A program made the position numbers and the translations under genes. The notes beneath the pieces are model-generated. The model had not been told where the DNA came from, ran no database searches, and was given only the letters and a program-made list of their open reading frames with translations. A stretch of 64,000 nt of DNA, taken from positions 639,277 through 703,276 of the forward strand of contig NC_007776.1 of NCBI RefSeq assembly GCF_000013225.1, given 5' to 3'. Shown one piece after another: positions 1 to 64,000 of the stretch. Numbering within the stretch: position 1 is the first letter of the stretch; each line of letters begins with the position of its first letter. The DNA is from Synechococcus sp. JA-2-3B'a(2-13). GTDB taxonomy: Bacteria > Cyanobacteriota > Cyanobacteriia > Thermostichales > Thermostichaceae.

Positions 1-1
1 G

Positions 2-574
2 AGGGCGGCACTCCAACGCAAAGCCAGTAAGGGCACACGCAGTTCGCGGCGCAGATGCCGTCAACTGCTGCAACGGCTGTCTGGCAAGGAGAGGCGCTTT
101 CAGGCGTGGGTCAATCATCGCATCTCCAAAGCTATTGTCTCTAGGGCAAAGACCACAAACAGCGCTATTGCCCTGGAAGACCTGACAGGGATCCGGAAAA
201 GAGTCAATCAACAGCCGCGCAACAAGGCCGAACGGCGCAGAACCAACAGTTGGGCGTTCTACCAACTGAGGCAGTTTCTGGAATACAAGGCGAGGGTTGC
301 AGGGGTTTCTCTGATTCTTGTGCCGCCCGCCTACACGTCGCAGACCTGCCACAAGTGTTTGCACATCCATCCCGACCCTGCGCAATCCTATCGCAGTGGC
401 AAGTCGTTCAAGTGTGGGCACTGTGGATGGGAAGGGGATGCGGATTTGAATGGTGCGAATGTGATTGCGCTCTTGGGGGCTGTCGTAAACCGGCCTAGAG
501 GTCCGGGCCTGTTTTGTTCTCTGGTAGAGCAGAACAGGCTCAGGGCTACTGAAAGCCCGCTCCGTACCGCTTAG
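2..574 (+). CDS. tnpB: TnpB, RNA-guided endonuclease of IS605 type (5' truncated by window)
   Basis: The frame is open from base 2 to the stop at 574, giving the C-terminal 190 residues of a TnpB/OrfB protein. A RuvC-type glutamate lies in ALEDLTGIRKR. It is followed by a basic, Asn/Arg-rich stretch, the SQTCHKC half of a zinc ribbon, a second CGHC pair, and the final RuvC aspartate in DADLNGAN. TnpB is known as an RNA-guided nuclease that nicks or cuts donor sites and favours retention of IS605 elements. The sequence past DADLNGAN to the stop is a low-complexity tail over the right-end hairpins, usual for this family. Nothing visible is broken, but the first half and any tnpA partner are not in view. 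Confidence 0.85.
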   Translation, partial: RAALQRKASKGTRSSRRRCRQLLQRLSGKERRFQAWVNHRISKAIVSRAKTTNSAIALEDLTGIRKRVNQQPRNKAERRRTNSWAFYQLRQFLEYKARVAGVSLILVPPAYTSQTCHKCLHIHPDPAQSYRSGKSFKCGHCGWEGDADLNGANVIALLGAVVNRPRGPGLFCSLVEQNRLRATESPLRTA

Positions 575-596
575 CGGTCGGAGCCGGGTAGTTTAC
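480..596 (+). ncRNA. candidate omega RNA / right-end guide scaffold of the TnpB element
   Basis: In IS605 elements the guide RNA overlaps the 3' end of tnpB and the right end. Here a stem CCTGTT...AACAGG (about 507-538) is followed by AGCCC pairing with GGGCT and then by the strong GCTCCG/CGGAGC hairpin at 559-584, ending at about 596. This matches the expected position and architecture. Transcription is not shown by the sequence, so the RNA is an inference. Confidence 0.5.
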
Positions 597-715
597 TCAG
601 GTTAATATTAATTAACAGTCTGTTGCTGCAAGAACCCACCCGACCCCAGATTGTTACCCATAGGTCACCATCTGCGAGTTCGATTCAAAAACACCCTTTG
701 GGAGGAAACACTTCC

Positions 716-2632
716 GTGAGTCAGAAAGGTAAAAACAAGAAATGGAGAAGCGCGGGGTTATATGCGCTGCTGGCCATCGTCTTGATCTCTTTAGCCACCA
801 CCTTCTTGGGTAATCGCCCGCCTGAGCGTTTGGAGATCAGCTACTCCGACCTGATCAGCCGCGTCGAACGGGGCGAGGTCAGCAAAGTTTTGGTGGAGAC
901 GGCCCCGGATGGTCGCCAGGTTGCCATCGCCGAGGCAGAAATCAACAACCGCGCCACCCAAGTGCAGGTGAATCTGCCCCCCCTTACCCCCGAGTTTGAG
1001 AACACCCTGGTTGCCAACGGGGTGGAGCTGGCCGTGCGTCCTGTCCAAGAGGAGGGGCTACTCGGGCGCATTCTCAGCACCTTCTTCCTGCCAGTTTTGC
1101 TCTTGCTGGGGCTCTTTTTCCTGCTGCGGCGGGCTCAAAATGGCCCAGGCAGCCAAGCTCTCAACTTCGGCAAATCCAGGGCACGGGTGCAAATGGAGCC
1201 GAAAACCCAAATTACCTTCAACGATGTGGCCGGCATCGATCAGGCCAAGCTGGAGCTGGCAGAAGTGGTGGATTTCCTGAAAAACTCAGAGCGCTTCACC
1301 GCTTTGGGAGCCAAGATTCCCCGCGGGGTGCTGCTGGTGGGCCCGCCCGGCACCGGTAAGACCCTGTTGGCCCGCGCCGTAGCCGGAGAAGCAGGTGTGC
1401 CCTTTTTCTCCATTTCCGGCTCCGAGTTTGTGGAGATGTTTGTTGGGGTCGGCGCTTCTCGCGTGCGGGATCTGTTCGAGCAGGCCAAGCAAAATGCTCC
1501 CTGCATCGTCTTCATCGATGAAATTGATGCAGTCGGTCGCCAGCGGGGAGCTGGCTTGGGAGGTGGCAACGACGAACGGGAGCAGACCCTGAACCAGTTG
1601 CTCACCGAGATGGACGGTTTTGAGGGCAACTCCGGTATCATCGTCATTGCGGCCACCAACCGACCGGATGTGCTGGATGCGGCGCTGCTGCGGCCCGGTC
1701 GCTTCGACCGCCAAGTTACGGTGGATCGCCCCGATTTTCAGGGCCGGCTAGAAATCCTCAAGGTGCATGCCCGCGGCAAAACCCTGTCTGCCGATGTGGA
1801 TCTGGAGAAATTGGCCCGCCGTACCCCTGGGTTTACCGGTGCCGATTTGGCCAACCTCCTGAACGAAGCAGCCATTCTGGCAGCCCGCCGCAACCTCACC
1901 GAGATCTCCATGGACGAGATCAACGACGCGGTGGATCGGGTGTTGGCCGGCCCAGAGAAGAAGGATCGGCTGATGAGCGAGCGGCGCAAGGAATTGGTGG
2001 CCTACCACGAGGCGGGCCATGCCCTGGTGGGATCCCTCTTGCCCAACTACGATCCCATCCAAAAAGTGACGATCATCCCCCGGGGACAAGCAGGTGGCCT
2101 CACCTGGTTCATGCCCAGCGATGACGACATGGGACTAACCACCCGTGCCCATCTGAAGAACATGATGACTGTTGCCTTGGGTGGGCGCGTGGCCGAAGAA
2201 GTGGTCTATGGAGAGTCGGAGATCACCACAGGGGCAGCCAGTGACCTGCAGCAGGTGGCCCGCATCGCCCGCAACATGGTGACCCGCTTTGGCATGAGCG
2301 ACCGACTGGGCAATGTGGCCCTGGGCCGCCAATACGCCAACATTTTCCTGGGCCGGGAGATCGCCGCAGAACGGGATTTCTCGGAGGAAACAGCAGCCCT
2401 CATCGACGAAGAGGTGCGGCGGCTGGTGAACGAGGCCTACCAACGGGCTACCTACTTGATTCGAGAAAACCGCGCCCTCTTGGATCGGATCGCCCGTCGT
2501 TTGGTGGAGGCCGAAACCATCGATGGGGAAGAGCTGCAGGCCATCATCGACAACTCTGAGGTGGTGATGTTGCCCCCCGAAGAGGAGCCAGAGCCGCTGA
2601 CTCTGCCTATGGCCGTCAACGCTGGCGCCTAG
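716..2632 (+). CDS. ftsH: ATP-dependent zinc metalloprotease FtsH
   Basis: Membrane-anchored AAA+ protease that extracts and degrades membrane proteins; cyanobacterial members repair photosystem II. There are two N-terminal membrane spans (about residues 12-30 and 112-132) around a lumenal domain. The AAA module follows, with Walker A GPPGTGKT (about residue 209), Walker B FIDEID, and the second region of homology with ATNRPDVLD and RPGRFDR. The zinc protease motif HEAGH is near residue 430. The 638-aa length is typical. The GTG at 716 is chosen because GGAGG lies 10 nt upstream and the family N-terminus fits; the frame also extends to a TTG at 623, but that extra stretch is not FtsH-like. 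A GGGATCCC hairpin follows at 2655-2696. Which of the four cyanobacterial paralogues it is cannot be told here. Confidence 0.96.
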
Positions 2633-2654
2633 TCTCTTGTCCCCAAGCTCAAAC

Positions 2655-2696
2655 TTGGGATCCCTGCTTTTCCTCTTGAGGAGAGAGGGATCCCAA
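2655..2696. terminator. bidirectional hairpin between convergent ftsH and glgP
   Basis: An 11-bp perfect inverted repeat (TTGGGATCCCT at 2655-2665 with AGGGATCCCAA at 2686-2696) is followed by TGTTTT on the plus strand. It sits between two convergent stop codons and is built on the GGGATCCC palindrome that is abundant throughout this genome. Confidence 0.65.
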
Positions 2697-2735
2697 TGTT
2701 TTGTATGATTTGCGCTGGGAGAGGGGGAGTCCACC

Positions 2736-4937
2736 CTAGCCGGCAACAGCCGAACCCAACAAAGTCCGGCTCGCCTCTGCTTCCAGGGGCTGAGGCTCGT
2801 AGATTTTCAGCACGTACTCCGCTACCATGCGGTCGGTGTTGAAAACGGGGTTGAGCGTGCGGATCGCCTCCTTCATGCGGGCAATCCAACGACGTGGGAT
2901 CCCTTTCTCATCCCGGTCGTAGAACATGGGGATTACTTCATACTCCAACAAGTCGTAGAGGGAGTTGGCGTCCAAGTCGTCTTGGGCAGCGGGATCCAGA
3001 CCTTCGATTTCTTGGCCAATAGCCCAGCCATTGCGACCGTTGTAACCCTCCGGCCACCAGCCATCCAGCACCGACAAATTCAATCCCCCACTGAAGCCCA
3101 CCTTTTGCCCTGAGGTGCCAGAGGCTTCCAGAGGGCGTCGCGGGTTGTTCAGCCACACATCGACCCCCTGCACCAAATTGCGACCGACATAGGCATCGTA
3201 GTTTTCGATGAAGGCGACCCGGTTGGCCACCTCAGGCCGGTTCGACCATTCCACCACCCGCTGGATCAGGCGCTTGCCCCCTTCATCCCGCGGATGGGCC
3301 TTGCCGGCGAAGATAATTTGCACAGGGTACTCTTTGTTGGTGAAGATGCGGGTAATTCGCTCCAGATTTCGCAGGATCAAATCTCCTCGCTTGTAGGTGC
3401 TGAAGCGACGGGCAAACCCAATCGTCAAGACCTTGGGATCCAGCAACTGGTTGACCGCTTGGATGCGTTCGTTGCTTTCGCCGCGATTGCGCCGGGCCCG
3501 CAACACCCGGTGACGGGTGAAAGACACCAGCCGCTCCCGCAGAGCTTCTTTGCGCCGCCACAGTTCTTCATCTGGGATCTCTTCCACCTTGGCCCACAGT
3601 TCCGGGTCTGACACCCGCTCCGGCCAATCGGGGCCCAAGTACTGGTCGTAGAGATTCCAGAAGAGGGGGGAAACCCAGGTACGGGCGTGAACCCCATTGG
3701 TAATGGAGCTGATGGGCACCTCATCCACCGATCGCTCAGGGTAGAGCACATGCCACATTTCGCGAGAAACCCGTCCGTGGAGCTTGCTTACGCCATTGGC
3801 TGCCCGCGCGTACCGCAAAGCCAGCACCGTCATGTTAAAGCGCTCCCAGGGATCCCCGGTGCGCCGAGCTCCCAAAGCCAAAAATTGTTCCCGCGTCAGG
3901 CCCAGTTGAGGCCAGAAGGAGGCAAAGAACGCATCCATCTCATTGGGGCTAAAGGCATCGTGGCCAGCCGGCACCGGTGTATGGGTGGTAAACACACATT
4001 TTTCCCGCACCTTGGCCTCCGCCGTCTCGAAGGGGGTGCCCCGCGCCACTTCCTCCCGCAGCAACTCCAGCGTTAGGAAAGCAGCGTGCCCTTCATTCAT
4101 GTGATAGACCATGGGATCCAAACCCAACTGGCGCAGCAGACGCACCCCACCGATACCCAGGATGCACTCTTGGGCGATGCGGGTATCGGTGCTGCCCCCG
4201 TAGAGGTGGGCGGTAATCCAGCGGTCGATGGGGTCGTTCTCCGGCAGGTCGGTGTCCAGCAGAAAGAGCGGCACCCGGCCCACGTCTGCTCGCCAGGCAC
4301 GCGCCTTCACCAACCGCTGCCGCATCGCCACTTCCACCAACAGAGGGCTGCCATCCGGCTGGCGCACCAGAGTCAACGGCAGAGACTCAAACTCAGAGTC
4401 TTCGTAAAGCTCCCCCTGCCAGCCATTGTTGTCCAGGCGCTGTTGGAAGTAGCCCTGACGGTAGAGCAACCCGATGGCCACCAGGGGCACTCCCAAATCT
4501 GAAGCCGACTTGAGGTGATCGGCGGCCAACATACCCAGCCCGCCAGAGTAGGTGGGCAAAGACTCGTGCAAGCCGTATTCGGCACAGAAATAGGCAATAG
4601 GACGCTGCCAGTCGTAGGTTTTCATGGTGCGCTTGGCCCAGGTATCCTCAGCCGTCATGTACTGCCGATAGGACTGCACCATCCGGTTCAACGTGTTGAG
4701 GTAGTTCACATCGGTGGCCAAGGCTGCCAACCGCAAGTAGGAAACCTCCTCCAGCATGCGCACCGGGTTGTGGGAGGTTTTTTCCCACAGGGCGGGATCC
4801 ATTTCCCGGAAAATGGTGAGGTGATCCGGGTTCCAGGTCCACCAATAGTTGCGGGCGATCTCGCACAGGGGCGTGAGCGCTTCCGGCAGCACCGGACAAC
4901 GTTCGGGAAAAGCAGGAGCTAAGGTGGCAATGGACAT
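2736..4937 (-). CDS. glgP: alpha-glucan phosphorylase (GT35)
   Basis: Removes glucose units from glycogen ends as glucose-1-phosphate. The 733-aa protein is of the shorter MalP/GlgP type, with an N-terminal DUF3417-like segment (RNYWWTWNPDH). It has YFCAEYGLHESLPTYSGGLG near residue 115, the glycogen-site region GNEGHAAF-like (MNEGHAAFL), SSITNGVH, and the C-terminal EASGTSGQK region around the pyridoxal-phosphate site. It converges on ftsH. Together with glgA, the GH57 branching enzyme and treS-mak in this window it covers glycogen turnover. The 450-bp region upstream carries its promoter. Confidence 0.95.
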   Translation of the reverse strand: MSIATLAPAFPERCPVLPEALTPLCEIARNYWWTWNPDHLTIFREMDPALWEKTSHNPVRMLEEVSYLRLAALATDVNYLNTLNRMVQSYRQYMTAEDTWAKRTMKTYDWQRPIAYFCAEYGLHESLPTYSGGLGMLAADHLKSASDLGVPLVAIGLLYRQGYFQQRLDNNGWQGELYEDSEFESLPLTLVRQPDGSPLLVEVAMRQRLVKARAWRADVGRVPLFLLDTDLPENDPIDRWITAHLYGGSTDTRIAQECILGIGGVRLLRQLGLDPMVYHMNEGHAAFLTLELLREEVARGTPFETAEAKVREKCVFTTHTPVPAGHDAFSPNEMDAFFASFWPQLGLTREQFLALGARRTGDPWERFNMTVLALRYARAANGVSKLHGRVSREMWHVLYPERSVDEVPISSITNGVHARTWVSPLFWNLYDQYLGPDWPERVSDPELWAKVEEIPDEELWRRKEALRERLVSFTRHRVLRARRNRGESNERIQAVNQLLDPKVLTIGFARRFSTYKRGDLILRNLERITRIFTNKEYPVQIIFAGKAHPRDEGGKRLIQRVVEWSNRPEVANRVAFIENYDAYVGRNLVQGVDVWLNNPRRPLEASGTSGQKVGFSGGLNLSVLDGWWPEGYNGRNGWAIGQEIEGLDPAAQDDLDANSLYDLLEYEVIPMFYDRDEKGIPRRWIARMKEAIRTLNPVFNTDRMVAEYVLKIYEPQPLEAEASRTLLGSAVAG

Positions 4938-5390
4938 AGGACAGATACCTGGGGTTAAAGTTATGGGCTCGAAAAAGAAGAGGTAGAGGTCGATCCTGGT
5001 AAACGTATCTCAAAATTATTATTGAGCCGATCCTGAGGATTCTGAGGGGGGAATTCAAGATCTCTACAAAATCTTCAGGGGACGTAACCCAAATTTTCCA
5101 GGGCTTCTCTCGATCTTGTCATAGCAGCGCGGAGCCTTCAAAAGCAGCGTTCACAGGCAGCCCAGCTTTCGATTCCGGCAGAAGCTGCCCGTCTAGAAGC
5201 TGCCCGTCTATCGTAAGAGATGGTGCAACATTAGAGTTAACTCAAAGTTAACAAAATCTACAGAACCCCAACGAACCCTTGGGGAACCCCTCCGGTTCAA
5301 TTAAAATGCTGCTTCTCATAAGCTCTTAAAAACTGCAGCTACTTTTGCTACCAATCGATGATTTTGTTGGCTTCTCCTTGAAGTTGAGCC
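4938..5390. other. intergenic region upstream of glgP with a 15-bp tandem duplication
   Basis: No gene is seen in 453 bp. It is AT-richer than its surroundings. AGAAGCTGCCCGTCT is repeated exactly at 5180-5194 and 5195-5209. An imperfect palindrome (CTCAA...TTGAG, 5009-5026) lies about 70-90 bp upstream of the glgP start and could be an operator; that is a guess. Confidence 0.5.
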
Positions 5391-6575
5391 TTAACGTCCT
5401 TCCACCACTGCCAGACTGGTGTTGCGGTAGTAGTGGCTGAGGATCTGTTGGTAAGAGTAGTTTTGGCTGGCCAGGGCGGCAGCTCCCCACTGGCTCATGC
5501 CCACCCCGTGCCCGTAGCCCCGCCCATGAATCTCAAAGAAAGCTGGGAATGTCCCTGCCACAGGAGCCAGGCTGGCCGTAGTGGCGGCCTCCCCGCGCGG
5601 GCTAATGGCAATCTTTGTGCTGCGCAACCCAAGAGCCCGACGAAAATCGCCGGCATTGAGATCTCTGATCCCTTGGGATCCCGTCAAGCGCACCGTGATT
5701 GCCCGTCCCCACGGGGAGCTGCGCAGTACCTCCACAGAACGAATGGCACCGATCCCGGCAGCCAATTGCTGAATCTGTTGGGCAGGAACGGTGGCCGTCC
5801 AGCTAAACACCGGTGAGTGCTGATCGAAATCCGGCACCCCCTGTAAGTAGGGCCGCGATTCTAACCAGACGTTGCCTGCATCATCTGTATGTCCCCCCGC
5901 AGAGGAGTGGAAAACCGCATTGATCAACTGCCCCTGGTAGATGAGAACCTGCCCGGCGGTCTCACGGGCAGCCGCTTGGGTACGGCTGGATTCGGCAGCC
6001 ACTCCCTTGTAAACCTGCCAATCAATCCCGTTTCCTAAGTCAAAAGGCTGCTGGGAACGGCGACTGCGGTGGTAGAGGGCATAGGTGCGGGAGGCCACGG
6101 CTTGGGCTTTAAGAGCCTCCATGGGAAAACGGTGTCCCATCTCGCTGCCCACCACGCTGGAAACGTAGTCCTCCAAGCCAACTTGGTTGATGGCAATCAC
6201 CCCACGCTCGCCAGGGATCAGCTCCACCAAGCCACGGTACCAATTCTGGTCGATAAACACTAACCCATCGGAGGTGGTGGGCTGTAGGTAAAGACGTTCT
6301 CCCTGTTGGCCGGCCAAACTGACTGCTGAACCCGAACGGCTGGCCTGCAGCGGTTGCATGGCCTGAACCTCTGCCAGCGGCTGTCCCTGGGCATTCAATA
6401 GGCGGGCTCCGGTAGAGCTGCCGACGGTGACCTGGGGCTTGTTGACGGCAATACCTACCCGCAGCAGCACCCGTGCCTGCACCGGAAAGGTCAAGCACAG
6501 CCAAGCCCAAACCAGAAGGGCAATACTCCTAAGCCAAGCTGATGGGAGAGGAGAAAAGGAGAGGGCAATAGTCAC
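5391..6575 (-). CDS. SpoIID/LytB domain protein, exported
   Basis: Family members are lytic transglycosylases acting on stripped peptidoglycan glycan strands, or amidase enhancers. The 394-aa protein starts with a signal peptide (hydrophobic about 13-33, PVQA at the cleavage region). It carries the SpoIID hallmarks EDYVSSVVGSEM, ALKAQAVASRTYALY, HSSAGGHTDD and, near the C-terminus, GRGYGHGVGMSQWGA. The conserved catalytic-type Glu of the SEM motif is present. It is monocistronic as far as seen. It is probably a cell-wall remodelling enzyme; the exact activity is unknown. Confidence 0.88.
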   Translation of the reverse strand: MTIALSFSPLPSAWLRSIALLVWAWLCLTFPVQARVLLRVGIAVNKPQVTVGSSTGARLLNAQGQPLAEVQAMQPLQASRSGSAVSLAGQQGERLYLQPTTSDGLVFIDQNWYRGLVELIPGERGVIAINQVGLEDYVSSVVGSEMGHRFPMEALKAQAVASRTYALYHRSRRSQQPFDLGNGIDWQVYKGVAAESSRTQAAARETAGQVLIYQGQLINAVFHSSAGGHTDDAGNVWLESRPYLQGVPDFDQHSPVFSWTATVPAQQIQQLAAGIGAIRSVEVLRSSPWGRAITVRLTGSQGIRDLNAGDFRRALGLRSTKIAISPRGEAATTASLAPVAGTFPAFFEIHGRGYGHGVGMSQWGAAALASQNYSYQQILSHYYRNTSLAVVEGR

Positions 6576-6710
6576 ACACCAATCCTCTGTGAAAGACTAC
6601 CCGCCGCTGGGCATAGCCAGCGAGGGATCCCAGACAAGTCGGGTTTTGAGAATCCAGGCATAGGGCCGACGCACCCTCAACAACCCAAGCGGCCACCGTT
6701 GGGCTCAAGA

Positions 6711-6753
6711 GATCCCGCACTCGGAAAGCCTTTTTTGAGGCTGGTGCGGGATC
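6711..6753. repeat. inverted repeat downstream of tadA
   Basis: GATCCCGCAC (6711-6720) pairs with GTGCGGGATC (6744-6753), with an inner AGCC/GGCT stem round a T-run. It could act as a terminator for tadA, which ends about 95 bp away, but no T-run follows on the minus strand. Confidence 0.4.
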
Positions 6754-6848
6754 CCGGGCAAGGGCCAGCCGAACCCGTTATGACAGTATCAAAAACATCC
6801 TGCAGATGCACGACTTCAACCCAGAATTTTCCGCCCCCAGTCCCTCGG

Positions 6849-7382
6849 TCAGGATTCAGCCGGCTCAGAGGGGATCCCGCGCCGGCGGCAAAACCACTGC
6901 TGCAATAGGCGGCGACACTCGGCCTCGCAGACTCCGCCGATGACCTCCGGGCAATGGAAGCTGGCGGCAGAAGCTGGCAAATTGAGCACGCTGCGCAGTG
7001 CTCCGGCCTTGGGATCATCGGCGCCGTAGATTACCTGGGCCAGCCGCGATTGGCTGATTGCCCCCGCACACATGGGGCAGGGCTCCAGGGTCACATACAG
7101 CCGACAGCCCTGCAGCTGCCAATCGCCCAAGCGCTGCCCTGCCTGCCGTAGGGCCAGAATCTCCGCATGGGCCGTGGGATCCCGATCCCGTTCCCGCCGG
7201 TTGCTGCTCAAAGCCAGCAACTTTTCCCCTGGCCCCACCACCAGAGCGGCCACCGGAACCTCTCCGGCTTCTCCCGCTTGCTCAGCTTCTCGCAAGGCCA
7301 ACTGCATCCAGGCGCGGTGGCGCTGCCACAGATCCCACCCTTGCGGCTCGGAGGAATGGAGCATACTCGGATCCCCGATCAT
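6849..7382 (-). CDS. tadA: tRNA-specific adenosine deaminase
   Basis: Deaminates A34 to inosine in tRNA-Arg(ACG). The zinc site is clear: HAE (with the proton-shuttling Glu) in TAHAEILALRQAG and PCPMCAGA for the two cysteines. The core domain is of usual length, with a short C-terminal extension rich in Arg. Start is uncertain: the ATG at 7382 is used, another lies at 7364, and a TTG extends it to 7415. None has a strong ribosome site. Confidence 0.93.
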   Translation of the reverse strand: MIGDPSMLHSSEPQGWDLWQRHRAWMQLALREAEQAGEAGEVPVAALVVGPGEKLLALSSNRRERDRDPTAHAEILALRQAGQRLGDWQLQGCRLYVTLEPCPMCAGAISQSRLAQVIYGADDPKAGALRSVLNLPASAASFHCPEVIGGVCEAECRRLLQQWFCRRRGIPSEPAES

Positions 7383-7574
7383 TTTGGGCGTTTCGAGCAC
7401 TGCCTCTGTCCGCAAGATTTGCTAGGGTAAGCACACATACCCCGAACATCCAAAAGTAAAGAGTAGGAATAGATAGAATAGACCAGGAGTGAACTGGGTC
7501 TTGATGGCGTAAGTCGGGGGAGCGGGTTCACGCCTTTTGAGTCTTGGCGATACGGCTTAGCTTTGGGAGGGAGC

Positions 7575-8816
7575 ATGGCGCGGATTCTACGGCATACACT
7601 TTTGGCGATGGCTCTGTTTGGTGGAGGCGTCGCAGGTGGGGTCTGGCTATCGTCTCGAGCGGGGCAGGAGTGGTTACAGCAAACTCCCCTGATCACTTGG
7701 ACGCGACGGGCCAGTGAGGGAGTGGGATCCCTTTTGCCCTGGTCTGAGCCCCGCCCTGAGGCTGCGAATTCTGCTCCTCCCGCCGATGCTGTCCGGCCTT
7801 CCAATTTTATTGCTGCAGTCGCCCAAAAGGTCGGCCCAGCGGTGGTGCGCATCGATGCCACCCGCACTGTGTCGAGGGGGGTCAACCCAGAACTGTTCAA
7901 CCAGCCCCTGTTTCGCCGCTTCTTTGGAAATCAGATACCGCAGTTGCCGCAGGAGTTTCAGCAGGAGGGCACCGGATCGGGCTTTATCATCGACGCCAGT
8001 GGCCTGATCCTCACCAACGCCCATGTGGTGGAAGGCAGCGAGCGGGTCAGGGTTCACCTGCTGGATGGGCGCACCTTTGAAGGGGAGGTGAAGGGCTCAG
8101 ACCCGGTTACCGATATCGCGGTGATCAAGATTGAGGGGGAGAATCTGCCCACGGTTACTTTGGGCAACTCTGACTTGGTGCGACCGGGGGATTGGGCCAT
8201 CGCCATTGGCAACCCGCTGGGCCTGGACAATACCGTAACTGCTGGGATCATCAGCGCCGTCGGGCGCTCCTCCGGGCAAATTGGGGCTGTCAACAAGCGG
8301 GTGACTTTCCTGCAAACGGATGCGGCCATTAACCCCGGCAACTCGGGTGGCCCACTGCTGGATGCGGAAGGCCGCGTGATTGGGGTGAATACGGCCATCT
8401 TCCAGCGGGCCCAGAGTGTGGGCTTTGCCATCCCCATCAACCGCGCCATGGAAATTGCCGAGCAATTGATCCGGAATGGTCGGGTAGAGCACGCTTTCTT
8501 GGGCATTCGCATGATCACCCTCAACCCCGACATTGTGGCCCGCCTCAACCGCGACCCCGCTCGCCCCACCACGCTGACGGTGGAAGAAGGGGTTTTGATC
8601 GGGCAGGTGATTCCGGGATCCCCGGCTGAGGAGATTGGCTTGCGGGAGGGGGATGTGATCACTGAAATCAATGGGCAGGCCATCCACGATGCCGAGCAGG
8701 TGCAGCAGTTGGTGGAAGCCGCTGGGGTGGGCAATACGCTGACGCTGCGGGTCATCCGCGATGGACAGGCGCGCACCTTCCAGGTGAAAACTGGAGTGCT
8801 GCCCGTAGACTTCTAA
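7575..8816 (+). CDS. HtrA/Deg-type serine protease (HhoA/HhoB family)
   Basis: Periplasmic or thylakoid-lumen quality-control protease. The 413-aa protein has an N-terminal hydrophobic segment (signal/anchor, about residues 5-25). The trypsin-like domain has its triad in LTNAHVVEG (His), VTDIAVIK (Asp) and NPGNSGGPLLD (Ser). A single PDZ domain follows (from about residue 305, IPGSPAEEIGLREGDVI). The ATG at 7575 is preceded by GGGAGGG. An in-frame TTG 12 bp upstream overlaps that ribosome site and is rejected. Which of the three cyanobacterial Deg proteases it is remains open. Confidence 0.93.
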   Translation: MARILRHTLLAMALFGGGVAGGVWLSSRAGQEWLQQTPLITWTRRASEGVGSLLPWSEPRPEAANSAPPADAVRPSNFIAAVAQKVGPAVVRIDATRTVSRGVNPELFNQPLFRRFFGNQIPQLPQEFQQEGTGSGFIIDASGLILTNAHVVEGSERVRVHLLDGRTFEGEVKGSDPVTDIAVIKIEGENLPTVTLGNSDLVRPGDWAIAIGNPLGLDNTVTAGIISAVGRSSGQIGAVNKRVTFLQTDAAINPGNSGGPLLDAEGRVIGVNTAIFQRAQSVGFAIPINRAMEIAEQLIRNGRVEHAFLGIRMITLNPDIVARLNRDPARPTTLTVEEGVLIGQVIPGSPAEEIGLREGDVITEINGQAIHDAEQVQQLVEAAGVGNTLTLRVIRDGQARTFQVKTGVLPVDF

Positions 8817-8883
8817 GCAGTTTTATGTGCCGTCAATTTACTGATCCCCGTGACACAATGACCCTAGAGGCGGGGATCCAGAT

Positions 8884-10488
8884 ATGGCTTGGGCAGTTGG
8901 TGAACAATTGCAAGGGGGACGCTACCGCATCGAGGCCGTTTTGGGGGAGGGGGGCTTCGGCATCACCTACCGGGCCTGGGATAGCGTTCGTGCCGACCAG
9001 GTGGTTATCAAAGTTTTGAACGACAGCCTTCGTGAGGATCCCGACTATCCCCACTTCCAGCAGAACTTCATGAATGAGGCGCTGCAACTGGCCCGCTGCC
9101 ACCACCCCCATGTGGTGAAGGTGGAAGAAGTGATCTGGGAGCAGGAGCGCTGGTGTATTGTGATGGAGTACATCCGCGGCCAGACTCTGCACCAGCTTCT
9201 GCGGCAAAAAGGGCCGTTGCCCCTGCCGGAAGCCCTGCGCCTGACGCGGGAGGTGGGATCTGCCCTGATGGCCTTGCACGAACAGGGGATCCTGCATCGG
9301 GATGTGAAGCCAGCCAACATCATGGTGCGGGAGGGATCCGGGCAGGCAGTTTTGATCGACTTTGGCCTAGCTCGCGGCTACACCCAAGGTCTGATCCAAC
9401 GCCACACCTCCTACGGCACCGATGGCTATGCTCCTCTAGAGCAATACGACAGCTTGCGCCGCCGCGGCGCCTTCACCGATGTCTACGCCTTGGCAGCAAC
9501 CCTCTACACGGCGCTGACGGGGATGGTGCCTATGTGTGCGCCAGTGCGGGCCACAGGCCGCCAGTTGGATACCCCTCGCAGCCTTAACCCCAACATTCCC
9601 GAGGTTGTGGAGGCTGCCATTCTCAAAGGGATGGCTCTCCACCCAGAAGAGCGCCCGCAAACCATGGCCGAGTGGCTGGCACTGTTACCGGCAGAAGCCT
9701 CTCAACAAGGGAGGAAGCCGGTTGCTTTTGAGCCAGCCATCCGCACCCAAGAGCTGAGGGAGCTGGAGCAGATCTTGGCCCAGCCTCCAGAACCCCAAGA
9801 CGAGCTGGAACAGCTCCTGTCCCGGCACTCGGCGGAAGAGCTAGAGCAACTGGTGGCACCTCCCACCCCTGCCACTGCCAAAAAAGCTGGAAGAGAAGAG
9901 GGATCCGGATCCCTGATTTTTCCTGAGGTCTGTCCAGAGGAGAGAGGGAAGGGGGGATCCCTGCCCGGAACTCTCTCTTGGCCAGAGTGGGTGGGGGAAG
10001 CAGCCCCTGCCTTGCAAGGTCTGTGGGATCGGCTGCGAGCGGGGCAGTGGGGGGAGGCGGATCGCTGGACGACAGCCCTGATGCTGAAGCTTGCTGGGCG
10101 CTCGCAAGTGGGCTTTTTTGATCCCAAGGATGTTCAGGCCTTCCCCTGCCCCATGCTGCGGCTGATTGACCAACTGTGGGTGCGGGCCAGCCATGGGCGC
10201 TTTGGCTTTAGCGTTCAAAAGCAACTGTGGCAAGGATGCGACCCCGGAGGAACCTCAATAGGCAGATCGCGATCCTTCTCCGCCTTGCCCCGCGAAGAGT
10301 GTATGGGGGAAGCCGTGGGTTGGCGGATCCAAGGTCGCTGGCTGGGGTACGGCGAGCTCAAAACCAGCCTGGATGCACCGCCAGGACATCTGCCTGTCGG
10401 CTTTTTTTGGGGCTACTCGGGTGGCTTGCGCTCGGCGCTGCTGACGCTGGATCGAGTGGTGCTGAAAAAGCTAAAAGCCTGTTTCTAA
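8884..10488 (+). CDS. Ser/Thr protein kinase with C-terminal GUN4 domain
   Basis: The 534-aa protein joins two modules. Residues about 14-270 form a Hanks-type kinase: GEGGFG loop, VIK lysine (Lys43), HRDVKPANIM catalytic loop near 138, DFGLA near 159, then SYGTDGYAPLEQY in place of the usual APE. A Glu/Gln-rich linker follows. Residues about 375-534 are a GUN4 domain, recognised by AFPCPMLRLIDQLWVRAS and GRFGFSVQKQLW. GUN4 binds porphyrins and activates Mg-chelatase. Kinase-GUN4 fusions may couple tetrapyrrole status to phosphorylation, which is inference. A decayed copy of its last codons lies at 11848-11979. Confidence 0.93.
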   Translation: MAWAVGEQLQGGRYRIEAVLGEGGFGITYRAWDSVRADQVVIKVLNDSLREDPDYPHFQQNFMNEALQLARCHHPHVVKVEEVIWEQERWCIVMEYIRGQTLHQLLRQKGPLPLPEALRLTREVGSALMALHEQGILHRDVKPANIMVREGSGQAVLIDFGLARGYTQGLIQRHTSYGTDGYAPLEQYDSLRRRGAFTDVYALAATLYTALTGMVPMCAPVRATGRQLDTPRSLNPNIPEVVEAAILKGMALHPEERPQTMAEWLALLPAEASQQGRKPVAFEPAIRTQELRELEQILAQPPEPQDELEQLLSRHSAEELEQLVAPPTPATAKKAGREEGSGSLIFPEVCPEERGKGGSLPGTLSWPEWVGEAAPALQGLWDRLRAGQWGEADRWTTALMLKLAGRSQVGFFDPKDVQAFPCPMLRLIDQLWVRASHGRFGFSVQKQLWQGCDPGGTSIGRSRSFSALPREECMGEAVGWRIQGRWLGYGELKTSLDAPPGHLPVGFFWGYSGGLRSALLTLDRVVLKKLKACF

Positions 10489-10523
10489 AAAACCTGGCTT
10501 GAAATGACTAAAATGGGTAGCCA

Positions 10524-10865
10524 TCAATTCTTGAAAGGGGGGATGCTCTTTTCTTGTGGGTTTTCGCGAATAGCTAGACCCAAGTGAATCAATGCCGTCT
10601 CAACGGTATTGACCTGCTCTGCTAAAGTTTTCCACCCTCTTGCCTTTAAGCCATAACATTTGCCAAAGTAAGCTCGAGCTGCTGCAAAGGAAGCAAAGGT
10701 TTTTTTAAGAGTCGCTACGGTCCAGGGCTTGGCATTCAGCCGCAGCCAATTTCGTTGACCTTGCTGCTGTTGCTCGGTGATGAGTTGGTCTGTCAAGCTA
10801 ACAAGCTCAGCATAGTTGCGCCGCGAGGTCGCGATTGCCGTTTCAAGACTCTCGATGAGACCCAT
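10524..10865 (-). CDS. hypothetical protein, second gene of HicA-like cassette
   Basis: 113-aa protein not assigned to a family. It is mostly helical, with a conserved-looking core KKTFASFAAARAYFGKCYG and a basic patch. Start at 10865 has AGGAGA 6 nt upstream. It overlaps the 3' end of the preceding 266-aa gene by 23 bp, so the two are probably translationally coupled. No membrane segment or signal peptide. Local GC is lower than in flanking genes, suggesting a foreign origin. It may be the partner or antidote of the upstream protein; nothing in its sequence proves this. Confidence 0.7.
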   Translation of the reverse strand: MGLIESLETAIATSRRNYAELVSLTDQLITEQQQQGQRNWLRLNAKPWTVATLKKTFASFAAARAYFGKCYGLKARGWKTLAEQVNTVETALIHLGLAIRENPQEKSIPPFKN

Positions 10866-11643
10866 GGTTGTTCTCCTGAGGCAACTTCCCTTGATAAGAC
10901 TCCTGTTCTTTCTCCTGAAGCAACTTTCTAGAACCGGCAGAGAGCAAGTTGGTTTCAAAAACAGACTTGATGTTGTTCAGGTAACTTTGCAATAAGCTCT
11001 TAACCCATAGGATGGGAATTTGGTTTACCGCATTCTGAAGCTGGTCGAAGAGATGCTTGAGCTGCTTCAGAGCTACGATAGCATGACCGAGAACTTCTTG
11101 CGCTTGAAGCTGCTCTTCCACAAGCTCTCTCATTCTGTTGGCTAGCCGCTGATTCTCAAGTTCTTTCTCGGTGAGCAAACTAAGAGCTGCTTCCTCAGTC
11201 TCGACTATTTTAAATTCAAGTTTTTGGTTCTGCTCTTCCAGAAACTCAATCTGCTTAGTTAGTAAATCCGCCTCAACCCTAAAGCTAACACCTCTATTCG
11301 CTGGAAAGCTAATAAGTAGGTCGCTGTACTCTTGCTCTTGAAGCTGCAGCTCTCTGAGTACAGGCTCTGCTAGTTCGGATAAGACTTTGTGAGCTAATCC
11401 TACTTTCAAAGTATCTCCGCCGCCGTGTCCGGGAATAGGAATTCTTAAATCACCCCGAACAGCCTGCGTGCTATGTCTGGCACGTCGCTGAACAATTTCC
11501 CAGCCCCACTCTTTTGCTTGACGCAAAATATCCCGTTTTCGCCAATTCCTTGGAGCCTGAATAATGGCTTGGATATTTCTCTGCTGCTCTATAATTTCAT
11601 TTCGCCTCTTGATGAGATACCCTAGCTCTTCTTCGTCGGACAT
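10843..11643 (-). CDS. HicA-like domain plus coiled-coil protein (unknown function)
   Basis: 266 aa. Residues about 33-92 resemble the HicA (YcfA) double-stranded-RNA-binding-like fold: a helix with AKEWGWEIVQRR, then a histidine (His57) where HicA toxins have their catalytic His, a strand, and PGHGGGDTLKVGLAHKVL matching the HicA Lys/Gly turn and last helix. Residues about 120-235 are a long Leu/Glu/Gln-rich coiled coil. HicA toxins are normally 60-80 aa stand-alone RNases, so this would be an enlarged relative. The gene precedes and overlaps the 113-aa gene. The similarity is judged by eye, without a profile search. Confidence 0.6.
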   Translation of the reverse strand: MSDEEELGYLIKRRNEIIEQQRNIQAIIQAPRNWRKRDILRQAKEWGWEIVQRRARHSTQAVRGDLRIPIPGHGGGDTLKVGLAHKVLSELAEPVLRELQLQEQEYSDLLISFPANRGVSFRVEADLLTKQIEFLEEQNQKLEFKIVETEEAALSLLTEKELENQRLANRMRELVEEQLQAQEVLGHAIVALKQLKHLFDQLQNAVNQIPILWVKSLLQSYLNNIKSVFETNLLSAGSRKLLQEKEQESYQGKLPQENNHGSHRES

Positions 11644-11847
11644 ATGATAACATCCTTAGATGAGACTTTCACACTTAGCCTATCCGGTCTTTACGGAGAC
11701 TAGGGGAAAGTTATGCGGCAAAGCCTTACATCTCAAAAAACATTGATACTAAGAAATATTTTGTAGCTTTGTCCGCGATCTTCCTCAGTAATTCCCAGGA
11801 CAATCTAGAGGCAGTCAGACTTGGTTCTGCTTGCGAAAAAGGGTGAG

Positions 11848-11979
11848 TGGCTGGGGTTGGGGAGCTTACAGCCGGCTTGGAAGGGCCAAAAATCACCTGC
11901 CGGTGGGCTGTTCCGCGAATACTCAGGCGGCCTGCGCACGGCGCTGCCGATGCTGAAAAGGCTAAAAGCCTGCCTCTAA
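11848..11979 (+). pseudogene. decayed 3' end of a second GUN4-domain gene
   Basis: The last part is clearly homologous to the end of the kinase-GUN4 gene at 10350-10488. HLPVG is followed, after a frameshift near 11905, by YSGGLRTALPMLKRLKACL and a stop; the kinase ends YSGGLRSALL...KKLKACF. The bases around the two stop codons are also nearly identical. No start or upstream GUN4 body remains, so this is a fragment left by duplication or recombination. Confidence 0.75.
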
Positions 11980-12032
11980 AAAAACTCCCCTCTCCCAGAG
12001 GAGAGGGGTCAGGGGCGAGGGATCCAAGAGCC

Positions 12033-12193
12033 TTAGTAGCGATGCACCAACTTGTTGATGGGCTTGAAGATGTCTGCCTCAAACTTTTTGCCCTTGAGCA
12101 TGCGGTTCCAATAGAGCCAGGGTAATAGATGCACCTTGGCTAGGTACATGGAGTAGCGCTCCCGCGTTGGGTCCAGGGGGAAGGAGGGAGCTA
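12033..12193 (-). pseudogene. C-terminal gene fragment truncated by IS5-family insertion
   Basis: An open frame reading DLAPSFPLDPTRERYSMY and then a Trp/Lys-rich tail ending KPINKLVHRY runs to a TAA at 12033-12035. Composition and codon use look coding, but the 5' part is missing: the frame enters the IS at 12194, and the sequence on the other side of the IS carries an IS605-type hairpin instead of more gene. I do not recognise the family. Confidence 0.5.
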
Positions 12194-12247
12194 GGTCGTG
12201 TTGATCTTATGTTAGGATAGAGAGAATAACTTATATGAGGAAAGAAG

Positions 12248-12998
12248 ATGAAGTTGGTTTTTTTAGATGAAAACAAATGGCAGAAGATATTGGCTTTTTT
12301 ACAGACAGAAGAGAGAGTTAACATTGGGAAAGAAGCAAACTGCAAACAGTTTATTGAAGCAGTTCTTTGGATAGCCCGTTCCGGTGCTCCTTGGCGCTAC
12401 CTCCCAGAAGGATATGGCAAATGGTACACCATCTATCAAAGATTCCACCGGTGGAGCGGTGGAGTCGTTTTGGAGTGTGGGAACGGATGTTCAAGTATTT
12501 TATTGACGACCCTGATTTAGAGCATCTCATTATTGATTCAACCATGGTTCGAGCGCACTCCTGTGCTGCCGGAAAAAAGGGGAGCAAGCTTTGGGGAGAA
12601 GCCGAGGCGGATACAGCACCAAGATTCATGTGAGTGTAGATGGGTTGGGAAATCCGCTGGAATTGAGAATAACTGGCGGAGAAAAGAGCGATATTACTCA
12701 AGGGGAAGAATTGATAGAGGGCTGGCAGAGAAAGGATACCAAAGTAATTGGGGATAAAGGATATGATGCGGATAAGTTGATTGAGAAGATAGGGGAAGCT
12801 CAAGCGGTTATTCCGCCTAAAAGGAATAGAAAGACGCAGCGGCATTATGACAAGCATCTGTATCAAGAGAGGCATTTAATCGAATGCTTTTTTCATAAGT
12901 TAAAGCAGTACCGGCATCTATGTTCTCGTTTTGACAAATTGGCCAGGAACTTCTTGAGTTTTCTCTATCTCGTCAGTGCTCTCTTTTGGCTCAAATGA
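12248..12998 (+). pseudogene. IS5-family DDE transposase (OrfA/OrfB), inactivated by 8-bp duplication
   Basis: The reading begins at ATG 12248. At 12450-12465 GGTGGAGC is followed at once by GGTGGAGT; deleting one unit restores HRWSRFGVWERMF, so the duplication is the lesion. Further on A AAA AAG (12573-12579) is a canonical -1 slippery heptamer that joins the first part to the OrfB frame ending at 12998, as is normal for this group. DDE residues: LIIDSTMVRAH, VIGDKGYDAD and LIECFFHKLKQYR. In its present form only a truncated OrfA would be made, so it could move only with help in trans. Confidence 0.85.
12573..12579 (+). promoter_or_regulatory. -1 ribosomal frameshift heptamer in IS5-family transposase
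   Basis: A AAA AAG in the OrfA frame; slipping one base back enters the frame GEQALGRSRGGYSTK..., which completes the transposase. The heptamer and position are as expected for IS427-group elements. Confidence 0.7.
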
Positions 12999-13025
12999 AA
13001 GATCAACACAACCTAAAAAGATAAT

Positions 13026-13110
13026 GGTATAGCATGCAGGGATCCATGTATCCCGACGCTAACCCTGCGGGTAGAGCGCGGGGCTTGTTGCCCCCGCACC
13101 CCCGTTGGTT
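13026..13110 (-). repeat. orphan IS605-type end hairpin
   Basis: The stem-loop at 13052-13083 (CGCT...AGCG around ACCC/GGGT) belongs to the same family as hairpins at 25407-25439, 25583-25606 and 40284-40315. It shares with the 25.6-kb copy the flanking GGGGGTG(C/T)GGGGG and GGGATACA. No second hairpin or tnpB is nearby, so this is a remnant. Confidence 0.6.
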
Positions 13111-13260
13111 AAACATTAGGTTGCCCAGGAAAGGGATCCCAGCGGCACTCACGTTGTATTATTGGCTACTTCAGCCGGCAGGTCGAGCCTCTTTTGGGGA
13201 ATCGGGCTAGATTGGATCCCACTGTTGATTTCTGCTGTCCACTTCTAGGGTTCTGGCGGC

Positions 13261-14112
13261 ATGAGTTCTCCGGCCATCCAGTGGTATCCCGGCCACATTG
13301 CCAAGGCGATCGGCCAGTTGCGGGAAGAGTTGCAGCGGGTGGATGCAGTCATCGAGGTGTTGGATGCGCGGATCCCGTTGGCCAGTCGTCATCCTGAGCT
13401 GGGCCGGTGGCTGGGGGAAAAACCTCGCCTCCTGGCTCTGAACAGGGCGGACTGCATTGAGGCTGGGGATCTGAAAGCTTGGCAGGAGTATTTTTTACGG
13501 CAAGGGATCCCTGTCTATCCCACCAATGGCCGCTCAGGAGAAGGGGTGAATCGCCTCAAGCAGGCGGTCTTGCACTTGGGGCAATCGGTCAACACGCGGC
13601 GTCAACAGCGGGGCATGCGACCGCGGGCCGTTCGGGCGGTGGTGGTGGGCTTTCCCAATGTGGGCAAATCTGCTTTGCTGAATCGACTGTTGGGGCGGCG
13701 GGCAGCTGAGAGCGCAGCACGTCCTGGGGTGACGCGGCAACTGCGGTGGGTGCGGCTGGGGGGAGAGTTGGATCTGTTGGACTCGCCGGGCATCATACCG
13801 CCCTCTCTGCCGGATCAACAGGCGGCCTCTCTATTGGCCATCTGCGATGACATCGGCGAAGCGGCCTACGATCCCGAACGGGTGGCGGCCCACTTTTTGG
13901 ATCAAGTGCTGAGGGTGCAGCCCCAAGCCGGATCTCTCTTGCAAAAGCGCTACGGTTGGCCGGATCCGATCCCTCCCGGTGGTGCTGCAGTGCAGGAGTT
14001 GGCCGAGCGGCGGTATCAAGGGGATCCCCAGCGGGCGGCACGGCAAGTTCTCAACGACTACCGCAAGGGCTTGCTGGGGCCGCTGGCCTTGGAACTCCCT
14101 CCCAAGGCTTGA
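13261..14112 (+). CDS. rbgA: ribosome biogenesis GTPase YlqF/RbgA
   Basis: Circularly permuted GTPase needed for late 50S assembly. Motif order shows the permutation: G4 as NRAD (near residue 61, usual NKxD), then G1 GFPNVGKS near 137, G2 region PGVTRQ, and G3 DSPG near 177. A C-terminal helical domain follows. The length of 283 aa is typical. The N-terminal WYPGHIAKA is a strong family signature. It is convergent with the radical SAM gene. Confidence 0.95.
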   Translation: MSSPAIQWYPGHIAKAIGQLREELQRVDAVIEVLDARIPLASRHPELGRWLGEKPRLLALNRADCIEAGDLKAWQEYFLRQGIPVYPTNGRSGEGVNRLKQAVLHLGQSVNTRRQQRGMRPRAVRAVVVGFPNVGKSALLNRLLGRRAAESAARPGVTRQLRWVRLGGELDLLDSPGIIPPSLPDQQAASLLAICDDIGEAAYDPERVAAHFLDQVLRVQPQAGSLLQKRYGWPDPIPPGGAAVQELAERRYQGDPQRAARQVLNDYRKGLLGPLALELPPKA

Positions 14113-14207
14113 GCCCCTTAGAAGAAATCACGAAAGAAAGTCACGTTGTTGCTATGCCCACGGCAGGGAAACCGCTGCTGTGGGGCGTTGACTTTTCCCG
14201 AAACTGT

Positions 14208-15296
14208 CTACACTTGTCCCCAACCGGGATCCAGCCTCTGTTTCCAAGGCCGATACACCTTGAAGTAGACAACGGAACCCACTTGTCTGGCCAAGGCTTT
14301 GATGCAAGTGTCTCCACCCATACAGCGCTGGCAAACGGGATGGTTCACCTGCAGACGATTGAACCCCCGCCGCAGCGCACAGGCCGGTTGGCCCCGCAAA
14401 ATCTCGGCCAGGGATCCCCCCAGCGTCACTTGCCCCAGCGGGATTTGCCCTTCATAGTCCTTGCAACAGGGCACCACCGTGCCGTCGTAGAGGATCCCCG
14501 CCTGACCGGAAGCGCCATTGCAGTATCCCCAGCGAGCTGGGATTACCCGGTCTGTCTCCACGTTGCCCCAACTGTCCAAGGGAAACGTTTCCAAAACCAA
14601 GCGGGGATGGATGCGGATCTGCTGCCAGCGGCCCGGTCGGTAAGTAGCAATCTGGGCTTCTACCCAATCGAGAGCCGGTGCATCCGGGATCCCTTGCAAA
14701 GCTCGTCTGGCCCAAGCCGAGAGCTGAGCGGGCATCTGCTGTGCAGAATCGATCACCGAAAGAGCCTTATGCGGCACCAAAAACGGGTGGGGGCTAGTAT
14801 CCAGGAATTTGAGATGCACCTGCGTAGGGCTGGAGGAGCGCAAGTGCACCTGCAGAAATTGGGTAATCCCAGCAAAGTAGCGCTCCGGCGTGAGGCGGGG
14901 AGGTGCTCCGCGAATGCTGAAGGTGACTGGATCGGGAGTTTGCAGGGAAATGGTTAGCTTAGCAAAGGGGCTGCGGTTCAGCTTTTCAATGTGCTCCGGC
15001 CAGAGGGCAAAGGTGCTGCCGTTGCTGGTCAGGTGCAGGCGAAGGCCAAGCTCAGCGGCCCTGCGAATACCCTCGAAAAGGTATGGGTAGAGCAGCGGCT
15101 CCCCCATCAGGTGAAAAGCCATCACGCGGGCCAGCCCTGTTGCCGCTACTTCCTCCAAAATCTGCTCCAGCAGAGCGGGCTCCATGTGCCCCCGCCGCCG
15201 TTGCATGATCCCATCTGGACAAAACTCGCACTTAAAGTTGCAAACGTTGGTCACCTCTATGTGCAGGCGTTCCAGTTGGGGAATAACAGCAGACAT
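14208..15296 (-). CDS. radical SAM protein with SPASM-like C-terminal cluster domain
   Basis: The 362-aa protein starts HIEVTNVCNFKCEFC, giving the CxxxCxxC site for the SAM-binding [4Fe-4S] cluster. A TIM-barrel core (LMGEPLLYPY, LTSNGS) follows. The C-terminal half has scattered cysteines (WGYCNGASGQ, VVPCCKDYEG, HPVCQRCMGGDTC) of the SPASM type that hold auxiliary clusters. Such enzymes modify peptides or small molecules; no precursor peptide is evident next door, so the substrate is unknown. A 13-bp exact tandem repeat (15284-15309) sits at the start codon. ATG 15296 is in frame; an ATG 13 bp upstream is not. The frame also extends to 15353. Confidence 0.85.
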   Translation of the reverse strand: MSAVIPQLERLHIEVTNVCNFKCEFCPDGIMQRRRGHMEPALLEQILEEVAATGLARVMAFHLMGEPLLYPYLFEGIRRAAELGLRLHLTSNGSTFALWPEHIEKLNRSPFAKLTISLQTPDPVTFSIRGAPPRLTPERYFAGITQFLQVHLRSSSPTQVHLKFLDTSPHPFLVPHKALSVIDSAQQMPAQLSAWARRALQGIPDAPALDWVEAQIATYRPGRWQQIRIHPRLVLETFPLDSWGNVETDRVIPARWGYCNGASGQAGILYDGTVVPCCKDYEGQIPLGQVTLGGSLAEILRGQPACALRRGFNRLQVNHPVCQRCMGGDTCIKALARQVGSVVYFKVYRPWKQRLDPGWGQV

Positions 15297-15309
15297 TAAC
15301 AGCAGACAT
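15284..15309. repeat. 13-bp tandem duplication at the radical SAM start
   Basis: TAACAGCAGACAT occurs twice in a row. Each unit contains an ATG on the minus strand, but since 13 is not a multiple of three only the inner one is in frame. Confidence 0.8.
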
Positions 15310-15410
15310 AGAGAGGGCCGGAACAAGTCGAGGGCAAATAGCGGATCCCCCACAAGCGCTAGGTAATGATACGCTGTTTAGCAGGTTAGATCCGGAGCGG
15401 AGCCATCGCA

Positions 15411-15776
15411 ATGCTGAAATGCACCACTCGCCACGTCCACATTTTTGCCGGTGAAGTTACTGCAGACAACAACTTCGTGCCCCGCGACGACCTGTTTACC
15501 CTCGATGTGGATCCGGACAACGAGCTGGTCTGGACTGATGCTGCCCTGCAAAAGGTCTATGCCCGTTTCGAAGAGTTGGTGGAAGAATACCGGGGGCGAG
15601 ACTTGACCGAGTACAATATCCGCCGCATTGGGTCTGACCTGGAACATTTCATCCGCTCCCTGCTCAAGCAAGGGGAGATTGCCTACAACCTGCAGGGGCG
15701 TGCCCCCAACTTCAGCATGGGCTTTCCCCAGATCCCTGCTGAAGAAATTGTCGGCCAATACATCCCCAAGGGCTAG
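15411..15776 (+). CDS. ndhM: NAD(P)H-quinone oxidoreductase subunit M
   Basis: Oxygenic-photosynthesis-specific subunit of the NDH-1 complex that carries cyclic electron flow and respiration. The 121-aa sequence has the family features: LKCTTRHVHIFAGEV near the N-terminus, LTLDVDPDNE-like TLDVDPDNELVW, and YNIRRIGSDLEHFIRSLL in the middle. It is soluble, without signal peptide. The DUF2996 gene follows 80 bp downstream in the same direction. Confidence 0.95.
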   Translation: MLKCTTRHVHIFAGEVTADNNFVPRDDLFTLDVDPDNELVWTDAALQKVYARFEELVEEYRGRDLTEYNIRRIGSDLEHFIRSLLKQGEIAYNLQGRAPNFSMGFPQIPAEEIVGQYIPKG

Positions 15777-15856
15777 CTCTTTGCCGGTTCTGGACAGAGT
15801 TTTTGATTGTTCTGCATCTAAGGCTTTTACCCATCTGATTGTCGGAGCGTTTCCCC

Positions 15857-16282
15857 ATGTCTGGAGAACCCACCCCCGAGGCCGCTGCTGCCGAGAAACC
15901 CGCTGAAGCTGCCAAGCCTGCTGCTGAGGATTCCCCCAAAGCCGCTGCGAAAAAAGTTGCTAAGGAAGAAAAGCCCTTCGAGCAACAGATCACGGAAGAG
16001 GTGATCCCGGCGGCCATTGCGGCTTTTCAAAAGCGCGGAGTCAGCGATCTGGAGCTGCGCCTGGAAGGCAAGACGCTGGTCGGCGCGTTTGCAGGAGGCA
16101 AGAAGCAATTTAGCGTGCTGTTTGCTGAGGGATCCTTGAATGGCCGCAAGTTCTTCCGCTGTACCACCGAAGGATCCCCGGCCAGCACCATCGAGTCTTT
16201 TATGATCGACGAGCGGCGCGTGGATGTCAACCTATTCGTGTTTTATTTGGTGCAGCGCCTTTACGCTCAGCAGTGGTATTGA
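15857..16282 (+). CDS. DUF2996 family protein
   Basis: 141 aa found in cyanobacteria and plastids. An Ala/Lys/Glu/Pro-rich, probably disordered N-terminus (residues 1-40) precedes the conserved domain (FEQQITEEVIPAAIAAF, FFRCTTEGSPASTIESFMIDERRVD, FFVFYLVQRLY-like end). The function is not established. ATG 15857 is used; an in-frame TTG at 15839 lacks a ribosome site. It lies behind ndhM and may be cotranscribed with it. Confidence 0.85.
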   Translation: MSGEPTPEAAAAEKPAEAAKPAAEDSPKAAAKKVAKEEKPFEQQITEEVIPAAIAAFQKRGVSDLELRLEGKTLVGAFAGGKKQFSVLFAEGSLNGRKFFRCTTEGSPASTIESFMIDERRVDVNLFVFYLVQRLYAQQWY

Positions 16283-16827
16283 GTTCGCGTGACCTTGAAG
16301 AATCCCTGGCTACCCCTAGCCGGAGAGAGTAAGCCTGCTCGCAAGAGACGAGGGGAGGTGCAGCCGGCTGCAGTTACCGTAAAGCCAGGATCCATCCGGC
16401 CATGTTCTTTGGCATGCCCACGATCCCAGAACGGGCACCTTGGCTGCCGCCTTCCCGGAAGATGAGCTGCGCACTTGGCTCGAAGAACGGTACCGCCCCA
16501 GCGGGATCAGCCGTTCATAGTCGCGTTTCAGGTTAGGGTGAGAGGCCTGGGCTACTGATCGCGCCAGCGGGACGGAGTCCTTGAAAAGCCTTCTGGCCCC
16601 GTGCATTCAACGTTTCTAGTTTGAATCGAAATGCCCATAATTGCCCAGAGGGCTGCTCCCGTAGATCAGGTTCCCCGGCAAACGGCGCAGCTGGGGCTCG
16701 AACCCGGTCGGCCCAGAGGTTGTTCCCCAGTGCAGGGATCCCTTGCCATTGGGAGGGATGTTCTGTCGAGGCCAAAAAGATTATCGTTTGTAAAGAAAGC
16801 TAAGGCGGTGCTACGGGAGGTCTCGAA
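16283..16827. other. 545-bp intergenic region upstream of glgA
   Basis: No complete gene is seen. From 16383 to the TAG at 16520 the plus strand reads like coding sequence (GHVLWHAHDPRTG, then LAAAFPEDELRTWLEERY) but has no start and a stop just upstream, so it could be a gene remnant. A copy of the short dispersed repeat lies at 16560-16583. Segments nearer glgA presumably hold its promoter. Confidence 0.4.
16560..16583 (+). repeat. short dispersed double-hairpin repeat, copy 1
   Basis: CGCGCCAGCGGGACGGAGTCC with TTG behind it. It can form two tiny hairpins: CGC/GCG and GGAC/GTCC. Confidence 0.7.
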
Positions 16828-18303
16828 ATGTACATCGTGCAGATTGCGTCTGAATGCGCCCCGGTTATCAAGGCGGGGGGACTGGGGGATGTGGTGTACG
16901 GCCTCAGCCGCGAGCTGGAGGTGCGGGGCCACTGTGTCGAGCTGGTTTTGCCCAAGTATGACACGATGCGCTACGACCAGATCTGGGGTTTGCACGACGC
17001 CTATCGCGATCTCTGGGTGCCCTGGTACGGGGGAGCCATTCACTGCTCGGTGTACTGCGGCTGGGTGCATGGCCGCCTTTGCTTTTTTATTGAGCCCCAC
17101 TCGGGCGATAACTTCTTCAATCGCGGGTGTTATTACGGCTGCCCGGATGACAACATGCGTTTTGCTTTTTTCAGCAAGGCGGCTCTAGAGTTTCTCCTAC
17201 AAAGCAACAAGCGCCCCGACATCATCCATTGCCACGACTGGCAGACAGGGTTGGTACCGGTGCTGCTGTTTGAGATCTACAAGTACCACGGCATGGGAAA
17301 CCAGCGGGTGTGCTACACCATTCACAACTTCAAACACCAAGGCTTTGGCGGCCCAGAGATTCTTTGGGCTACCGGCCTCAACCGCGAACCCTACTACTTC
17401 CACTACGACCGTTTGCGCGATAACTTCAACCCCTTTTCTCTCAACTTTATGAAGGGGGGAATTGTTTTTTCCAACTTTGTCACTACGGTCTCTCCCAATC
17501 ACGCGCTGGAGGTGCAATTTGGCGACTACGGCTATGGACTTGGCCATACCCTCTACTTGCACCGGCACAAGTTTCGCGGCGTTTTGAACGGCATCGATTA
17601 CGACATTTGGAACCCGGAGATCGACCGCTTTATCCCCGTGCGCTACACTGCTCAAACGCTGGAAAATAAAGCTAAAAACAAAAAAGCTCTGCGGGATCGG
17701 CTGCTACTGCAGGATGTTGACAAGCCTATCGTGGCCTATATCGGGCGATTGGACGAGCAAAAGGGCGTGCATTTGGTGCATCATGCCATCTACCGCTCCC
17801 TGTTCAAAAATGCCCAATTTGTTCTGCTGGGATCCGCTACGGAGCGAGGGATCGGCGCTTGGTTTGCCCACGAGAAAAGCTACCTCAACAACAACCCCGA
17901 TGTTCACATTGAGTTGGGCTTTAACGAAGAACTTTCCCACCTTATCTATGCGGGGGCAGACATCATCGTAGTGCCCAGCCACTACGAACCCTGTGGACTC
18001 ACTCAGATGATTGGCTTGAAGTATGGCACAGTTCCGGTGGTGAGAGGAGTGGGTGGCCTGGTGGATACCGTCTTCGACCGCGACTACGATCCCCACAAAT
18101 TGCCCGAGCAACGCAACGGCTACGTCTTTTATCACACAGATCCAGCTGCTTTGGAGTCGGCTCTGGATCGGGCCATCGACCTTTGGTACACCGCTCCTGA
18201 CCAGTTCCGTCAACTGCAGATTCAAGGCATGAGCTACGACTACTCCTGGAACTATCCTGGCAAGGAGTATCTGGAGATCTACGACTTCATTCGTCACCGC
18301 TGA
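16828..18303 (+). CDS. glgA: glycogen synthase (ADP-glucose type, GT5)
   Basis: Adds glucose from ADP-glucose to the growing alpha-1,4-glucan. The 491-aa sequence has the N-terminal KxGGL motif (VIKAGGLGDVVYGLSREL), HCHDWQTGLVP near residue 134, and the C-terminal Rossmann half with YIGRLDEQKGVHL and PSHYEPCGLTQM (catalytic Glu). It is followed 160 bp later by a GH57 branching enzyme in the same direction, a logical functional pair. Cyanobacteria usually have two GlgA forms; which this is was not resolved. Confidence 0.95.
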   Translation: MYIVQIASECAPVIKAGGLGDVVYGLSRELEVRGHCVELVLPKYDTMRYDQIWGLHDAYRDLWVPWYGGAIHCSVYCGWVHGRLCFFIEPHSGDNFFNRGCYYGCPDDNMRFAFFSKAALEFLLQSNKRPDIIHCHDWQTGLVPVLLFEIYKYHGMGNQRVCYTIHNFKHQGFGGPEILWATGLNREPYYFHYDRLRDNFNPFSLNFMKGGIVFSNFVTTVSPNHALEVQFGDYGYGLGHTLYLHRHKFRGVLNGIDYDIWNPEIDRFIPVRYTAQTLENKAKNKKALRDRLLLQDVDKPIVAYIGRLDEQKGVHLVHHAIYRSLFKNAQFVLLGSATERGIGAWFAHEKSYLNNNPDVHIELGFNEELSHLIYAGADIIVVPSHYEPCGLTQMIGLKYGTVPVVRGVGGLVDTVFDRDYDPHKLPEQRNGYVFYHTDPAALESALDRAIDLWYTAPDQFRQLQIQGMSYDYSWNYPGKEYLEIYDFIRHR

Positions 18304-18462
18304 GCCCAACAGCGATCCCCAGCGATCCCAGCTCTTGACCCCAAGGACGAAATGCTGGACGATAGGTAGCAATCTTGGGCTTAACCTTCTCTACAGATTT
18401 GCTGCTGAGAAGGGTAAGTCTGCTCCGTTATCTTTCCCTGTCTGTAAGGATCCCCGGCTGCC

Positions 18463-20070
18463 ATGGGTTATCTCGCCTTGGTACTCCACGCGCACCTGCC
18501 GTTTGTGCGCCACCCTGAGCAAGACTTTGTGCTGGAGGAAGAATGGCTCTACGAAGCCATCACGGAGACCTATGTGCCGCTGCTGCACATGTTCGAGGGG
18601 CTACAGCGAGATGGCATCGACTTTCGTTTCACCATGTCCCTGACGCCGCCCTTGGTGTCGATGCTGCGGGATCCCTTGCTGCAGGAGCGCTACGACCACT
18701 ACCTAACCAAATTGGAAGAGCTGGCCCAGCTGGAGTACGACAAAAACGCCACCAACGGCCACATTCGCTACCTGGCGGAGCACTACATCAAGCAGTTTGC
18801 CATGGTGCGGGATCTCTGGGAGCGCTACGACCGGGATCTGGTGCGGGCCTTTCGACAGTTTCAAGACAGCGGCAACCTGGAGATCATCACCTGTGGGGCT
18901 ACCCACGGCTACCTGCCCTTGATGCAGATGTACCCGCAGGCAGTCTGGGCGCAGTTGATTGTAGCTTGTGAGCACTACAACGAACACTTTGGCCAGTGGC
19001 CGCGGGGGATCTGGCTGCCGGAATGCGCCTACTACCAAGGGCTGGAGCGGATGATTGCCGATGCCGGCCTGCGCTACATGATCACCGACGCCCATGGTCT
19101 TCTCTACGCCAAGCCCCGGCCTCGTTACGGCATGTACGCCCCTATTTTTACCGAGACCGGCGTCGCCGTTTTCGGGCGGGATCACGAGTCTTCGCAGCAG
19201 GTGTGGTCGGCAGAGGTGGGCTATCCAGGGGATCCGGTTTACCGCGAGTTCTACAAAGACCTAGGGTATGAGGCCGACTACGAGTACATCAAGCCTTACA
19301 TCATGCCCAACGGCCAGCGGAAAAACACCGGCATCAAGTACCACCGCATCACCGGGCGCAACCTGGACCTGGGGCAAAAGCAGCTTTACGACCCCTATTG
19401 GGCGCGGGAGAAAGCGGCAGAGCATGCGGGCAACTTTATGTTCAACCGCCAGCGGCAAATCGAATATTTGTACAGCGTCATGGGCCGCCCGCCGCTGGTG
19501 GTGGCCCCCTACGATGCGGAGTTGTTCGGCCACTGGTGGTACGAGGGCCCTTGGTTTTTGGATTTTCTCATCCGCAAGAGCTACTTCGACCAAAACACCT
19601 ACCGCATGACTCACCTGGCGGAGTACCTGCGGGAGAACCCCACCCAGCAGGTGTGCAAACCTGCCCAGTCCAGTTGGGGGGCGCGCGGCTTCCACGAGTA
19701 CTGGCTCAACCCCACCAACGCCTGGATCTACCCCCACCTGCACAAGGCCACCGAGCGGATGATCGAGCTGAGCCGTCGCGAGCCTGCCGATGACCTAGAA
19801 TGGCGGGCCTTGAACCAGGCGGCGCGAGAATTGCTACTGGCTCAATCGTCTGACTGGGCTTTTATCATGCGCACAGGGACGATGGTTCCCTATGCAGTGC
19901 GCCGCACCAAGTCCCATCTGCTGCGCTTCAACCACCTCTACGAGAAGATCAAAGAGGGTCAGTTTCGGCGAGAAAAAGCCACCCCTGAAGAGGAGCAGTG
20001 GCTGGCCAAGGTGGAATACATGGACAACATCTTCCCCAATATCAACTACCGGGTTTACCGACCCCTCTAA
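18463..20070 (+). CDS. GH57 1,4-alpha-glucan branching enzyme
   Basis: Introduces alpha-1,6 branches in glycogen. The 535-aa protein begins with the GH57 signature LVLHAHLPFVRHPE. The nucleophile Glu is in GIWLPECAYYQGLE near residue 185, the acid Asp in APYDAELFGHWWYEGP near 350. A C-terminal DUF1957-type helical region with conserved Trp/Glu follows. No signal peptide, so it is cytoplasmic. Its place right behind glgA supports the branching role over an alternative 4-alpha-glucanotransferase role. Confidence 0.9.
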   Translation: MGYLALVLHAHLPFVRHPEQDFVLEEEWLYEAITETYVPLLHMFEGLQRDGIDFRFTMSLTPPLVSMLRDPLLQERYDHYLTKLEELAQLEYDKNATNGHIRYLAEHYIKQFAMVRDLWERYDRDLVRAFRQFQDSGNLEIITCGATHGYLPLMQMYPQAVWAQLIVACEHYNEHFGQWPRGIWLPECAYYQGLERMIADAGLRYMITDAHGLLYAKPRPRYGMYAPIFTETGVAVFGRDHESSQQVWSAEVGYPGDPVYREFYKDLGYEADYEYIKPYIMPNGQRKNTGIKYHRITGRNLDLGQKQLYDPYWAREKAAEHAGNFMFNRQRQIEYLYSVMGRPPLVVAPYDAELFGHWWYEGPWFLDFLIRKSYFDQNTYRMTHLAEYLRENPTQQVCKPAQSSWGARGFHEYWLNPTNAWIYPHLHKATERMIELSRREPADDLEWRALNQAARELLLAQSSDWAFIMRTGTMVPYAVRRTKSHLLRFNHLYEKIKEGQFRREKATPEEEQWLAKVEYMDNIFPNINYRVYRPL

Positions 20071-20367
20071 GCCGGTTGGGCAGGTCTGGAGGGTGCCTGC
20101 TTCCGACCGCCAGAGACACCAGAGGCAGAAGTTTCCGGCTACCCTCCTTGAGGGGATCGAACTACCCCAGGGCAGGAGGGATCCTCCGTTCGTTGCGCTG
20201 ATCCCAACCTTCCTCTCCTTTTGGGAAAGGGGCAGGAGTCGCTCGTGTTGGCCTCGCAGAGCGCTCAGGGAGCGTTTTAATCTGGCTTGTTCAGTAGCCC
20301 CGATATCCCCGAAGACTCCCTGCTGCTGGGGCCCGCCTTCCCCAGCCGAATGGCCAGGCCACCGATT

Positions 20368-22164
20368 CTAGAGCTTGGTGCCGCACTCGGCGCAGAACTT
20401 GTGCAGGCTGGGGTTTTTGGTGCCGCAATTGGGGCAGTAAATCAGCTCGGCGGCTTGCTCCAGTTGCCGCTTTTCCGGCAGGCCGATCATCTGGTAGTTG
20501 GCTTTGCCGGCGGGCACCATCGGGTAGCAGTTCTCGTCCCGCTTGACCACAAAATCGACCACCACCGGCCCCTCGTGGCGCAGCATCTCTTGGATGGCGT
20601 CGTCCACTTGATCGGGGTGATCGACGCGCATGCCCTTGACGCCAAAGGCTTCAGCCAGCTTGACGAAATCCGGCATGCCCGGAGTCATATCCGAGTGGGA
20701 GTAGCGCTCGCCGTGGAAGGCCTGCTGCCACTGCCGCACCATGCCCTGCCAGCCGTTGTTGATGATGGCCACCTTGGTGGCAATGCCGTACTGGGCCACC
20801 GTGCCCAGCTCCTGCATGTTCATCTGGAAGCTGGCGTCGCCGCTGATGCAGATCACCTCGGCGTGGGGCAGGGCCACTTTGACCCCCATGGCCGCCGGGA
20901 AACCGTAGCCCATGGTGCCCAGGCCAGAACTGGAGATCCACTGGCGCGGCCCGTTACGCAGAAACTGCGCCGCCCACATTTGGTGCTGACCGACATCGGT
21001 GGTGTAGTAGGCGTGGGGAGCATGGCGACGAAAGGCATCGATCACCTGCTGCGGGGCGATCACGCCCTCATAGCGGGGCACCTGCAGGGGGTAGTCCCGT
21101 TTCCAGCGCTCGATCCGCTCCAGCCAAGCCTGCGTCTGGCCAGGGGTGTGGGGCATTTTGCTCAGTTGCGCCAACAGCTCCACCAGGACGGTGCGCACAT
21201 CTCCCACAATCGGCACGTCCGGAGTGCGGTTTTTGCCCACTTCTGCCGGGTCGATATCAATGTGGATAACCTTGGCGTGCTTGGCAAATTCGTCCAGCTT
21301 GCCGGTTACGCGGTCGTCAAAGCGGGCCCCCACGGCAATCAGCAGGTCGCACTCGGTAACGGCGAAGTTGGCGTAGGCGGTGCCGTGCATGCCCAGCATC
21401 CCCACCGAGAGGGGATCGTTCTCATCGAAGGCCCCTTTGCCCATGAGGGTGGTGGTCACCGGGATCTGATAGGTGTGGGCCAGCTCGGCAATCTCGGCAT
21501 GGGCACCCGAGATGATGGCCCCGCCCCCCACGTAGAGCAGGGGCCGCTTGGCCTGCAGGATCAGCTTGGCCGCCGCGTGGATCTGGCGCGGGTTCCCCCG
21601 CACCGTGGGCCGGTAGCCGGGGATGTTGACTTCGCTAACCGGCTGGTAGTCGAACTCTTCCAGCCCCACATCTTTGGGAATGTCGATCAGCACCGGCCCC
21701 GGTCGCCCGGTGCCAGCAATGTGAAAAGCCTCGGCCACGATCCGAGCCATTTGGCGCGGATCCCGCACCACGTAGGAGTGCTTGACGATGGGCAGGGTGA
21801 TGCCAAAGATGTCGGTCTCCTGAAAGCCGTCGGTGCCGATCAAATGGCGGGGCACCTGCCCGGTGATGACCACCATGGGTACAGAGTCCATCATGGCGTT
21901 GGCGATGCCCGTCACCAGGTTGGTCGCCCCTGGGCCAGAGGTAGCAAAACACACCCCCACCTTGCCGGTGGCGCGAGCATATCCGTCGGCGGCGTGGGCA
22001 GCCGCTTGTTCGTGGCGTACCAGGTAATGTTTGAGCAGCCCCTGAGACTCGGCTTTGTACAGCTCGTCGTAGATGGGGAGGATGGCTCCCCCCGGATAGC
22101 CAAAGATGTGTTGCACCCCATGCCGGTGCAGGCTGTCCACCAACGCATATCCACCAGTCGCCAC
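20368..22164 (-). CDS. ilvB: acetolactate synthase large subunit with C-terminal zinc ribbon
   Basis: Thiamine-diphosphate enzyme of branched-chain amino acid synthesis. Catalytic Glu is in [19 protein letters not shown]; the ThDP-metal motif is GDASFQMN...NNGWQGM; the FAD region and PDVPIVGDV are present. The oddity is the last 22 residues after the usual GLPEK end: a four-cysteine zinc ribbon (Cys577, Cys580, Cys591, Cys594) of the double-CxxC type, not part of standard IlvB. Start is GTG at 22164 with GGAGGAG before it. The frame has no stop between the enzyme and the ribbon. Confidence 0.94.
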
Positions 22165-22378
22165 GGTGTCTCCTCCCCACTGAGATGACCGAACGTCAAA
22201 CGCCCGCTCTCAGGAGCGCCAGCGCAGACAGGGTACTGGCCAGAAGTTGGCCAACTTTGTATTCAATTCTACAGTCTAGCAGTGGTTTGCTTTGGAATCG
22301 CTTAGACTTTCACGGTCGGCTAAAGTAACACTGGGGATCCCTAGGGATCCTCGCCGGAGTGTTGAGAGTGCCCTATCC

Positions 22379-23956
22379 ATGACTGGAGAGCCAACCCCCA
22401 TTGACCCCGGGCCGGAGCGGTCTCAGGGCAGCTTGCTGCTAGCTGTGCCCATCCTCGGATCCCCGCACAGCGCTGTGGGATCCCGACAGTGGCTGGTATG
22501 GGGAGCGCTGGGGATCTTTCTGGTGGGTCTGGGGTTGCGCCTGTGGCGGCTGGACGAGTTCCCGGCACCTGTGTTCGATGAGGTGTACTTCCCGGAGTTT
22601 GCCCAGAACTACCTGGATGGCAAGCCTTTTTACGATGTGCATCCCCCCTTGGGCAAGTACTTCATTGCCCTTAGCATTCAGGTGTTTGGCCGCAACGAGT
22701 GGGGATTCCGCTTCGCCACTGCTTTTTGCGGATCCCTGATCCCTCTGTTGCTGACCGGTTTAGCCTACCGCCTCACCTACCACGTGGGCTTTGCTCTGTT
22801 GAGCGGGGTTTTGCTGCTGACCGATGGGGTGTTTCTGGTGGAATCCCGCTTTGGCCTGATCAACGTGTATCTGGTAGCCTTTGGGCTGGCAGCGACCATT
22901 CTGTTGCTCAGAGGTCTAGAAAACCAAGGTTGGCGACGGGCTGCTCACTTTGCTTGCTCCGGGATCCTGTTGGGGGCGGCAGCTTCGGTGAAGTGGAATG
23001 GCCTCTGGTTTGCCTTCATGTTTGCTCTGTTGGGGATCCTCGTCTGGGGGGTGGTCTGGCTGCGCCCGCAGTGGATCCCACGGTTGGGCATTTTGATCCA
23101 GATTCGTCATCTGCGCTGGTGGCACTATGTGTTTTGCTTCATCCTCGCTCCGCTGGCCTTTTATGCCATTCAGTGGATCCCGCACCTGCAGCTGAATCCC
23201 CAACAGGGACTAACTCTGGATTGGAGCTGGACGGGCATCCAGAATTATTTCCGATCCCTGGTGCTCATCAACCAATCCATCTACGGCGGCCACATGGCAG
23301 CCCACCTGGTGGTGAACGAAGAGACCCCTGTTCACCCCTACTGCTCCACCAGCTTGCGATCCCTGGTGGCTTGGTTCCCGGCTTTGCGTCCTTGGCTGAC
23401 TACGCCCTTGGCCTCGGCAGGAGCTTGGTCCTGGCCAATTCTGGGCCGCCCCGTGGCCTACTACTTCGGCAGTCAGGGCAACCTCTGGCAAGCTGTTCAT
23501 GGCTTGGGCAATCCTTGGCTGTGGTGGCTGGGGACGGGATCCATCTTGGTGCTTGTCTGGCGAGGGATCCGCCACTTTCACGGTCTCGAAGCCTTCATTT
23601 TGATTGGCTATGCGGCCAATTACCTGCCTTGGTTTAGGGTCAGCCGCTGCGTTTTTATCTACCACTACATGAGCGCTCTGGCGTTTAGCACCCTAGCCCT
23701 GGCTTGGTTGGTGCTGCTGGGCTGGCAGAGCTATCGCCGCTTTTGGCGCGGGGCGAGCATCACGGCGGTGGCCTTGGTTTTGGCGTCCTTTGTCTTCTTT
23801 TTCCCCGTTTGGCTTGGCCTGCCCCTCAGTCCAAGCGGATTCTACGCCCGCATGTGGTTTCGCTCTAGCCCGGTGCCGCTGTTCTGTTTCAGCCCCCAAT
23901 CCTGCCAACAGCCCCCGCTGCACCTGCCGCCCATCCCCGGCTTGAACTGGATCTAA
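22379..23956 (+). CDS. membrane glycosyltransferase, protein O-mannosyltransferase (GT39) family
   Basis: Transfers a sugar from a polyprenyl-phosphate carrier outside the membrane. 525 aa with about ten membrane spans. Diagnostic points: VFDEVYFPEFAQNY and DVHPPLGKYF in the first loop (the Asp-Glu of PMTs) and HPYCSTSLRSLVAWFP in the large loop. ATG 22379 is chosen over an upstream in-frame start because the residues before it look non-coding and rich in BamHI palindromes. The acceptor is unknown. Confidence 0.85.
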   Translation: MTGEPTPIDPGPERSQGSLLLAVPILGSPHSAVGSRQWLVWGALGIFLVGLGLRLWRLDEFPAPVFDEVYFPEFAQNYLDGKPFYDVHPPLGKYFIALSIQVFGRNEWGFRFATAFCGSLIPLLLTGLAYRLTYHVGFALLSGVLLLTDGVFLVESRFGLINVYLVAFGLAATILLLRGLENQGWRRAAHFACSGILLGAAASVKWNGLWFAFMFALLGILVWGVVWLRPQWIPRLGILIQIRHLRWWHYVFCFILAPLAFYAIQWIPHLQLNPQQGLTLDWSWTGIQNYFRSLVLINQSIYGGHMAAHLVVNEETPVHPYCSTSLRSLVAWFPALRPWLTTPLASAGAWSWPILGRPVAYYFGSQGNLWQAVHGLGNPWLWWLGTGSILVLVWRGIRHFHGLEAFILIGYAANYLPWFRVSRCVFIYHYMSALAFSTLALAWLVLLGWQSYRRFWRGASITAVALVLASFVFFFPVWLGLPLSPSGFYARMWFRSSPVPLFCFSPQSCQQPPLHLPPIPGLNWI

Positions 23957-24065
23957 GGGAGGCATGGTAAGCTTTGTGAAGTTTGTTTCGTGAAATGCGG
24001 CGCTCCGTTACCGAAAGATGGAGCGAGGTTCGCGAAACCCTTGTGGTAGAGGTAGTGGAAACGTC

Positions 24066-25130
24066 ATGGCCCGATCTTGCCCGAGTTCTGCCAACTCTCC
24101 CCGCCGTCCACTGGCTTATTCAGAGCAAGCTGTCCCGGTTGGGGTGATCGGGGTAGGCAACATGGGCCAGCACCACACCCGCGTTTTCAGCCTGATGAAG
24201 GATGTGCGGGTCGTGGGGGTAGCGGATATCAACGTGGAACGGGGATTGGATGTGGCCAGCCGCCACCGCGTTCATTTTTATGAGGACTACCGCGATCTGC
24301 TGCCCCACGTAGCTGCCGTGGCCATTGCCGTGCCGACGGTTCTGCACCATGAGGTGGGTATGGCCTGCCTGGAGGCCGGGGTACATGTGCTGATCGAAAA
24401 GCCCATCGCTGCCAGCATCAGCGAAGCAGAATCGCTGGTGAACCGAGCTGCCGATTGCAATTGTATTTTGCAGGTGGGGCACATCGAGCGCTTCAGCCCT
24501 GTTTTCCAAAAGCTGGGCCAAGTCTTGCAAAGTGAAGAACCTCTGGCTTTCGAGGCTCACCGTCTCAGCCCCTATTCCGACCGCGCCAGCGATGTGTCGG
24601 TGGTATTCGACTTGATGATCCACGACATCGATCTGTTGCTGGAGCTGATCCCATCTCCCGTGACCCAGATTACCGCCAGCGGCAACCGCATCTCCAAGCT
24701 GGGCTACCTGGACTACGTCACGGCTACTCTCACTTTTGCCAACGGTGCCATCGCCACCCTCACCGCCAGCAAGGTCACCCACCGCAAGGTGCGCAAAATT
24801 GCCGTCCACTGCAAGAATGCCTTGGTAGAAGCAGATTTTCTACACAATGAGATCTCGGTGTACCGCCAGGGATCCGTCGGCAGCACCAGCGACTACGGCC
24901 AAATGCCCTACCAGCGGGATTGTTTGATTGAGAAAGTCCACACCGACAATATCGACAAGCTGCATGCCGAACTGGAGCACTTCATCAACTGCGTGCGGGG
25001 AGGCAACCAACCTTCCGTAGGTGGGGAGCAGGCCCTGAAAGCTTTGAGGCTGGCCTCGGAGGTAGAGCGGATTGCTTTGGATGGATGTGCCTGGAGCGAA
25101 GCCAAGCCCCGCCGTAGTCTCCTATCCTAG
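24066..25130 (+). CDS. Gfo/Idh/MocA-family NAD(P)-dependent oxidoreductase
   Basis: 354 aa with the Rossmann motif GVIGVGNMGQHHTR, the family EKPIA motif (lysine is catalytic) and GHIERFSPVF. The latter form resembles UDP-sugar 3-dehydrogenases used in surface polysaccharide building. The second half has the usual open beta-sheet domain. It follows the GT39-type gene by about 110 bp in the same direction, so a joint role in glycan synthesis is plausible. Substrate not shown. Confidence 0.88.
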   Translation: MARSCPSSANSPRRPLAYSEQAVPVGVIGVGNMGQHHTRVFSLMKDVRVVGVADINVERGLDVASRHRVHFYEDYRDLLPHVAAVAIAVPTVLHHEVGMACLEAGVHVLIEKPIAASISEAESLVNRAADCNCILQVGHIERFSPVFQKLGQVLQSEEPLAFEAHRLSPYSDRASDVSVVFDLMIHDIDLLLELIPSPVTQITASGNRISKLGYLDYVTATLTFANGAIATLTASKVTHRKVRKIAVHCKNALVEADFLHNEISVYRQGSVGSTSDYGQMPYQRDCLIEKVHTDNIDKLHAELEHFINCVRGGNQPSVGGEQALKALRLASEVERIALDGCAWSEAKPRRSLLS

Positions 25131-25216
25131 TCTTTAACGCAAGCCCCAGATGGGGGCAGAGCCCTGTTGTTGGCCCATAGCCATTCCAGCATCAGGCTGG
25201 GGAAGAAAAAGCAACA

Positions 25217-25239
25217 TTCGCGCCCGCGGAGTGCAGCTC
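25217..25239. repeat. short dispersed double-hairpin repeat, variant copy 2
   Basis: TTCGCGCCCGCGGAGTGCAGCTC; the first hairpin CGC/GCG is kept, the second is replaced by GAG/CTC. It lies where the Uma2 pseudogene loses similarity to its family. Confidence 0.5.
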
Positions 25240-25757
25240 TATTTGTTGCTGTTGCCAGTCCACCACTCAATACTCCTGTAGCCCAAGCCGACTGTAAAGC
25301 TTGAGCTTAGTTTGCTTATCTTGGCCAATATTGCGAGCTCCAGGGCTCAGCACTCCTACCGCCGATTCTGGGGCACTGTGGAGTTTGCCATCCGCCCGTG
25401 ACATACTCCCATCGCTGACCCTACGGGTACAGCGTGGGCTTCTCGCTTCATCGGGGAGCTTTCGCAAGAACCCTCAGCGAGCAGACACGGGATGTCCCAC
25501 CGCGTAGTTGCACCAGATTCCGGCAAAAGCCGTTTTGTGCAACTGCTCCCATCATACACCATGTGGGGGTATCTGTATCCCGGCACTGACCCTACGGGTA
25601 CAGTGCAGGGCTTAGCTACCCCCACACCCCCATAAGCTAACGCTGTTCTCAGTCGAGAGCGGCTTACCCACACCACATCAGGAGCCACATTGTTATCTTC
25701 GGCAAAAATCACTCCCGGAGCAGTGTTGGCCAATCTCAGGGCCGTTTTCTCACTCTA
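25240..25757 (-). pseudogene. Uma2-family (DUF820) protein, broken
   Basis: Two parts of one gene flank a small IS605-type element. The first (about 25757-25642) reads KTALRLANTAPGVIFAEDNN and VAPDVVWVSRSRLRTALA; the second (about 25396-25240) reads DGKLHSAPESAVGVLSPG, KLKLYSRLGLQEY, then a TGA where the family has Trp, then VVDWQQQQIEL. The N-terminus is missing and the C-terminus stops at a dispersed repeat. Uma2 proteins have a PD-(D/E)XK-like fold and are plentiful in cyanobacteria. At least four lesions are visible, so it is dead. Confidence 0.8.
25392..25641 (-). mobile_element. non-autonomous IS605-type element (two subterminal hairpins) inside Uma2 gene
   Basis: About 245 bp. The upstream hairpin is long: TGTGGGGGTA (25562-25571) pairs with TACCCCCACA (25617-25626) and inside it GCACTG (25583-25588) pairs with CAGTGC (25601-25606). 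The downstream hairpin (25407-25439; CGCTG/CAGCG) is followed by GGGAGTATGTCAC, like a TnpB right end. Between them lies a further stem (GTTGCAC/GTGCAAC). No transposase is encoded, as in palindrome-associated elements derived from IS605. Confidence 0.65.
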
Positions 25758-25765
25758 TTCGCCTT

Positions 25766-27628
25766 TCAAATTTCTTCTAAGATGCGAAACTGCACATGGT
25801 TAATGGCCAGCTCCCCAATTGAGGCTTGGTCGGTGTTGATCGTCTCGAAAGGGATCCCTTTGGCGATCTCGGCATGGGTCCAGGGCAAGCCCATGAAGTA
25901 GCGCTGCGAATAGGGGCGCTCCCCCCGATCGTCGGGGTTCGACTCCATCGGCACCCAACCCCAGCCGGGCAGATAAAACTCAATCCACACGTGGTTGTAC
26001 TGGGGAAACAGCGGGATCCCTTTCAGTTCTGGATGGGGAGGACATTTGTAGCGCCCCACCGTGCGGCAAGGGATTCCATTGAGGCGGGCCAAAGCCAACA
26101 GCACCCCCACATATTCGCCACAAGAACCGGAGCCACGCCGCAAAACCTCATCCGGCGGATCGATGCGAGAGGTGACCCGGTAGGAGAGCTTGTCGTAAAC
26201 ATAGGCCCGGATATTGAGCATTTTGCGCAGCAAGTTGGTCTCGCTGCCAACGGCCAGCCGCGCTGCCTCTCGGACAATCGAGGTGTCCATGGCCAGGTAG
26301 TCATCGTCCACCAAGTAGCGATCCCGCAGCTCCCTGGGCAAAACGGCAGCCTCTACATCCAGTGGATCGATGCAGTACTTGATACTGTAGAGATCCAGCA
26401 CCGCCCGCCAGCCAAACAAGCGCACCTCATGGGCCCCCAGGGATCCCAGCGAAAACACCGCCACCTGTTGGCCAGATTGCTCTTCCACTTCAAACGGCAG
26501 ACCTACCCAGTGCAGGCTGCGCACCCGTTGGCGAAGGCTGTTGCAGGGCAAGGCAATTCGCCAGACCAAATCGGGCAGGAAGCGCGGCTCTTCTTGGGCA
26601 ATTTCTTCCACATAGGTCAGCTCCACCCGATAGCCGTGGGAGAGGGTGTAGGTGGCGCGTTCCCCCAGACACTGGGGCTGAAAAACTACCGGACAGGCAA
26701 TGGGGGAATCCTCGGCCTCGGTTCCACTGCCGCCAGAGGGGTCGGGGGAGCTAGGGGGATCCAAAGGCCGCAGGCGCAGGGGAGCCACCCAGGTTTTGTC
26801 GCGCAGGGCCACCGACAAGGGATCTGGAGCGTTGGGGTTGTCGTGGATGTAGGCTTCTTCGTGGGCATAGGCCACCCAGAGTTGCCCCCGCCAATGGGCC
26901 AAGCCTGTTGGCCCAGGAGAAGGGGTGAGGATACGGGCCAGTTCTCGCCCGGTCTGGCGCTCCAGCACATAGATCGTCTCTTCCACCCGATCGCTCACCC
27001 AGAGGTAGTCTCCCTGCACCGCAATCTGTTCTCGGCCAACCCCAGGGGCAGGCATCTCCTGCACGATGAGACCACGGCTGGGATCCAGTTGCAGGATTTT
27101 TCCCCGTCGGTAGCAGGTGGCATAGAGGTAGCGGTTTCCCGTGTGGGGATCGCTCCAGAGGGCGATCCCTTCGATAGGGTAGGGGCACCTACACACTGGA
27201 AAGGCTTCCAGGGATCCCGGTTGCTGCAGAGCGGACATGGGAATGCGCAAGATTTGCCCCTCTTGCTCCCGACTGAGCCAAATCCACGCTTGATCCCCTT
27301 CTGACTCTACCCACAAACCGTAAGCGCCTTGGAAAGAATGGACATGATGGGGATTGAGCAGCAGGGTGTTGTGCTCTTGAATTTCCACCAAATAGCCCCT
27401 CACCCGATCCAAGCCCAACAGGCGATCTCCCCAGGTGGCCAAACCTTCCAAAGCAACCAGCCCCAGAGGTTGCAGAGGGGCCACAGTTCCCTGTTGCCGC
27501 CCAGATGGAGGCCACCAAGCAGGCTGGGATCCTCTTGCCGTGGAACCTAGATTTTTCAGAGCACCCAGATCATTTGCCGGATGGATGGCAACCATGAAGG
27601 CTTCCTTGCCTATGGATGAAGTTGACAT
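25766..27628 (-). CDS. transglutaminase-like protein with N-terminal propeller-like repeats
   Basis: 620 aa. The C-terminal third is a transglutaminase-core domain with its triad in SGSCGEYVGVLLALARLNG (Cys), QYNHVWIEFYLPG (His) and MESNPDD (Asp). The first 270 residues have repeated strand patterns such as GDYLWVSDR and NRYLYATCYRRGKILQLDPS, like an SMP-30/NHL propeller. No signal peptide. Such proteins may be peptidases or cross-linkers; substrate unknown. ATG 27595 (preceded by AAGGAAG) could be the true start, giving 609 aa. The C-terminal frame stops just before the Uma2 pseudogene. Confidence 0.8.
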   Translation of the reverse strand: MSTSSIGKEAFMVAIHPANDLGALKNLGSTARGSQPAWWPPSGRQQGTVAPLQPLGLVALEGLATWGDRLLGLDRVRGYLVEIQEHNTLLLNPHHVHSFQGAYGLWVESEGDQAWIWLSREQEGQILRIPMSALQQPGSLEAFPVCRCPYPIEGIALWSDPHTGNRYLYATCYRRGKILQLDPSRGLIVQEMPAPGVGREQIAVQGDYLWVSDRVEETIYVLERQTGRELARILTPSPGPTGLAHWRGQLWVAYAHEEAYIHDNPNAPDPLSVALRDKTWVAPLRLRPLDPPSSPDPSGGSGTEAEDSPIACPVVFQPQCLGERATYTLSHGYRVELTYVEEIAQEEPRFLPDLVWRIALPCNSLRQRVRSLHWVGLPFEVEEQSGQQVAVFSLGSLGAHEVRLFGWRAVLDLYSIKYCIDPLDVEAAVLPRELRDRYLVDDDYLAMDTSIVREAARLAVGSETNLLRKMLNIRAYVYDKLSYRVTSRIDPPDEVLRRGSGSCGEYVGVLLALARLNGIPCRTVGRYKCPPHPELKGIPLFPQYNHVWIEFYLPGWGWVPMESNPDDRGERPYSQRYFMGLPWTHAEIAKGIPFETINTDQASIGELAINHVQFRILEEI

Positions 27629-27826
27629 GCTGGCGCGATCTGCACCAAGGCGGTACGACTGTCCAATATTTACTGTCCAACATTATTATGATGCGCCTCT
27701 TTTCAACCCCACACCCAAGGCTTCTCGACCGATGTATCCCTGCTAGTCTTGCCAGGACTGGAGAATGTTACGATGATGTCGGCTTTTTGGCCAGCAAGAT
27801 AGAGCAGCGGTGGGGAGTGGTAGGGG

Positions 27827-28684
27827 ATGGAGTTGGCCTTGGCAATTGGCGGCCTGGTGGCAGGGATCCTGGCCGGGGTGCTGGGCATTGGCGGTGGCGT
27901 GATCCTGGTGCCCTTACAGGTCAGCTTGGGGATCCCACCGGTTCAAGCTGCAGCCACCAGCAATCTTTCCATTGTTATGACCTCGATTGCGGGCAGCATC
28001 CAAAACTGGCGGATGGGCATGCTTGATTTGAAACGGGTGATCCTGCTGGGGATCCCAGCGTTGCTTACGGCTCAAGTAGGAGCAATTATCGCCAGTCGCC
28101 TTCCCAGCTATCTGCTGTTGGCAGCGTTTGGAGTGTTGCTGCTGGCCAACACTTACCTGGTGCAACTCAACAAAAAGGTGGTTATCCAGGCCCAAGAATT
28201 GGGGGCTGACGTCAGCGGTGCCGAGCACCTCAGCGGAACGGAGTCCTCAGGGCAGATGTCTCCCTGGTTAGCCCGCGCCCTGACCGGCGGCACTGCCGGT
28301 TTGTTGGCCGGGCTGTTTGGCATCGGCGGTGGGGTGATCCTGGTGCCAATGCAGATCCTGCTGCTGAAAGAGACAATCAAAGTGGCGATTCAGACCAGTC
28401 TGGGGGCCATTGTGATCACAGCAGTTGCTGCCACTGCCAGCCATGCGGGCCTCAGCGATTGGATCTGGAATGGCCTGGGGTTCGGGGACGGCACCATCCA
28501 CCAGAATGTGCTCTGGATCCCAGGTTTAATCTTGGGCACAGGGGGGTTAATCGGTGTACAGATTAGCACACGCACCCTGCCCAAATTGCCCGATGAAACC
28601 GTCAGTCTGTTGTTTCGGGGCTTCCTGGCCATTCTTTCTCTTTACATTTTTTGGCAAGCCTGGCAAGGTTATCGAGCTCTGTGA
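27827..28684 (+). CDS. sulfite exporter TauE/SafE family membrane protein
   Basis: 285 aa with about eight membrane spans in two homologous halves; both halves start with GxxxGIGGGVILVP (about residues 17-30 and 161-175), typical for TauE/SafE. They export sulfite, sulfoacetate or related anions; the substrate is not visible. A loop between the halves carries GTESS, encoded by a partial copy of the short dispersed repeat (28232-28248). Confidence 0.9.
   Translation: MELALAIGGLVAGILAGVLGIGGGVILVPLQVSLGIPPVQAAATSNLSIVMTSIAGSIQNWRMGMLDLKRVILLGIPALLTAQVGAIIASRLPSYLLLAAFGVLLLANTYLVQLNKKVVIQAQELGADVSGAEHLSGTESSGQMSPWLARALTGGTAGLLAGLFGIGGGVILVPMQILLLKETIKVAIQTSLGAIVITAVAATASHAGLSDWIWNGLGFGDGTIHQNVLWIPGLILGTGGLIGVQISTRTLPKLPDETVSLLFRGFLAILSLYIFWQAWQGYRAL
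28232..28248 (+). repeat. short dispersed repeat, partial copy 3 (inside TauE-type gene)
   Basis: AGCGGAACGGAGTCC with TC following, in frame, encoding SGTESS in a hydrophilic loop. Confidence 0.5.
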
Positions 28685-28738
28685 AGTGATCCTGGTCTGC
28701 CTGAGCGCTCAAGACAGCAGTCCTTGGTCATTTCGATT

Positions 28739-29734
28739 CTACGTTGGACGCGCTTTCCCCTCAGAGGGCAGGGCTTTTGCTACTTGGGATAGATCCCCTT
28801 GTTTGCAGAGGTCATGCACAGGGTAGCTGCCGAAGAGCTTCAAGGTTTCAGCAATTGATTCCAGCGCCGCAACCACCTCGGCATCCAAATAGGGTTGGCC
28901 GATAGGGTTCTCCAAATCGACAAAAAAGACATACGTCCCTGCCGATTTTTTAGTGGGGCGCGACTCAATGCGAGACATATTCAGGCCTCGCTCCGCAAAC
29001 ACTTGCAGAGGTTTCAGCAGCGCTCCCGGCACGTTGTGGGGGAGGCTGAAGGCTAAGGAAGTATGGGATCCCCCCGGAGAAGCAGGATCGGCAGAGGTTT
29101 CACCCTGTTGACCGGAACGCGAGAGCGGCGCACGGCCAATAACCCAAAAGCGAGTGCAATTGTCGGGGTGATCGTTGATCGGGCAGGCCAAGACCGGCAG
29201 TTGGTAGAGGGTGGCAGCTCGTTCTGAGGCGATGACGGCAGCGCTGGGCTGCTCCTGCAGGCGATCCAATTCTTCGGTGGTCGAGCGGGTTGGGATCAAA
29301 GTGGCCTGGGGCAGATGGGATCTCAGCCAAGCCTGACATTGGGCCAAAGCTTGCGGGTGGGAGTAGACCTGCTCAATTTGCTCCAACCGCGAGGCACGTC
29401 CGATGAGGGCATGGCGAATGGGCAGGATCAGCGCCTGCCGAATCCCTAGCCCCTCCAGTTGCCAGAGGGCGTCTAAGGTCATCGAGACCCCCCCCTCCAC
29501 CGAGTTTTCCACCGGCACCACCGCCCATTGTTGCTGGCCGGCAGCTACCGCCTCTAGACAGGCGCTGATCGTTGGATAAGGCACTAAGGGGTGGGATCCC
29601 TGGCTGTGCAGGTGAGGCTGCTCAGGGCAGGCCAGCAGAGCTGCTAACTCTGTGTAGGTTCCAGCAGGGCCGAGGAAGGCCACTGGCGAAGGGGAAACGT
29701 TCGCGCTAGCGGAGCGCAGCTCCATCAGAGCCAT
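28739..29734 (-). CDS. pheA: prephenate dehydratase
   Basis: Converts prephenate to phenylpyruvate for phenylalanine synthesis. 331 aa. The catalytic domain starts VAFLGPAGTYTE and has VVPVENSVEGGVSMTLDAL (Thr/Ser-rich active site). The C-terminal ACT domain, which senses phenylalanine, has SLAFSLPHNVPGAL and ESRPTKKSAGTYVFFVD. The first 14 residues contain ELRSASANV, encoded by a variant dispersed repeat (29699-29723). It sits 4 bp behind the comFB-like gene, in one operon. A second in-frame ATG lies at 29725. Confidence 0.94.
   Translation of the reverse strand: MALMELRSASANVSPSPVAFLGPAGTYTELAALLACPEQPHLHSQGSHPLVPYPTISACLEAVAAGQQQWAVVPVENSVEGGVSMTLDALWQLEGLGIRQALILPIRHALIGRASRLEQIEQVYSHPQALAQCQAWLRSHLPQATLIPTRSTTEELDRLQEQPSAAVIASERAATLYQLPVLACPINDHPDNCTRFWVIGRAPLSRSGQQGETSADPASPGGSHTSLAFSLPHNVPGALLKPLQVFAERGLNMSRIESRPTKKSAGTYVFFVDLENPIGQPYLDAEVVAALESIAETLKLFGSYPVHDLCKQGDLSQVAKALPSEGKARPT
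29699..29723. repeat. short dispersed double-hairpin repeat, variant copy 4 (in pheA 5' end)
   Basis: GTTCGCGCTAGCGG then AGCGCAGCTCC. The second hairpin is GGAGC/GCTCC in place of GGAC/GTCC, so both sides of the stem changed together. Confidence 0.55.
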
Positions 29735-29738
29735 TCCT

Positions 29739-30107
29739 TCAATTGTCGCTAGGGGCCAGTTCTAACTCTATCGCCTCGACGTCGCGCAGCAGCAAAGGAC
29801 ATTCAGGTTCTGGGCAACGGGGATTGGCCGCCACCTTGTCCATGGCCTTCACCACCTCCAACCGGATCAGCCTCTGCAACTCCTGATCCGCTTGAATGGC
29901 TTCTAAAGTTCGGAGAGAGCCGTGAAAACTGGTGGCGTATCGAGGCTGGAGGTTGTTCAAAGCCAGGGCGGCAGCATCGTTACAGAATTTCTCGCAGAAG
30001 CAGTAGCGCTGTTGACTCTCCATCAGCAGGATTTCATTGACCATCTCCAGAACAGCCCGTTCCATTTGATTTTCCAGGCTCTTCAGAGGCTTATGTTGCT
30101 CCGCCAT
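29739..30107 (-). CDS. ComFB-like protein
   Basis: 122 aa of the late-competence ComFB family, which is common in cyanobacteria and for which c-di-GMP/c-di-AMP-type binding has been described. The signature is CFCEKFCNDAAALALNNLQPRY near the middle, with two cysteine pairs; PRCPEPECPLL adds more cysteines. GGGAGG lies 5 nt before the ATG. It is the first gene of an apparent operon with pheA. Its link to aromatic amino acid synthesis is not obvious. Confidence 0.8.
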   Translation of the reverse strand: MAEQHKPLKSLENQMERAVLEMVNEILLMESQQRYCFCEKFCNDAAALALNNLQPRYATSFHGSLRTLEAIQADQELQRLIRLEVVKAMDKVAANPRCPEPECPLLLRDVEAIELELAPSDN

Positions 30108-30290
30108 CGCTACCTCCCAATGGGAACCGAATCCGCCGCCAAGTCACTGTTTTCAGTGATCAGGAGTGCCCTCGATTACCTTCGATGCTGCTCTACTCTC
30201 TGTTGACACGTCAAGTCAAGCCCTCTGCTGCCGACGCGAACAGCCTCTGGCCCGCTCCTATCCGTGCTTGAGGCAATCCAATCTGTCGTG

Positions 30291-31565
30291 TCAGGCATCA
30301 TCAAAACCCAGAGAATTAACCAACACTCTTGGCAGACGGGCAGAAAGTCCACACAGCAACTCATAGGAAATAGTACCCAACTGATCGGCCCAATCCTGCA
30401 CAGATAAACCCGCATTTGCCAGATTGGGGCCCAGCAGCTCCACCACATCCCCCACCTGGATATCCGGCCTCTCGGTTACATCCCACATACATTGATCCAT
30501 CGTGATTGTGCCCACCTGTTGGATCAAGCCGCCGCGCACCCATCCTCGCAGCCAGCCGGAAAGCCGCCGTGGGATCCCATCCGCATAGCCGATGGCCAGA
30601 GTGGCAATGCGACTGGGGCGAGAGGTGATGTAGCGATGCCCATAGCTCACGCCAGTTTGAGCAGGCACAGTTTGGATGTGGGACAGCCGCGCCTTGAGCC
30701 GCAGAATTGGCTGCAGACCTGGCACCGGCAAGTGAGGGGCAGGGGACAGGCCATAGAGGACCAACCCCAAACGCACACGGGAGTAGTGGAGATGGGTTAA
30801 AGCACCGGCTGAGTTATCCAGATGCAGCGCCGGCAAGGGATCCCCGGCTTGACGGATCTGTTCCACCACCTGGGCAAAGCGGGCGTGCTGCTGTTCCATG
30901 ACCGGAGAATGGGGCTCGTCCGCCGTCGCCAGATGGGAAAACAAGCTACAGCCTTCCAGCTCCGGGATCCGACAAATCTGCCCCCACACGGCTGCAGCTT
31001 CCTTCCAGGGGATCCCCAAACGGGTCATACCCGTATCCACATTGACATGCACCGGGATGGGTCGCCCGGCCCAACGGGCTACCTGGCGCATCAGCGGGAT
31101 TTGGTCTGTGCAGGTGAGGCTGACCTCCAGCCGGGCTGCCATGGCCTGCTGTAGCTCCGCCCAAGTATTCAAAGCTCCCAACACCAGAACCGGAGCCTGC
31201 AGCCCCGTTTGCCGCAACTCGATCCCTTCGGCCAGGGTGGCCACACATAGCCCCTTGGCCCCAGCCGCAACAGCCACGGGAGCCACCAACTGCGCCCCAT
31301 GCCCGTAGGCATTGGCCTTCACCACCGCCCAGATCTCGACGTTTGAGCCTAGGCGCCTCTGCAACAGCCGCAGGTTTTCTCGCAGCTGGGCTGCGTCAAT
31401 TTCCACCCAAGCCCGACTGGTCAACAGCTCCAGGTCAATCGCGCAATCCAGCTCCGCCGAGGGATTTGCCCTCTGGGATCCCTCTCTCCAAGTATTGCCC
31501 TGCACTCCCAGAGCAGCTGCTCTCAAAGTGCCCTGCGCCGCCGGCGCGACCGGTTCTCGATTCAC
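30291..31565 (-). CDS. alr: alanine racemase
   Basis: Pyridoxal-phosphate enzyme making D-alanine for peptidoglycan. The PLP lysine is in AVVKANAYGHGA near residue 84; GVSYGHRY and IATLAIGYADGIPR are in the middle, and the second catalytic Tyr lies in the former. GTITMDQCMWDV marks the C-terminal domain. GTG start at 31565. The 45 residues before RAWVEIDAAQLRENL are longer than usual, so an internal start is possible. Confidence 0.94.
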   Translation of the reverse strand: MNREPVAPAAQGTLRAAALGVQGNTWREGSQRANPSAELDCAIDLELLTSRAWVEIDAAQLRENLRLLQRRLGSNVEIWAVVKANAYGHGAQLVAPVAVAAGAKGLCVATLAEGIELRQTGLQAPVLVLGALNTWAELQQAMAARLEVSLTCTDQIPLMRQVARWAGRPIPVHVNVDTGMTRLGIPWKEAAAVWGQICRIPELEGCSLFSHLATADEPHSPVMEQQHARFAQVVEQIRQAGDPLPALHLDNSAGALTHLHYSRVRLGLVLYGLSPAPHLPVPGLQPILRLKARLSHIQTVPAQTGVSYGHRYITSRPSRIATLAIGYADGIPRRLSGWLRGWVRGGLIQQVGTITMDQCMWDVTERPDIQVGDVVELLGPNLANAGLSVQDWADQLGTISYELLCGLSARLPRVLVNSLGFDDA

Positions 31566-31609
31566 CGTTCACCCCCCACACCCAAAACCCGTCCTGATTA
31601 GATTTAGGT

Positions 31610-32665
31610 TTAGCGCAAAGTCCACTCCGGCGCCATCCACAGCAACGGCACGTCTGGGATCCCAACAGCCTCGTTGCTCTCCAACAGCCGGCCCAGCCAA
31701 GCGGCTTGCCTTTGCGAGGACAGTCCTTGGCTTAACAGGCGTCGCAGTACTCGTTGGAAGCCCTCTCCCTCACCCGCCGGCGACAAAGAGGGATCCCCGG
31801 TCATGCGCCGCAGATCCTCCACCGCCTCCGTGTACCCCCCCAAAGCATCCACCAAGCCCACCTCCACAGCTTGCGCCCCGGTGAAGATGCGTCCATCGGC
31901 CAATTGTCGCACCCGGTCTTCATCCAAGCTCTGCCGTCGCGCGATCATCTCTGCTTCCAGCACCTCATCTGCCTTTTCTGGCAAGTGCTGGCGTCCTTGG
32001 GCCACATCGCGAATGAACTGCTCGAGGGTATCCTCCACCAAGTTTTGCAGAAGGCGCTGCTCTTGAGGAGTGGCACTGCGGAAAGGAGAGAGAAGGTCTT
32101 TGTACTCGCCGGTTTTGAAGGTCTGCGGCTCTATGCCGTAGTTCTCCAGCAGCTTACCAAAGCTGAGGCCGCTGATGATAGCCCCTATGCTGCCGGTCAG
32201 GGTGCCGGGGTTGGCATAGATTTTGTCGGCAGCGCTGGCCACGTAGTACCCCCCACTGGCAGCAATGTTTTCTAGGATAGCGATCACCGGCTTGTCCGCC
32301 TCGTGCAGAGCAGTTACGGCACGGTAGAGTTCCTGGCTGGATCCCACAGCTCCGCCGGGACTGTTGATGCGCAGCAATACAGCCTTGACAGAGGGATCCC
32401 GTGCTGCCTCCCGCAACTGTTCCACAGGAGAAGTGGGCAGGCCTACCAAAGTCGAACCCCCTGGGCCGCCTATCGTTCCTTCCAGGGTGACCACCTCGAT
32501 GCGCTCCGCCCCCCGTGCAGCCTCTAGGCCAACCCCGCCTCGGGTAGGCTCTGGGGCAGGGCGCGTGCCCCCGACAATGGCCGCAATAAGGCAGACGACC
32601 AGCAAAGAAGCCGCCAAAATGCGGTTAAGCTGAGTTTCTTGTGTCACAGGCCCCTCAATTGCCAC
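31610..32665 (-). CDS. sppA: signal peptide peptidase SppA (S49)
   Basis: Cleaves leftover signal peptides; cyanobacterial forms are also linked to light acclimation. One N-terminal membrane span (NRILAASLLVVCLIAAIVGG). The catalytic Ser is in AASGGYYVASAADKIYANPG, the Lys in GEYKDLLSPFR. About 350 aa corresponds to the short single-domain type. The start is uncertain: GTG at 32665 or 32647 gives a normal N-terminus, while the open frame runs back to 32779 through non-conserved sequence. Confidence 0.92.
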   Translation of the reverse strand: MAIEGPVTQETQLNRILAASLLVVCLIAAIVGGTRPAPEPTRGGVGLEAARGAERIEVVTLEGTIGGPGGSTLVGLPTSPVEQLREAARDPSVKAVLLRINSPGGAVGSSQELYRAVTALHEADKPVIAILENIAASGGYYVASAADKIYANPGTLTGSIGAIISGLSFGKLLENYGIEPQTFKTGEYKDLLSPFRSATPQEQRLLQNLVEDTLEQFIRDVAQGRQHLPEKADEVLEAEMIARRQSLDEDRVRQLADGRIFTGAQAVEVGLVDALGGYTEAVEDLRRMTGDPSLSPAGEGEGFQRVLRRLLSQGLSSQRQAAWLGRLLESNEAVGIPDVPLLWMAPEWTLR

Positions 32666-32772
32666 TGACTCCGTTCTACCACCCCGCGGGCTTCCTGGGA
32701 TGCCGGGCAACAAAAGGCTGAGGGCCGAGCAAACCCCACTGTTGCTTCCCCCCGGTTGAGCCATCCAAACTA

Positions 32773-32801
32773 TTGACAAGGATCCTCCCCTTATCTAGTA
32801 T
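32773..32801 (+). promoter_or_regulatory. sigma-70-type promoter for tRNA-Ala
   Basis: TTGACA at 32773-32778 and TAGTAT at 32796-32801 with a 17-bp spacer, pointing at the tRNA gene about 110 bp downstream. The hexamers are close to consensus. Confidence 0.6.
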
Positions 32802-32909
32802 GGGATCCCAGCACTTTTTACCAATAAGGCAGCTTCTACAGGCTGCAGGTGTAGAATGGAATAGAAAGTTGGATCCTTGAGCGGATTCTGACCTGAAGCA
32901 AAGTAAATC

Positions 32910-32982
32910 GGGGCTTTAGCTCAGTTGGTAGAGCACTTCAATGGCATTGAAGGGGTCAGCGGTTCAAGTCCGCTAAGCTCCA
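32910..32982 (+). tRNA. tRNA-Ala (anticodon GGC)
   Basis: 73 nt forming a full cloverleaf: acceptor GGGGCTT/AAGCTCC, D arm GCTC/GAGC, anticodon arm CTTCA/TGAAG with loop ATGGCAT (anticodon GGC), T arm AGCGG/CCGCT with TTCAAGT loop, discriminator A. CCA is not encoded. Confidence 0.96.
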
Positions 32983-33286
32983 TTGATTGTGAGTTGGTTA
33001 TGATCCAACAGCATCCAAAGCCTGGAGAGTTTCCGGCAGGCCAGGGTTCTGGGACTCTTCAACCCTGGAACCTGCGAAGCTCACCAAGACGGTTAGCCCC
33101 GGCGAATTGACAGGCCAAAGGTTCGCCAGCAAGAACCAGGAGCAAAAAAACAGCAGTGGAACAAGGGATCCCCAGCCTTTCCCACAATTCACACCGATGG
33201 TGATATCGCTCCGTTCCAATCCAATGTCTTCGACCCAGCAATCTGTGGCCTCGTGGGAAACAGGCAAGGCATAGCGGCAAACCCGG
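32983..33286. other. intergenic region after tRNA-Ala
   Basis: About 300 bp without a convincing gene. Minus-strand frames of 70-90 codons cross it but end in unlike sequence and have no ribosome site. Confidence 0.4.
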
Positions 33287-33565
33287 TCATGGTTGCCCCT
33301 CCCCCTGACGGCGGATCAAGAAGCGGATTTCCTGAAGGAGAACCTCAAAGCGTTGATCCGATTCAGCCTGCCGCTGCCTCAATTCTCTCAGCTCCTGCCG
33401 CAATTCTCGCACTTCCTGCCTTAACTCCAGGACGACTTCGGCGAGACGCCCTGAAAGGGTCTGCAAGGCAAGCTGAGCATCGGTAACCTGGGCAACTGTA
33501 TTGGCCACCCTGGTCACAGCTTCGGCCAACTGGACAAACCGCGTCTCAATTTCCTCATTGGTCAT
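33287..33565 (-). CDS. small coiled-coil protein, hypothetical
   Basis: 92 aa, almost wholly helical. Residues 45-70 are heptad-like (VVLELRQEV, RELRQELRELRQRQ), predicted to form a parallel coiled coil; small proteins of this kind are common in cyanobacteria, often beside Uma2 or restriction genes. No domain assignment. It ends in a basic tail. Codon use fits the host. Confidence 0.65.
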   Translation of the reverse strand: MTNEEIETRFVQLAEAVTRVANTVAQVTDAQLALQTLSGRLAEVVLELRQEVRELRQELRELRQRQAESDQRFEVLLQEIRFLIRRQGEGQP

Positions 33566-34015
33566 GGCCGGGTGTGTCTTGGTTGGCTAATAATTAGCTC
33601 ATTCTACCCTGCACGGTATGGAGTGTCACTGATACATTTACGCTGAGCACTGCTGAACATCACTGTTCAACTATGCAGCGATAGCATTCTGTTTGTTTCC
33701 ATTCGCGTTAGCGGGACGGAGTCCAAACAGAATGGCGGTATCCCGCAAAGCTTTGAGTAGAATACCCAAAGCGCAGTTTCCGTGTCGTCTTACTACCAAT
33801 TTTCTGCTTTGCTTTGGCTACCATGTTGGCAGACTCGAAAGTAAACAGAAAGATCAACTGGTAGTAATCCGTACTGAACATATTATACATTATTTTCAGT
33901 ATAGTTGAGCTTATTATTGACTAGAGTCATGCTCTCTGAGAATGGGCCGCAATTTTGAGGAAAAACCGGCTGGCCAACGGGGGTTATCAACCCAGGGATC
34001 CCCCATTCGCGCAAG
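33566..34015. other. AT-rich intergenic region
   Basis: 450 bp, lower in GC than its surroundings, no gene seen. It holds dispersed repeat copy 5 within an inverted repeat (33685-33734). Confidence 0.5.
33685..33734. repeat. dispersed repeat copy 5 between 11-bp inverted arms
   Basis: TTCGCGTTAGCGGGACGGAG and TCC (33702-33724) lies between CATTCTGTTTG (33685-33695) and CAAACAGAATG (33724-33734), perfect complements. Confidence 0.7.
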
Positions 34016-35065
34016 TCAGCTGGCCAGCGCTATGAGGGTGGTGTAAATCCCTTGGAGGGACGCAGTGGCCTGGCTCCAGAGGATGTGGGTTAACGACCAC
34101 CTATCCAGACCCATGGCCCCGCACAACAGCAGCAGATACAGGTTGGCAAACGTGAAGAGCGAGGCCGCCCGATCTCGGTCGCAGGGATCCTGCAGCAACT
34201 GCACCGCCTTCCAAACCAAGAGGGATCCCAGCAGCGCCGCCGCGCTCAGATAAAAGGATCCCAGCATCCCTAAGGGGTAAACCAGCAACAGACTGACCGG
34301 AACCATCAGCAGCGCGTAGAGCAAAATCTGCGCGGCAGTGATCCTTTCGCCCGCTACCACCGGCAGCATCGGCACCCCGGCACGGGCATAGTCTTCCCGC
34401 TTCAGAATGGCCAAAGCCCAGAAGTGGGGTGGAGTCCACAAAAAGATGATGGCGAACATCACCCACGCGGCCCAGCTGAGCTCGCCTGTGGTTGCTGCCC
34501 AGCCCACCAAAGGTGGGATCGCTCCTGCCGCTCCACCGATGACAATATTTTGCGTGCTGGAACGCTTCAGCCAGTGGGTATAGACCCCCACATACACCAG
34601 GATCCCCGACATGGCCAAACCGGCAGCCAGCAGGTTGGTGAAAATAGCCAACAACCCAAAGGCAGCCAAAGCCAGGATCCCCGAAAAAATCAGAGCATCC
34701 CGCGCCCGGATTCGACCGGAAGGCAGGGGACGATGGCGGGTTCGCTCCATCATCCGATCGATATCGGTGTCATACACCATGTTGATGACGTTGGCTGCCG
34801 CCGCCGCTATTCCTCCCCCCAAAAGGGTGATGAAAAACCTGAACGGGTCGGTGTTGCCTGCCATCCACATGGCCCCAGCCGTCGTCATCAGCAAGAGGGC
34901 GATGATCTTGGGCTTCACCAACTGGCTGTAGCTGCGCAAAACCTGGACAAGCGCCTGGCGCTCGCACCCCAGAGCACATGGGCTCTGCTCAGAGGGGATC
35001 CCCCCCATCGGGTTCTGGTAGGAAGCCTGACGGTCGACTAAAACGCTATCTTGCATGAAATTCAC
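34016..35065 (-). CDS. ctaB: protohaem IX farnesyltransferase
   Basis: Makes haem O from haem B for cytochrome oxidase. 349 aa, UbiA family, about nine membrane spans. Both Asp-rich prenyl-diphosphate motifs are seen: NMVYDTDIDRMMERTRHRPLP-type first motif (YDTDIDRMMERT) and the second region YARAGVPMLPVV following KREDYA. Its ATG overlaps the ctaA stop by 4 bp, so the two are translationally coupled. An in-frame N-terminal extension of about 40 residues is not conserved. Confidence 0.94.
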   Translation of the reverse strand: MNFMQDSVLVDRQASYQNPMGGIPSEQSPCALGCERQALVQVLRSYSQLVKPKIIALLLMTTAGAMWMAGNTDPFRFFITLLGGGIAAAAANVINMVYDTDIDRMMERTRHRPLPSGRIRARDALIFSGILALAAFGLLAIFTNLLAAGLAMSGILVYVGVYTHWLKRSSTQNIVIGGAAGAIPPLVGWAATTGELSWAAWVMFAIIFLWTPPHFWALAILKREDYARAGVPMLPVVAGERITAAQILLYALLMVPVSLLLVYPLGMLGSFYLSAAALLGSLLVWKAVQLLQDPCDRDRAASLFTFANLYLLLLCGAMGLDRWSLTHILWSQATASLQGIYTTLIALAS

Positions 35066-36087
35066 TCACCAGTCATTTCTGCGGTCATGGCCATCCACTG
35101 GCCTTCTTCCCCCTGGGTTCGCATTCGCCAGGCCAGCACCGTAAAACCCAGCAGACAGGCCAGCAAAGCTGCCCCCATCATCTGATGGGCCACCGTTAGG
35201 GGTTCTACCTGCAGCCGGTAATGATAGGTCAAAACACCGATCCCCACCTGGGCCAACAGCAGGCCAACAGACCCATGGCCCAAGAACTTGAGAAGGCGGG
35301 GGATCCGCTTGCGCCGCAGCCCGGTGGCCACCGCTACCGCCAACACCCCAAGGGTGGCCGGAGCAACCCCCAGCAAGTGGCTATTCATCACCCAGCACAG
35401 CTCGCCGGCAGCAAAGCATTGATGCAAAGCCCATTGGGAGGCCACCAAGGCGCCCAGAAGGCTCTGGACATACACCAGCAGCACCGCCCCCAAGCCCAGC
35501 CAAGGCAAGTAGCTGACGGAAAATGGCCCTTCACCCAGTCGCAGCGGCAGGATGGAGTCCTTAGAACCGGCTCTTGTCCAGATCAGTAATCCCAGGGTGA
35601 GCAAAGTGGCAAAAAACAGCAGGCCCGTGCCCAAGTGGGCTGTCACAATGTCAAAGCGCAGCAGCTCCGTGACCGTCAGCCCGCCCAGGATCCCTTGCGT
35701 CAAGACCAGAACAAAAGCCCAGCTCAAACCCCAGGGCAGCCAAGTGGGCAATGCCTGACGCTTCAGCCAAGCAAACCCCATTAGAACCAAGGTAGCCAAG
35801 CCTACCCCAGAAGCCACCATGCGGTGAAACCATTCCAAAAAGACTTGTAGGTTCATCTGCTGGCTGGGCACAATTGCCCCGTAGCAAAGGGGCCAATCTG
35901 GACAGGACAGCCCAGCATTCATGACGCGGGTGGCACTGCCTAACCCCATCAGCAGCCAAGTGGCCAATGCTAACCCCAGTAGGGCTTGTCCCATACGCAG
36001 GGAAAGCTTGTCTGAGAGCACAGGATTCCGCTGGGAAGAAGGTTGGGATTGATGAAAGATCGAAGAATCCATTGCAGTTGAAGGCAT
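35062..36087 (-). CDS. ctaA: haem A synthase (COX15/CtaA)
   Basis: Oxidises the haem O methyl group to give haem A. 341 aa with eight membrane spans. The conserved cysteine pair loop is GLSCPDWPLCYG; haem-ligand histidines appear in EWFHRMVAS, TAHLGTGLL, NSHLLG and VAHQMMGA. It is first in a ctaA-ctaB operon. ATG 36087 is used; the frame extends to a TTG at 36219 with low-conservation residues. Confidence 0.92.
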   Translation of the reverse strand: MPSTAMDSSIFHQSQPSSQRNPVLSDKLSLRMGQALLGLALATWLLMGLGSATRVMNAGLSCPDWPLCYGAIVPSQQMNLQVFLEWFHRMVASGVGLATLVLMGFAWLKRQALPTWLPWGLSWAFVLVLTQGILGGLTVTELLRFDIVTAHLGTGLLFFATLLTLGLLIWTRAGSKDSILPLRLGEGPFSVSYLPWLGLGAVLLVYVQSLLGALVASQWALHQCFAAGELCWVMNSHLLGVAPATLGVLAVAVATGLRRKRIPRLLKFLGHGSVGLLLAQVGIGVLTYHYRLQVEPLTVAHQMMGAALLACLLGFTVLAWRMRTQGEEGQWMAMTAEMTGE

Positions 36088-36219
36088 AGCAAAGACTGGG
36101 CTGACGGCTCGAGCATCTGCACTGAAAAAGAGGCTGGGCTGAAAAAGCCTAGCCGGCTTGGTATCGGGCCATCTGGAAACAAAGACGCAGGTTACTCGCT
36201 GACTATTCCTCGAAGCCAA

Positions 36220-36670
36220 TCCTAAATGCGGTTTTGTGGCTGGCGAAGGCTTTTTAAGAATTTCTTTCTCGGCGCACAGGTGTTCCGAATCCTAGGCACC
36301 TCTGGGAAGTCAAGCCAGCAGACCAATCCTTTTCCCCCTGGGAGAGGGGTCGCGGCAGCGGCGCGAAGCGTTTGGGCGGCAGCGGGAGTGTCTCAATCTC
36401 GTTTGGAATGACTACAATGCCTGAGCGCCAGAGGAAACCGATCAGCCAACTCCTCAACGACCAAAGAGGTTAGCTGCCAAAGTCCTTCCCACTGGCTCTG
36501 GTCGTGAAGATGAGGTAGCCGGGGGGTCATCAGCCCCAATAGGCTCAGGGGATAAGGGATCCTTATCATCGCCGCTGCAAGGGGCTATGGTGTTCAACCC
36601 AAGAAGATTGAAAAAAGGCTATCCCTGGGCAGAAGCTGGCCCGGAAATCGGTCTGCCAGGCCTGTAGCCA
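36220..36670. other. intergenic region between sigma factor 3' end and ctaA
   Basis: About 450 bp. On the minus strand a T-rich stretch after the sigma factor stop (around 36615) may end its transcript. A CCCC...GGGAGAGGGG motif at about 36330-36352 resembles ones near 11990, 20210 and 45305. A short Pro/Ser-rich minus-strand frame (about 36485-36620) has no start with a ribosome site. Confidence 0.4.
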
Positions 36671-37780
36671 CTAGCGAATGTACTGGGCCAAAGCCCGCGA
36701 AGAATAGCCCACCCGCAATTTGCGCAGGGCATCCCGCTCGATCTGACGAATCCGTTCCCGCGTTAGGTTGAAGTGATCCCCCACCTCCCGCAGGGTTCTC
36801 GCCTGTTGCCCGTCTAACCCATAGCGCAACTCCAGCACTTGCCTCTCAATCGGCTTCAGGGTTTGCATGGCAGAACGCACATCCTGCTGCATCGATTGCA
36901 CGAGGATCCCTTGAAAGGGCTGCTCTTGCCGCTCATCTTGCAGCAAATCTCCAAGGCGGCTTTCTCCTTCCTGGCCGACCGGCACATCCAGCGACAGGGG
37001 CAAAGCAGCAGCCTGTTGGATCATGCGCAGTTTCTTGACTTTAATGCCCAAGGCTTCTGCCAGCTCCGCTTCGGTGGGCCGCCTCCCCTGCAGCTTCATC
37101 AGCTCGCGGTTGGTGCGCTTGAGCAGGCGTACTTTGTCGACCATGTGTACCGGCAGGCGAATCGTCCGCGCTTGGTTGGCAATGCAGCGGGTAATGCCTT
37201 GGCGAATCCACCAATGGGCGTAGGTGCTGAAGCGAAACCCCCGTTCGGCGTTGAATTTTTCGGTGGCCCGGATCAACCCGATATTGCCCTCTTGGATCAG
37301 ATCCAAAAACGGCACCCCCCGATTGAGGTATTTCTTGGCAACGCTGACCACCAGGCGCAGGTTGGCGTTGATCAGCTTGCGCTGAGCCTGCTCCCCTTGT
37401 CGGATGCGGGAGCGTAGGGTGGATACGGAAATCTGCAGGGCCTCGGCCAAAGCCTCGTCACTGGGATCCTCCCCCCGCTGTTGCCGCCATTCCTGCCGGG
37501 CTTGGTCGATGAGGAGCTTTTGCTGAATTTTGCGCGACAACTCGATTTCCTCAGCGTGATCGATGCGGGGCACGCGACCGATGGTATTCAGGTAGTGATC
37601 GACAGGGTCTTCATTCAACCGGGATCCGCCGGCCCCTGGCTCTGAGTCAACTTCTGCGAGGTCGTCTTGAGGGGCAGACTCGGGGTCGAACCAGAGATCG
37701 TCGAACTCCTGAGGCGAAGAGACAGAGTGTTCAGGATGAGGACGAGAAAAAACCACAGCCAGGTGAGGAGAGAACTTCAT
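36671..37780 (-). CDS. RNA polymerase sigma factor, RpoD/SigA family group 2
   Basis: 369 aa. Region 1.2 DPVDHYLNTIGRVPRI; region 2 with LIQEGNIGLIRATEKFNAERGFRFSTYAHWWIRQGI (split for length: 2.2 LIQEGNIGLI, 2.4 YAHWWIRQGI); region 3 VHMVDKVRLL; region 4 LREVGDHFNLTRERIRQIE helix-turn-helix. The Asp/Glu-rich N-terminus and absence of the long region 1.1 insert mark a non-essential group 2 factor of the cyanobacterial SigB-E type. Which one is not settled. Confidence 0.93.
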   Translation of the reverse strand: MKFSPHLAVVFSRPHPEHSVSSPQEFDDLWFDPESAPQDDLAEVDSEPGAGGSRLNEDPVDHYLNTIGRVPRIDHAEEIELSRKIQQKLLIDQARQEWRQQRGEDPSDEALAEALQISVSTLRSRIRQGEQAQRKLINANLRLVVSVAKKYLNRGVPFLDLIQEGNIGLIRATEKFNAERGFRFSTYAHWWIRQGITRCIANQARTIRLPVHMVDKVRLLKRTNRELMKLQGRRPTEAELAEALGIKVKKLRMIQQAAALPLSLDVPVGQEGESRLGDLLQDERQEQPFQGILVQSMQQDVRSAMQTLKPIERQVLELRYGLDGQQARTLREVGDHFNLTRERIRQIERDALRKLRVGYSSRALAQYIR

Positions 37781-38106
37781 CTCCCAGTCTAAAAAGGTTT
37801 CTGCTGCTGCTGCGAGCGAAAATCGATCATGCCCCTCTTTTTTGTCCGGAGATTTTTCCGCTTGGATGCGGGAACAGCAGGGGTCCCGTCCGCCAAGTCT
37901 TTGCAGGCAAGGGGTCGCTCGCCAAAAAGCGGTAAGCGATTTTCGATCTAGACCTTGAGATAAGATTGTTCCTGAGCCAGTCAGCTCAACGGCTGCCGGG
38001 TGGGATCCCAGGAAAAGGGAACCTTGCCAGCTCAGGCTACCATGTGAGGATCCCTCAACTTCCTCAGTCTGGAAAAGAAAAAGAATATTTACGGCTTTCT
38101 GCTCCT

Positions 38107-38364
38107 ATGGAGTCTAACGACCGGCACCATCCATCGGCCAACTTGATTGGGGAGCGGGTGCGCTGGGTACGGGAGAAGCTGCAACTCACCCAAGATCAAC
38201 TGGCGGGTCGCTTGGCCAAGTACGGTGTGCAGTTGGACTACGTCAAAATTGGCCAGGTGGAAAAGGGAAAACGGCGCGTCATTGACAAGGAACTGGTGGC
38301 CTTTGCCAAGGCGTTGGGGGTATCGGTCACTTGGCTGCTGAGCGGAGATGAATCCCACCTGTAG
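38107..38364 (+). CDS. XRE-family helix-turn-helix regulator
   Basis: 85 aa. The HTH is VREKLQLTQDQLAGRLAKYG followed by a recognition helix region and EKGKRRV. The C-terminal VFAKALGVSVTWLLSGDE is the usual end of Cro/CI proteins. It is read divergently from the sigma factor, across a 326-bp region (37781-38106). The ATG at 38107 is preferred; an upstream in-frame start at 37966 adds unlike residues. Confidence 0.85.
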   Translation: MESNDRHHPSANLIGERVRWVREKLQLTQDQLAGRLAKYGVQLDYVKIGQVEKGKRRVIDKELVAFAKALGVSVTWLLSGDESHL

Positions 38365-38462
38365 CGGCCTGCGGGAAAGTACATCCGATACAGGGATCCC
38401 GAACAAAAGGACGTGAAGATACTTAAATACCTTGTACTCTCGGACGTGATCTCAGTCATTTT

Positions 38463-38553
38463 CCGTGTAAACACGGTAGGCTGGACTCATGAATAGATTG
38501 GCTTGAGGCCAAACCCCAGCTTTTCCTTGACCATCCGCGGGGGTGGGAAAAGC
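38463..38553. other. cluster of three hairpins, possible structured RNA
   Basis: In sequence: CCGTGT/ACACGG (38463-38476), TTGGC/GCCAA (38498-38512) and GCTTTTCC/GGAAAAGC (38519-38553), in the 336-bp gap ahead of the 119-aa gene. It may be a leader or small RNA; no known family was recognised. Confidence 0.35.
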
Positions 38554-38700
38554 AGAGAGATACAGCGCCGCGCCGGAAGTACGGGTTTTTCCAAGAAGGA
38601 TCGGGATCACGGGCTTCTTCACCTAAACTTGATATTGTTGACTTGGCGTTAAGCTGCCGCCGTCTATCTGGCCGTCTATCTGTTTGTGTGAGGTTTGCCG

Positions 38701-39060
38701 ATGCTCTCTTTCTTCTTCAATTCCAACAAGGCCAACAGCCGACAAACCGGAGGCCACCGTCTGCCTGCTGCCAGCAAAACCACAGGCACGCAACGGATCC
38801 CTAACTACAGCCGCCTGTCCGCTCCCCATGAAGTGCTCAAGCAGGAAAGGCAGATCAAGCGGGAGCAAGAGTTTACAGAAATGGAGCAAAACATCAATCG
38901 CATTCGCTACTTCTACCAAAAAGCAGACATGCCCCTGGAGATGCGGCAAATTCTGACCTACCGTAAGCTGATGGAGCTGGACTACTTTACCCCGCAGGCG
39001 GCAAAAGAGCTGCTCAAGCAATGGCAGCAGCAGGAAGAGCAAGAACACCGTCGGGCTTGA
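38701..39060 (+). CDS. hypothetical cyanobacterial protein
   Basis: 119 aa, hydrophilic. Basic, disordered first 40 residues, then a helical part (EMEQNINRIRYFYQKADMP, ILTYRKLMELDYFTPQAAKELLKQW). No known domain recognised. ATG 38701 is used; a TTG six bases earlier is also in frame. It ends with a Gln/Glu-rich tail. Convergent with gdhA. Confidence 0.65.
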   Translation: MLSFFFNSNKANSRQTGGHRLPAASKTTGTQRIPNYSRLSAPHEVLKQERQIKREQEFTEMEQNINRIRYFYQKADMPLEMRQILTYRKLMELDYFTPQAAKELLKQWQQQEEQEHRRA

Positions 39061-39132
39061 GAAAAGGGCAATCGAACCTTGGCAAGTAGGCTTGTTGAGC
39101 CAAGAGTTCCCGGTCTCCAGGTGGGGGAGCGT

Positions 39133-40468
39133 CTACGGGTAAAGGCCGCGATCCTGTAGGGCTTGGGCCACTCGGCCTACCCCCAGGGTGTAGGCAGCCA
39201 GTCGCAGCGACACTTGCCGCCGTTCTGCCTCCTGCACCACCCGTTCAAAGGCACGTACCATCAGACCTTCCATTTCTTGATAAACTCGCTCTTCATCCCA
39301 GAAGATGTAAGAGAGTCCCTGCACCCACTCCAGATAGCTCACCACTACCCCACCGGCATTGGTCAGAATATCCGGCAATACCTGGATCCCTCGCGATTCC
39401 AAAATCCGGTCGGCGGCAAGGGTGGTTGGCCCGTTGGCAGCTTCTGCCACAATCCGGGCTTGAATTTGGTGGGCATTGGCTTCGGTAATTTGATTTTCCA
39501 GAGCGGCAGGGATCAACACATCCGCTTTTTGCACCAGCAGGTCGGCATTGCTAATGGGCTCAGCTTGCGGAAAGCCCGCCATGCGGCCTCCCTGTTCCTT
39601 CATGTGGGCTTTGAGGGCGGGGATATCCAGTCCTTTGGGGTTATAAAGGCCCCCAGAACTGCCGGAAACCGCCACAATTTTGGCTCCTGCCTGATGCAGC
39701 AAGCTGGCCGCTGCCCCGCCCACATTGCCAAAACCTTGGATTAACACCGTTGCCCCTGCCAGGGATCCACCATGTCGGGCCAAGGCTTCCCGTACCGTGA
39801 TCATCACCCCCCGTCCGGTGGCCAGTTCTCGCCCTCGGGATCCCCCAATCGAGAGAGGTTTGCCCGTCACCACTCCCGGCACCGCATGCCCAACATTCAT
39901 GGAATAGGTATCCATCACCCAGGCCATCTCGCGGGCGGAAGTTCCCATGTCTGGAGCGGGAATGTCCTCTGCAGGGCCGATATCCTTGATCAGCTCGCTG
40001 GTGTAACGTCGGGTGATGCGCTCCAGCTCCGAGACCGAATAACGCTTGGGATCGAGGGGGATCCCCCCTTTGGCCCCACCGTAGGGAATGCCCATAAGGG
40101 CGCATTTCCAGGTCGTAAACTACCCGACACCAACCGCTAGGCGGTACGGAGCGGGCTTTTAGTAGCCCTGCAGTTAGCAAGCCAACCACGAGCCTCTGGG
40201 GTGGTTTACAGCACCCCCAATCGACCGTTACCAGTGCCTTAAACAACCGTTTCTGGTGTCCGCAGTATTATTATAGCATTCCTCCCGACACCGACCCTAC
40301 GGGTACAGTGTGGGGCTCCTGCAATTTCTAGCTGAGGATCGCCACCCAGCCGGGATCCAGTTTCAGCTCGCCAGCTGCCCAATCTAGGTAGCTGCAGGCC
40401 TGGGCAAGGGGACAGATATGGGCGGGAGAGGGAGGGGCAGAAGAGGCCAGCGCAGGACTTGCAGCCAT
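39133..40468 (-). pseudogene. gdhA: glutamate dehydrogenase, disrupted by small IS605-type element
   Basis: The 5' fragment (40468-40331) encodes MAASPALASS... and ACSYLDWAAGELKLDPGW, matching the start of GDH, then hits a TAG at 40328. After the element the frame resumes at 40113 with TWKCALMGIPYGGAKGGIP (substrate/catalytic lysines), then DIPAPDMGTSAREMAW, GFGNVGGAAA nucleotide site and AAYTLGVGRVAQA to the C-terminus. About 60-75 codons, including the GPxKGG lysine region, are gone. An internal start could still make a 320-aa product, but without the N-terminal glutamate-binding part. Confidence 0.85.
40115..40327 (-). mobile_element. non-autonomous IS605-type element inside gdhA
   Basis: About 210 bp. 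The right end (40115-40175) matches the TnpB element at 545-596 almost base for base: GGGCTACT, AAAGCCCGCTCCGTACCGC, TAGCGGT, CGGGTAGTTTAC. The preceding bases also match the tnpB 3' tail (TTGGGGG, CTGTAAACC). A second hairpin of the other family type lies at 40284-40315 in the same orientation. No transposase is encoded. Confidence 0.75.
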
Positions 40469-40539
40469 GGCGAAGAGAAGCAAGGGCTGTTTCCACACTA
40501 TACCGCCGGGAACCGGAGAGGAACGTTCCGTAGCAAGCG

Positions 40540-41211
40540 TTACAAATAGTTGAGGATCTGCAGCAGAACAAAACAGAGGCCGGCACTGGCCAGGGGCACG
40601 GTCAGGTTATCCAACCCCCACCAAGAGAACACCTCCAACCCCATGGTTATCCCCCCCACCAAGAGGCTGATGGCCAGCAAAGGGGGGGAGAAGCCAAAGT
40701 ACCCCAGCAGCAGAGCCGCGATCACCAAGCTGCTCACCGCCCACATGGTCAGGGATCCCTCCCAGCTTTTTTGAATGGATCCCAGTTGGTAGGGGTGTTT
40801 GCCCCAAGTTTTGCCCACTAACCCTGCCAAGGCGTCGGCCCACGTCATCACCAATATGCCGATCACCGCGAAGACCTGTCGCTGGGGACGCCAAAACCAA
40901 AACAGCAGCAGGCCAATGCTGACGGCGTAGAAACAGGTGCCAAAGCTGCGGCGACCGACTCCATTCAAGCTGGGCAAGATGGCCACCCGGTAGGAGAGCA
41001 GCGCCAAGCCGGCAAACACCAGAGAGAATCCCACCCCTAGCCAGCGAGGCACTTGCAAAGCCCAAGCCAACAAAATGATATTGCCCACACCAATGTGAAT
41101 GGCCTTGCGCACCCATTCCCCGTCCACCTGCCGGGAGCGCAGCCATTCCGCAAAAGCAAATACGGCGGCCAGCCAGAGAGCATAGCAAGCAAGCTGCTGG
41201 GCCAGGCCCAT
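40540..41211 (-). CDS. dolichol/phytol kinase family membrane protein
   Basis: 223 aa, about seven membrane spans, of the SEC59/DGK1/VTE5 family of CTP-dependent lipid kinases. Key sequences: EWVRKAIHIGVGNI near the N-terminus, TWADALAGLVGKTWGKHPYQ and KSWEGSLTMWAVSSLV. In phototrophs relatives phosphorylate phytol for tocopherol or chlorophyll salvage. Ten bases separate it from cytM upstream, so they likely share a transcript. Confidence 0.85.
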   Translation of the reverse strand: MGLAQQLACYALWLAAVFAFAEWLRSRQVDGEWVRKAIHIGVGNIILLAWALQVPRWLGVGFSLVFAGLALLSYRVAILPSLNGVGRRSFGTCFYAVSIGLLLFWFWRPQRQVFAVIGILVMTWADALAGLVGKTWGKHPYQLGSIQKSWEGSLTMWAVSSLVIAALLLGYFGFSPPLLAISLLVGGITMGLEVFSWWGLDNLTVPLASAGLCFVLLQILNYL

Positions 41212-41220
41212 GAAACGGCC

Positions 41221-41763
41221 TCAGAGGGTTTTCAAGTAGCTGAGCAGATCTGCCATCTCCTGAGGATCCGGCTGGAACTGGGGCATGGGAGGCGTTTTGC
41301 CACCGGTCACCTGCTGAATAATAAACCGATCCGAGCGGCGGCTGCTCACCCCCCGCAGACTGGGCCCCACTCGCCCATCCGCTTCTTCTCCGTGGCAGGC
41401 TGCACAGTTGAGGGCAAACAAGGATGCACCATGGCTAACCTGCCCCTGTAAGCTGAGGACGGCTTCCGTGTAGGGATCCAGACGAGCCTCAGCACTTAGC
41501 CAAGCCCAGGTCAATATCGCCAGCCCTAGGCCGAGGAGGGCAAGACCCAGCCGAGTTTTCTGAGCCCAGACACTTGTAAAGAATCGCTGCAAGGATTTGA
41601 GGAAGGGTTGTAAACGCTGTTGGGATGGAGGTTGAAGTCGCTTTTGCTCAAACTCAACCCAACTGCCAGTTGACGACTGGCTGCTGCAGGATTGAGGAGT
41701 GTCTGAGAGGGAGGGAGGCACAGACAACGCTGAGAGAAACCGTTTCAATCTTTTACATTTCAA
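41221..41763 (-). CDS. cytM: cytochrome M, membrane-anchored c-type
   Basis: 180 aa. Membrane anchor at about 73-92 (LGLALLGLGLAILTWAWLS), then a small cytochrome c domain: haem motif CAACH and MPQF with the axial Met, ending MADLLSYLKTL. The Tyr-Thr-Glu-Ala stretch after the anchor and GVGPSLRGVS match cyanobacterial CytM, an electron carrier linked to respiration. The N-terminal 70 residues are longer than usual, so a later start is possible. Confidence 0.88.
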   Translation of the reverse strand: MKCKRLKRFLSALSVPPSLSDTPQSCSSQSSTGSWVEFEQKRLQPPSQQRLQPFLKSLQRFFTSVWAQKTRLGLALLGLGLAILTWAWLSAEARLDPYTEAVLSLQGQVSHGASLFALNCAACHGEEADGRVGPSLRGVSSRRSDRFIIQQVTGGKTPPMPQFQPDPQEMADLLSYLKTL

Positions 41764-41813
41764 CCAACACGATAACTCAGGAGCCTTTCCCTGCCAATAA
41801 TCTGTAAAGGTAT

Positions 41814-43760
41814 TTACTTTTTCTTAATGGTTGGCTGGGCCACGTGAGACTTTGATCCCTCTGAGGGGGAACGGTTGGGAAAGAGCCGCCCCATCACCTC
41901 CGCTTGGGCCCAGGGATCCCGGTTGAGGCTGTGGATGGCATTGGCCCATGGAAAGTGCGCCTGCAGGCGGCGGTAGAGAGATAAATTACCATAAATGACG
42001 ACCGCTGCCACCCGCTCCCGATGCTGTTGCAGCCAATCCAGCACATAGTTGGGCAAGGGATCCCGAAGGAAACCTTGGAAGATGAATCCTGGGGCGTTGT
42101 TTAGGGCAGCTTCCAGCCAAGGTAGGGGGGTAAGAGCATCGCTGAGCACAGGAAGCATGCCTAAGGCAGCCGGAACATGCAGGGCGGGAGATTGCAACTG
42201 CACATCGGCAGCACCCAAGGGGGGATCCTGCCAGATCCAGTTCAACCATCCGGGCTCTGCGGGCGGGCTGAGGGGCCGGCCTCCTTCCACGCCACCGCGG
42301 GCCATAGCCGCTTGACAGGGGGCGATATCCTTCTCGGCCAAGAGGGATCCCAGCTGTGCGGCTCTGTGCAGAGCAGAGGTCAGGTGGGAGCGCCTGTTGA
42401 ACAACTTTCCCAACGCCGTTCGCGTCCGCGGAACGGAGTCCTTGTCCTTGGAGATGGGATCCCCCAACAGCAAAGGCTTCAGTTGCTCGGCGGGAGAGCC
42501 ACGGTTGAGGGCTGGATCCGTGGGATCCTTGGCTCCCATCCATCCGCCAAGGGCGCTGAAGTCGGTTTCTGCCAGGGCCGGCCACACCTGTTGGAGGAGA
42601 GCTGAGGCGGCGGGTAGGAGTCGCTGTTTGGCCCGCAGCACCCGCGTCACCGACTGGGCAAGCTGGGCTGCGCTGAGGGATCCCTGTTGCACCGCTTCCA
42701 AAACGGCTGCCAAGGATGCCGTTGGATCGGGGGGGGCCAAAATTAGGTCGGCACCGGCCTGGAAAGCCCGCACGGCCAATGAGTTGGGAAAGGACTCCGT
42801 CCCGCTAACGCGAACGGCCAGCTCTGCCAGAAAGCCTTGATCGAGGCTATCCACGACGATAAGCCCACCAAACCCCCATTCCTGGCGCAGCAGTTGGGTC
42901 AGCCGCCCCGGCAGCAGGGTGATAGGCCAGCGCTCATCCCACTCCGGCAGCACCACATGAGAAACCAAGATCGCCCCCACCTGCTCCACCAAACCTCGAA
43001 AGGGCAGCCAAGGCCCCTCTTGAAGCTGCGCTGGGGTTAGGCTCAGACGGGGACACCAAGGGATATCTGCTGCCTTCGGCCTACGGCCCGCCAAGGCGGC
43101 TGGAACCCGCTCCGCTCCGGCCTGAACCGACTTGAATCCCCCTTTGCCCGGAAAGGAGCTGGCCGTGGTCAGGATCCCTTCTGGAACCGCTTGCTCACAT
43201 CCGCGCACGAAAGCTCGCGCCAGTTGCAAAGCAGATAGGGGATCCTCCGCCAAAGCCAGCTCCCCCAGTGGCTCTGCCACCGGGTTGAGCAGCCAATTGA
43301 TGCCGATGGCTGCCGCCTCCCGCGCCGTGATCCGCCCCCACTGCTCGGCCCAGCGCTCGGCTTCCGCCCCCAGGCGGCTCAACCCTAGAGGATGGGGGAA
43401 AGGGGTCGCCCCCTGCAGGGCCAGCCCCCGCCCGACCTCGGCTGCCACCAAAAGGGGCAGAGCCGCCCAAGACTGGGCCTCCTCGATCAGCAGCAGGGCC
43501 TCGGCCACGTGGCCATCCGTGAGCCAGATGCCCCCGATCCCCACCTCCTGGATAAGCCGTTTGAGGATCTCTCGGGGAGGAGACTGGGATCCCAGACGGG
43601 CCGAGACCGGCACCACCAACAGTTGCGCCACCTGCCGGGCTAGGGACAAGGGTCGGTCAAGTTCCTCGAGCGGAGATCCGGAAACACTCATAGGCACAGC
43701 CGAAAGTTCGTCAGCAAGGGGAACTGCTCCCTTTGCAGAAACGCAGATCATGATAGCCAC
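41814..43760 (-). CDS. glycoside hydrolase family 3-like protein
   Basis: 648 aa. The first 340 residues follow the GH3 TIM barrel of beta-N-acetylhexosaminidases: VGIGGIWLTDG, GINWLLNPVAEPL, and a nucleophile region GLIVVDSLDQGF. The KHFPGHG loop, which carries the acid/base His of NagZ-type enzymes, reads SSFPGKGG and no DSH follows, so the activity may be altered or lost. Residues after 400 are variable. Two copies of the short dispersed repeat lie inside the gene (42418-42443 and 42791-42815), both in frame. Confidence 0.75.
   Translation of the reverse strand: MAIMICVSAKGAVPLADELSAVPMSVSGSPLEELDRPLSLARQVAQLLVVPVSARLGSQSPPREILKRLIQEVGIGGIWLTDGHVAEALLLIEEAQSWAALPLLVAAEVGRGLALQGATPFPHPLGLSRLGAEAERWAEQWGRITAREAAAIGINWLLNPVAEPLGELALAEDPLSALQLARAFVRGCEQAVPEGILTTASSFPGKGGFKSVQAGAERVPAALAGRRPKAADIPWCPRLSLTPAQLQEGPWLPFRGLVEQVGAILVSHVVLPEWDERWPITLLPGRLTQLLRQEWGFGGLIVVDSLDQGFLAELAVRVSGTESFPNSLAVRAFQAGADLILAPPDPTASLAAVLEAVQQGSLSAAQLAQSVTRVLRAKQRLLPAASALLQQVWPALAETDFSALGGWMGAKDPTDPALNRGSPAEQLKPLLLGDPISKDKDSVPRTRTALGKLFNRRSHLTSALHRAAQLGSLLAEKDIAPCQAAMARGGVEGGRPLSPPAEPGWLNWIWQDPPLGAADVQLQSPALHVPAALGMLPVLSDALTPLPWLEAALNNAPGFIFQGFLRDPLPNYVLDWLQQHRERVAAVVIYGNLSLYRRLQAHFPWANAIHSLNRDPWAQAEVMGRLFPNRSPSEGSKSHVAQPTIKKK
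42418..42443. repeat. short dispersed repeat, copy 6 (inside GH3-like gene)
   Basis: GTTCGCGTCCGCGGAACGGA and GTCCTTG. In the gene it encodes KDSVPRTRT in a variable linker. Confidence 0.65.
42791..42815. repeat. short dispersed repeat, copy 7 (inside GH3-like gene, opposite orientation)
   Basis: Reverse complement of the GTTCGCGTTAGCGGGACGGA plus GTCCT form. In the gene it encodes AVRVSGTESF near the nucleophile domain. Confidence 0.7.
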
Positions 43761-43796
43761 TCCTGCCGGTTGCGGCTCGCAGCGGGCTGTTGAGGG

Positions 43797-45212
43797 CTAA
43801 CGAGAAAGCCGACAACGGTCACAGGTGCCACAGGGCAGGCCGGGCTGCTCCCCAGGGTAGCCAAAATAGGGCAAGATCGCCTGCCACCGACAGCCGCGGG
43901 CGTGGATGAGGGCTTCCATCCCTTGCCAGGGATCCTCTCGTCTTAAAGGCTGCCAACGGCGGTGTAACACCTGAAAGTGAAAGGGATCCGGCCAGTGCAG
44001 GCAGCCCATCTCCTGCAATAGACCCAGGGCCACCCGTACCTCTCCAGGCGGCAGGTCGGCGTAGGATCCCTGCTGGGGTAGGGTTTGGAGCAGGTGGCGT
44101 GCTCGGGCCTGAAGGCGCTCCTGCTGGGAATAGAAATAGGCTTGGCGCCGGCGATCGCTGGGATCCAGCATGCCCGTCGGCTCCGAGACCAGCATCAGGG
44201 CCCGACAAGGGCCACCATCCCGACCACCTCGCCCCACCTCTTGCAAATAATCCATCAAGCTGGGCGGGGGATGAAAGTGCAGTACCCAACGCACGTCCGG
44301 CTTGTTGATGCCCATGCCAAAGGCGTTGGTGCAGACCAGAAAGCGCAGTTCCCCCTGCAGCCAGGCCCGTTCCAGCCGACGGCGGGATCCCGCTTCCAGT
44401 CCCCCATGGTAGGTGGCGGTTTTCAAGTTCTGTCGGCCCAGCCACTCGGCCAGCTCTTCCCCATCCCGTCGGGTGCGCACATAGACCAGACCCGACCCGG
44501 GATTCTCGCCCAGGAATCGCAGCAGACGACGACGGCGATCCGCCGGGCTCCAGGCTATCGCCACATTGAGGGAGAGGTTGGCCCGCAGGGGATCGGCGCG
44601 AATGTGCTCCGGATCCCGCAGCTCTAGGATTTGGCTGAGGCGGCTGCAGGTTTGGGGGTCAGCCGTGGCGGTAAAAGCGGCAATGGGAAAGGAGGACTTC
44701 ACCGGGGCCAGAGCCGGGCGCAGCAATCCCAGACGGCGGTAGTCGGGCCGGAAGGATCCCCCCCAATGCACCAACGTATGGGCCTCATCCACGATCAGGC
44801 CGTTGATGTGCACCTGAGGCTGTTGCAGCCGTTGCCAAACGGGGGGGCTGAATAGGGTCTCCGGCCCCAAATAGAGCAGGCGCAGTCGGTTTTCCTCAAG
44901 GGCCTTCAACACCCGCTTGCGCAGGGCCGGATCCAGTTCGCTGTGGAGACAGGCTGCCGGCAGCTTGCGTTTCCAAAGATCCTGAACTTGGTCTTCCATG
45001 AGGGCGATTAGGGGTGAAACCACCAGCATCACCCCCCTTTGCAGCAGAGCTGCTAGCTGAAAGCACAGGGATTTGCCAAACCCCGTCGGCAACACCACCA
45101 GCGCGTCGCGCTTGTCCAGCAGAGCGCGGATCACCTGATCCTGGGGTGGGCGCAGCGTCTCGTAACCCCAGTGTTGCTTGAGGGCCTGTTGGATTTGCTG
45201 CCAATCCTGCAA
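43797..45212 (-). CDS. recQ: RecQ-family ATP-dependent DNA helicase
   Basis: 471 aa, 3'-5' DNA helicase. Motif 0 FRPPQ-like (LRPPQDQVI), Walker A TGFGKS, DEAH in VDEAHTLVHWG, motif III TATADPQT, motif V AFGMGINKPDVRWVLHF and motif VI QEVGRGGRDGG. A short zinc-binding C-terminus (Cys in GCRWQ, PCGTCDRC) replaces the RQC and HRDC domains, as in many cyanobacteria. It ends 36 bp from the GH3-like gene. Confidence 0.93.
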   Translation of the reverse strand: MQDWQQIQQALKQHWGYETLRPPQDQVIRALLDKRDALVVLPTGFGKSLCFQLAALLQRGVMLVVSPLIALMEDQVQDLWKRKLPAACLHSELDPALRKRVLKALEENRLRLLYLGPETLFSPPVWQRLQQPQVHINGLIVDEAHTLVHWGGSFRPDYRRLGLLRPALAPVKSSFPIAAFTATADPQTCSRLSQILELRDPEHIRADPLRANLSLNVAIAWSPADRRRRLLRFLGENPGSGLVYVRTRRDGEELAEWLGRQNLKTATYHGGLEAGSRRRLERAWLQGELRFLVCTNAFGMGINKPDVRWVLHFHPPPSLMDYLQEVGRGGRDGGPCRALMLVSEPTGMLDPSDRRRQAYFYSQQERLQARARHLLQTLPQQGSYADLPPGEVRVALGLLQEMGCLHWPDPFHFQVLHRRWQPLRREDPWQGMEALIHARGCRWQAILPYFGYPGEQPGLPCGTCDRCRLSR

Positions 45213-45586
45213 ACGGCAACCCCCTTTTCAACAATTTCCTTCAGCAATCTACAGCGATTTCGGGAGAAGCTGTCTTATAGGCTATTTCAAATCCCGCTGA
45301 ACCTGCTAGCTCCCCTCTCCCAAGGGGTGAGGGCGCAGAGGATCGGCCCCACCGGCTTGCCTGTAGGGGATCCCTGTCACACCTATCCCCGTGTCCAGGG
45401 GGCTGGGGCGCTAGCTGACCCCCGGGTGGCGCGGGTGGCGCCCACCTATCCCCGTGTCCAGGGGGCTGGGATCAGGATCCCCGGCAGAGAAGGGATTCTC
45501 ACCTGCTGCATGGGTGAAGGTGTCGATGGCGGCGGGCTTGTGCGATCCTAGAGCTGGGACTTCCCGCCTGCTTCGATACTTTTCCC
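45213..45586. other. intergenic region between recQ and hisB with a 28-bp direct repeat
   Basis: 374 bp with promoters for two divergent genes. A 28-bp sequence starting CACCTATCCCCGTGTCC occurs at 45380-45407 and again at 45443-45470, 63 bp apart. Only two copies, spacer rich in GGCG. A CCCC...GGGG motif lies at 45303-45330. Confidence 0.6.
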
Positions 45587-46207
45587 ATGACTGCCCTCGA
45601 CTCCTCGCGCCTGCTCCAGCCCAGAACGGCCTCTGTTCACCGTCGCACTGGAGAAACGGATGTCCAAATTCATCTGAACCTGGATGGCAGCGGGCGCCAT
45701 GAGATCGATACTGGGATCCCCTTTTTGGATCACATGCTGGCCCAGCTCAGCACCCACGGGCTGATCGACCTGCAGATCAAGGCCATAGGGGATCTGCACA
45801 TCGACGATCACCACACCAACGAAGATGTGGGCATCACGCTGGGACAAGCCCTGGCGCAGGCTCTGCAGGATCGGCGTGGCATTCATCGCTTCGGCCATTT
45901 TTGGGCACCTTTGGATGAAGCTTTGGTGCAGGTGGTGCTGGATTTCTCCGGGCGTCCTCACCTCAGCTATGGCCTGGAGCTGCCCACGGAGCGCATTGGC
46001 CGCTACGAAACCCAGTTGGTGCGGGAGTTTTATCAGGCGGTGGTCAACCACGCCCAGCTCACTTTGCACATTCGCCAGGCTGCCGGCCTCAATGCCCACC
46101 ATATTGTCGAGGCCAGTTTTAAGGCGTTTGCCCGCGCCCTGCGCATGGCCGTAGAACGGGATCCCCGCCGACAAGAAGGGATCCCCAGTTCGAAGGGAGT
46201 ACTCTAG
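45587..46207 (+). CDS. hisB: imidazoleglycerol-phosphate dehydratase
   Basis: Sixth step of histidine synthesis. 206 aa, monofunctional form. Manganese-site motifs HHTNED and LNAHHIVE are both present, plus [16 protein letters not shown]. The C-terminal [16 protein letters not shown] has the usual SSKG end. Not fused to a phosphatase. Confidence 0.96.
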
Positions 46208-46209
46208 GC

Positions 46210-46386
46210 ATGAACTGGCCACGGAGACTGTTGGCCTTGGCTCTGGGATTGGGGACAGTTTTCTTCGGTCTGGGCCAGATGGGGGGTGCAATTCTCAGTG
46301 TGGGCCTGTTGGCTCCCGCCTCAGCAGTCCAGATGGGGCAAAGTCTGTCCGGTAGGGATCCCCATTTAGGTTTATTCTGGACTTAG
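46210..46386 (+). CDS. small putative exported peptide
   Basis: 58 codons starting two bases after the hisB stop, preceded by GGGAGT. It reads MNWPRRLLALALGLGTVFFG, then a second hydrophobic part with APASA resembling a signal peptidase site, and a short polar end. No known family. It may be cotranscribed with hisB. Coding status rests only on ribosome-site position and hydrophobic pattern. Confidence 0.35.
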   Translation: MNWPRRLLALALGLGTVFFGLGQMGGAILSVGLLAPASAVQMGQSLSGRDPHLGLFWT

Positions 46387-46533
46387 CCATCTTTCCAGAG
46401 TTGCACCTCAGCTTATGCGGGATCCGGAGTCGAAAACGGTTTCACCCCATCGGGATTCTGGCGGTGGCCAGCCCTGGAGGCTCTTGTTCCAAGCAGTCGG
46501 TAAATCAATCTATGTTAGGGGGGGATGAAAACT

Positions 46534-46686
46534 ATGGACATTGATCTCCGTCCGCTGATCGTTCTGTCGCCCATTGTTTTGGTGGTTGCCTGGGCTGCCT
46601 ACAACATCATCAAGGCTGCCATCAAGGGAGAAGCCAAGCTCTTCGGAGAGAAGGGCAACAACCCCTTCGGCAAAGGCGGGAGCTGA
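46534..46686 (+). CDS. psbY: photosystem II protein PsbY-like
   Basis: 50 aa. MDIDLRPLIVLSPIVLVVAW and AAYNII match PsbY (MD-R-L-VL-P, then W and N-I), a single-span thylakoid protein at the edge of PSII. The extra basic tail (EAKLFGEKGNNPFGKGGS) is longer than usual. ATG 46534 is chosen as AGGGGGGG lies about 8 nt upstream; ATG 46525 would sit right on it. Lies between hisB and an FAD oxidoreductase. Confidence 0.7.
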   Translation: MDIDLRPLIVLSPIVLVVAWAAYNIIKAAIKGEAKLFGEKGNNPFGKGGS

Positions 46687-46720
46687 ACGTGCGGATCCGG
46701 TCACAGCTGGCAGGCTCAGT

Positions 46721-47821
46721 ATGCTAGGTGAGGAGACCCAGGCAGCGGTAACCCCTTCCGAGAGAGCCCGCTCAACATCCGCCGATGTGATTGTCATCGG
46801 GGCGGGAGTGGCCGGCTTGGTGTGTGCAAGGCAACTGCTGCGGGCAGGGCTCCAGGTTCTGGTGCTGGAAAAATCGGCAGGCTTGGGCGGGCGCATGGCC
46901 ACCCGTCGAGTTGAGCACGCTGGGCAAACGGTGCCAGTGGATCATGGGGCTCAATACCTGACTGCCGATTCGGATGGCTTTTATCGCTGGGTGAAGGAGC
47001 TGCTGGGCCTGGGGCTGCTGGCGGAATGGACGCGCTCGCTGCATGTGCTGGATCGAGAAGGGCTGCGCCCAGAGGATCCCAATGATGAAAAACCGCGCTA
47101 TGTCTGCCCCCAGGGCATGACAATGCTGGCCAAACACTTGGCTGCCCCGCTGTCGGTACACACCCAAACTCGTGTGGTCAGCCTCAAACCTTTGGCAACA
47201 AGCTGGCAATTGAGGGCGGAGAACGGCCAATGCTACGAGGCTGCTGCCCTGGTGGCGACAATTCCGGCCCCCCAGTTGCTGCCCCTGCTCCGGGAAGGGA
47301 TCCCTTCGGCTGAAAACCTGTTGCCTCTGCTGGAATCCGCCCAGTATCAACCCTGCCTTGCGGTTTTGGCGGGCTACTCTGAGCATACGCCGCCTTGGAA
47401 GGGGATCAAGTGCTTGGAGGATCCGATGTTGGCCTGGCTGGGACTGGACAGCAGCAAGCGCCTGCAGCCGCTCCCGCCTGTGGTGGTCTTGCATGGGGGG
47501 GCGGAGTGGTCATCTCTGTACTTGGAGGCCGGCCCCTCTGAGCTGGAAAAGGCCGGTCGAGAATTGCTGGCCCACGCAGCCCAACGGCTGGATCCCTGGT
47601 TGGCTTCGCCACAATGGATGCAGGTGCACCGTTGGCGCTACGCATTGCCTTTGGAAACCACGGGATTGGCCAGCTTAAGCACCCGTGTGCCGGTTTCCGC
47701 TGCTGAGGGATTGCCTTTGGTTTGTGCCGGCGATTGGTGCGCCGGAGGGCGCGTAGAGGGGGCTTGGCTCTCAGGACACAATGCCGCCAAAACCTTGCTC
47801 GAAATGCTTTCTGGGAAATGA
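46721..47821 (+). CDS. FAD-dependent amine oxidoreductase (renalase-like)
   Basis: 366 aa. FAD site VIVIGAGVAGLVCARQLL, then EKSAGLGGRMATRRV with the GGR motif, and C-terminal CAGDWCAGGRVEGAWLSG, the second FAD segment. This layout is common to renalase-like NAD(P)-binding proteins of cyanobacteria. Substrate not shown. It starts 35 bp after the psbY-like gene. Confidence 0.88.
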   Translation: MLGEETQAAVTPSERARSTSADVIVIGAGVAGLVCARQLLRAGLQVLVLEKSAGLGGRMATRRVEHAGQTVPVDHGAQYLTADSDGFYRWVKELLGLGLLAEWTRSLHVLDREGLRPEDPNDEKPRYVCPQGMTMLAKHLAAPLSVHTQTRVVSLKPLATSWQLRAENGQCYEAAALVATIPAPQLLPLLREGIPSAENLLPLLESAQYQPCLAVLAGYSEHTPPWKGIKCLEDPMLAWLGLDSSKRLQPLPPVVVLHGGAEWSSLYLEAGPSELEKAGRELLAHAAQRLDPWLASPQWMQVHRWRYALPLETTGLASLSTRVPVSAAEGLPLVCAGDWCAGGRVEGAWLSGHNAAKTLLEMLSGK

Positions 47822-47998
47822 GGGTATGCACAGGCCGACCCGGTCGGCAGGGCAAGTGCCTGACCTGGCGCAGGACAGAGATGACGGCAAGACCACTGGG
47901 AGGGTAGGCTGAGGGCCGCTGAGAATTTCCACCCTCTGGGCCGGGGAGTGTGTCAAGCTAAAGGGTGGATCCCCCGGCAGATGCTCTCCTCTCCACTC

Positions 47999-48904
47999 AT
48001 GTCCAGAATCTGTACAATCTACCGCCGTGCGCAATTTGCCGCCAGCCATCGGTACTGGTTGCCCGAACTCTCAGAAGCCGAGAACTTAGCCCGCTTTGGC
48101 CCAAATGCCCGTTTTCCCGGCCATGGCCACAACTATGTGCTGGAGGTGGGCATGAGTGGTGAGGTGGATGACTATGGGATGGTGCTCAACCTCTCGGAGG
48201 TGAAGCAGGTGATCCGGCAGCGGGTGATTCAAGATCTCAACTTTGCTTATCTAAATCAAGCTTGGCCGGAGTTTGCCCAAACCTTGCCCACTACCGAGTT
48301 TATCGCTTACGTGATTTGGCAACGCCTGGCCGATGCCTTGCCCCTAACCAGCGTCCGTCTGTACGAAGATCCTGAGCTTTGGGCCGAATACCGAGGAGAA
48401 GCCATGCAAGCCTACTTGACTGTTGCCACCCATTTCAGCGCCGCCCACCGCTTGGCTCTGGATCACCTGAGTTTTGAAGAAAACAGCGCCATCTACGGCC
48501 TCTGTGCCCGTCCCCACGGCCACGGCCACAACTACGGCCTGGAGATCACCGTCAAGGGATCCATCGACCCGCGCACGGGGATGATCGTGGACTTGGCGGC
48601 CCTGCAGCGGCTGATCGAGGAGCAGGTGGTGAAGCCGCTGGATCACACCTTTTTGAACAAAGACATTCCCTACTTTGCCCAGGTGGTGCCTACTGCCGAA
48701 AACATCGCCCTCTACATCCAGCGGCTGCTGACTCTGCCCCTGCGGGAGCTGGGGGTGCAGTTGCATCGGGTTCGCCTGCAGGAGAGTCCCAACAACAGCA
48801 GCGAGGTCTACGGGGAGTTTCCGCTGGAAGAGCTGCTCAACTCCTCAGAAGGACAAGATGTGGCTTCTTCCGCTTCTGGCAGCCGTATTGCCATGCAGGG
48901 CTGA
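47999..48904 (+). CDS. tandem 6-pyruvoyl-tetrahydropterin synthase/QueD protein
   Basis: 301 aa made of two PTPS-type domains. Domain 2 (from about residue 125) has zinc ligands (THFSAAHRL, HGHGHNY), the catalytic Cys (YGLCARPHGHGHNYG) and the Asp-His pair (LDHTFLN). Domain 1 keeps the zinc histidines (ASHRY, HGHNY) but has FGPNARF instead of the Cys and LNFAYLN instead of the Asp-His pair, so it is probably not catalytic. Works in queuosine or pterin synthesis. ATG 47999 is used; ATGs upstream at 47981 and 47948 are in frame. Confidence 0.9.
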   Translation: MSRICTIYRRAQFAASHRYWLPELSEAENLARFGPNARFPGHGHNYVLEVGMSGEVDDYGMVLNLSEVKQVIRQRVIQDLNFAYLNQAWPEFAQTLPTTEFIAYVIWQRLADALPLTSVRLYEDPELWAEYRGEAMQAYLTVATHFSAAHRLALDHLSFEENSAIYGLCARPHGHGHNYGLEITVKGSIDPRTGMIVDLAALQRLIEEQVVKPLDHTFLNKDIPYFAQVVPTAENIALYIQRLLTLPLRELGVQLHRVRLQESPNNSSEVYGEFPLEELLNSSEGQDVASSASGSRIAMQG

Positions 48905-48914
48905 TGCGGCCATC

Positions 48915-50231
48915 ATGTTGGATCTGGTTAAGCTGAGCGGGCAAATTCCTGCGTTCACCCGGCACCTGCAACAGGAGTCGAAAGCCAGCCAAGAACGCCT
49001 CCGCCAAGCCTGGCAAGTTTTCGAGCGCTGGCAGCAGGAGCCGCAGGTTTGGCAGTCCCGCTGGGTGGAGTGGGGATCCCATCTGTCGTTTGTTTGCGCC
49101 AGCCCTGCCGAGCCGCCGGAAGCTTGGGGATCCCTGCCCAAGGTCGAGCCTCTGCAGGGGCGACACACGGTGGTGGCCACGGATGGATCCCAGATTTTGC
49201 CCAGTCACCACGAGATTGCCTACTGCTCGCTGATCAATGTTGGGCGCGTGGTTCTCCACTACGGCACCCAGGAGTGGCCGCTCCTGGACAGCCAGCCCCT
49301 GCTGCTGTATGGAGATGGGCCCCTTGCCCAGCAAAACCGCTCAGACTCCCCTCTCTCGGAACCGCGGGCAGAAGGGTTGCCGAGGGCCCCCCTTAACCGG
49401 CGAGACTCTCGCCCGCAGCGCGCTCCAGGTGAACGCAATCCTACCAGCGGCACGGAGTCCTCGTTGGGGCTGGAAGAGATACTGGCCTTACGACGCTCCC
49501 AAGCGGAACTGGAGGAGCTGGCTCGTTTGGCCCTGTCGGTGCCCCGTCGCCGCACCACGCTGGCGCTCCTGGATGGATCCCTAATCCCTTGGGGACTGGA
49601 GCCTCTGCCCCAGTCGGCCCGGCGCCCCTGGTTGGATCCCATTCTGGCGACCTTGGAGCAGTTGCGGGCGGCCCGCATTCCTCTCGTGGGTTACATCAGC
49701 GCCTCCCGCAGCAGCGAAACCCTCAACTACCTGCGCTTGGGGCTGTGCCCGTACCTGGGCTGTGACTGCTACCGCTACTGTCCCGGCGAGAAGTCTCCTC
49801 CCTGCCATCCCTTCGCCCCCCTGGCAGACCGCGTCTTTTGGGGATCCCTGCTGCAGCCGGGAGAGCGCAGCCCCCTTTGGCGCAGCGGCGCCAGCGTGTT
49901 GGACGCCTTCGGGGAACACCACGTCCACTGTTGTTACCTCAATGTTGGCGAGGGATCCCTGGGCCAAGCCGAAATTGCTCGCCTGGAGTTTCCCGCTTGG
50001 GTGGTCCAGGATGCGGAGTTGCTGCAGCGGGCTCTGGCAGGGGTGCTGAGCCAAGTGCACAAGGGCTTTGGCTACCCCATCGCCTTGGCGGAAGCCCATC
50101 ATTTGGCGGTGGTGAGAAGCGGGGATCGGCAGCGGTTTTTTGCCTTGATCGAGCAGGAGCTGCTCCGGGCCGGCCTGCGCCACGTGGCCGTCTCCCGCAA
50201 GGAAGCCCAGAAGCGGAGTGGCATTGCCTGA
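48915..50231 (+). CDS. NurA-domain nuclease
   Basis: 438 aa. NurA is a 5'-3' nuclease known from double-strand break resection, RNase H-like. Metal-site Asp in VVATDGSQILPSHHE, followed by LLDGSLIPWGL, and a C-terminal HHLAVV. A cysteine cluster (CPYLGCDCYRYCPG) in the insertion is unusual. The loop about residues 140-185 is variable and contains a copy of the short dispersed repeat (49431-49463), encoding NPTSGTESSLG. Its ATG is 10 bp after the PTPS stop. Confidence 0.8.
   Translation: MLDLVKLSGQIPAFTRHLQQESKASQERLRQAWQVFERWQQEPQVWQSRWVEWGSHLSFVCASPAEPPEAWGSLPKVEPLQGRHTVVATDGSQILPSHHEIAYCSLINVGRVVLHYGTQEWPLLDSQPLLLYGDGPLAQQNRSDSPLSEPRAEGLPRAPLNRRDSRPQRAPGERNPTSGTESSLGLEEILALRRSQAELEELARLALSVPRRRTTLALLDGSLIPWGLEPLPQSARRPWLDPILATLEQLRAARIPLVGYISASRSSETLNYLRLGLCPYLGCDCYRYCPGEKSPPCHPFAPLADRVFWGSLLQPGERSPLWRSGASVLDAFGEHHVHCCYLNVGEGSLGQAEIARLEFPAWVVQDAELLQRALAGVLSQVHKGFGYPIALAEAHHLAVVRSGDRQRFFALIEQELLRAGLRHVAVSRKEAQKRSGIA
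49431..49463 (+). repeat. short dispersed repeat, copy 8 (inside NurA gene)
   Basis: GAACGCAATCCTACCAGCGG then CACGGAGTCCTCG; the first arm has a 9-bp longer middle than other copies. Confidence 0.5.
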
Positions 50232-50341
50232 ACCGACGCCGGGGATCCCTGGCACCCAAGAGAAGGCTATAGCCTATTGAGGGGATCCCCATTCAACGGC
50301 TAGGGTTGCCAAGGTGTCCCAATCCTGTCTCTGTTGCCGAC

Positions 50342-53791
<3,450 letters not shown>

Positions 53792-53838
53792 GGGATCCTG
53801 TCGGCAGGCCATTTGGGGTGAGCGACTGGGGGACAAAC

Positions 53839-54597
53839 ATGTGTGGACGGTTTAGCCTGGCAGTGGCCCCAGAAGTGCTGATGCAGCATTTCGGCTTGCC
53901 GGCGGCAGCCCAAGAAAGGGCAGCTGTCCCCCGGTATAACATCGCTCCTTCTCAGCCGGTGCTGGCGGTGGTGGCGGGATCCCTTCAGCGCAAGGCAACC
54001 CATTTTCGCTGGGGCCTGATCCCCGCTTGGAGCCAAGCCGCCAAGGCCGGGTTGATCAATGCTCGTTCTGAAACGGTGGCCGAGAAGCCTTCTTTCCGCG
54101 AAGCTTTCCGCCGTCGTCGCTGCCTGATCCCGGCAGATGGCTTCTACGAGTGGGCCGACCAGGGTACAGGCAAGAAGGGCAGACAACCCTACTGGTTTCA
54201 CCTGCTGGATCGACCGGTATTTGCCTTTGCCGGGATTTGGGAACGCTGGCGCAGTCCAGAGGGGGTGGAGGTGGAAACCTGTGCCATCCTCAACACCGCT
54301 GCCAACCGTCTGATGCAGCTTTTTCACGAGCGGATGCCCGTGATTTTGACGGAAAACGACTACGACCTCTGGCTGGATCCCCAGGTGCAGGATCCCAAGC
54401 TGCTTTTGCCCTTGCTCCGCCCCTACCCAGCAGAAGCCATGGCGGCTTATCCGGTCAGCACCTATGTGAACAACCCCCGCCACGAGGATCCCGCTTGCCG
54501 TGCTCCTATCGGAGAAGCAGTGCAGGGATCCAGCCTCAGCGAGCCCGCTGGTAGCGCATCCCCGGCAGTTGTACCAGCCAGCCTTCCAATTCCATAA
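53839..54597 (+). CDS. yedK: SOS-response-associated peptidase YedK/HMCES
   Basis: 252 aa. The protein protects abasic sites in single-stranded DNA by a thiazolidine link made by Cys2. MCGRFSL gives the exposed Cys after Met removal; RYNIAPSQP, WGLIPAW, LINARSETV, RCLIPADGFYEW and HERMPVIL are the hallmark segments. The C-terminal 30 residues are not conserved. The gene overlaps the convergent dprA 3' end by 62 bp. Confidence 0.95.
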   Translation: MCGRFSLAVAPEVLMQHFGLPAAAQERAAVPRYNIAPSQPVLAVVAGSLQRKATHFRWGLIPAWSQAAKAGLINARSETVAEKPSFREAFRRRRCLIPADGFYEWADQGTGKKGRQPYWFHLLDRPVFAFAGIWERWRSPEGVEVETCAILNTAANRLMQLFHERMPVILTENDYDLWLDPQVQDPKLLLPLLRPYPAEAMAAYPVSTYVNNPRHEDPACRAPIGEAVQGSSLSEPAGSASPAVVPASLPIP

Positions 54598-55693
54598 GCA
54601 GCAGGGTACTGGAAAGGGTGGCAATATCCATCTGGCTAGCCTGGGCCAGGGCATCGAGGCTGAGGATGCCCTCCCCTAGCAGCTGCCAGAGCAGTTGCTG
54701 TTGGGGATCGCTGGGGCCAGTGGACGAGGGCTGCTTTAGCACAGGGGATCCCTGGAGGAGGCCCAAGTCTTTCAACAGCTCCTCGATCCCCAGGATCATG
54801 CCGGCGCCGTCGCGGATGAGCTGCAGGCAGCCGCGGGCTGCTGCCGTGTCGATGTTCCCCGGCAGGGCATACACTTCCCGACCGTAGTGGTTGGCCAGGT
54901 GAGCAGTAATTAGCGCTCCCGAGGTTTCCGGAGCCTCCATCACCAAAGTGGCGCGGCAGAGGCCGGCAATGATGCGGTTGCGCTGGGGAAAATGCTCCTT
55001 GGCCGGTGGCGTGCCGGGGGGATATTCGCTGAGGATGGCCCCTTGGGCCAGGATGCGCCGGTAGAGAGCTTGATGGTGAGCTGGGTAAACTTTGTCCACC
55101 CCCGTTCCCACCACGGCCACCGTCTTGCCGCCGGCATCCAGACAGGCCTGGTGGGCAATGCCGTCGATCCCCGTTGCCAGCCCCGAGACCACCACACAGC
55201 CAGCTTCCGCCAGGGCAGCGCTGACTTTCTGGGTCCACTGTCGACCGTAGGCCGTAGGGGCGCGGGTGCCGACGATGGCAATAGCCGGCTGTTGCCAATT
55301 GGGACATTCTCCTAGGGCATAGAGAATGGGCGGGGGATCTGGCACCTCCCACAGCAGCGGCGGATAGTCCGGATCTGCAGGCGTGAGAAAGGGGATCCCC
55401 GCTTTGAGGGTTTCCTCCAGGATCTGCTCGGGATCAAGGCCAGGACGGGCAGAGACAATAGCCTGGGCCAGGGTGGGGCCAATGCCTTCCACCTGCCGCA
55501 GGGCCGGGGCATCCGCTTGCCAAGCCCGCTCCAGGGATCCAAAAAACTCCGCCAGCCGCTTGAGCCGGTGGGGGCCAATCCCTTTGATGCGGGCCCAAGC
55601 TAGCCAGTAGGGCCGCTCCCGTTCTTCATGGCCTGGCCCACGGGAAGGCTCCCTCTTGCCAACAGGATCTGAAGGGGAAAGGGGAAAAGACAA
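54536..55693 (-). CDS. dprA: DNA processing protein DprA
   Basis: Loads RecA on incoming single-stranded DNA in natural transformation. 385 aa: N-terminal SAM/HhH-like region (IKGIGPHRLKRLAEFFGS), then the Rossmann core AIVGTRAPTAYGRQ, SGLATGIDGIAHQACLDAG, VDKVYPAHH and FPQRNRIIAGL, and a C-terminal winged-helix part. Fits the competence capacity of cyanobacteria. Convergent and overlapping with yedK. Confidence 0.95.
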   Translation of the reverse strand: MSFPLSPSDPVGKREPSRGPGHEERERPYWLAWARIKGIGPHRLKRLAEFFGSLERAWQADAPALRQVEGIGPTLAQAIVSARPGLDPEQILEETLKAGIPFLTPADPDYPPLLWEVPDPPPILYALGECPNWQQPAIAIVGTRAPTAYGRQWTQKVSAALAEAGCVVVSGLATGIDGIAHQACLDAGGKTVAVVGTGVDKVYPAHHQALYRRILAQGAILSEYPPGTPPAKEHFPQRNRIIAGLCRATLVMEAPETSGALITAHLANHYGREVYALPGNIDTAAARGCLQLIRDGAGMILGIEELLKDLGLLQGSPVLKQPSSTGPSDPQQQLLWQLLGEGILSLDALAQASQMDIATLSSTLLLMELEGWLVQLPGMRYQRAR

Positions 55694-55771
55694 TTTAGCT
55701 CTGCGCAGTAGTGGCTGTATCTTAAATGATTGGCAAAAGGAACGCTTGGCAAAAAAGCAGGAGATGGGTAG

Positions 55772-56023
55772 ATGTCAGGGTTGGATCCCGCCGGTAACCT
55801 TCAAGGATCAAGGCAGCTGCGGTTTGGGCGGATGCGCCAAGCTTGGGTGTGGGGGGCCTATCCCCTGCTGTGGCTGTTGACCTGGGTGGGATCCCGCTCG
55901 GCCCAGCCCCAGTTTTTGGGGATCCCGGCCTGGTATTGGCTGGCGGGATTGGCTGTCCTGCTGTTGGTACCTCTTAACTTCTACATTGTGCGCGTTTGCT
56001 GGCCGAGAGGCGGAGATGAGTAA
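55772..56023 (+). CDS. DUF3311-type small membrane protein, partner of SSS transporter
   Basis: 83 aa with two membrane spans (WVWGAYPLLWLLTWVG and WYWLAGLAVLLLVPLNFYIV). Small proteins of this kind usually sit just before sodium:solute symporters. Its stop overlaps the next gene's ATG (ATGAGTAA, 56016-56023), so they are coupled. A later Met (MRQAWVWG) could be the start. Confidence 0.75.
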   Translation: MSGLDPAGNLQGSRQLRFGRMRQAWVWGAYPLLWLLTWVGSRSAQPQFLGIPAWYWLAGLAVLLLVPLNFYIVRVCWPRGGDE

Positions 56024-57470
56024 CACGGTTTTGAGTCTGGGTGTGGTGGGGGTGTACTTGCTGCTGCTGGCAGCCATCGGCTTCTGGAGCTATCGCCACA
56101 GCGGTCGGGATCCGGTTAGCTACTTTTTGGCGGGGCGGGGTCTGGGATCCCTGGCTCTAACCTTGACGACGCTGGCGACGCTGCTCAGTGCCTTTACCTT
56201 CATTGGGGTGCCGGCAGATGCCTATACCCACGGCCTAGGGATCTTCCTGGGGGTGGGGGTGACCACCGCCCTCATTTCGGGGCTGTTTTTGTGGGTGGGC
56301 TACCGGGTATGGCTAGCAGCCCAACACTTTGGCTTCATCACCCCTTCCGAGTTTTTCGGCCACCGCTTCAACAGCCCTCTTTTGGCTCTACTCTACTGCC
56401 TTAGCGCCCTGATGTTTACCGCCCCCTACATCAGCATCCAGATCATTGGCGGAGCCCGCACCCTGGCGGCGGTGTTGGGGGAGGGGATCCCCTACTGGCC
56501 CTTGGCGGTGGTGGTGGCGCTGGTGATCTTGGGGTATGTGCTCTTTGGCGGATCCCAGGCGGTGGTCTGGACGGACGTGGTGCAGGGGATCATCTTGATT
56601 CTGGGGATGGGGGTGGCCTTTGTTGCAGTGGCTTTCTCCCTAGGGAGAGAAGCGGGTAGCGAACTGGATCCCTGGCTGAGCTTGCCCGGCCCCCAAGGAC
56701 GCTGGAGCTGGCAAGGGTTACTCGGCAATCAACTGCTGTTTTTCATGGCCACTCCCCTTTTCCCACAATTTTTCCAGCGCTTTTACATGGCCAGGAGTGC
56801 TCATCCCTTCAAGACCCTGATGGTAGTCTGGCCGCTGCTGATTCTGCTGGTCTTTTTCCCGGCAGCTCTTCTTGGGGTTTGGGGCCGCCTGGCTTTTCCC
56901 GGCCTGGAGAAAGCGGACCAGATCATGCCCCTGATGTTGCAAACTCTGCCCGGCGGTGTGGCAGCGGTGGTGATTACAGCAGCTCTGGCCGCCCTCATGT
57001 CCACGGCAGACTCACAGCTCCTTACGGCCAGCTCGTTGGTAACGCGGGATCTGGTAGTGACCCTCTTTAGACGCCAGCTTTCCCCCCACCAAGAAGAACA
57101 ATTGGGACGCTGGGTGGTGCTGGGGATCGGTTTGGCCTCTTTTGCCATTGCCCTTAACCCGCCGGGGCTGATTGTGGAGATCGCCACCTGGAGCTTTCAG
57201 GGAAATGCCATGCTGTTCCCAATCCTGATAGCCGGTCTGTACTGGAAGCGGGCTACCCGCGCTGGGGCTGTAGCCGGGGCCCTCGTCTCCAGTGGCCTGA
57301 CTTTAGGTTGGCTGTCGGGTCTGTTGCCGCGGGCTTGGACAGGGGGCTGGTTACCCGTAATCCCGGCAGTGGTGATCGGCAGTGGGGTGTTAATTGGCGT
57401 AAGCTTGCTTACCCAGCCGCCCAAGGAGCAGGTGACCGCCTACTACGAGGAAGGGCCTTGGGGAGAGTAG
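56016..57470 (+). CDS. sodium:solute symporter (SSS family)
   Basis: 484 aa, about 13 membrane spans. SSS features: FLAGRGLGSLALTLTTLATLLSAFTFIG in the first spans, GFITPSEFFGHRF, and MSTADSQLLTASSLVTRDLV (sodium site region). Substrate unknown; the two-gene layout with a small partner recalls organic-acid or solute transporters. Convergent with the CPBP protease. Confidence 0.9.
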   Translation: MSNTVLSLGVVGVYLLLLAAIGFWSYRHSGRDPVSYFLAGRGLGSLALTLTTLATLLSAFTFIGVPADAYTHGLGIFLGVGVTTALISGLFLWVGYRVWLAAQHFGFITPSEFFGHRFNSPLLALLYCLSALMFTAPYISIQIIGGARTLAAVLGEGIPYWPLAVVVALVILGYVLFGGSQAVVWTDVVQGIILILGMGVAFVAVAFSLGREAGSELDPWLSLPGPQGRWSWQGLLGNQLLFFMATPLFPQFFQRFYMARSAHPFKTLMVVWPLLILLVFFPAALLGVWGRLAFPGLEKADQIMPLMLQTLPGGVAAVVITAALAALMSTADSQLLTASSLVTRDLVVTLFRRQLSPHQEEQLGRWVVLGIGLASFAIALNPPGLIVEIATWSFQGNAMLFPILIAGLYWKRATRAGAVAGALVSSGLTLGWLSGLLPRAWTGGWLPVIPAVVIGSGVLIGVSLLTQPPKEQVTAYYEEGPWGE

Positions 57471-57494
57471 GTTATTCTTTATCGATCAGCTCAA

Positions 57495-58319
57495 TCAACG
57501 CTTTTCCAGGTCTGCCGGTAGCCAGCCAGCTTGAGCCAGGCCGTTGAGAAATGCGAAAGTCCCTCCTAGAAAAAGCAAGCCCATCAGCCCGGCCAAGGGG
57601 TTGCCGCCGATCCCGGTCAGCCACTCGGGCACCCTGCCGGTGTAGTCTATCCAGGCCAAGTTGTTGACCCAGACCATGCCCCATACCCAACCCGCGTGCA
57701 GCCCCAGGCTTAAGCCCAGCTTGTTTTGGTTCCAGACCCTCGCCTGCACCAGCAGCAGCCCCATCAGCCACAGTCCGGGAAATTGCGGCCAGGTGGCGAG
57801 AATCTCAGGCAAAGGCTTCAGGAAATGGGCCATAGCAAACAGGAAGCTGGATCCCCACACCGCAGTGCTGCAACCGTAGTCCAGCAGCATCTCCTGCAGC
57901 AGCCAGCCGCGAAAAAACAGCTCCTCCGCCAGCGCCACCCCCAAGCCCAAAAGCAACCCCAGCAACCCATAGACCAGCAGGGATCCCCCTCCTACCGCCC
58001 TCCAACTCAGCCAACCCAGGGATCCCTCCAGGCCCAAAAGCAAGAAAAGCCCCCCGACCCCGATCCCCAGGCCCCAGAGGATCCCGCCCCGACAGGCCCA
58101 ACTGCTATCTAGCCCATAGGCAGCAAATCCAGATCCCCACAGCCCCAGCCAGACCAGCAGCAAGGCATACAGGGGCAGCCACAGGTAGGCTCGCGCTTCC
58201 GGAAAAAACCACCCCCCCAGCCCGACCCACGGCAGCCAGGCTAGGAGGGGGATCCCCAAAAACAGCAACAGCCGCAGCGGCAAGGGCAAAGCCTTGAGTT
58301 TTGCAATCAGCAGGCCCAC
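57495..58319 (-). CDS. CPBP-family intramembrane metalloprotease
   Basis: 274 aa, eight or so membrane spans. Glutamate motif AEELFFRGWLLQ, then FAMAHFLKPL and a third His in LGLHAGWVWG give the CPBP (CAAX protease/bacteriocin-processing) active site. Physiological substrate not known. It follows clpS by 15 bp and so is likely cotranscribed. Confidence 0.9.
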   Translation of the reverse strand: MGLLIAKLKALPLPLRLLLFLGIPLLAWLPWVGLGGWFFPEARAYLWLPLYALLLVWLGLWGSGFAAYGLDSSWACRGGILWGLGIGVGGLFLLLGLEGSLGWLSWRAVGGGSLLVYGLLGLLLGLGVALAEELFFRGWLLQEMLLDYGCSTAVWGSSFLFAMAHFLKPLPEILATWPQFPGLWLMGLLLVQARVWNQNKLGLSLGLHAGWVWGMVWVNNLAWIDYTGRVPEWLTGIGGNPLAGLMGLLFLGGTFAFLNGLAQAGWLPADLEKR

Positions 58320-58334
58320 CCCAACCGCTCCTGC

Positions 58335-58616
58335 TTAGCGTTCCGGCTCAATGGAGCTGGTGAGGCCGTGCTGACGCAACTGCTCACAGTAAAACTCCGC
58401 GTGCTCCCGCGGCACCACGATCACCACAGCAACGCCGTTGTGGTGGGCTTCCAGCATGATCTCAGTGGCTTGCGGCGGCATCATCGCCGGGATCACCTTC
58501 ACCAGCACCTGCACCACGTACTCCATGGTGTTGACATCGTCGTTGTGCAGCAACACCCGGTACATGGGCATGTGCTTTGGGGTTACAGAAGGCTTGACCA
58601 GAGTCTCCGTAGCCAC
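58335..58616 (-). CDS. clpS: ATP-dependent Clp protease adaptor ClpS
   Basis: 93 aa N-end-rule adaptor for ClpAP/ClpCP. The conserved YRVLLHNDDVNTMEYVVQVL and EAHHNGVAVVIVVPREHAEFY are present (Asn-Asp pair and Met site). The GTG at 58616 is chosen as GGAGG lies 9 nt upstream; the frame opens earlier at 58682. The extra N-terminus there is unlike the family. Confidence 0.95.
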   Translation of the reverse strand: MATETLVKPSVTPKHMPMYRVLLHNDDVNTMEYVVQVLVKVIPAMMPPQATEIMLEAHHNGVAVVIVVPREHAEFYCEQLRQHGLTSSIEPER

Positions 58617-58900
58617 GACGATCCCTCCTTCGGCAGGGTCAACAAGAAGTCTAAGGAACGCAAAACCGCAAAAATGGGGCAAAAGCAGGAAAAACTGTAA
58701 TGAAATTTTAGCCTTCTCAGCAAGCTCTGTGAAAAGGCCGTGGGGAACCTGGGCGCAGGGGTCAGAGCCGTTAAACCAACCCTAACCCAACCTTCACCTG
58801 CCCACAACCTCAGCTTGGGGGCAAAAGTGCTTGACTAAAAAGGCGATTGGCCTTTGTTGCGGATCCCTTTACATTTGCCTGTGTCCCTGAGGTGGGCCCT

Positions 58901-60628
58901 ATGAGTTCCCTGCGTTCCCGTCGCTTTTTCCTGCAGTTGCTGATGTTTGGAGGTGGGGCAGCCGCCCTGGCTGCCTGTGGAGGCACCTCCAGTTCCTCGA
59001 TTCCCCCCCTGGGAGAGCCTGGATTTCCCCAAGGGGTATTTGCCGGGGATCCCACCTCGGAAGGGGCGGTGCTTTCCACGCGGGTGATCCCGGCCAGCGC
59101 GACAGATACGGTTGCGGTGACGTTGCAGGTGGCTGAGAATTCCGAGTTCAACCCCATTTCGCAACAAGTTTCGCTTACTGCTCGCCGTGTGGCGGGCCGC
59201 AACTACCGCACTGAGCCAGGCGACTACATTGCCCGCGCCGTCGTCACCGGCTTGAGGCCAGCGCAGCGCTACTTCTACCGGTTTGTCAGCGAGGGGTTTA
59301 CCAGCCCTGTAGGCCAGTTTCGCACCCTGCCAGCTCCTGGGGATGGACGACCCATTCGCTTCTTACACATCAGTTGTGCCAACGAGCCTCCCTTTCCTAT
59401 TGGGGCAGCCATGCTGGCAGAAGTCAGCCGCGGCGATATCGATTTCATTTCCTTTAACGGCGATACCGTCTACGCCGATCGCTTCTGGCTGGGGTTAGAT
59501 CCCATCGGCAATCTGGAGTTCTACCGCAGCCTCTATCGGGATCAGCGGGATCCCAACTATGCCGGGCGGGAGTTCGCGCAACTGTTTGGCCGGACTTCCT
59601 TTGTTGTCAACTGGGACGATCACGAGGTGATTGACAACTACAGTGGCCAGAAGGCCCGCGGTGGCCGGGCCACTCAGCTGAACGACACCACCGGGCAAAC
59701 CCGCGATGTGGAAGATCTCAAGGTGCTGGGCTACCAGGCTTTTTTTGAGTACAACCCCATTACCCCCAACCTGACAGATGTGGCCGGTGTGGATAGCCGG
59801 GATCGGCTGTTTCGCAGCTTCCGCTACGGGGCCAATGCCGAAGTCTTTATCCTGGATCTGCGCCAGTACCGGGATTTGGCGGCGGTCACCCCCATTTTGC
59901 CCATTTTGCCCCCCGGCCTGACCCGGCAGCGCTTTTTGGAGCTGGCTGGCATTCGTCTTACGCCCGAACAGGAAACCCTTTTCTTCGGCCCACCCGGCTC
60001 CGAACAAGCCCTGTTTAACCTGCTGCGCCGCACGCCCCGTACCCTCTTGGGCAATCCGCAGAAGCAGTGGCTGTTCAACGGCCTGCGCAACTCCACCGCC
60101 ACCTACAAGTTCATCGTCAGCGAGTTTCCCATCACGGTGACCTATTTCCGCTCCAACGATGTTTGGGAAGGCTACTGGCTGGAGCGGCAGGAAGTCATTG
60201 ACTTTATCGAGAGCAACAACATCCGCAACGTGGTGTTCTTGACCGGCAACAACCATGCCGGCTTCATCGGACAGGTCAACCCCGGCAGCAGCAACCCCAT
60301 CTGGGAAGTGTGGACTGGCCCCACCGGGCGGAGCGTTACGGCCCTGAGCATTGACGAGCTGGGCAATCAACTGGGGATCCCCAATGCCAGCCGCCTGTAT
60401 TACCGGATTGTGAACGGCTTTTTGGCACCGGTGAACCCGACCAATCCGCAAGTGAGCGGGATCCCAGGGGTAACGACGGGCAACTTGCGCTTTTTGGAGC
60501 TGGCGGTGCCCAACTACAACGTTATTGAAGTGTCCGGCAGCCGCTGCACCATTCAAATCAAAGGCCCTACCGGCAGTGTTTTGACGGATCCCTTAGGGCG
60601 AAGGGGGGAACTGAATTTGCCGCAATGA
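58901..60628 (+). CDS. PhoD-like alkaline phosphatase, Tat-type lipoprotein
   Basis: 575 aa. Leader SRRFFLQLLMFGGGAAALAAC shows both a twin-arginine signal and a lipobox Cys. Catalytic parts: SCANEPPFP, DFISFNGDTVYAD, NWDDHEVIDNY and TGNNHAGFI, as in PhoD phosphodiesterase/phosphatases, which need iron and calcium. A fibronectin-like N-terminal domain (about 50-170) precedes it. A strong terminator follows. ATG 58901 is used; an in-frame start at 58847 precedes the signal. Confidence 0.93.
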   Translation: MSSLRSRRFFLQLLMFGGGAAALAACGGTSSSSIPPLGEPGFPQGVFAGDPTSEGAVLSTRVIPASATDTVAVTLQVAENSEFNPISQQVSLTARRVAGRNYRTEPGDYIARAVVTGLRPAQRYFYRFVSEGFTSPVGQFRTLPAPGDGRPIRFLHISCANEPPFPIGAAMLAEVSRGDIDFISFNGDTVYADRFWLGLDPIGNLEFYRSLYRDQRDPNYAGREFAQLFGRTSFVVNWDDHEVIDNYSGQKARGGRATQLNDTTGQTRDVEDLKVLGYQAFFEYNPITPNLTDVAGVDSRDRLFRSFRYGANAEVFILDLRQYRDLAAVTPILPILPPGLTRQRFLELAGIRLTPEQETLFFGPPGSEQALFNLLRRTPRTLLGNPQKQWLFNGLRNSTATYKFIVSEFPITVTYFRSNDVWEGYWLERQEVIDFIESNNIRNVVFLTGNNHAGFIGQVNPGSSNPIWEVWTGPTGRSVTALSIDELGNQLGIPNASRLYYRIVNGFLAPVNPTNPQVSGIPGVTTGNLRFLELAVPNYNVIEVSGSRCTIQIKGPTGSVLTDPLGRRGELNLPQ

Positions 60629-60679
60629 GAAGTCGGCCAGACCGATGCGGGAGCTTCGCCGGATTTCTGGTCAGAATTG

Positions 60680-60713
60680 AGGGATCCCTGCTCTACTCGG
60701 GATCCCTTTTTTT
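60680..60713 (+). terminator. rho-independent terminator after PhoD-like gene
   Basis: AGGGATCCC (60680-60688) pairs with GGGATCCCT (60699-60707), loop TGCTCTACTC, then seven T. Made of the GGGATCCC palindrome. Confidence 0.8.
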
Positions 60714-60868
60714 GTAACTCTTTTTCGCGATTTTCAGCATGAGATTCTTAAGATCCTTAACGTGATCTGAATCATTCGGGAGAAACGGATCTGGGTGCTA
60801 GAGTGTGGGCGTTGAGGTGGATCCCTGTAGAAAATCTATCTCCGTTTTTCAGTAGGGAGGGCAGTCTT

Positions 60869-61228
60869 ATGGCTTCGGTGCGGGGCTGGTTGGTGGCAAG
60901 CTTAATAGGAGCGGCCACAGTTATCGGGGGCGCTGCCGCCTGGGCTCAGAGCCGTAGTTTGTGGCTTCTTAATGGACAATCGACCGTAGTTACAGGCTAC
61001 TTCTACCGAGGTGAAAACATCTGGGCGCAGTGCGACCAGGATTGCTTCGATGTGGATCTGGTGCTTTACGATGCCAGCGGTCGGGTGGTGGCTGCAGATG
61101 AACTGTTGGACGATTTCCCCATCGTGCAGGCGCCCTACGAGGGCAACTTTTCCGTCAAGGTGATCATGGCTAGCTGTCTCCACCCCAGTGGTTGTGCTGT
61201 GATCGTAGACTCGGACTACAGCTTCTAG
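60869..61228 (+). CDS. small exported protein
   Basis: 119 aa with a clear signal peptide (GWLVASLIGAATVIGGAAAWA). The mature part is a beta-rich domain (TVVTGYFYRGENIWAQCDQDCFDVDLVLYDASGRVV split by strands) like a pre-peptidase C-terminal (PPC) domain, with two cysteine pairs that could bond. GGGAGGG is about 9 nt before the ATG. Function unknown. Confidence 0.75.
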   Translation: MASVRGWLVASLIGAATVIGGAAAWAQSRSLWLLNGQSTVVTGYFYRGENIWAQCDQDCFDVDLVLYDASGRVVAADELLDDFPIVQAPYEGNFSVKVIMASCLHPSGCAVIVDSDYSF

Positions 61229-61284
61229 AAGGGTGCTGGCTGTCCTCACTTCGTCACCACTGCTTGGGAAACCGATTCAGTAGC

Positions 61285-63579
61285 CTAGGCTGCTTTATGA
61301 GCAGCTTCCTGGACTTTGGCATGGGTAAACTTGCTCAGCCCGTGGATGGTCTTTTCCCAGTAGAAGGGCTTGGTGAAAAGCTGCCACAGGGCCATGTAAG
61401 CTGCCATAGAGTGCAGTTGCCAGTAGATGGGGTTGAGCAGAGCATAGAAAGCCAGATCGTAGTAACCGCGGCGGAAGACCGCGACCAGGTTCAGGTAAAT
61501 CCCAATGGCGTTGCCCACCAGGAGGTTAAACAAGCCCAGATAAACCAGCCAACTGGGAAATAGGTTTTGCAGCCAATGGGCGCGGGTGAGCAGCCAGTAA
61601 ATAAACAGCAGCCACATGATGGGGCTGGTGAGAAAGGTAAAGAAGCTGCCCCCGATAAAAAATTGGTAGGATAGCCAGTTTTTGAGGCCCAGCTTGCGCA
61701 AGGAGCGCAGGGGGTTGCGGTTGTGGACCAGCCAAGTTTGCATGTAGCCTTTGATCCAGCGGGAGCGCTGCCGGATCCAGTTTTTAACGGCACAGTTGGC
61801 CTCTTCATAAGTGGTGGAGTTGATCACCCCCACCGTATAGCCGTGCTGGCTGGCGCGGATGCCCAAGTCGGCGTCTTCAGTGACGTTGAACGGATCCCAT
61901 CCCTGCAGCTCCCGCAGGCGGTCAGTGCGAAAGTGGTTGCTGGTGCCACCCAAGGGGATCGGCATTCTGAGAGTTTCCAAACCCGGCAGAAGGTAATCAA
62001 ACCAATAGGAATACTCCAGGGTGAACATGCGGGTGAGGAAGTTCTCGCTGCGGTTGAAGTAGTTGAGGGCAGCCTGGACGCAGACCAAGCTGGGATCCCC
62101 TTTTCGGAAGGCAATGACTGCTTTTTTGAGTTGGTCTGGATCCGGAATGTCTTCAGCGTCGTAGATGGTGAGATATTCGCCACGGGCAAAGGCCAGGCCG
62201 TAGTTGCAGGCTTTGGGTTTGGTCTTGGGTTTGCTGTCGGGCACCAACAGCAGGCGCACGTAGCGGGGGGGCTTGGCAGCTCGAGCTGCCTCAATGGTGT
62301 CTCGGTCGTTTTCCTCCAACAGAATAAGCACATCCAACCGCTCGTGGGGGTAATCCAGCTTAGAGAGAGACTTGATCAAAATCGGCATTACTTCCGGCTC
62401 TTTGTAGACCGGCACCAGGATGGTGTAGATAGGCAAGTCGCGATCATCCAAAGCGGCTACTTCCTCATCGGTAATCTGGTGGAAGCGATCGGCGGATCCC
62501 ACTAGGCTGAGCAGCAGTTTGAACAGGATCGAAGCGACGTAAAAAAGATTGATCAGCAGCACCAAAATGGTCAGAGTCGTCCAGGGAGCAGTGGCCAACC
62601 CCAATAGAAATAGCAGCAGCAGGCCGTAGCCCACTGCAATCTGAGAAGGAGTAAACACCCGCGAGGCCGATTCCTCCGGCAGGCGGGCCATCAGCTTGTA
62701 CACCGCCTCTTGGCTGAAGCGGGATCCCTGGTCTTGGCTGAGCAGTTGCGTGATATCCTGCTCGGTGCCCAGCACCTTTTCAATCCGCAAGCCTGGCCGC
62801 CAGCTGTAGAGCAGCTCATCCACCACCCAGTCCAGGGGGTCATTGACCATCACTGTAAGGGTGTGCTCATCCGTCCAGCTCAAGGGGTAGAAGAGGTGGC
62901 GCATCATCACCTCGGGATCAAACTGCCGGCTCAGGCTCTCGTCGCGGTGGAGCAGCCCTGTCCCCATTAGTTCTGAGACAGCGGGGTAGCCCAGCAAATG
63001 GGCTAGGATGCTGAGATACTCGGGGGTGGAGAGGTAGCTCAGCCGGGTCAGCACCTGCCCCAGGCTGGAGCCGGTGCGGCGGCGGATCTCCAAAGCCTGC
63101 TGCCACTGCTCTAAGGTAAGACGGCTGCCCAGCAGCTCGGCGGCCAGCTTGCGCTCAAGGATGACCGTCAGGATCTGCTTTTCAGTGGCTGGGATCTCCC
63201 AGAGTTTTTCTGCTTCCGGGCACAGGTGTTTCACAGACTGCCAAATGGCGGGGAAGCCCGGCTCTTCTGTGGCCACCACAACAGTTTGCGGGTCGAGCCA
63301 GCCACAGGGCAAAAAGCGCACCGGCACCAAATCAATAGGCTCAATCAGCCAAGGCAGCTCTGGATCTAGGGAGTGCTTGAGCAGCCAGTCTCTCAGCCTA
63401 GGCCGGTCCAGAATCTGGCGACACAAGTTGACAAACTTGCCCGGGTGCATGACTCGCAAGCTCCAAAGAGCCCTAGGCAAGGAGCAACTAGCTGCTTCGC
63501 GATACTCCTCAGCCTCAGCCAATTGCTGCCGGGTAAGGTAGCCCGTGCGCAAAAGCGAGGATTTGAGGGACTGGAGCAT
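61285..63579 (-). CDS. GT2 glycosyltransferase with N-terminal MshEN-like domain
   Basis: 764 aa. The N-terminal 280 residues contain two repeats like the MshEN/GspE-N c-di-GMP-binding domain (LTRQQLAEAEEYREA and LTLEQWQQALEIRRRTG...LGQVL). Membrane spans flank a GT2 domain with ILVPVYKEPEVM, DXD-type YDAEDIPDPDQ, TEDADLGIR and the processive QxxRW motif (RQRSRWIKGYMQT). Overall it resembles NfrB/BcsA-type polysaccharide synthases, reordered. It follows the membrane protein at 63664, possibly a partner. An IS-free gap with dispersed-repeat copy 10 lies between them. Confidence 0.85.
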   Translation of the reverse strand: MLQSLKSSLLRTGYLTRQQLAEAEEYREAASCSLPRALWSLRVMHPGKFVNLCRQILDRPRLRDWLLKHSLDPELPWLIEPIDLVPVRFLPCGWLDPQTVVVATEEPGFPAIWQSVKHLCPEAEKLWEIPATEKQILTVILERKLAAELLGSRLTLEQWQQALEIRRRTGSSLGQVLTRLSYLSTPEYLSILAHLLGYPAVSELMGTGLLHRDESLSRQFDPEVMMRHLFYPLSWTDEHTLTVMVNDPLDWVVDELLYSWRPGLRIEKVLGTEQDITQLLSQDQGSRFSQEAVYKLMARLPEESASRVFTPSQIAVGYGLLLLFLLGLATAPWTTLTILVLLINLFYVASILFKLLLSLVGSADRFHQITDEEVAALDDRDLPIYTILVPVYKEPEVMPILIKSLSKLDYPHERLDVLILLEENDRDTIEAARAAKPPRYVRLLLVPDSKPKTKPKACNYGLAFARGEYLTIYDAEDIPDPDQLKKAVIAFRKGDPSLVCVQAALNYFNRSENFLTRMFTLEYSYWFDYLLPGLETLRMPIPLGGTSNHFRTDRLRELQGWDPFNVTEDADLGIRASQHGYTVGVINSTTYEEANCAVKNWIRQRSRWIKGYMQTWLVHNRNPLRSLRKLGLKNWLSYQFFIGGSFFTFLTSPIMWLLFIYWLLTRAHWLQNLFPSWLVYLGLFNLLVGNAIGIYLNLVAVFRRGYYDLAFYALLNPIYWQLHSMAAYMALWQLFTKPFYWEKTIHGLSKFTHAKVQEAAHKAA

Positions 63580-63593
63580 GGCTGGAAACCCTA

Positions 63594-63619
63594 TTCGCGC
63601 AAGTGGGACGGAGTCCTTG
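63594..63619. repeat. short dispersed double-hairpin repeat, copy 10
   Basis: TTCGCGCAAGTGGGACGGAG then TCCTTG, intergenic between two minus-strand genes. Confidence 0.7.
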
Positions 63620-63663
63620 CTTGGCTCAAGTCTGGTTTAACCGGAAGTCCTCTGCCAACCCCC

Positions 63664-64000
63664 CTAGGAAAGGGTGGGCGACTCAGGGCGGCGGGCCAAG
63701 CGTTGGTAGGTATTCCAGGCTCCTACTGCCAGCAAAAGGGCCAGCAGCAGCACTAACCAATAGCGGTATTGCCACAACAAAAGCTGCCAACTGAAGCGAC
63801 CGGGGTAGCGCACTCGATAGCCTGCCGGCGTGAGATCCCAGCTCTGTACTTGGGTGAGATCGGGGGCAGCGGCATAGGCGGTGAGCACGTTTCCCTGTAG
63901 CTGGTTGGCCAGGCGGGTGCGCGGATCGGCAAGGCCGCGGCTGAGGCGCTCTGCCAAAGCCGGGTCAGATCCCCACCAGGAAAGCCAAAGGTTCGGCTTA
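63664..64000 (-). CDS. C-terminal part of a membrane protein (runs past window edge)
   Basis: The minus frame is open from the window edge to 63664, about 112 residues: a soluble stretch (KPNLWLSWWGSDPALAER, NVLTAYAAAPDL), one membrane span (YWLVLLLALLLAVGAWNTY) and a short basic tail. Ending in a single C-terminal span resembles BcsB-type partners of GT2 synthases, and the downstream neighbour is such a GT2; this is an inference from topology only. Confidence 0.6.
   Translation of the reverse strand, partial: KPNLWLSWWGSDPALAERLSRGLADPRTRLANQLQGNVLTAYAAAPDLTQVQSWDLTPAGYRVRYPGRFSWQLLLWQYRYWLVLLLALLLAVGAWNTYQRLARRPESPTLS

Follow-up and report, generated by a model that had tools for sequence, protein, structure and literature searches.

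The locus downstream of the kinase-GUN4 gene of Synechococcus sp. JA-2-3B'a(2-13) raises the question of how the 3' end of one gene came to stand on both sides of a pair of other genes. In the 64,000-nucleotide stretch of this genome that we analyzed (the window), two overlapping minus-strand genes, P2 and P3, have the intact end of kinase-GUN4 on one side and a second, decayed version of this end on the other (Table 1). The original prediction saw here an inserted cassette that had either landed between tandem GUN4 genes or carried a GUN4 end with it, as integrases that restore gene ends do. To follow this up, the site was compared among six genomes of the genus, with the close comparison based on 132-150 bp and on three close genomes: the window's own (G000), G001, which we take to be strain JA-3-3Ab, and G002, Synechococcus sp. 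M44_DOE_062. The duplicated end is most likely a homology-based scar, such as gene uptake or an exchange with relatives would leave, and does not look like the product of a dedicated integrase.

Table 1. Features of the kinase-GUN4 locus and its right flank, in window coordinates.
Feature	Position	Strand	Remarks
Ser/Thr kinase-GUN4 fusion gene	8884..10488	+	Intact, 534 aa; the 3' end forms the left repeat copy
Left copy of the repeated gene end	10339..10496	+	Local alignment; E 1e-11 in flanking-repeat search
Low-GC insert	10489..11847		GC 0.457; present at the same place in G001, missing from G002
P3, second gene of the pair	10524..10865	-	113 aa, mostly helical; relatives in G001 and elsewhere
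P2, first gene of the pair	10843..11643	-	266 aa; HicA-like N-terminal domain and long coiled coil; overlaps the first bases of P3 with its 3' end
Right copy, decayed GUN4 3' end	11848..11987	+	Runs on into the original downstream flank
Terminator-like hairpin of a dispersed family	11983..12008		Exact sites: 5 in G000, 20 in G001, 0 in G002, 0 in G003; reversed-pattern control 0
Remaining 3' part and tail of a sulfide:quinone-reductase-like (sqr) gene, truncated by the IS	12001..12194	-	88% match to G001
IS element	12192..13015	+	DDE transposase (DDE_Tnp_1, 1.5e-16); 17-nt inverted ends

The kinase-GUN4 protein matches the Pfam families Pkinase at residues 14-219 (1.1e-38) and GUN4 at residues 378-506 (2.6e-29). 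All six genus genomes carry exactly one orthologue, and each has in addition one separate GUN4 match that is unlinked to it. The two copies of the gene end gave a local alignment score of 72, compared to 26 for the best of 100 mononucleotide shuffles, and when the 132-bp gene-end stretch was scored along the window, the right flank reached 59 and the best of 1932 other positions 31. Within the coding part, 99 of 132 aligned bases are identical (75%), and the right copy contains several small frame-breaking indels and one deletion of 11-15 bases. The original prediction was thus correct in that the gene end recurs, frameshifted, to the right of the cassette, and also in placing the cassette exactly between the two copies, the insert beginning just after position 10488 and ending just before 11848. 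The repeat spans about residues 486-534 of the protein, which take in only the final ~20 residues of the Pfam GUN4 domain together with the C-terminal tail, and the similarity extends a few bases beyond the stop codon, through a TAAAAAA(A)CT found at both sides.

The right copy begins within the gene and holds no complete domain. Changes found only in this remnant, counted by codon position, amount to 5/37, 6/40 and 6/26, and they appear to follow no strong coding pattern, as in unconstrained sequence. Judged by its sequence, the remnant is a neutrally decaying fragment without a start rather than a second gene. A DNA search of 39 relatives with the remnant gave matches in three genomes, all of the same genus: the window's own (twice), G001, and G002 (40 bases).

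The related genomes offer both a filled and an empty version of the site. The P2-P3 pair is present in two of the six genus genomes, the window's own and G001. In G001 the insert has the same site and orientation, and window positions 10555-11770 match positions 4705-5924 of its locus (L048) at 77% DNA identity. To the right of the G001 insert there is no coding GUN4 remnant beyond 28-30 bp similar to the final codons and the bases that follow the stop (83%, E 0.017). Equally high scores occurred at 9 of 1700 control positions, and this short repeat, which overlaps the dispersed terminator-like sequence, could partly be due to chance. G002 has no insert, and its single GUN4 end joins the sqr flank directly; the right flank of the window (11951-12194) matches G002 just after that end at 89%. 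The remnant therefore adjoins the same sqr flank as the GUN4 gene of G002, and not the unrelated neighbours expected of a separate old pseudogene. In G003, the kinase-GUN4 gene is followed by what we take to be a P-type-ATPase-like gene, with neither insert nor sqr.

Next, we estimated the age of the insert. Between the window and G001, dS is 0.65 for htrA, 0.63 for kinase-GUN4, 0.65 for P2 and 0.61 for P3, with broadly overlapping bootstrap ranges. Because the insert genes are as diverged as their neighbours, the insert appears to be about as old as the split between the window and G001 lineages, although a transfer of the insert between both lineages near the time of the split would give the same picture. 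The dN/dS values of 0.33 (P2) and 0.25 (P3) suggest that both genes are maintained. Divergence between the window and G002 is lower (dS 0.25 and 0.37). Given that the window is closer to G002 than to G001 and that the insert dates to the G001 split, the empty site of G002 most likely represents loss or allele replacement and not the original state.

The remnant itself is harder to date. Its neutral distance from private changes is 0.16-0.19 (95% range 0.08-0.31) and its maximum-likelihood (ML) branch length is 0.30, while the value expected per branch (half of dS) is ~0.31 since the G001 split, and 0.13-0.18 since the G002 split. These distances do not tell whether the duplication dates from the time of the insert or came afterwards; taken by itself, the private-change distance, being less than ~0.31, means that the duplication could be younger than the insert. 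In the ML tree the remnant groups with G001 or at the base, and not with the window's own gene. Forcing it together with the window gene alone cost 9.6 lnL units (p-AU 0.056, a value for which the program warned of too few replicates). The remnant has 10 sites in common with G001 as opposed to the window gene and G002, and 3 in common with the window gene as opposed to G001 and G002; the latter need either conversion between the copies or a later duplication.

A further observation concerns the window gene rather than the remnant. In the last ~320 bp of kinase-GUN4 (10166-10488), the window groups with G002 at 62 of 75 informative sites, compared to 101 of 242 upstream, and none of 1000 permutations was as extreme. 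This part of the gene has recently been exchanged with a G002-like allele, which partly explains why the remnant does not group with the window gene.

We propose, as the best explanation and at about an even chance of being correct, that a one-sided, homology-based integration placed the two-gene unit behind kinase-GUN4 before the window and G001 lineages split, that the old gene end was thereby orphaned, and that the insert was later lost in G002. The low-GC unit would have integrated directly behind the gene, with the GUN4 3' end providing homology at just one side, by a single crossover or by a homologous anchor combined with an illegitimate join. The product would then read, in order, intact GUN4 gene, insert, and original GUN4 3' end on its original downstream sequence. 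The orphaned end has no start and has decayed neutrally, with ~130 bp left in the window and ~28 bp left in G001. Loss of the insert from the G002 lineage would then account for the one clean gene end there. The two repeats could plausibly have recombined with each other, or an empty allele could have taken the place of the filled one; like sequences on either side of an insert make its loss easy, in keeping with the state of G002.

The right copy runs into the sqr flank as the gene end does in the empty site of G002, as expected of a homologous anchor on one side with the old end kept beyond the insert. It is continuous with the original downstream flank and so looks like the original gene end, which homology-based integration or allele exchange would have left in place. 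A GUN4 end carried in with the insert and an original end left behind are indistinguishable, as they give the same sequence picture. The joint near 11825-11848 shows no clear homology, though it is blurred by age.

A one-sided integration yields the observed arrangement in one step, but so does the later addition of a gene end from an empty site. In this version, no long duplication would have accompanied the arrival of the insert. The second GUN4 end would have come later and in the window lineage alone, through DNA of a relative with the empty site that underwent recombination in the right flank and became joined illegitimately to the edge of the insert. We regard this as a serious possibility, somewhat less probable than the integration proposed above. 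It would account for the missing coding remnant in G001, and the private distance of the remnant is in better agreement with the window-G002 split than with the G001 split. Exchange with G002-like alleles has moreover occurred in the directly adjoining end of the gene, and PMC12755884 describes, in the part that bears on this point, exchange between species as frequent in this hot-spring population. On the other hand, the ML branch of the remnant is as long as the G001 split, and G001 seems to have a short second end too.

The two routes named in the original prediction fare less well. Duplications are common in bacteria, and the same order of parts would result if the GUN4 gene, or only its end, had simply been duplicated in tandem and the insert had then entered between the two. 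However, none of the six genus genomes contains tandem GUN4 genes, their second GUN4 matches being unlinked, and the remnant starts inside the gene without a complete domain, so that we consider this route improbable. Site-specific integration by a gene-end-restoring integrase that has since been lost seems more improbable still. In genomic islands with an integrase that rebuilds the 3' end of its target gene, one side has an intact end and the other a partial copy, and the GUN4 locus shares this outline. It differs in that the copies are only 75% alike, with indels, and form a ~140-bp repeat rather than a short exact att core; that the insert contains only P2 and P3, with no integrase gene and no tRNA; and that at eight of the ten loci with the pair or one of its genes, relatives at other sites included, no flanking gene-end repeat was found below E 0.05. 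An Rfam search of positions 8500-14000 gave no match. The original reading is supported by the foreign composition of the insert (GC 0.457 vs 0.586 for the window), the empty single-end site in G002 and the duplicated gene end around the insert.

Homology-facilitated illegitimate recombination offers a close parallel, as it also places new genes after a conserved anchor and displaces the old 3' end, which is kept as an orphan, with no integrase involved. In a passage of PMC5361080, such recombination is proposed for displaced 3' ends in Vibrio T6SS clusters, and Rhs loci are mentioned. The GUN4 orphan differs in that it is decaying, without apparent use, and in that its joint is not provable from sequence. 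Transformation merodiploids are a second parallel: PMC3784515 describes, in the section relevant here, how incoming DNA that is partly repeated in the chromosome gives rise to duplications. Those measure several kb to more than 100 kb and some are unstable, whereas the GUN4 repeat is ~140 bp long and old. The locus offers a dated example of accessory genes that come and go at one position, with no dedicated integrase, in a cyanobacterial population that recombines, and it illustrates that gene-end duplicates beside inserts need not imply site-specific integration.

Beyond the remnant, the right flank has a separate history. The gene at 12001..12194 is presumably sqr, as judged from its protein sequence, and only 194 bp of the corresponding G001 region were found in the window's genome, so the sqr-like gene has been lost here. 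The IS that cuts it occurs at 17 places in the genome at 98-100%, this one included. We considered a link between the IS and the insert and rejected it, since the IS is bounded by 17-nt ends of its own (12192 and 13015) and is repeated at those 17 places in the genome.

The P2-P3 pair itself is mildly interesting and worth a separate look, while the gene-end event is ordinary. The N-terminal domain of P2 weakly resembles HicA toxins (Pfam PF07927), both by profile and by predicted fold. The window's P2 stays below the threshold of Pfam HicA_toxin (E 0.024, 15.2 bits vs a cut-off of 27), and seven of the nine P2 family members match this profile at E<=1, the best at 1.9e-5. The domain is predicted to fold as helix-strand-strand-strand-helix. 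A fold search ranked the HicA chain 6g26_F and 1whz among the top matches (probabilities 0.90 and 0.82, with poor E values of 0.4-0.65); the latter is titled a hypothetical protein, and we take it to be HicA. When P2 was used in a profile search against PDB sequences, the matches were of coiled-coil type, with no HicA among the 60 of 68 listed. A His at the R/K-H position, perhaps the catalytic one, is present in six of nine members and a later GH in all nine. P2 differs from HicA toxins in its extra long coiled coil, in the lack of a recognised HicB partner, and in the absence of the His in three of nine members. For P3, no family match was found in Pfam, PADLOC, NCBIfam or PHROG, and a fold search with its structure model (pLDDT 74) returned nothing useful. 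The PADLOC defence library had no match for the pair, and a phage or plasmid origin was discarded because no relative turned up in viral contigs, plasmids or PHROGs.

One could imagine that P2-P3 is an undescribed module of two genes, patchily distributed among thermophilic cyanobacteria. With a HicA-like RNA-binding domain at its core, it might serve in defence or as a toxin-antitoxin pair, and it would move between populations without a recombinase of its own through homology in the end of a neighbouring gene, with the decayed GUN4 end as its scar. We consider this unlikely as a whole; if the pair were a conflict module, its presence/absence sites would make a good natural test bed.

The pair is found at other loci as well, at differing sites and with a patchy spread among cyanobacteria. 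In an even sample of 386 cyanobacterial genomes, P2 had four matches, including the window's own, and P3 had three, also including its own. One of the P2 matches (G218) covers only the coiled coil and was not confirmed by tblastn, so it was dropped as a relative. With the P2 profile, 7 of 29 genomes in the family of G283 matched. Six newly fetched loci carry P2 and P3 side by side in five cases, and the sixth (G410) holds only a broken fragment. Altogether, the two genes are adjacent in nine loci (the window, L048, L081, L082, L093, L094, L095, L097 and L098), and L083 has P3 alone. The pair appears to have moved, since its neighbours differ among the loci read. We rejected the idea that it always brings a duplicated gene end, because only the window (E 1e-11) and G001 (E 0.017) among the ten loci fall below E 0.05. 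In G407 (L094 4859-6191), the pair lies between genes that we take to be pepP-like and EcsC-like, behind the pepP-like one. It is codirectional with both, and a rule that the pair is always convergent with a gene end was dropped for this reason. Several relatives in the genus of G407 have the same region without the insert. In G094 and G408, sequence like the P2 upstream region is kept at this type of site, perhaps as traces of loss.

Follow-up and report, generated by a model that had tools for sequence, protein, structure and literature searches.

Canonical HicA (Pfam PF07927) is a stand-alone protein of about 60-85 aa which, in the HicAB module, stands adjacent to HicB, a dedicated partner. 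In HicA of Burkholderia pseudomallei, a change of His24 or of Gly22 abolishes toxicity (PMC3969222). HicA has been sorted into 14 context classes (Gerdes 2024, PMC10865869), among which SMC-HicA (class 14) carries a C-terminal HicA on an SMC ATPase. Another point of comparison is the KfrA/KfrC pair of plasmid RA3 (PMC7783346, PMC8124265), described as an alpha-helical filament former with a DNA-binding role and an alpha-helical partner.

We have compared with these systems a two-gene cassette located in a 64,000-nucleotide stretch of the genome of the hot-spring-type cyanobacterium Synechococcus sp. JA-2-3B'a(2-13), hereafter the window. Gene A encodes a protein of 266 aa with a HicA-like head on a stalk, and gene B a small partner with a conserved basic core. 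The head of A shares with HicA a homologous domain, the order of secondary-structure elements as predicted in a low-confidence model, the position of the His and strong basicity, whereas A differs in its fusion to a coiled coil, in having Ala at the equivalent of Gly22, in a His that is not conserved throughout the family and in the lack of HicB. As in SMC-HicA, HicA is joined to a coiled-coil protein, but A has its HicA at the N-terminus, lacks an SMC ATPase (window A gave no SMC match in Pfam or NCBIfam) and is followed by a non-HicB partner. Unlike the HicAB module, the window pair has neither an adjacent HicB nor a dedicated partner, since the B family occurs mostly beside A proteins that lack HicA. 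The likeness to KfrA/KfrC is one of description only. The A-B arrangement is absent from the 14 HicA context classes cited above, and no description of the pair was found in the literature. Our hypothesis, with about even confidence, is that the cassette belongs to a widespread but unnamed type of cyanobacterial two-gene operon, as its variant with a HicA head, and encodes a nucleic-acid-binding complex.

The layout of the locus agrees with a sequence-only reading of the window, which had described two overlapping reading frames of low GC content in an accessory spot between two GUN4 ends. Both frames were found on the minus strand (Table 1), the GC content is 46.7% in the cassette vs 58.6% in the window, and both GUN4 ends are present, the right one being degenerate.

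Table 1. Features of the cassette and its flanks in window coordinates
Feature	Position	Strand	Basis and remarks
Gene A	10843..11643	-	ORF, ATG start; 266 aa comprising N-terminal helix, HicA-like domain, coiled-coil stalk and C-terminal helical tail
Gene B	10524..10865	-	ORF, ATG start; 113 aa comprising N-terminal helix and conserved basic core
A/B overlap	10843..10865	-	23 bp
HicA-like (dsRBD-like) domain, A residues 31-98	11350..11553	-	Pfam and profile-profile match; pI 11.2
His57 codon	11473..11475	-	Alignments; counterpart of the toxic His (GSH) in HicA
Heptad-periodic part of A, residues 148-217	10993..11202	-	Permutation test
B core, residues 45-90	10596..10733	-	WTVxxLKKxFxSFxAARxYFxxxYGxKAxGWxxLAxxVN; three helices; pI 10.0
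Imperfect tandem duplication at the A/B junction	10851..10926	-	Repeat analysis; two copies 39 bp apart, in frame
GUN4 end of protein kinase-GUN4 gene, left flank	10339..10495	+	Kinase-GUN4 gene ends at 10488
Degenerate second GUN4 end, right flank	11848..11986	+	67.9% over 159 columns vs left copy

The two GUN4-end copies bracket the insertion. In another genome of the same genus (G004), the kinase-GUN4 gene and an oxidoreductase gene are directly adjacent with a single GUN4 end, which represents the empty site, while a further genome (G001) carries the cassette at the same place as the window; gene A is present in two of the six sampled genomes of the genus. Beyond the GUN4 duplicate, the right flank continues with what is left of the 3' end of an oxidoreductase gene, which an insertion sequence has interrupted. 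This insertion sequence of ~0.8 kb lies in window 12036-13015, encodes a DDE-type transposase and has 17-nt inverted repeats at 12192-12208 and 12999-13015. Of the interrupted gene, which is sulfide:quinone reductase-like, the whole genome yielded only the final 55 codons (95% identity to G001). At the A/B junction, the in-frame tandem duplication can account for both the tail of A and the overlap with B. Among relatives, the two genes either overlap or are separated by a few tens of bp. The gap seen in G001, together with the duplication across the junction, indicates that the 23-bp overlap is probably recent.

An affinity of the A head to the HicA fold, with a His at the HicA position, had been proposed from the letters alone, and profile searches bore this out. 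Against Pfam HicA_toxin (PF07927), residues 37-88 of window A align with positions 2-53 of the 58-position profile at an E-value of 0.024, which for this single sequence falls below the curated cut-off; homologues reach 1.9e-5 (L003) and 2.4e-4 (L010). When a profile of ten A-family members was compared by hhalign with 17 canonical cyanobacterial HicA proteins, the relation was recovered with a probability of 97.3, an E-value of 2.8e-11 and a score of 57.7, vs a score of 10.4 for the reversed profile and a maximum of 13.7 over 30 column shuffles. Because the score is far above the shuffled and reversed controls, homology of the A head to HicA is considered firm at the level of profiles. A single-sequence model of the head has the order helix-strand-strand-strand-helix, but its pLDDT is 55, and the dsRBD-like rows returned by a fold search with this poor model were set aside. 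His57 is preceded by Ala55-Arg56, where HicA has Gly-Ser. Six of the ten A-family members keep the His at the toxic position and the other four have Glu or Asp; Gly and His occur together in four of the ten, and RNase activity is possible in such members. In window A, the Gly is replaced by Ala55.

The stalk that follows was called a coiled coil from a permutation test for heptad periodicity. It is indeed helical, as had been suggested, although it is shorter than the long coiled coil first described, with clear heptads over ~70 residues. The stalk is acidic, vs the basic HicA head (pI 11.2) and the basic B core (pI 10.0).

No Pfam or NCBIfam family was matched by window B, and its PHROG match was sub-threshold. 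Neither similarity of B to HicB nor a HicB-like protein at the cassette was found in Pfam and NCBIfam searches, and neither A nor B had a PADLOC match. The B core was modelled as three helices (pLDDT about 93), and a fold search with this model returned no informative match to a known structure. In one homologue of B, a homing-endonuclease repeat (PF18780; E 0.0023) was suggestive of a helix-turn-helix, but the match was not repeated in other members and was rejected. B is homologous to a broad cyanobacterial B family (profile-profile probability 98, E 2.5e-13), and its core occurs in 77 of 380 sampled cyanobacterial genomes and 45 of 157 genera. The initial impression that the pair had no recognisable homologue was therefore mistaken at the family level.

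The B core is also found outside the operon. In an S. elongatus-like genome (name inferred from gene content), ribonuclease Z (L189:1778-2950; NCBIfam 2.7e-113) has a C-terminal extension, residues 328-389, that matches the B core profile with an E-value of about 1e-6. Two Ser/Thr protein kinases (L138:1324-3435 and L192:1453-2742) bear a B-type core at their C-terminal end, and in membrane proteins the core is found two or three times. In two viral contigs (L106:5584-6654 and L107:4858-7860), phage proteins contain the broad-family B N-terminal domain twice in tandem, perhaps as a result of capture from the host operon.

A search for the pair as a unit in other genomes recovered adjacent A and B genes. 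HicA-type A and B are adjacent and on one strand in nine genomes, including that of the window. In the broad B family, B directly follows a coiled-coil gene at 54 of the 57 named loci, the usual distance being 12 bp, and these upstream proteins lack HicA. This unnamed cyanobacterial operon (loci L049-L105) is like the window pair in gene order, B being directly preceded by a same-strand coiled-coil gene, and in its homologous B core. It differs in the A protein, which begins with a short basic tail (MRRADRRD...) or, at three loci, with another domain, and which bears the motif ERRSKAGIKGWETRRKRENERLKQEI; neither is found in HicA-type A, from which the C-terminal KFKRIWQA helix of broad-family A is also absent. 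In the Calothrix A proteins L077:4196-5962, L087:4793-5947 and L104:4920-5969, an N-terminal domain that has no Pfam name replaces the short basic tail. Among the ORFs found, the broad-family stalk varies greatly in filamentous species, from 64 to 588 aa. A common origin of the stalks of the HicA-type and broad-family A proteins was considered and left unsupported (hhalign probability 8.5, E 0.0039); since the stalks have no demonstrable homology, it is B and gene order that link the two kinds of cassette as kin. More distant coiled-coil/B' pairs also exist. A degenerate-pattern scan of named genome contigs gave loci with the broad B set and none with the close B set, and single-protein searches with A gave no match in plasmids, phages or viral contigs.

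The genes flanking the pair are conserved among close relatives only. Of the 75 nearest neighbours, most are housekeeping genes and few gave defence-type hits. Within genus g31, two genomes (L016 and L157) share their flanks (an HtrA-like gene and a gene for a 337-aa protein); one of them keeps a broken HicA-like remnant, whereas the other has B without an adjacent A. A B gene with no A next to it is seen in G093. In the S. elongatus-like genome G037 (name inferred from gene content), a HicA-type A is widely separated from a B homologue (L004 and L143); in its relative G018 the two are adjacent, and the original site can be recognised in both genomes by a zinc-ribbon gene. At L036:488-2574, A, B and a gene for a ParA-type ATPase are consecutive on one strand. 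On the Nostoc sp. MS1 plasmid pNSMS101 (L048), an A-B pair lies shortly upstream of a type I-MYXAN CRISPR-cas locus.

When the presence of HicA is mapped on a tree built from 48 B proteins, two changes are required, both forced by starred branches: the B of the S. elongatus-like HicA pair groups with the B' type, and the other HicA pairs form one group. Judged from this tree, HicA has been joined to such cassettes at least twice. The B proteins of the window and G001 nest with family-f27 sequences (starred; 98/83 and 96/88), the nearest being G139. This nesting, the low GC content, the patchy distribution and the empty site of G004 make it probable that the window copy arrived by lateral transfer from a different family of cyanobacteria, one that includes G139-type members; loss in relatives is a possible alternative.

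If the cassette is a HicA-headed variant of the unnamed operon, A would form an elongated oligomer through its stalk and hold B, nucleic acid (structured RNA being the likeliest ligand) would be bound by the HicA-fold head as well as by the basic B core, and the A-B complex would gather or tether RNA (or DNA). HicA would then serve in the HicA-type subgroup as an exchangeable binding head and not as a toxin, its toxicity having been lost. The homology to HicA, the conservation of the pair in varied flanks (including one plasmid) and the variation of the A head between HicA, a short basic tail and other domains (L077, L087 and L104) all point in this direction. An RNA-linked role of the pair is possible on sequence grounds, since the head and the B core are both very basic and the core also occurs on ribonuclease Z. 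On the other side, the stalks of the two groups of A proteins cannot be aligned as homologues, the B core matches no known structure, and the members that retain the His, with or without the Gly, leave room for RNase activity in some of the family. A role as an adaptor between proteins would account just as well for the B core being present in protein kinases and membrane proteins.

The sequence-only reading had favoured a new toxin-antitoxin system. Here the HicA head would be an RNase that cleaves mRNA, the stalk would oligomerise it, and B would be a new, non-HicB antitoxin that keeps it inactive. True homology to HicA with a His at the toxic position, a tight overlapping gene pair and an accessory, low-GC, patchily distributed cassette are in keeping with such a module, but we consider it rather unlikely. 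The His is replaced in four of ten members, window A has Ala in place of the Gly, and mutation at these positions abolishes HicA toxicity (PMC3969222). In 54 of 57 named loci the partner of B has no HicA, which makes an origin of B as a HicA antitoxin unlikely. Most of the B family sits beside a partner that lacks the toxin domain, which would be unexpected of a dedicated antitoxin, and the B gene of G093 has no adjacent A; with no HicB and an unconserved active site, toxin-antitoxin activity is probably not the ancestral or general function of the pair.

Another reading, which we regard as unlikely, is that of a filament or DNA-segregation pair like plasmid KfrA/KfrC, in which an alpha-helical filament former and a DNA-binding partner would position DNA or protein complexes. 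A coiled coil with a small basic partner, the A-B-ParA row at L036, the plasmid copy and the widely varying stalk length in filamentous species are compatible with this analogy. However, ParA was seen at one inspected locus only, and most copies are chromosomal, among housekeeping genes, as two genes with no fixed neighbour.

An anti-phage or conflict role, with the stalk carrying a head that can be exchanged, is improbable: the exchangeable N-terminal domains, the copy beside the type I-MYXAN CRISPR locus, the two viral contigs with tandem B N-terminal domains and the published HicA contexts that point to defence (PMC10865869) would suit it, but neither A nor B has a PADLOC match. A defence-island setting was likewise discarded, as no enrichment was visible among the 75 nearest neighbours, which were counted without a background set. 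Decay of a foreign cassette to a functionless state in the window genome, as might be read from the tandem duplication, the degenerate flank and degenerate relatives (G146), is very improbable, because dN/dS vs the nearest homologue (G001) is 0.33 for A, 0.20 for B and 0.09 for the B core, values that place both genes under purifying selection.

Read as a HicA-headed variant of the operon, the cassette shows a toxin domain in a setting where the domain probably does not act as a toxin. The B-core operon is common in cyanobacteria, yet it goes unnamed in Pfam, NCBIfam, PHROGs and PADLOC. More tentatively, such operons might constitute pan-cyanobacterial two-component coiled-coil scaffolds for nucleic acid, perhaps RNA, that are new to the searched family libraries, with heads that have been exchanged and a HicA that has been tamed more than once. 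The B core on ribonuclease Z and protein kinases offers an experimental entry, and HicA-type pairs also occur in Synechococcus elongatus-like and Thermosynechococcus-like genomes (names inferred from gene content), where genetics is routine.
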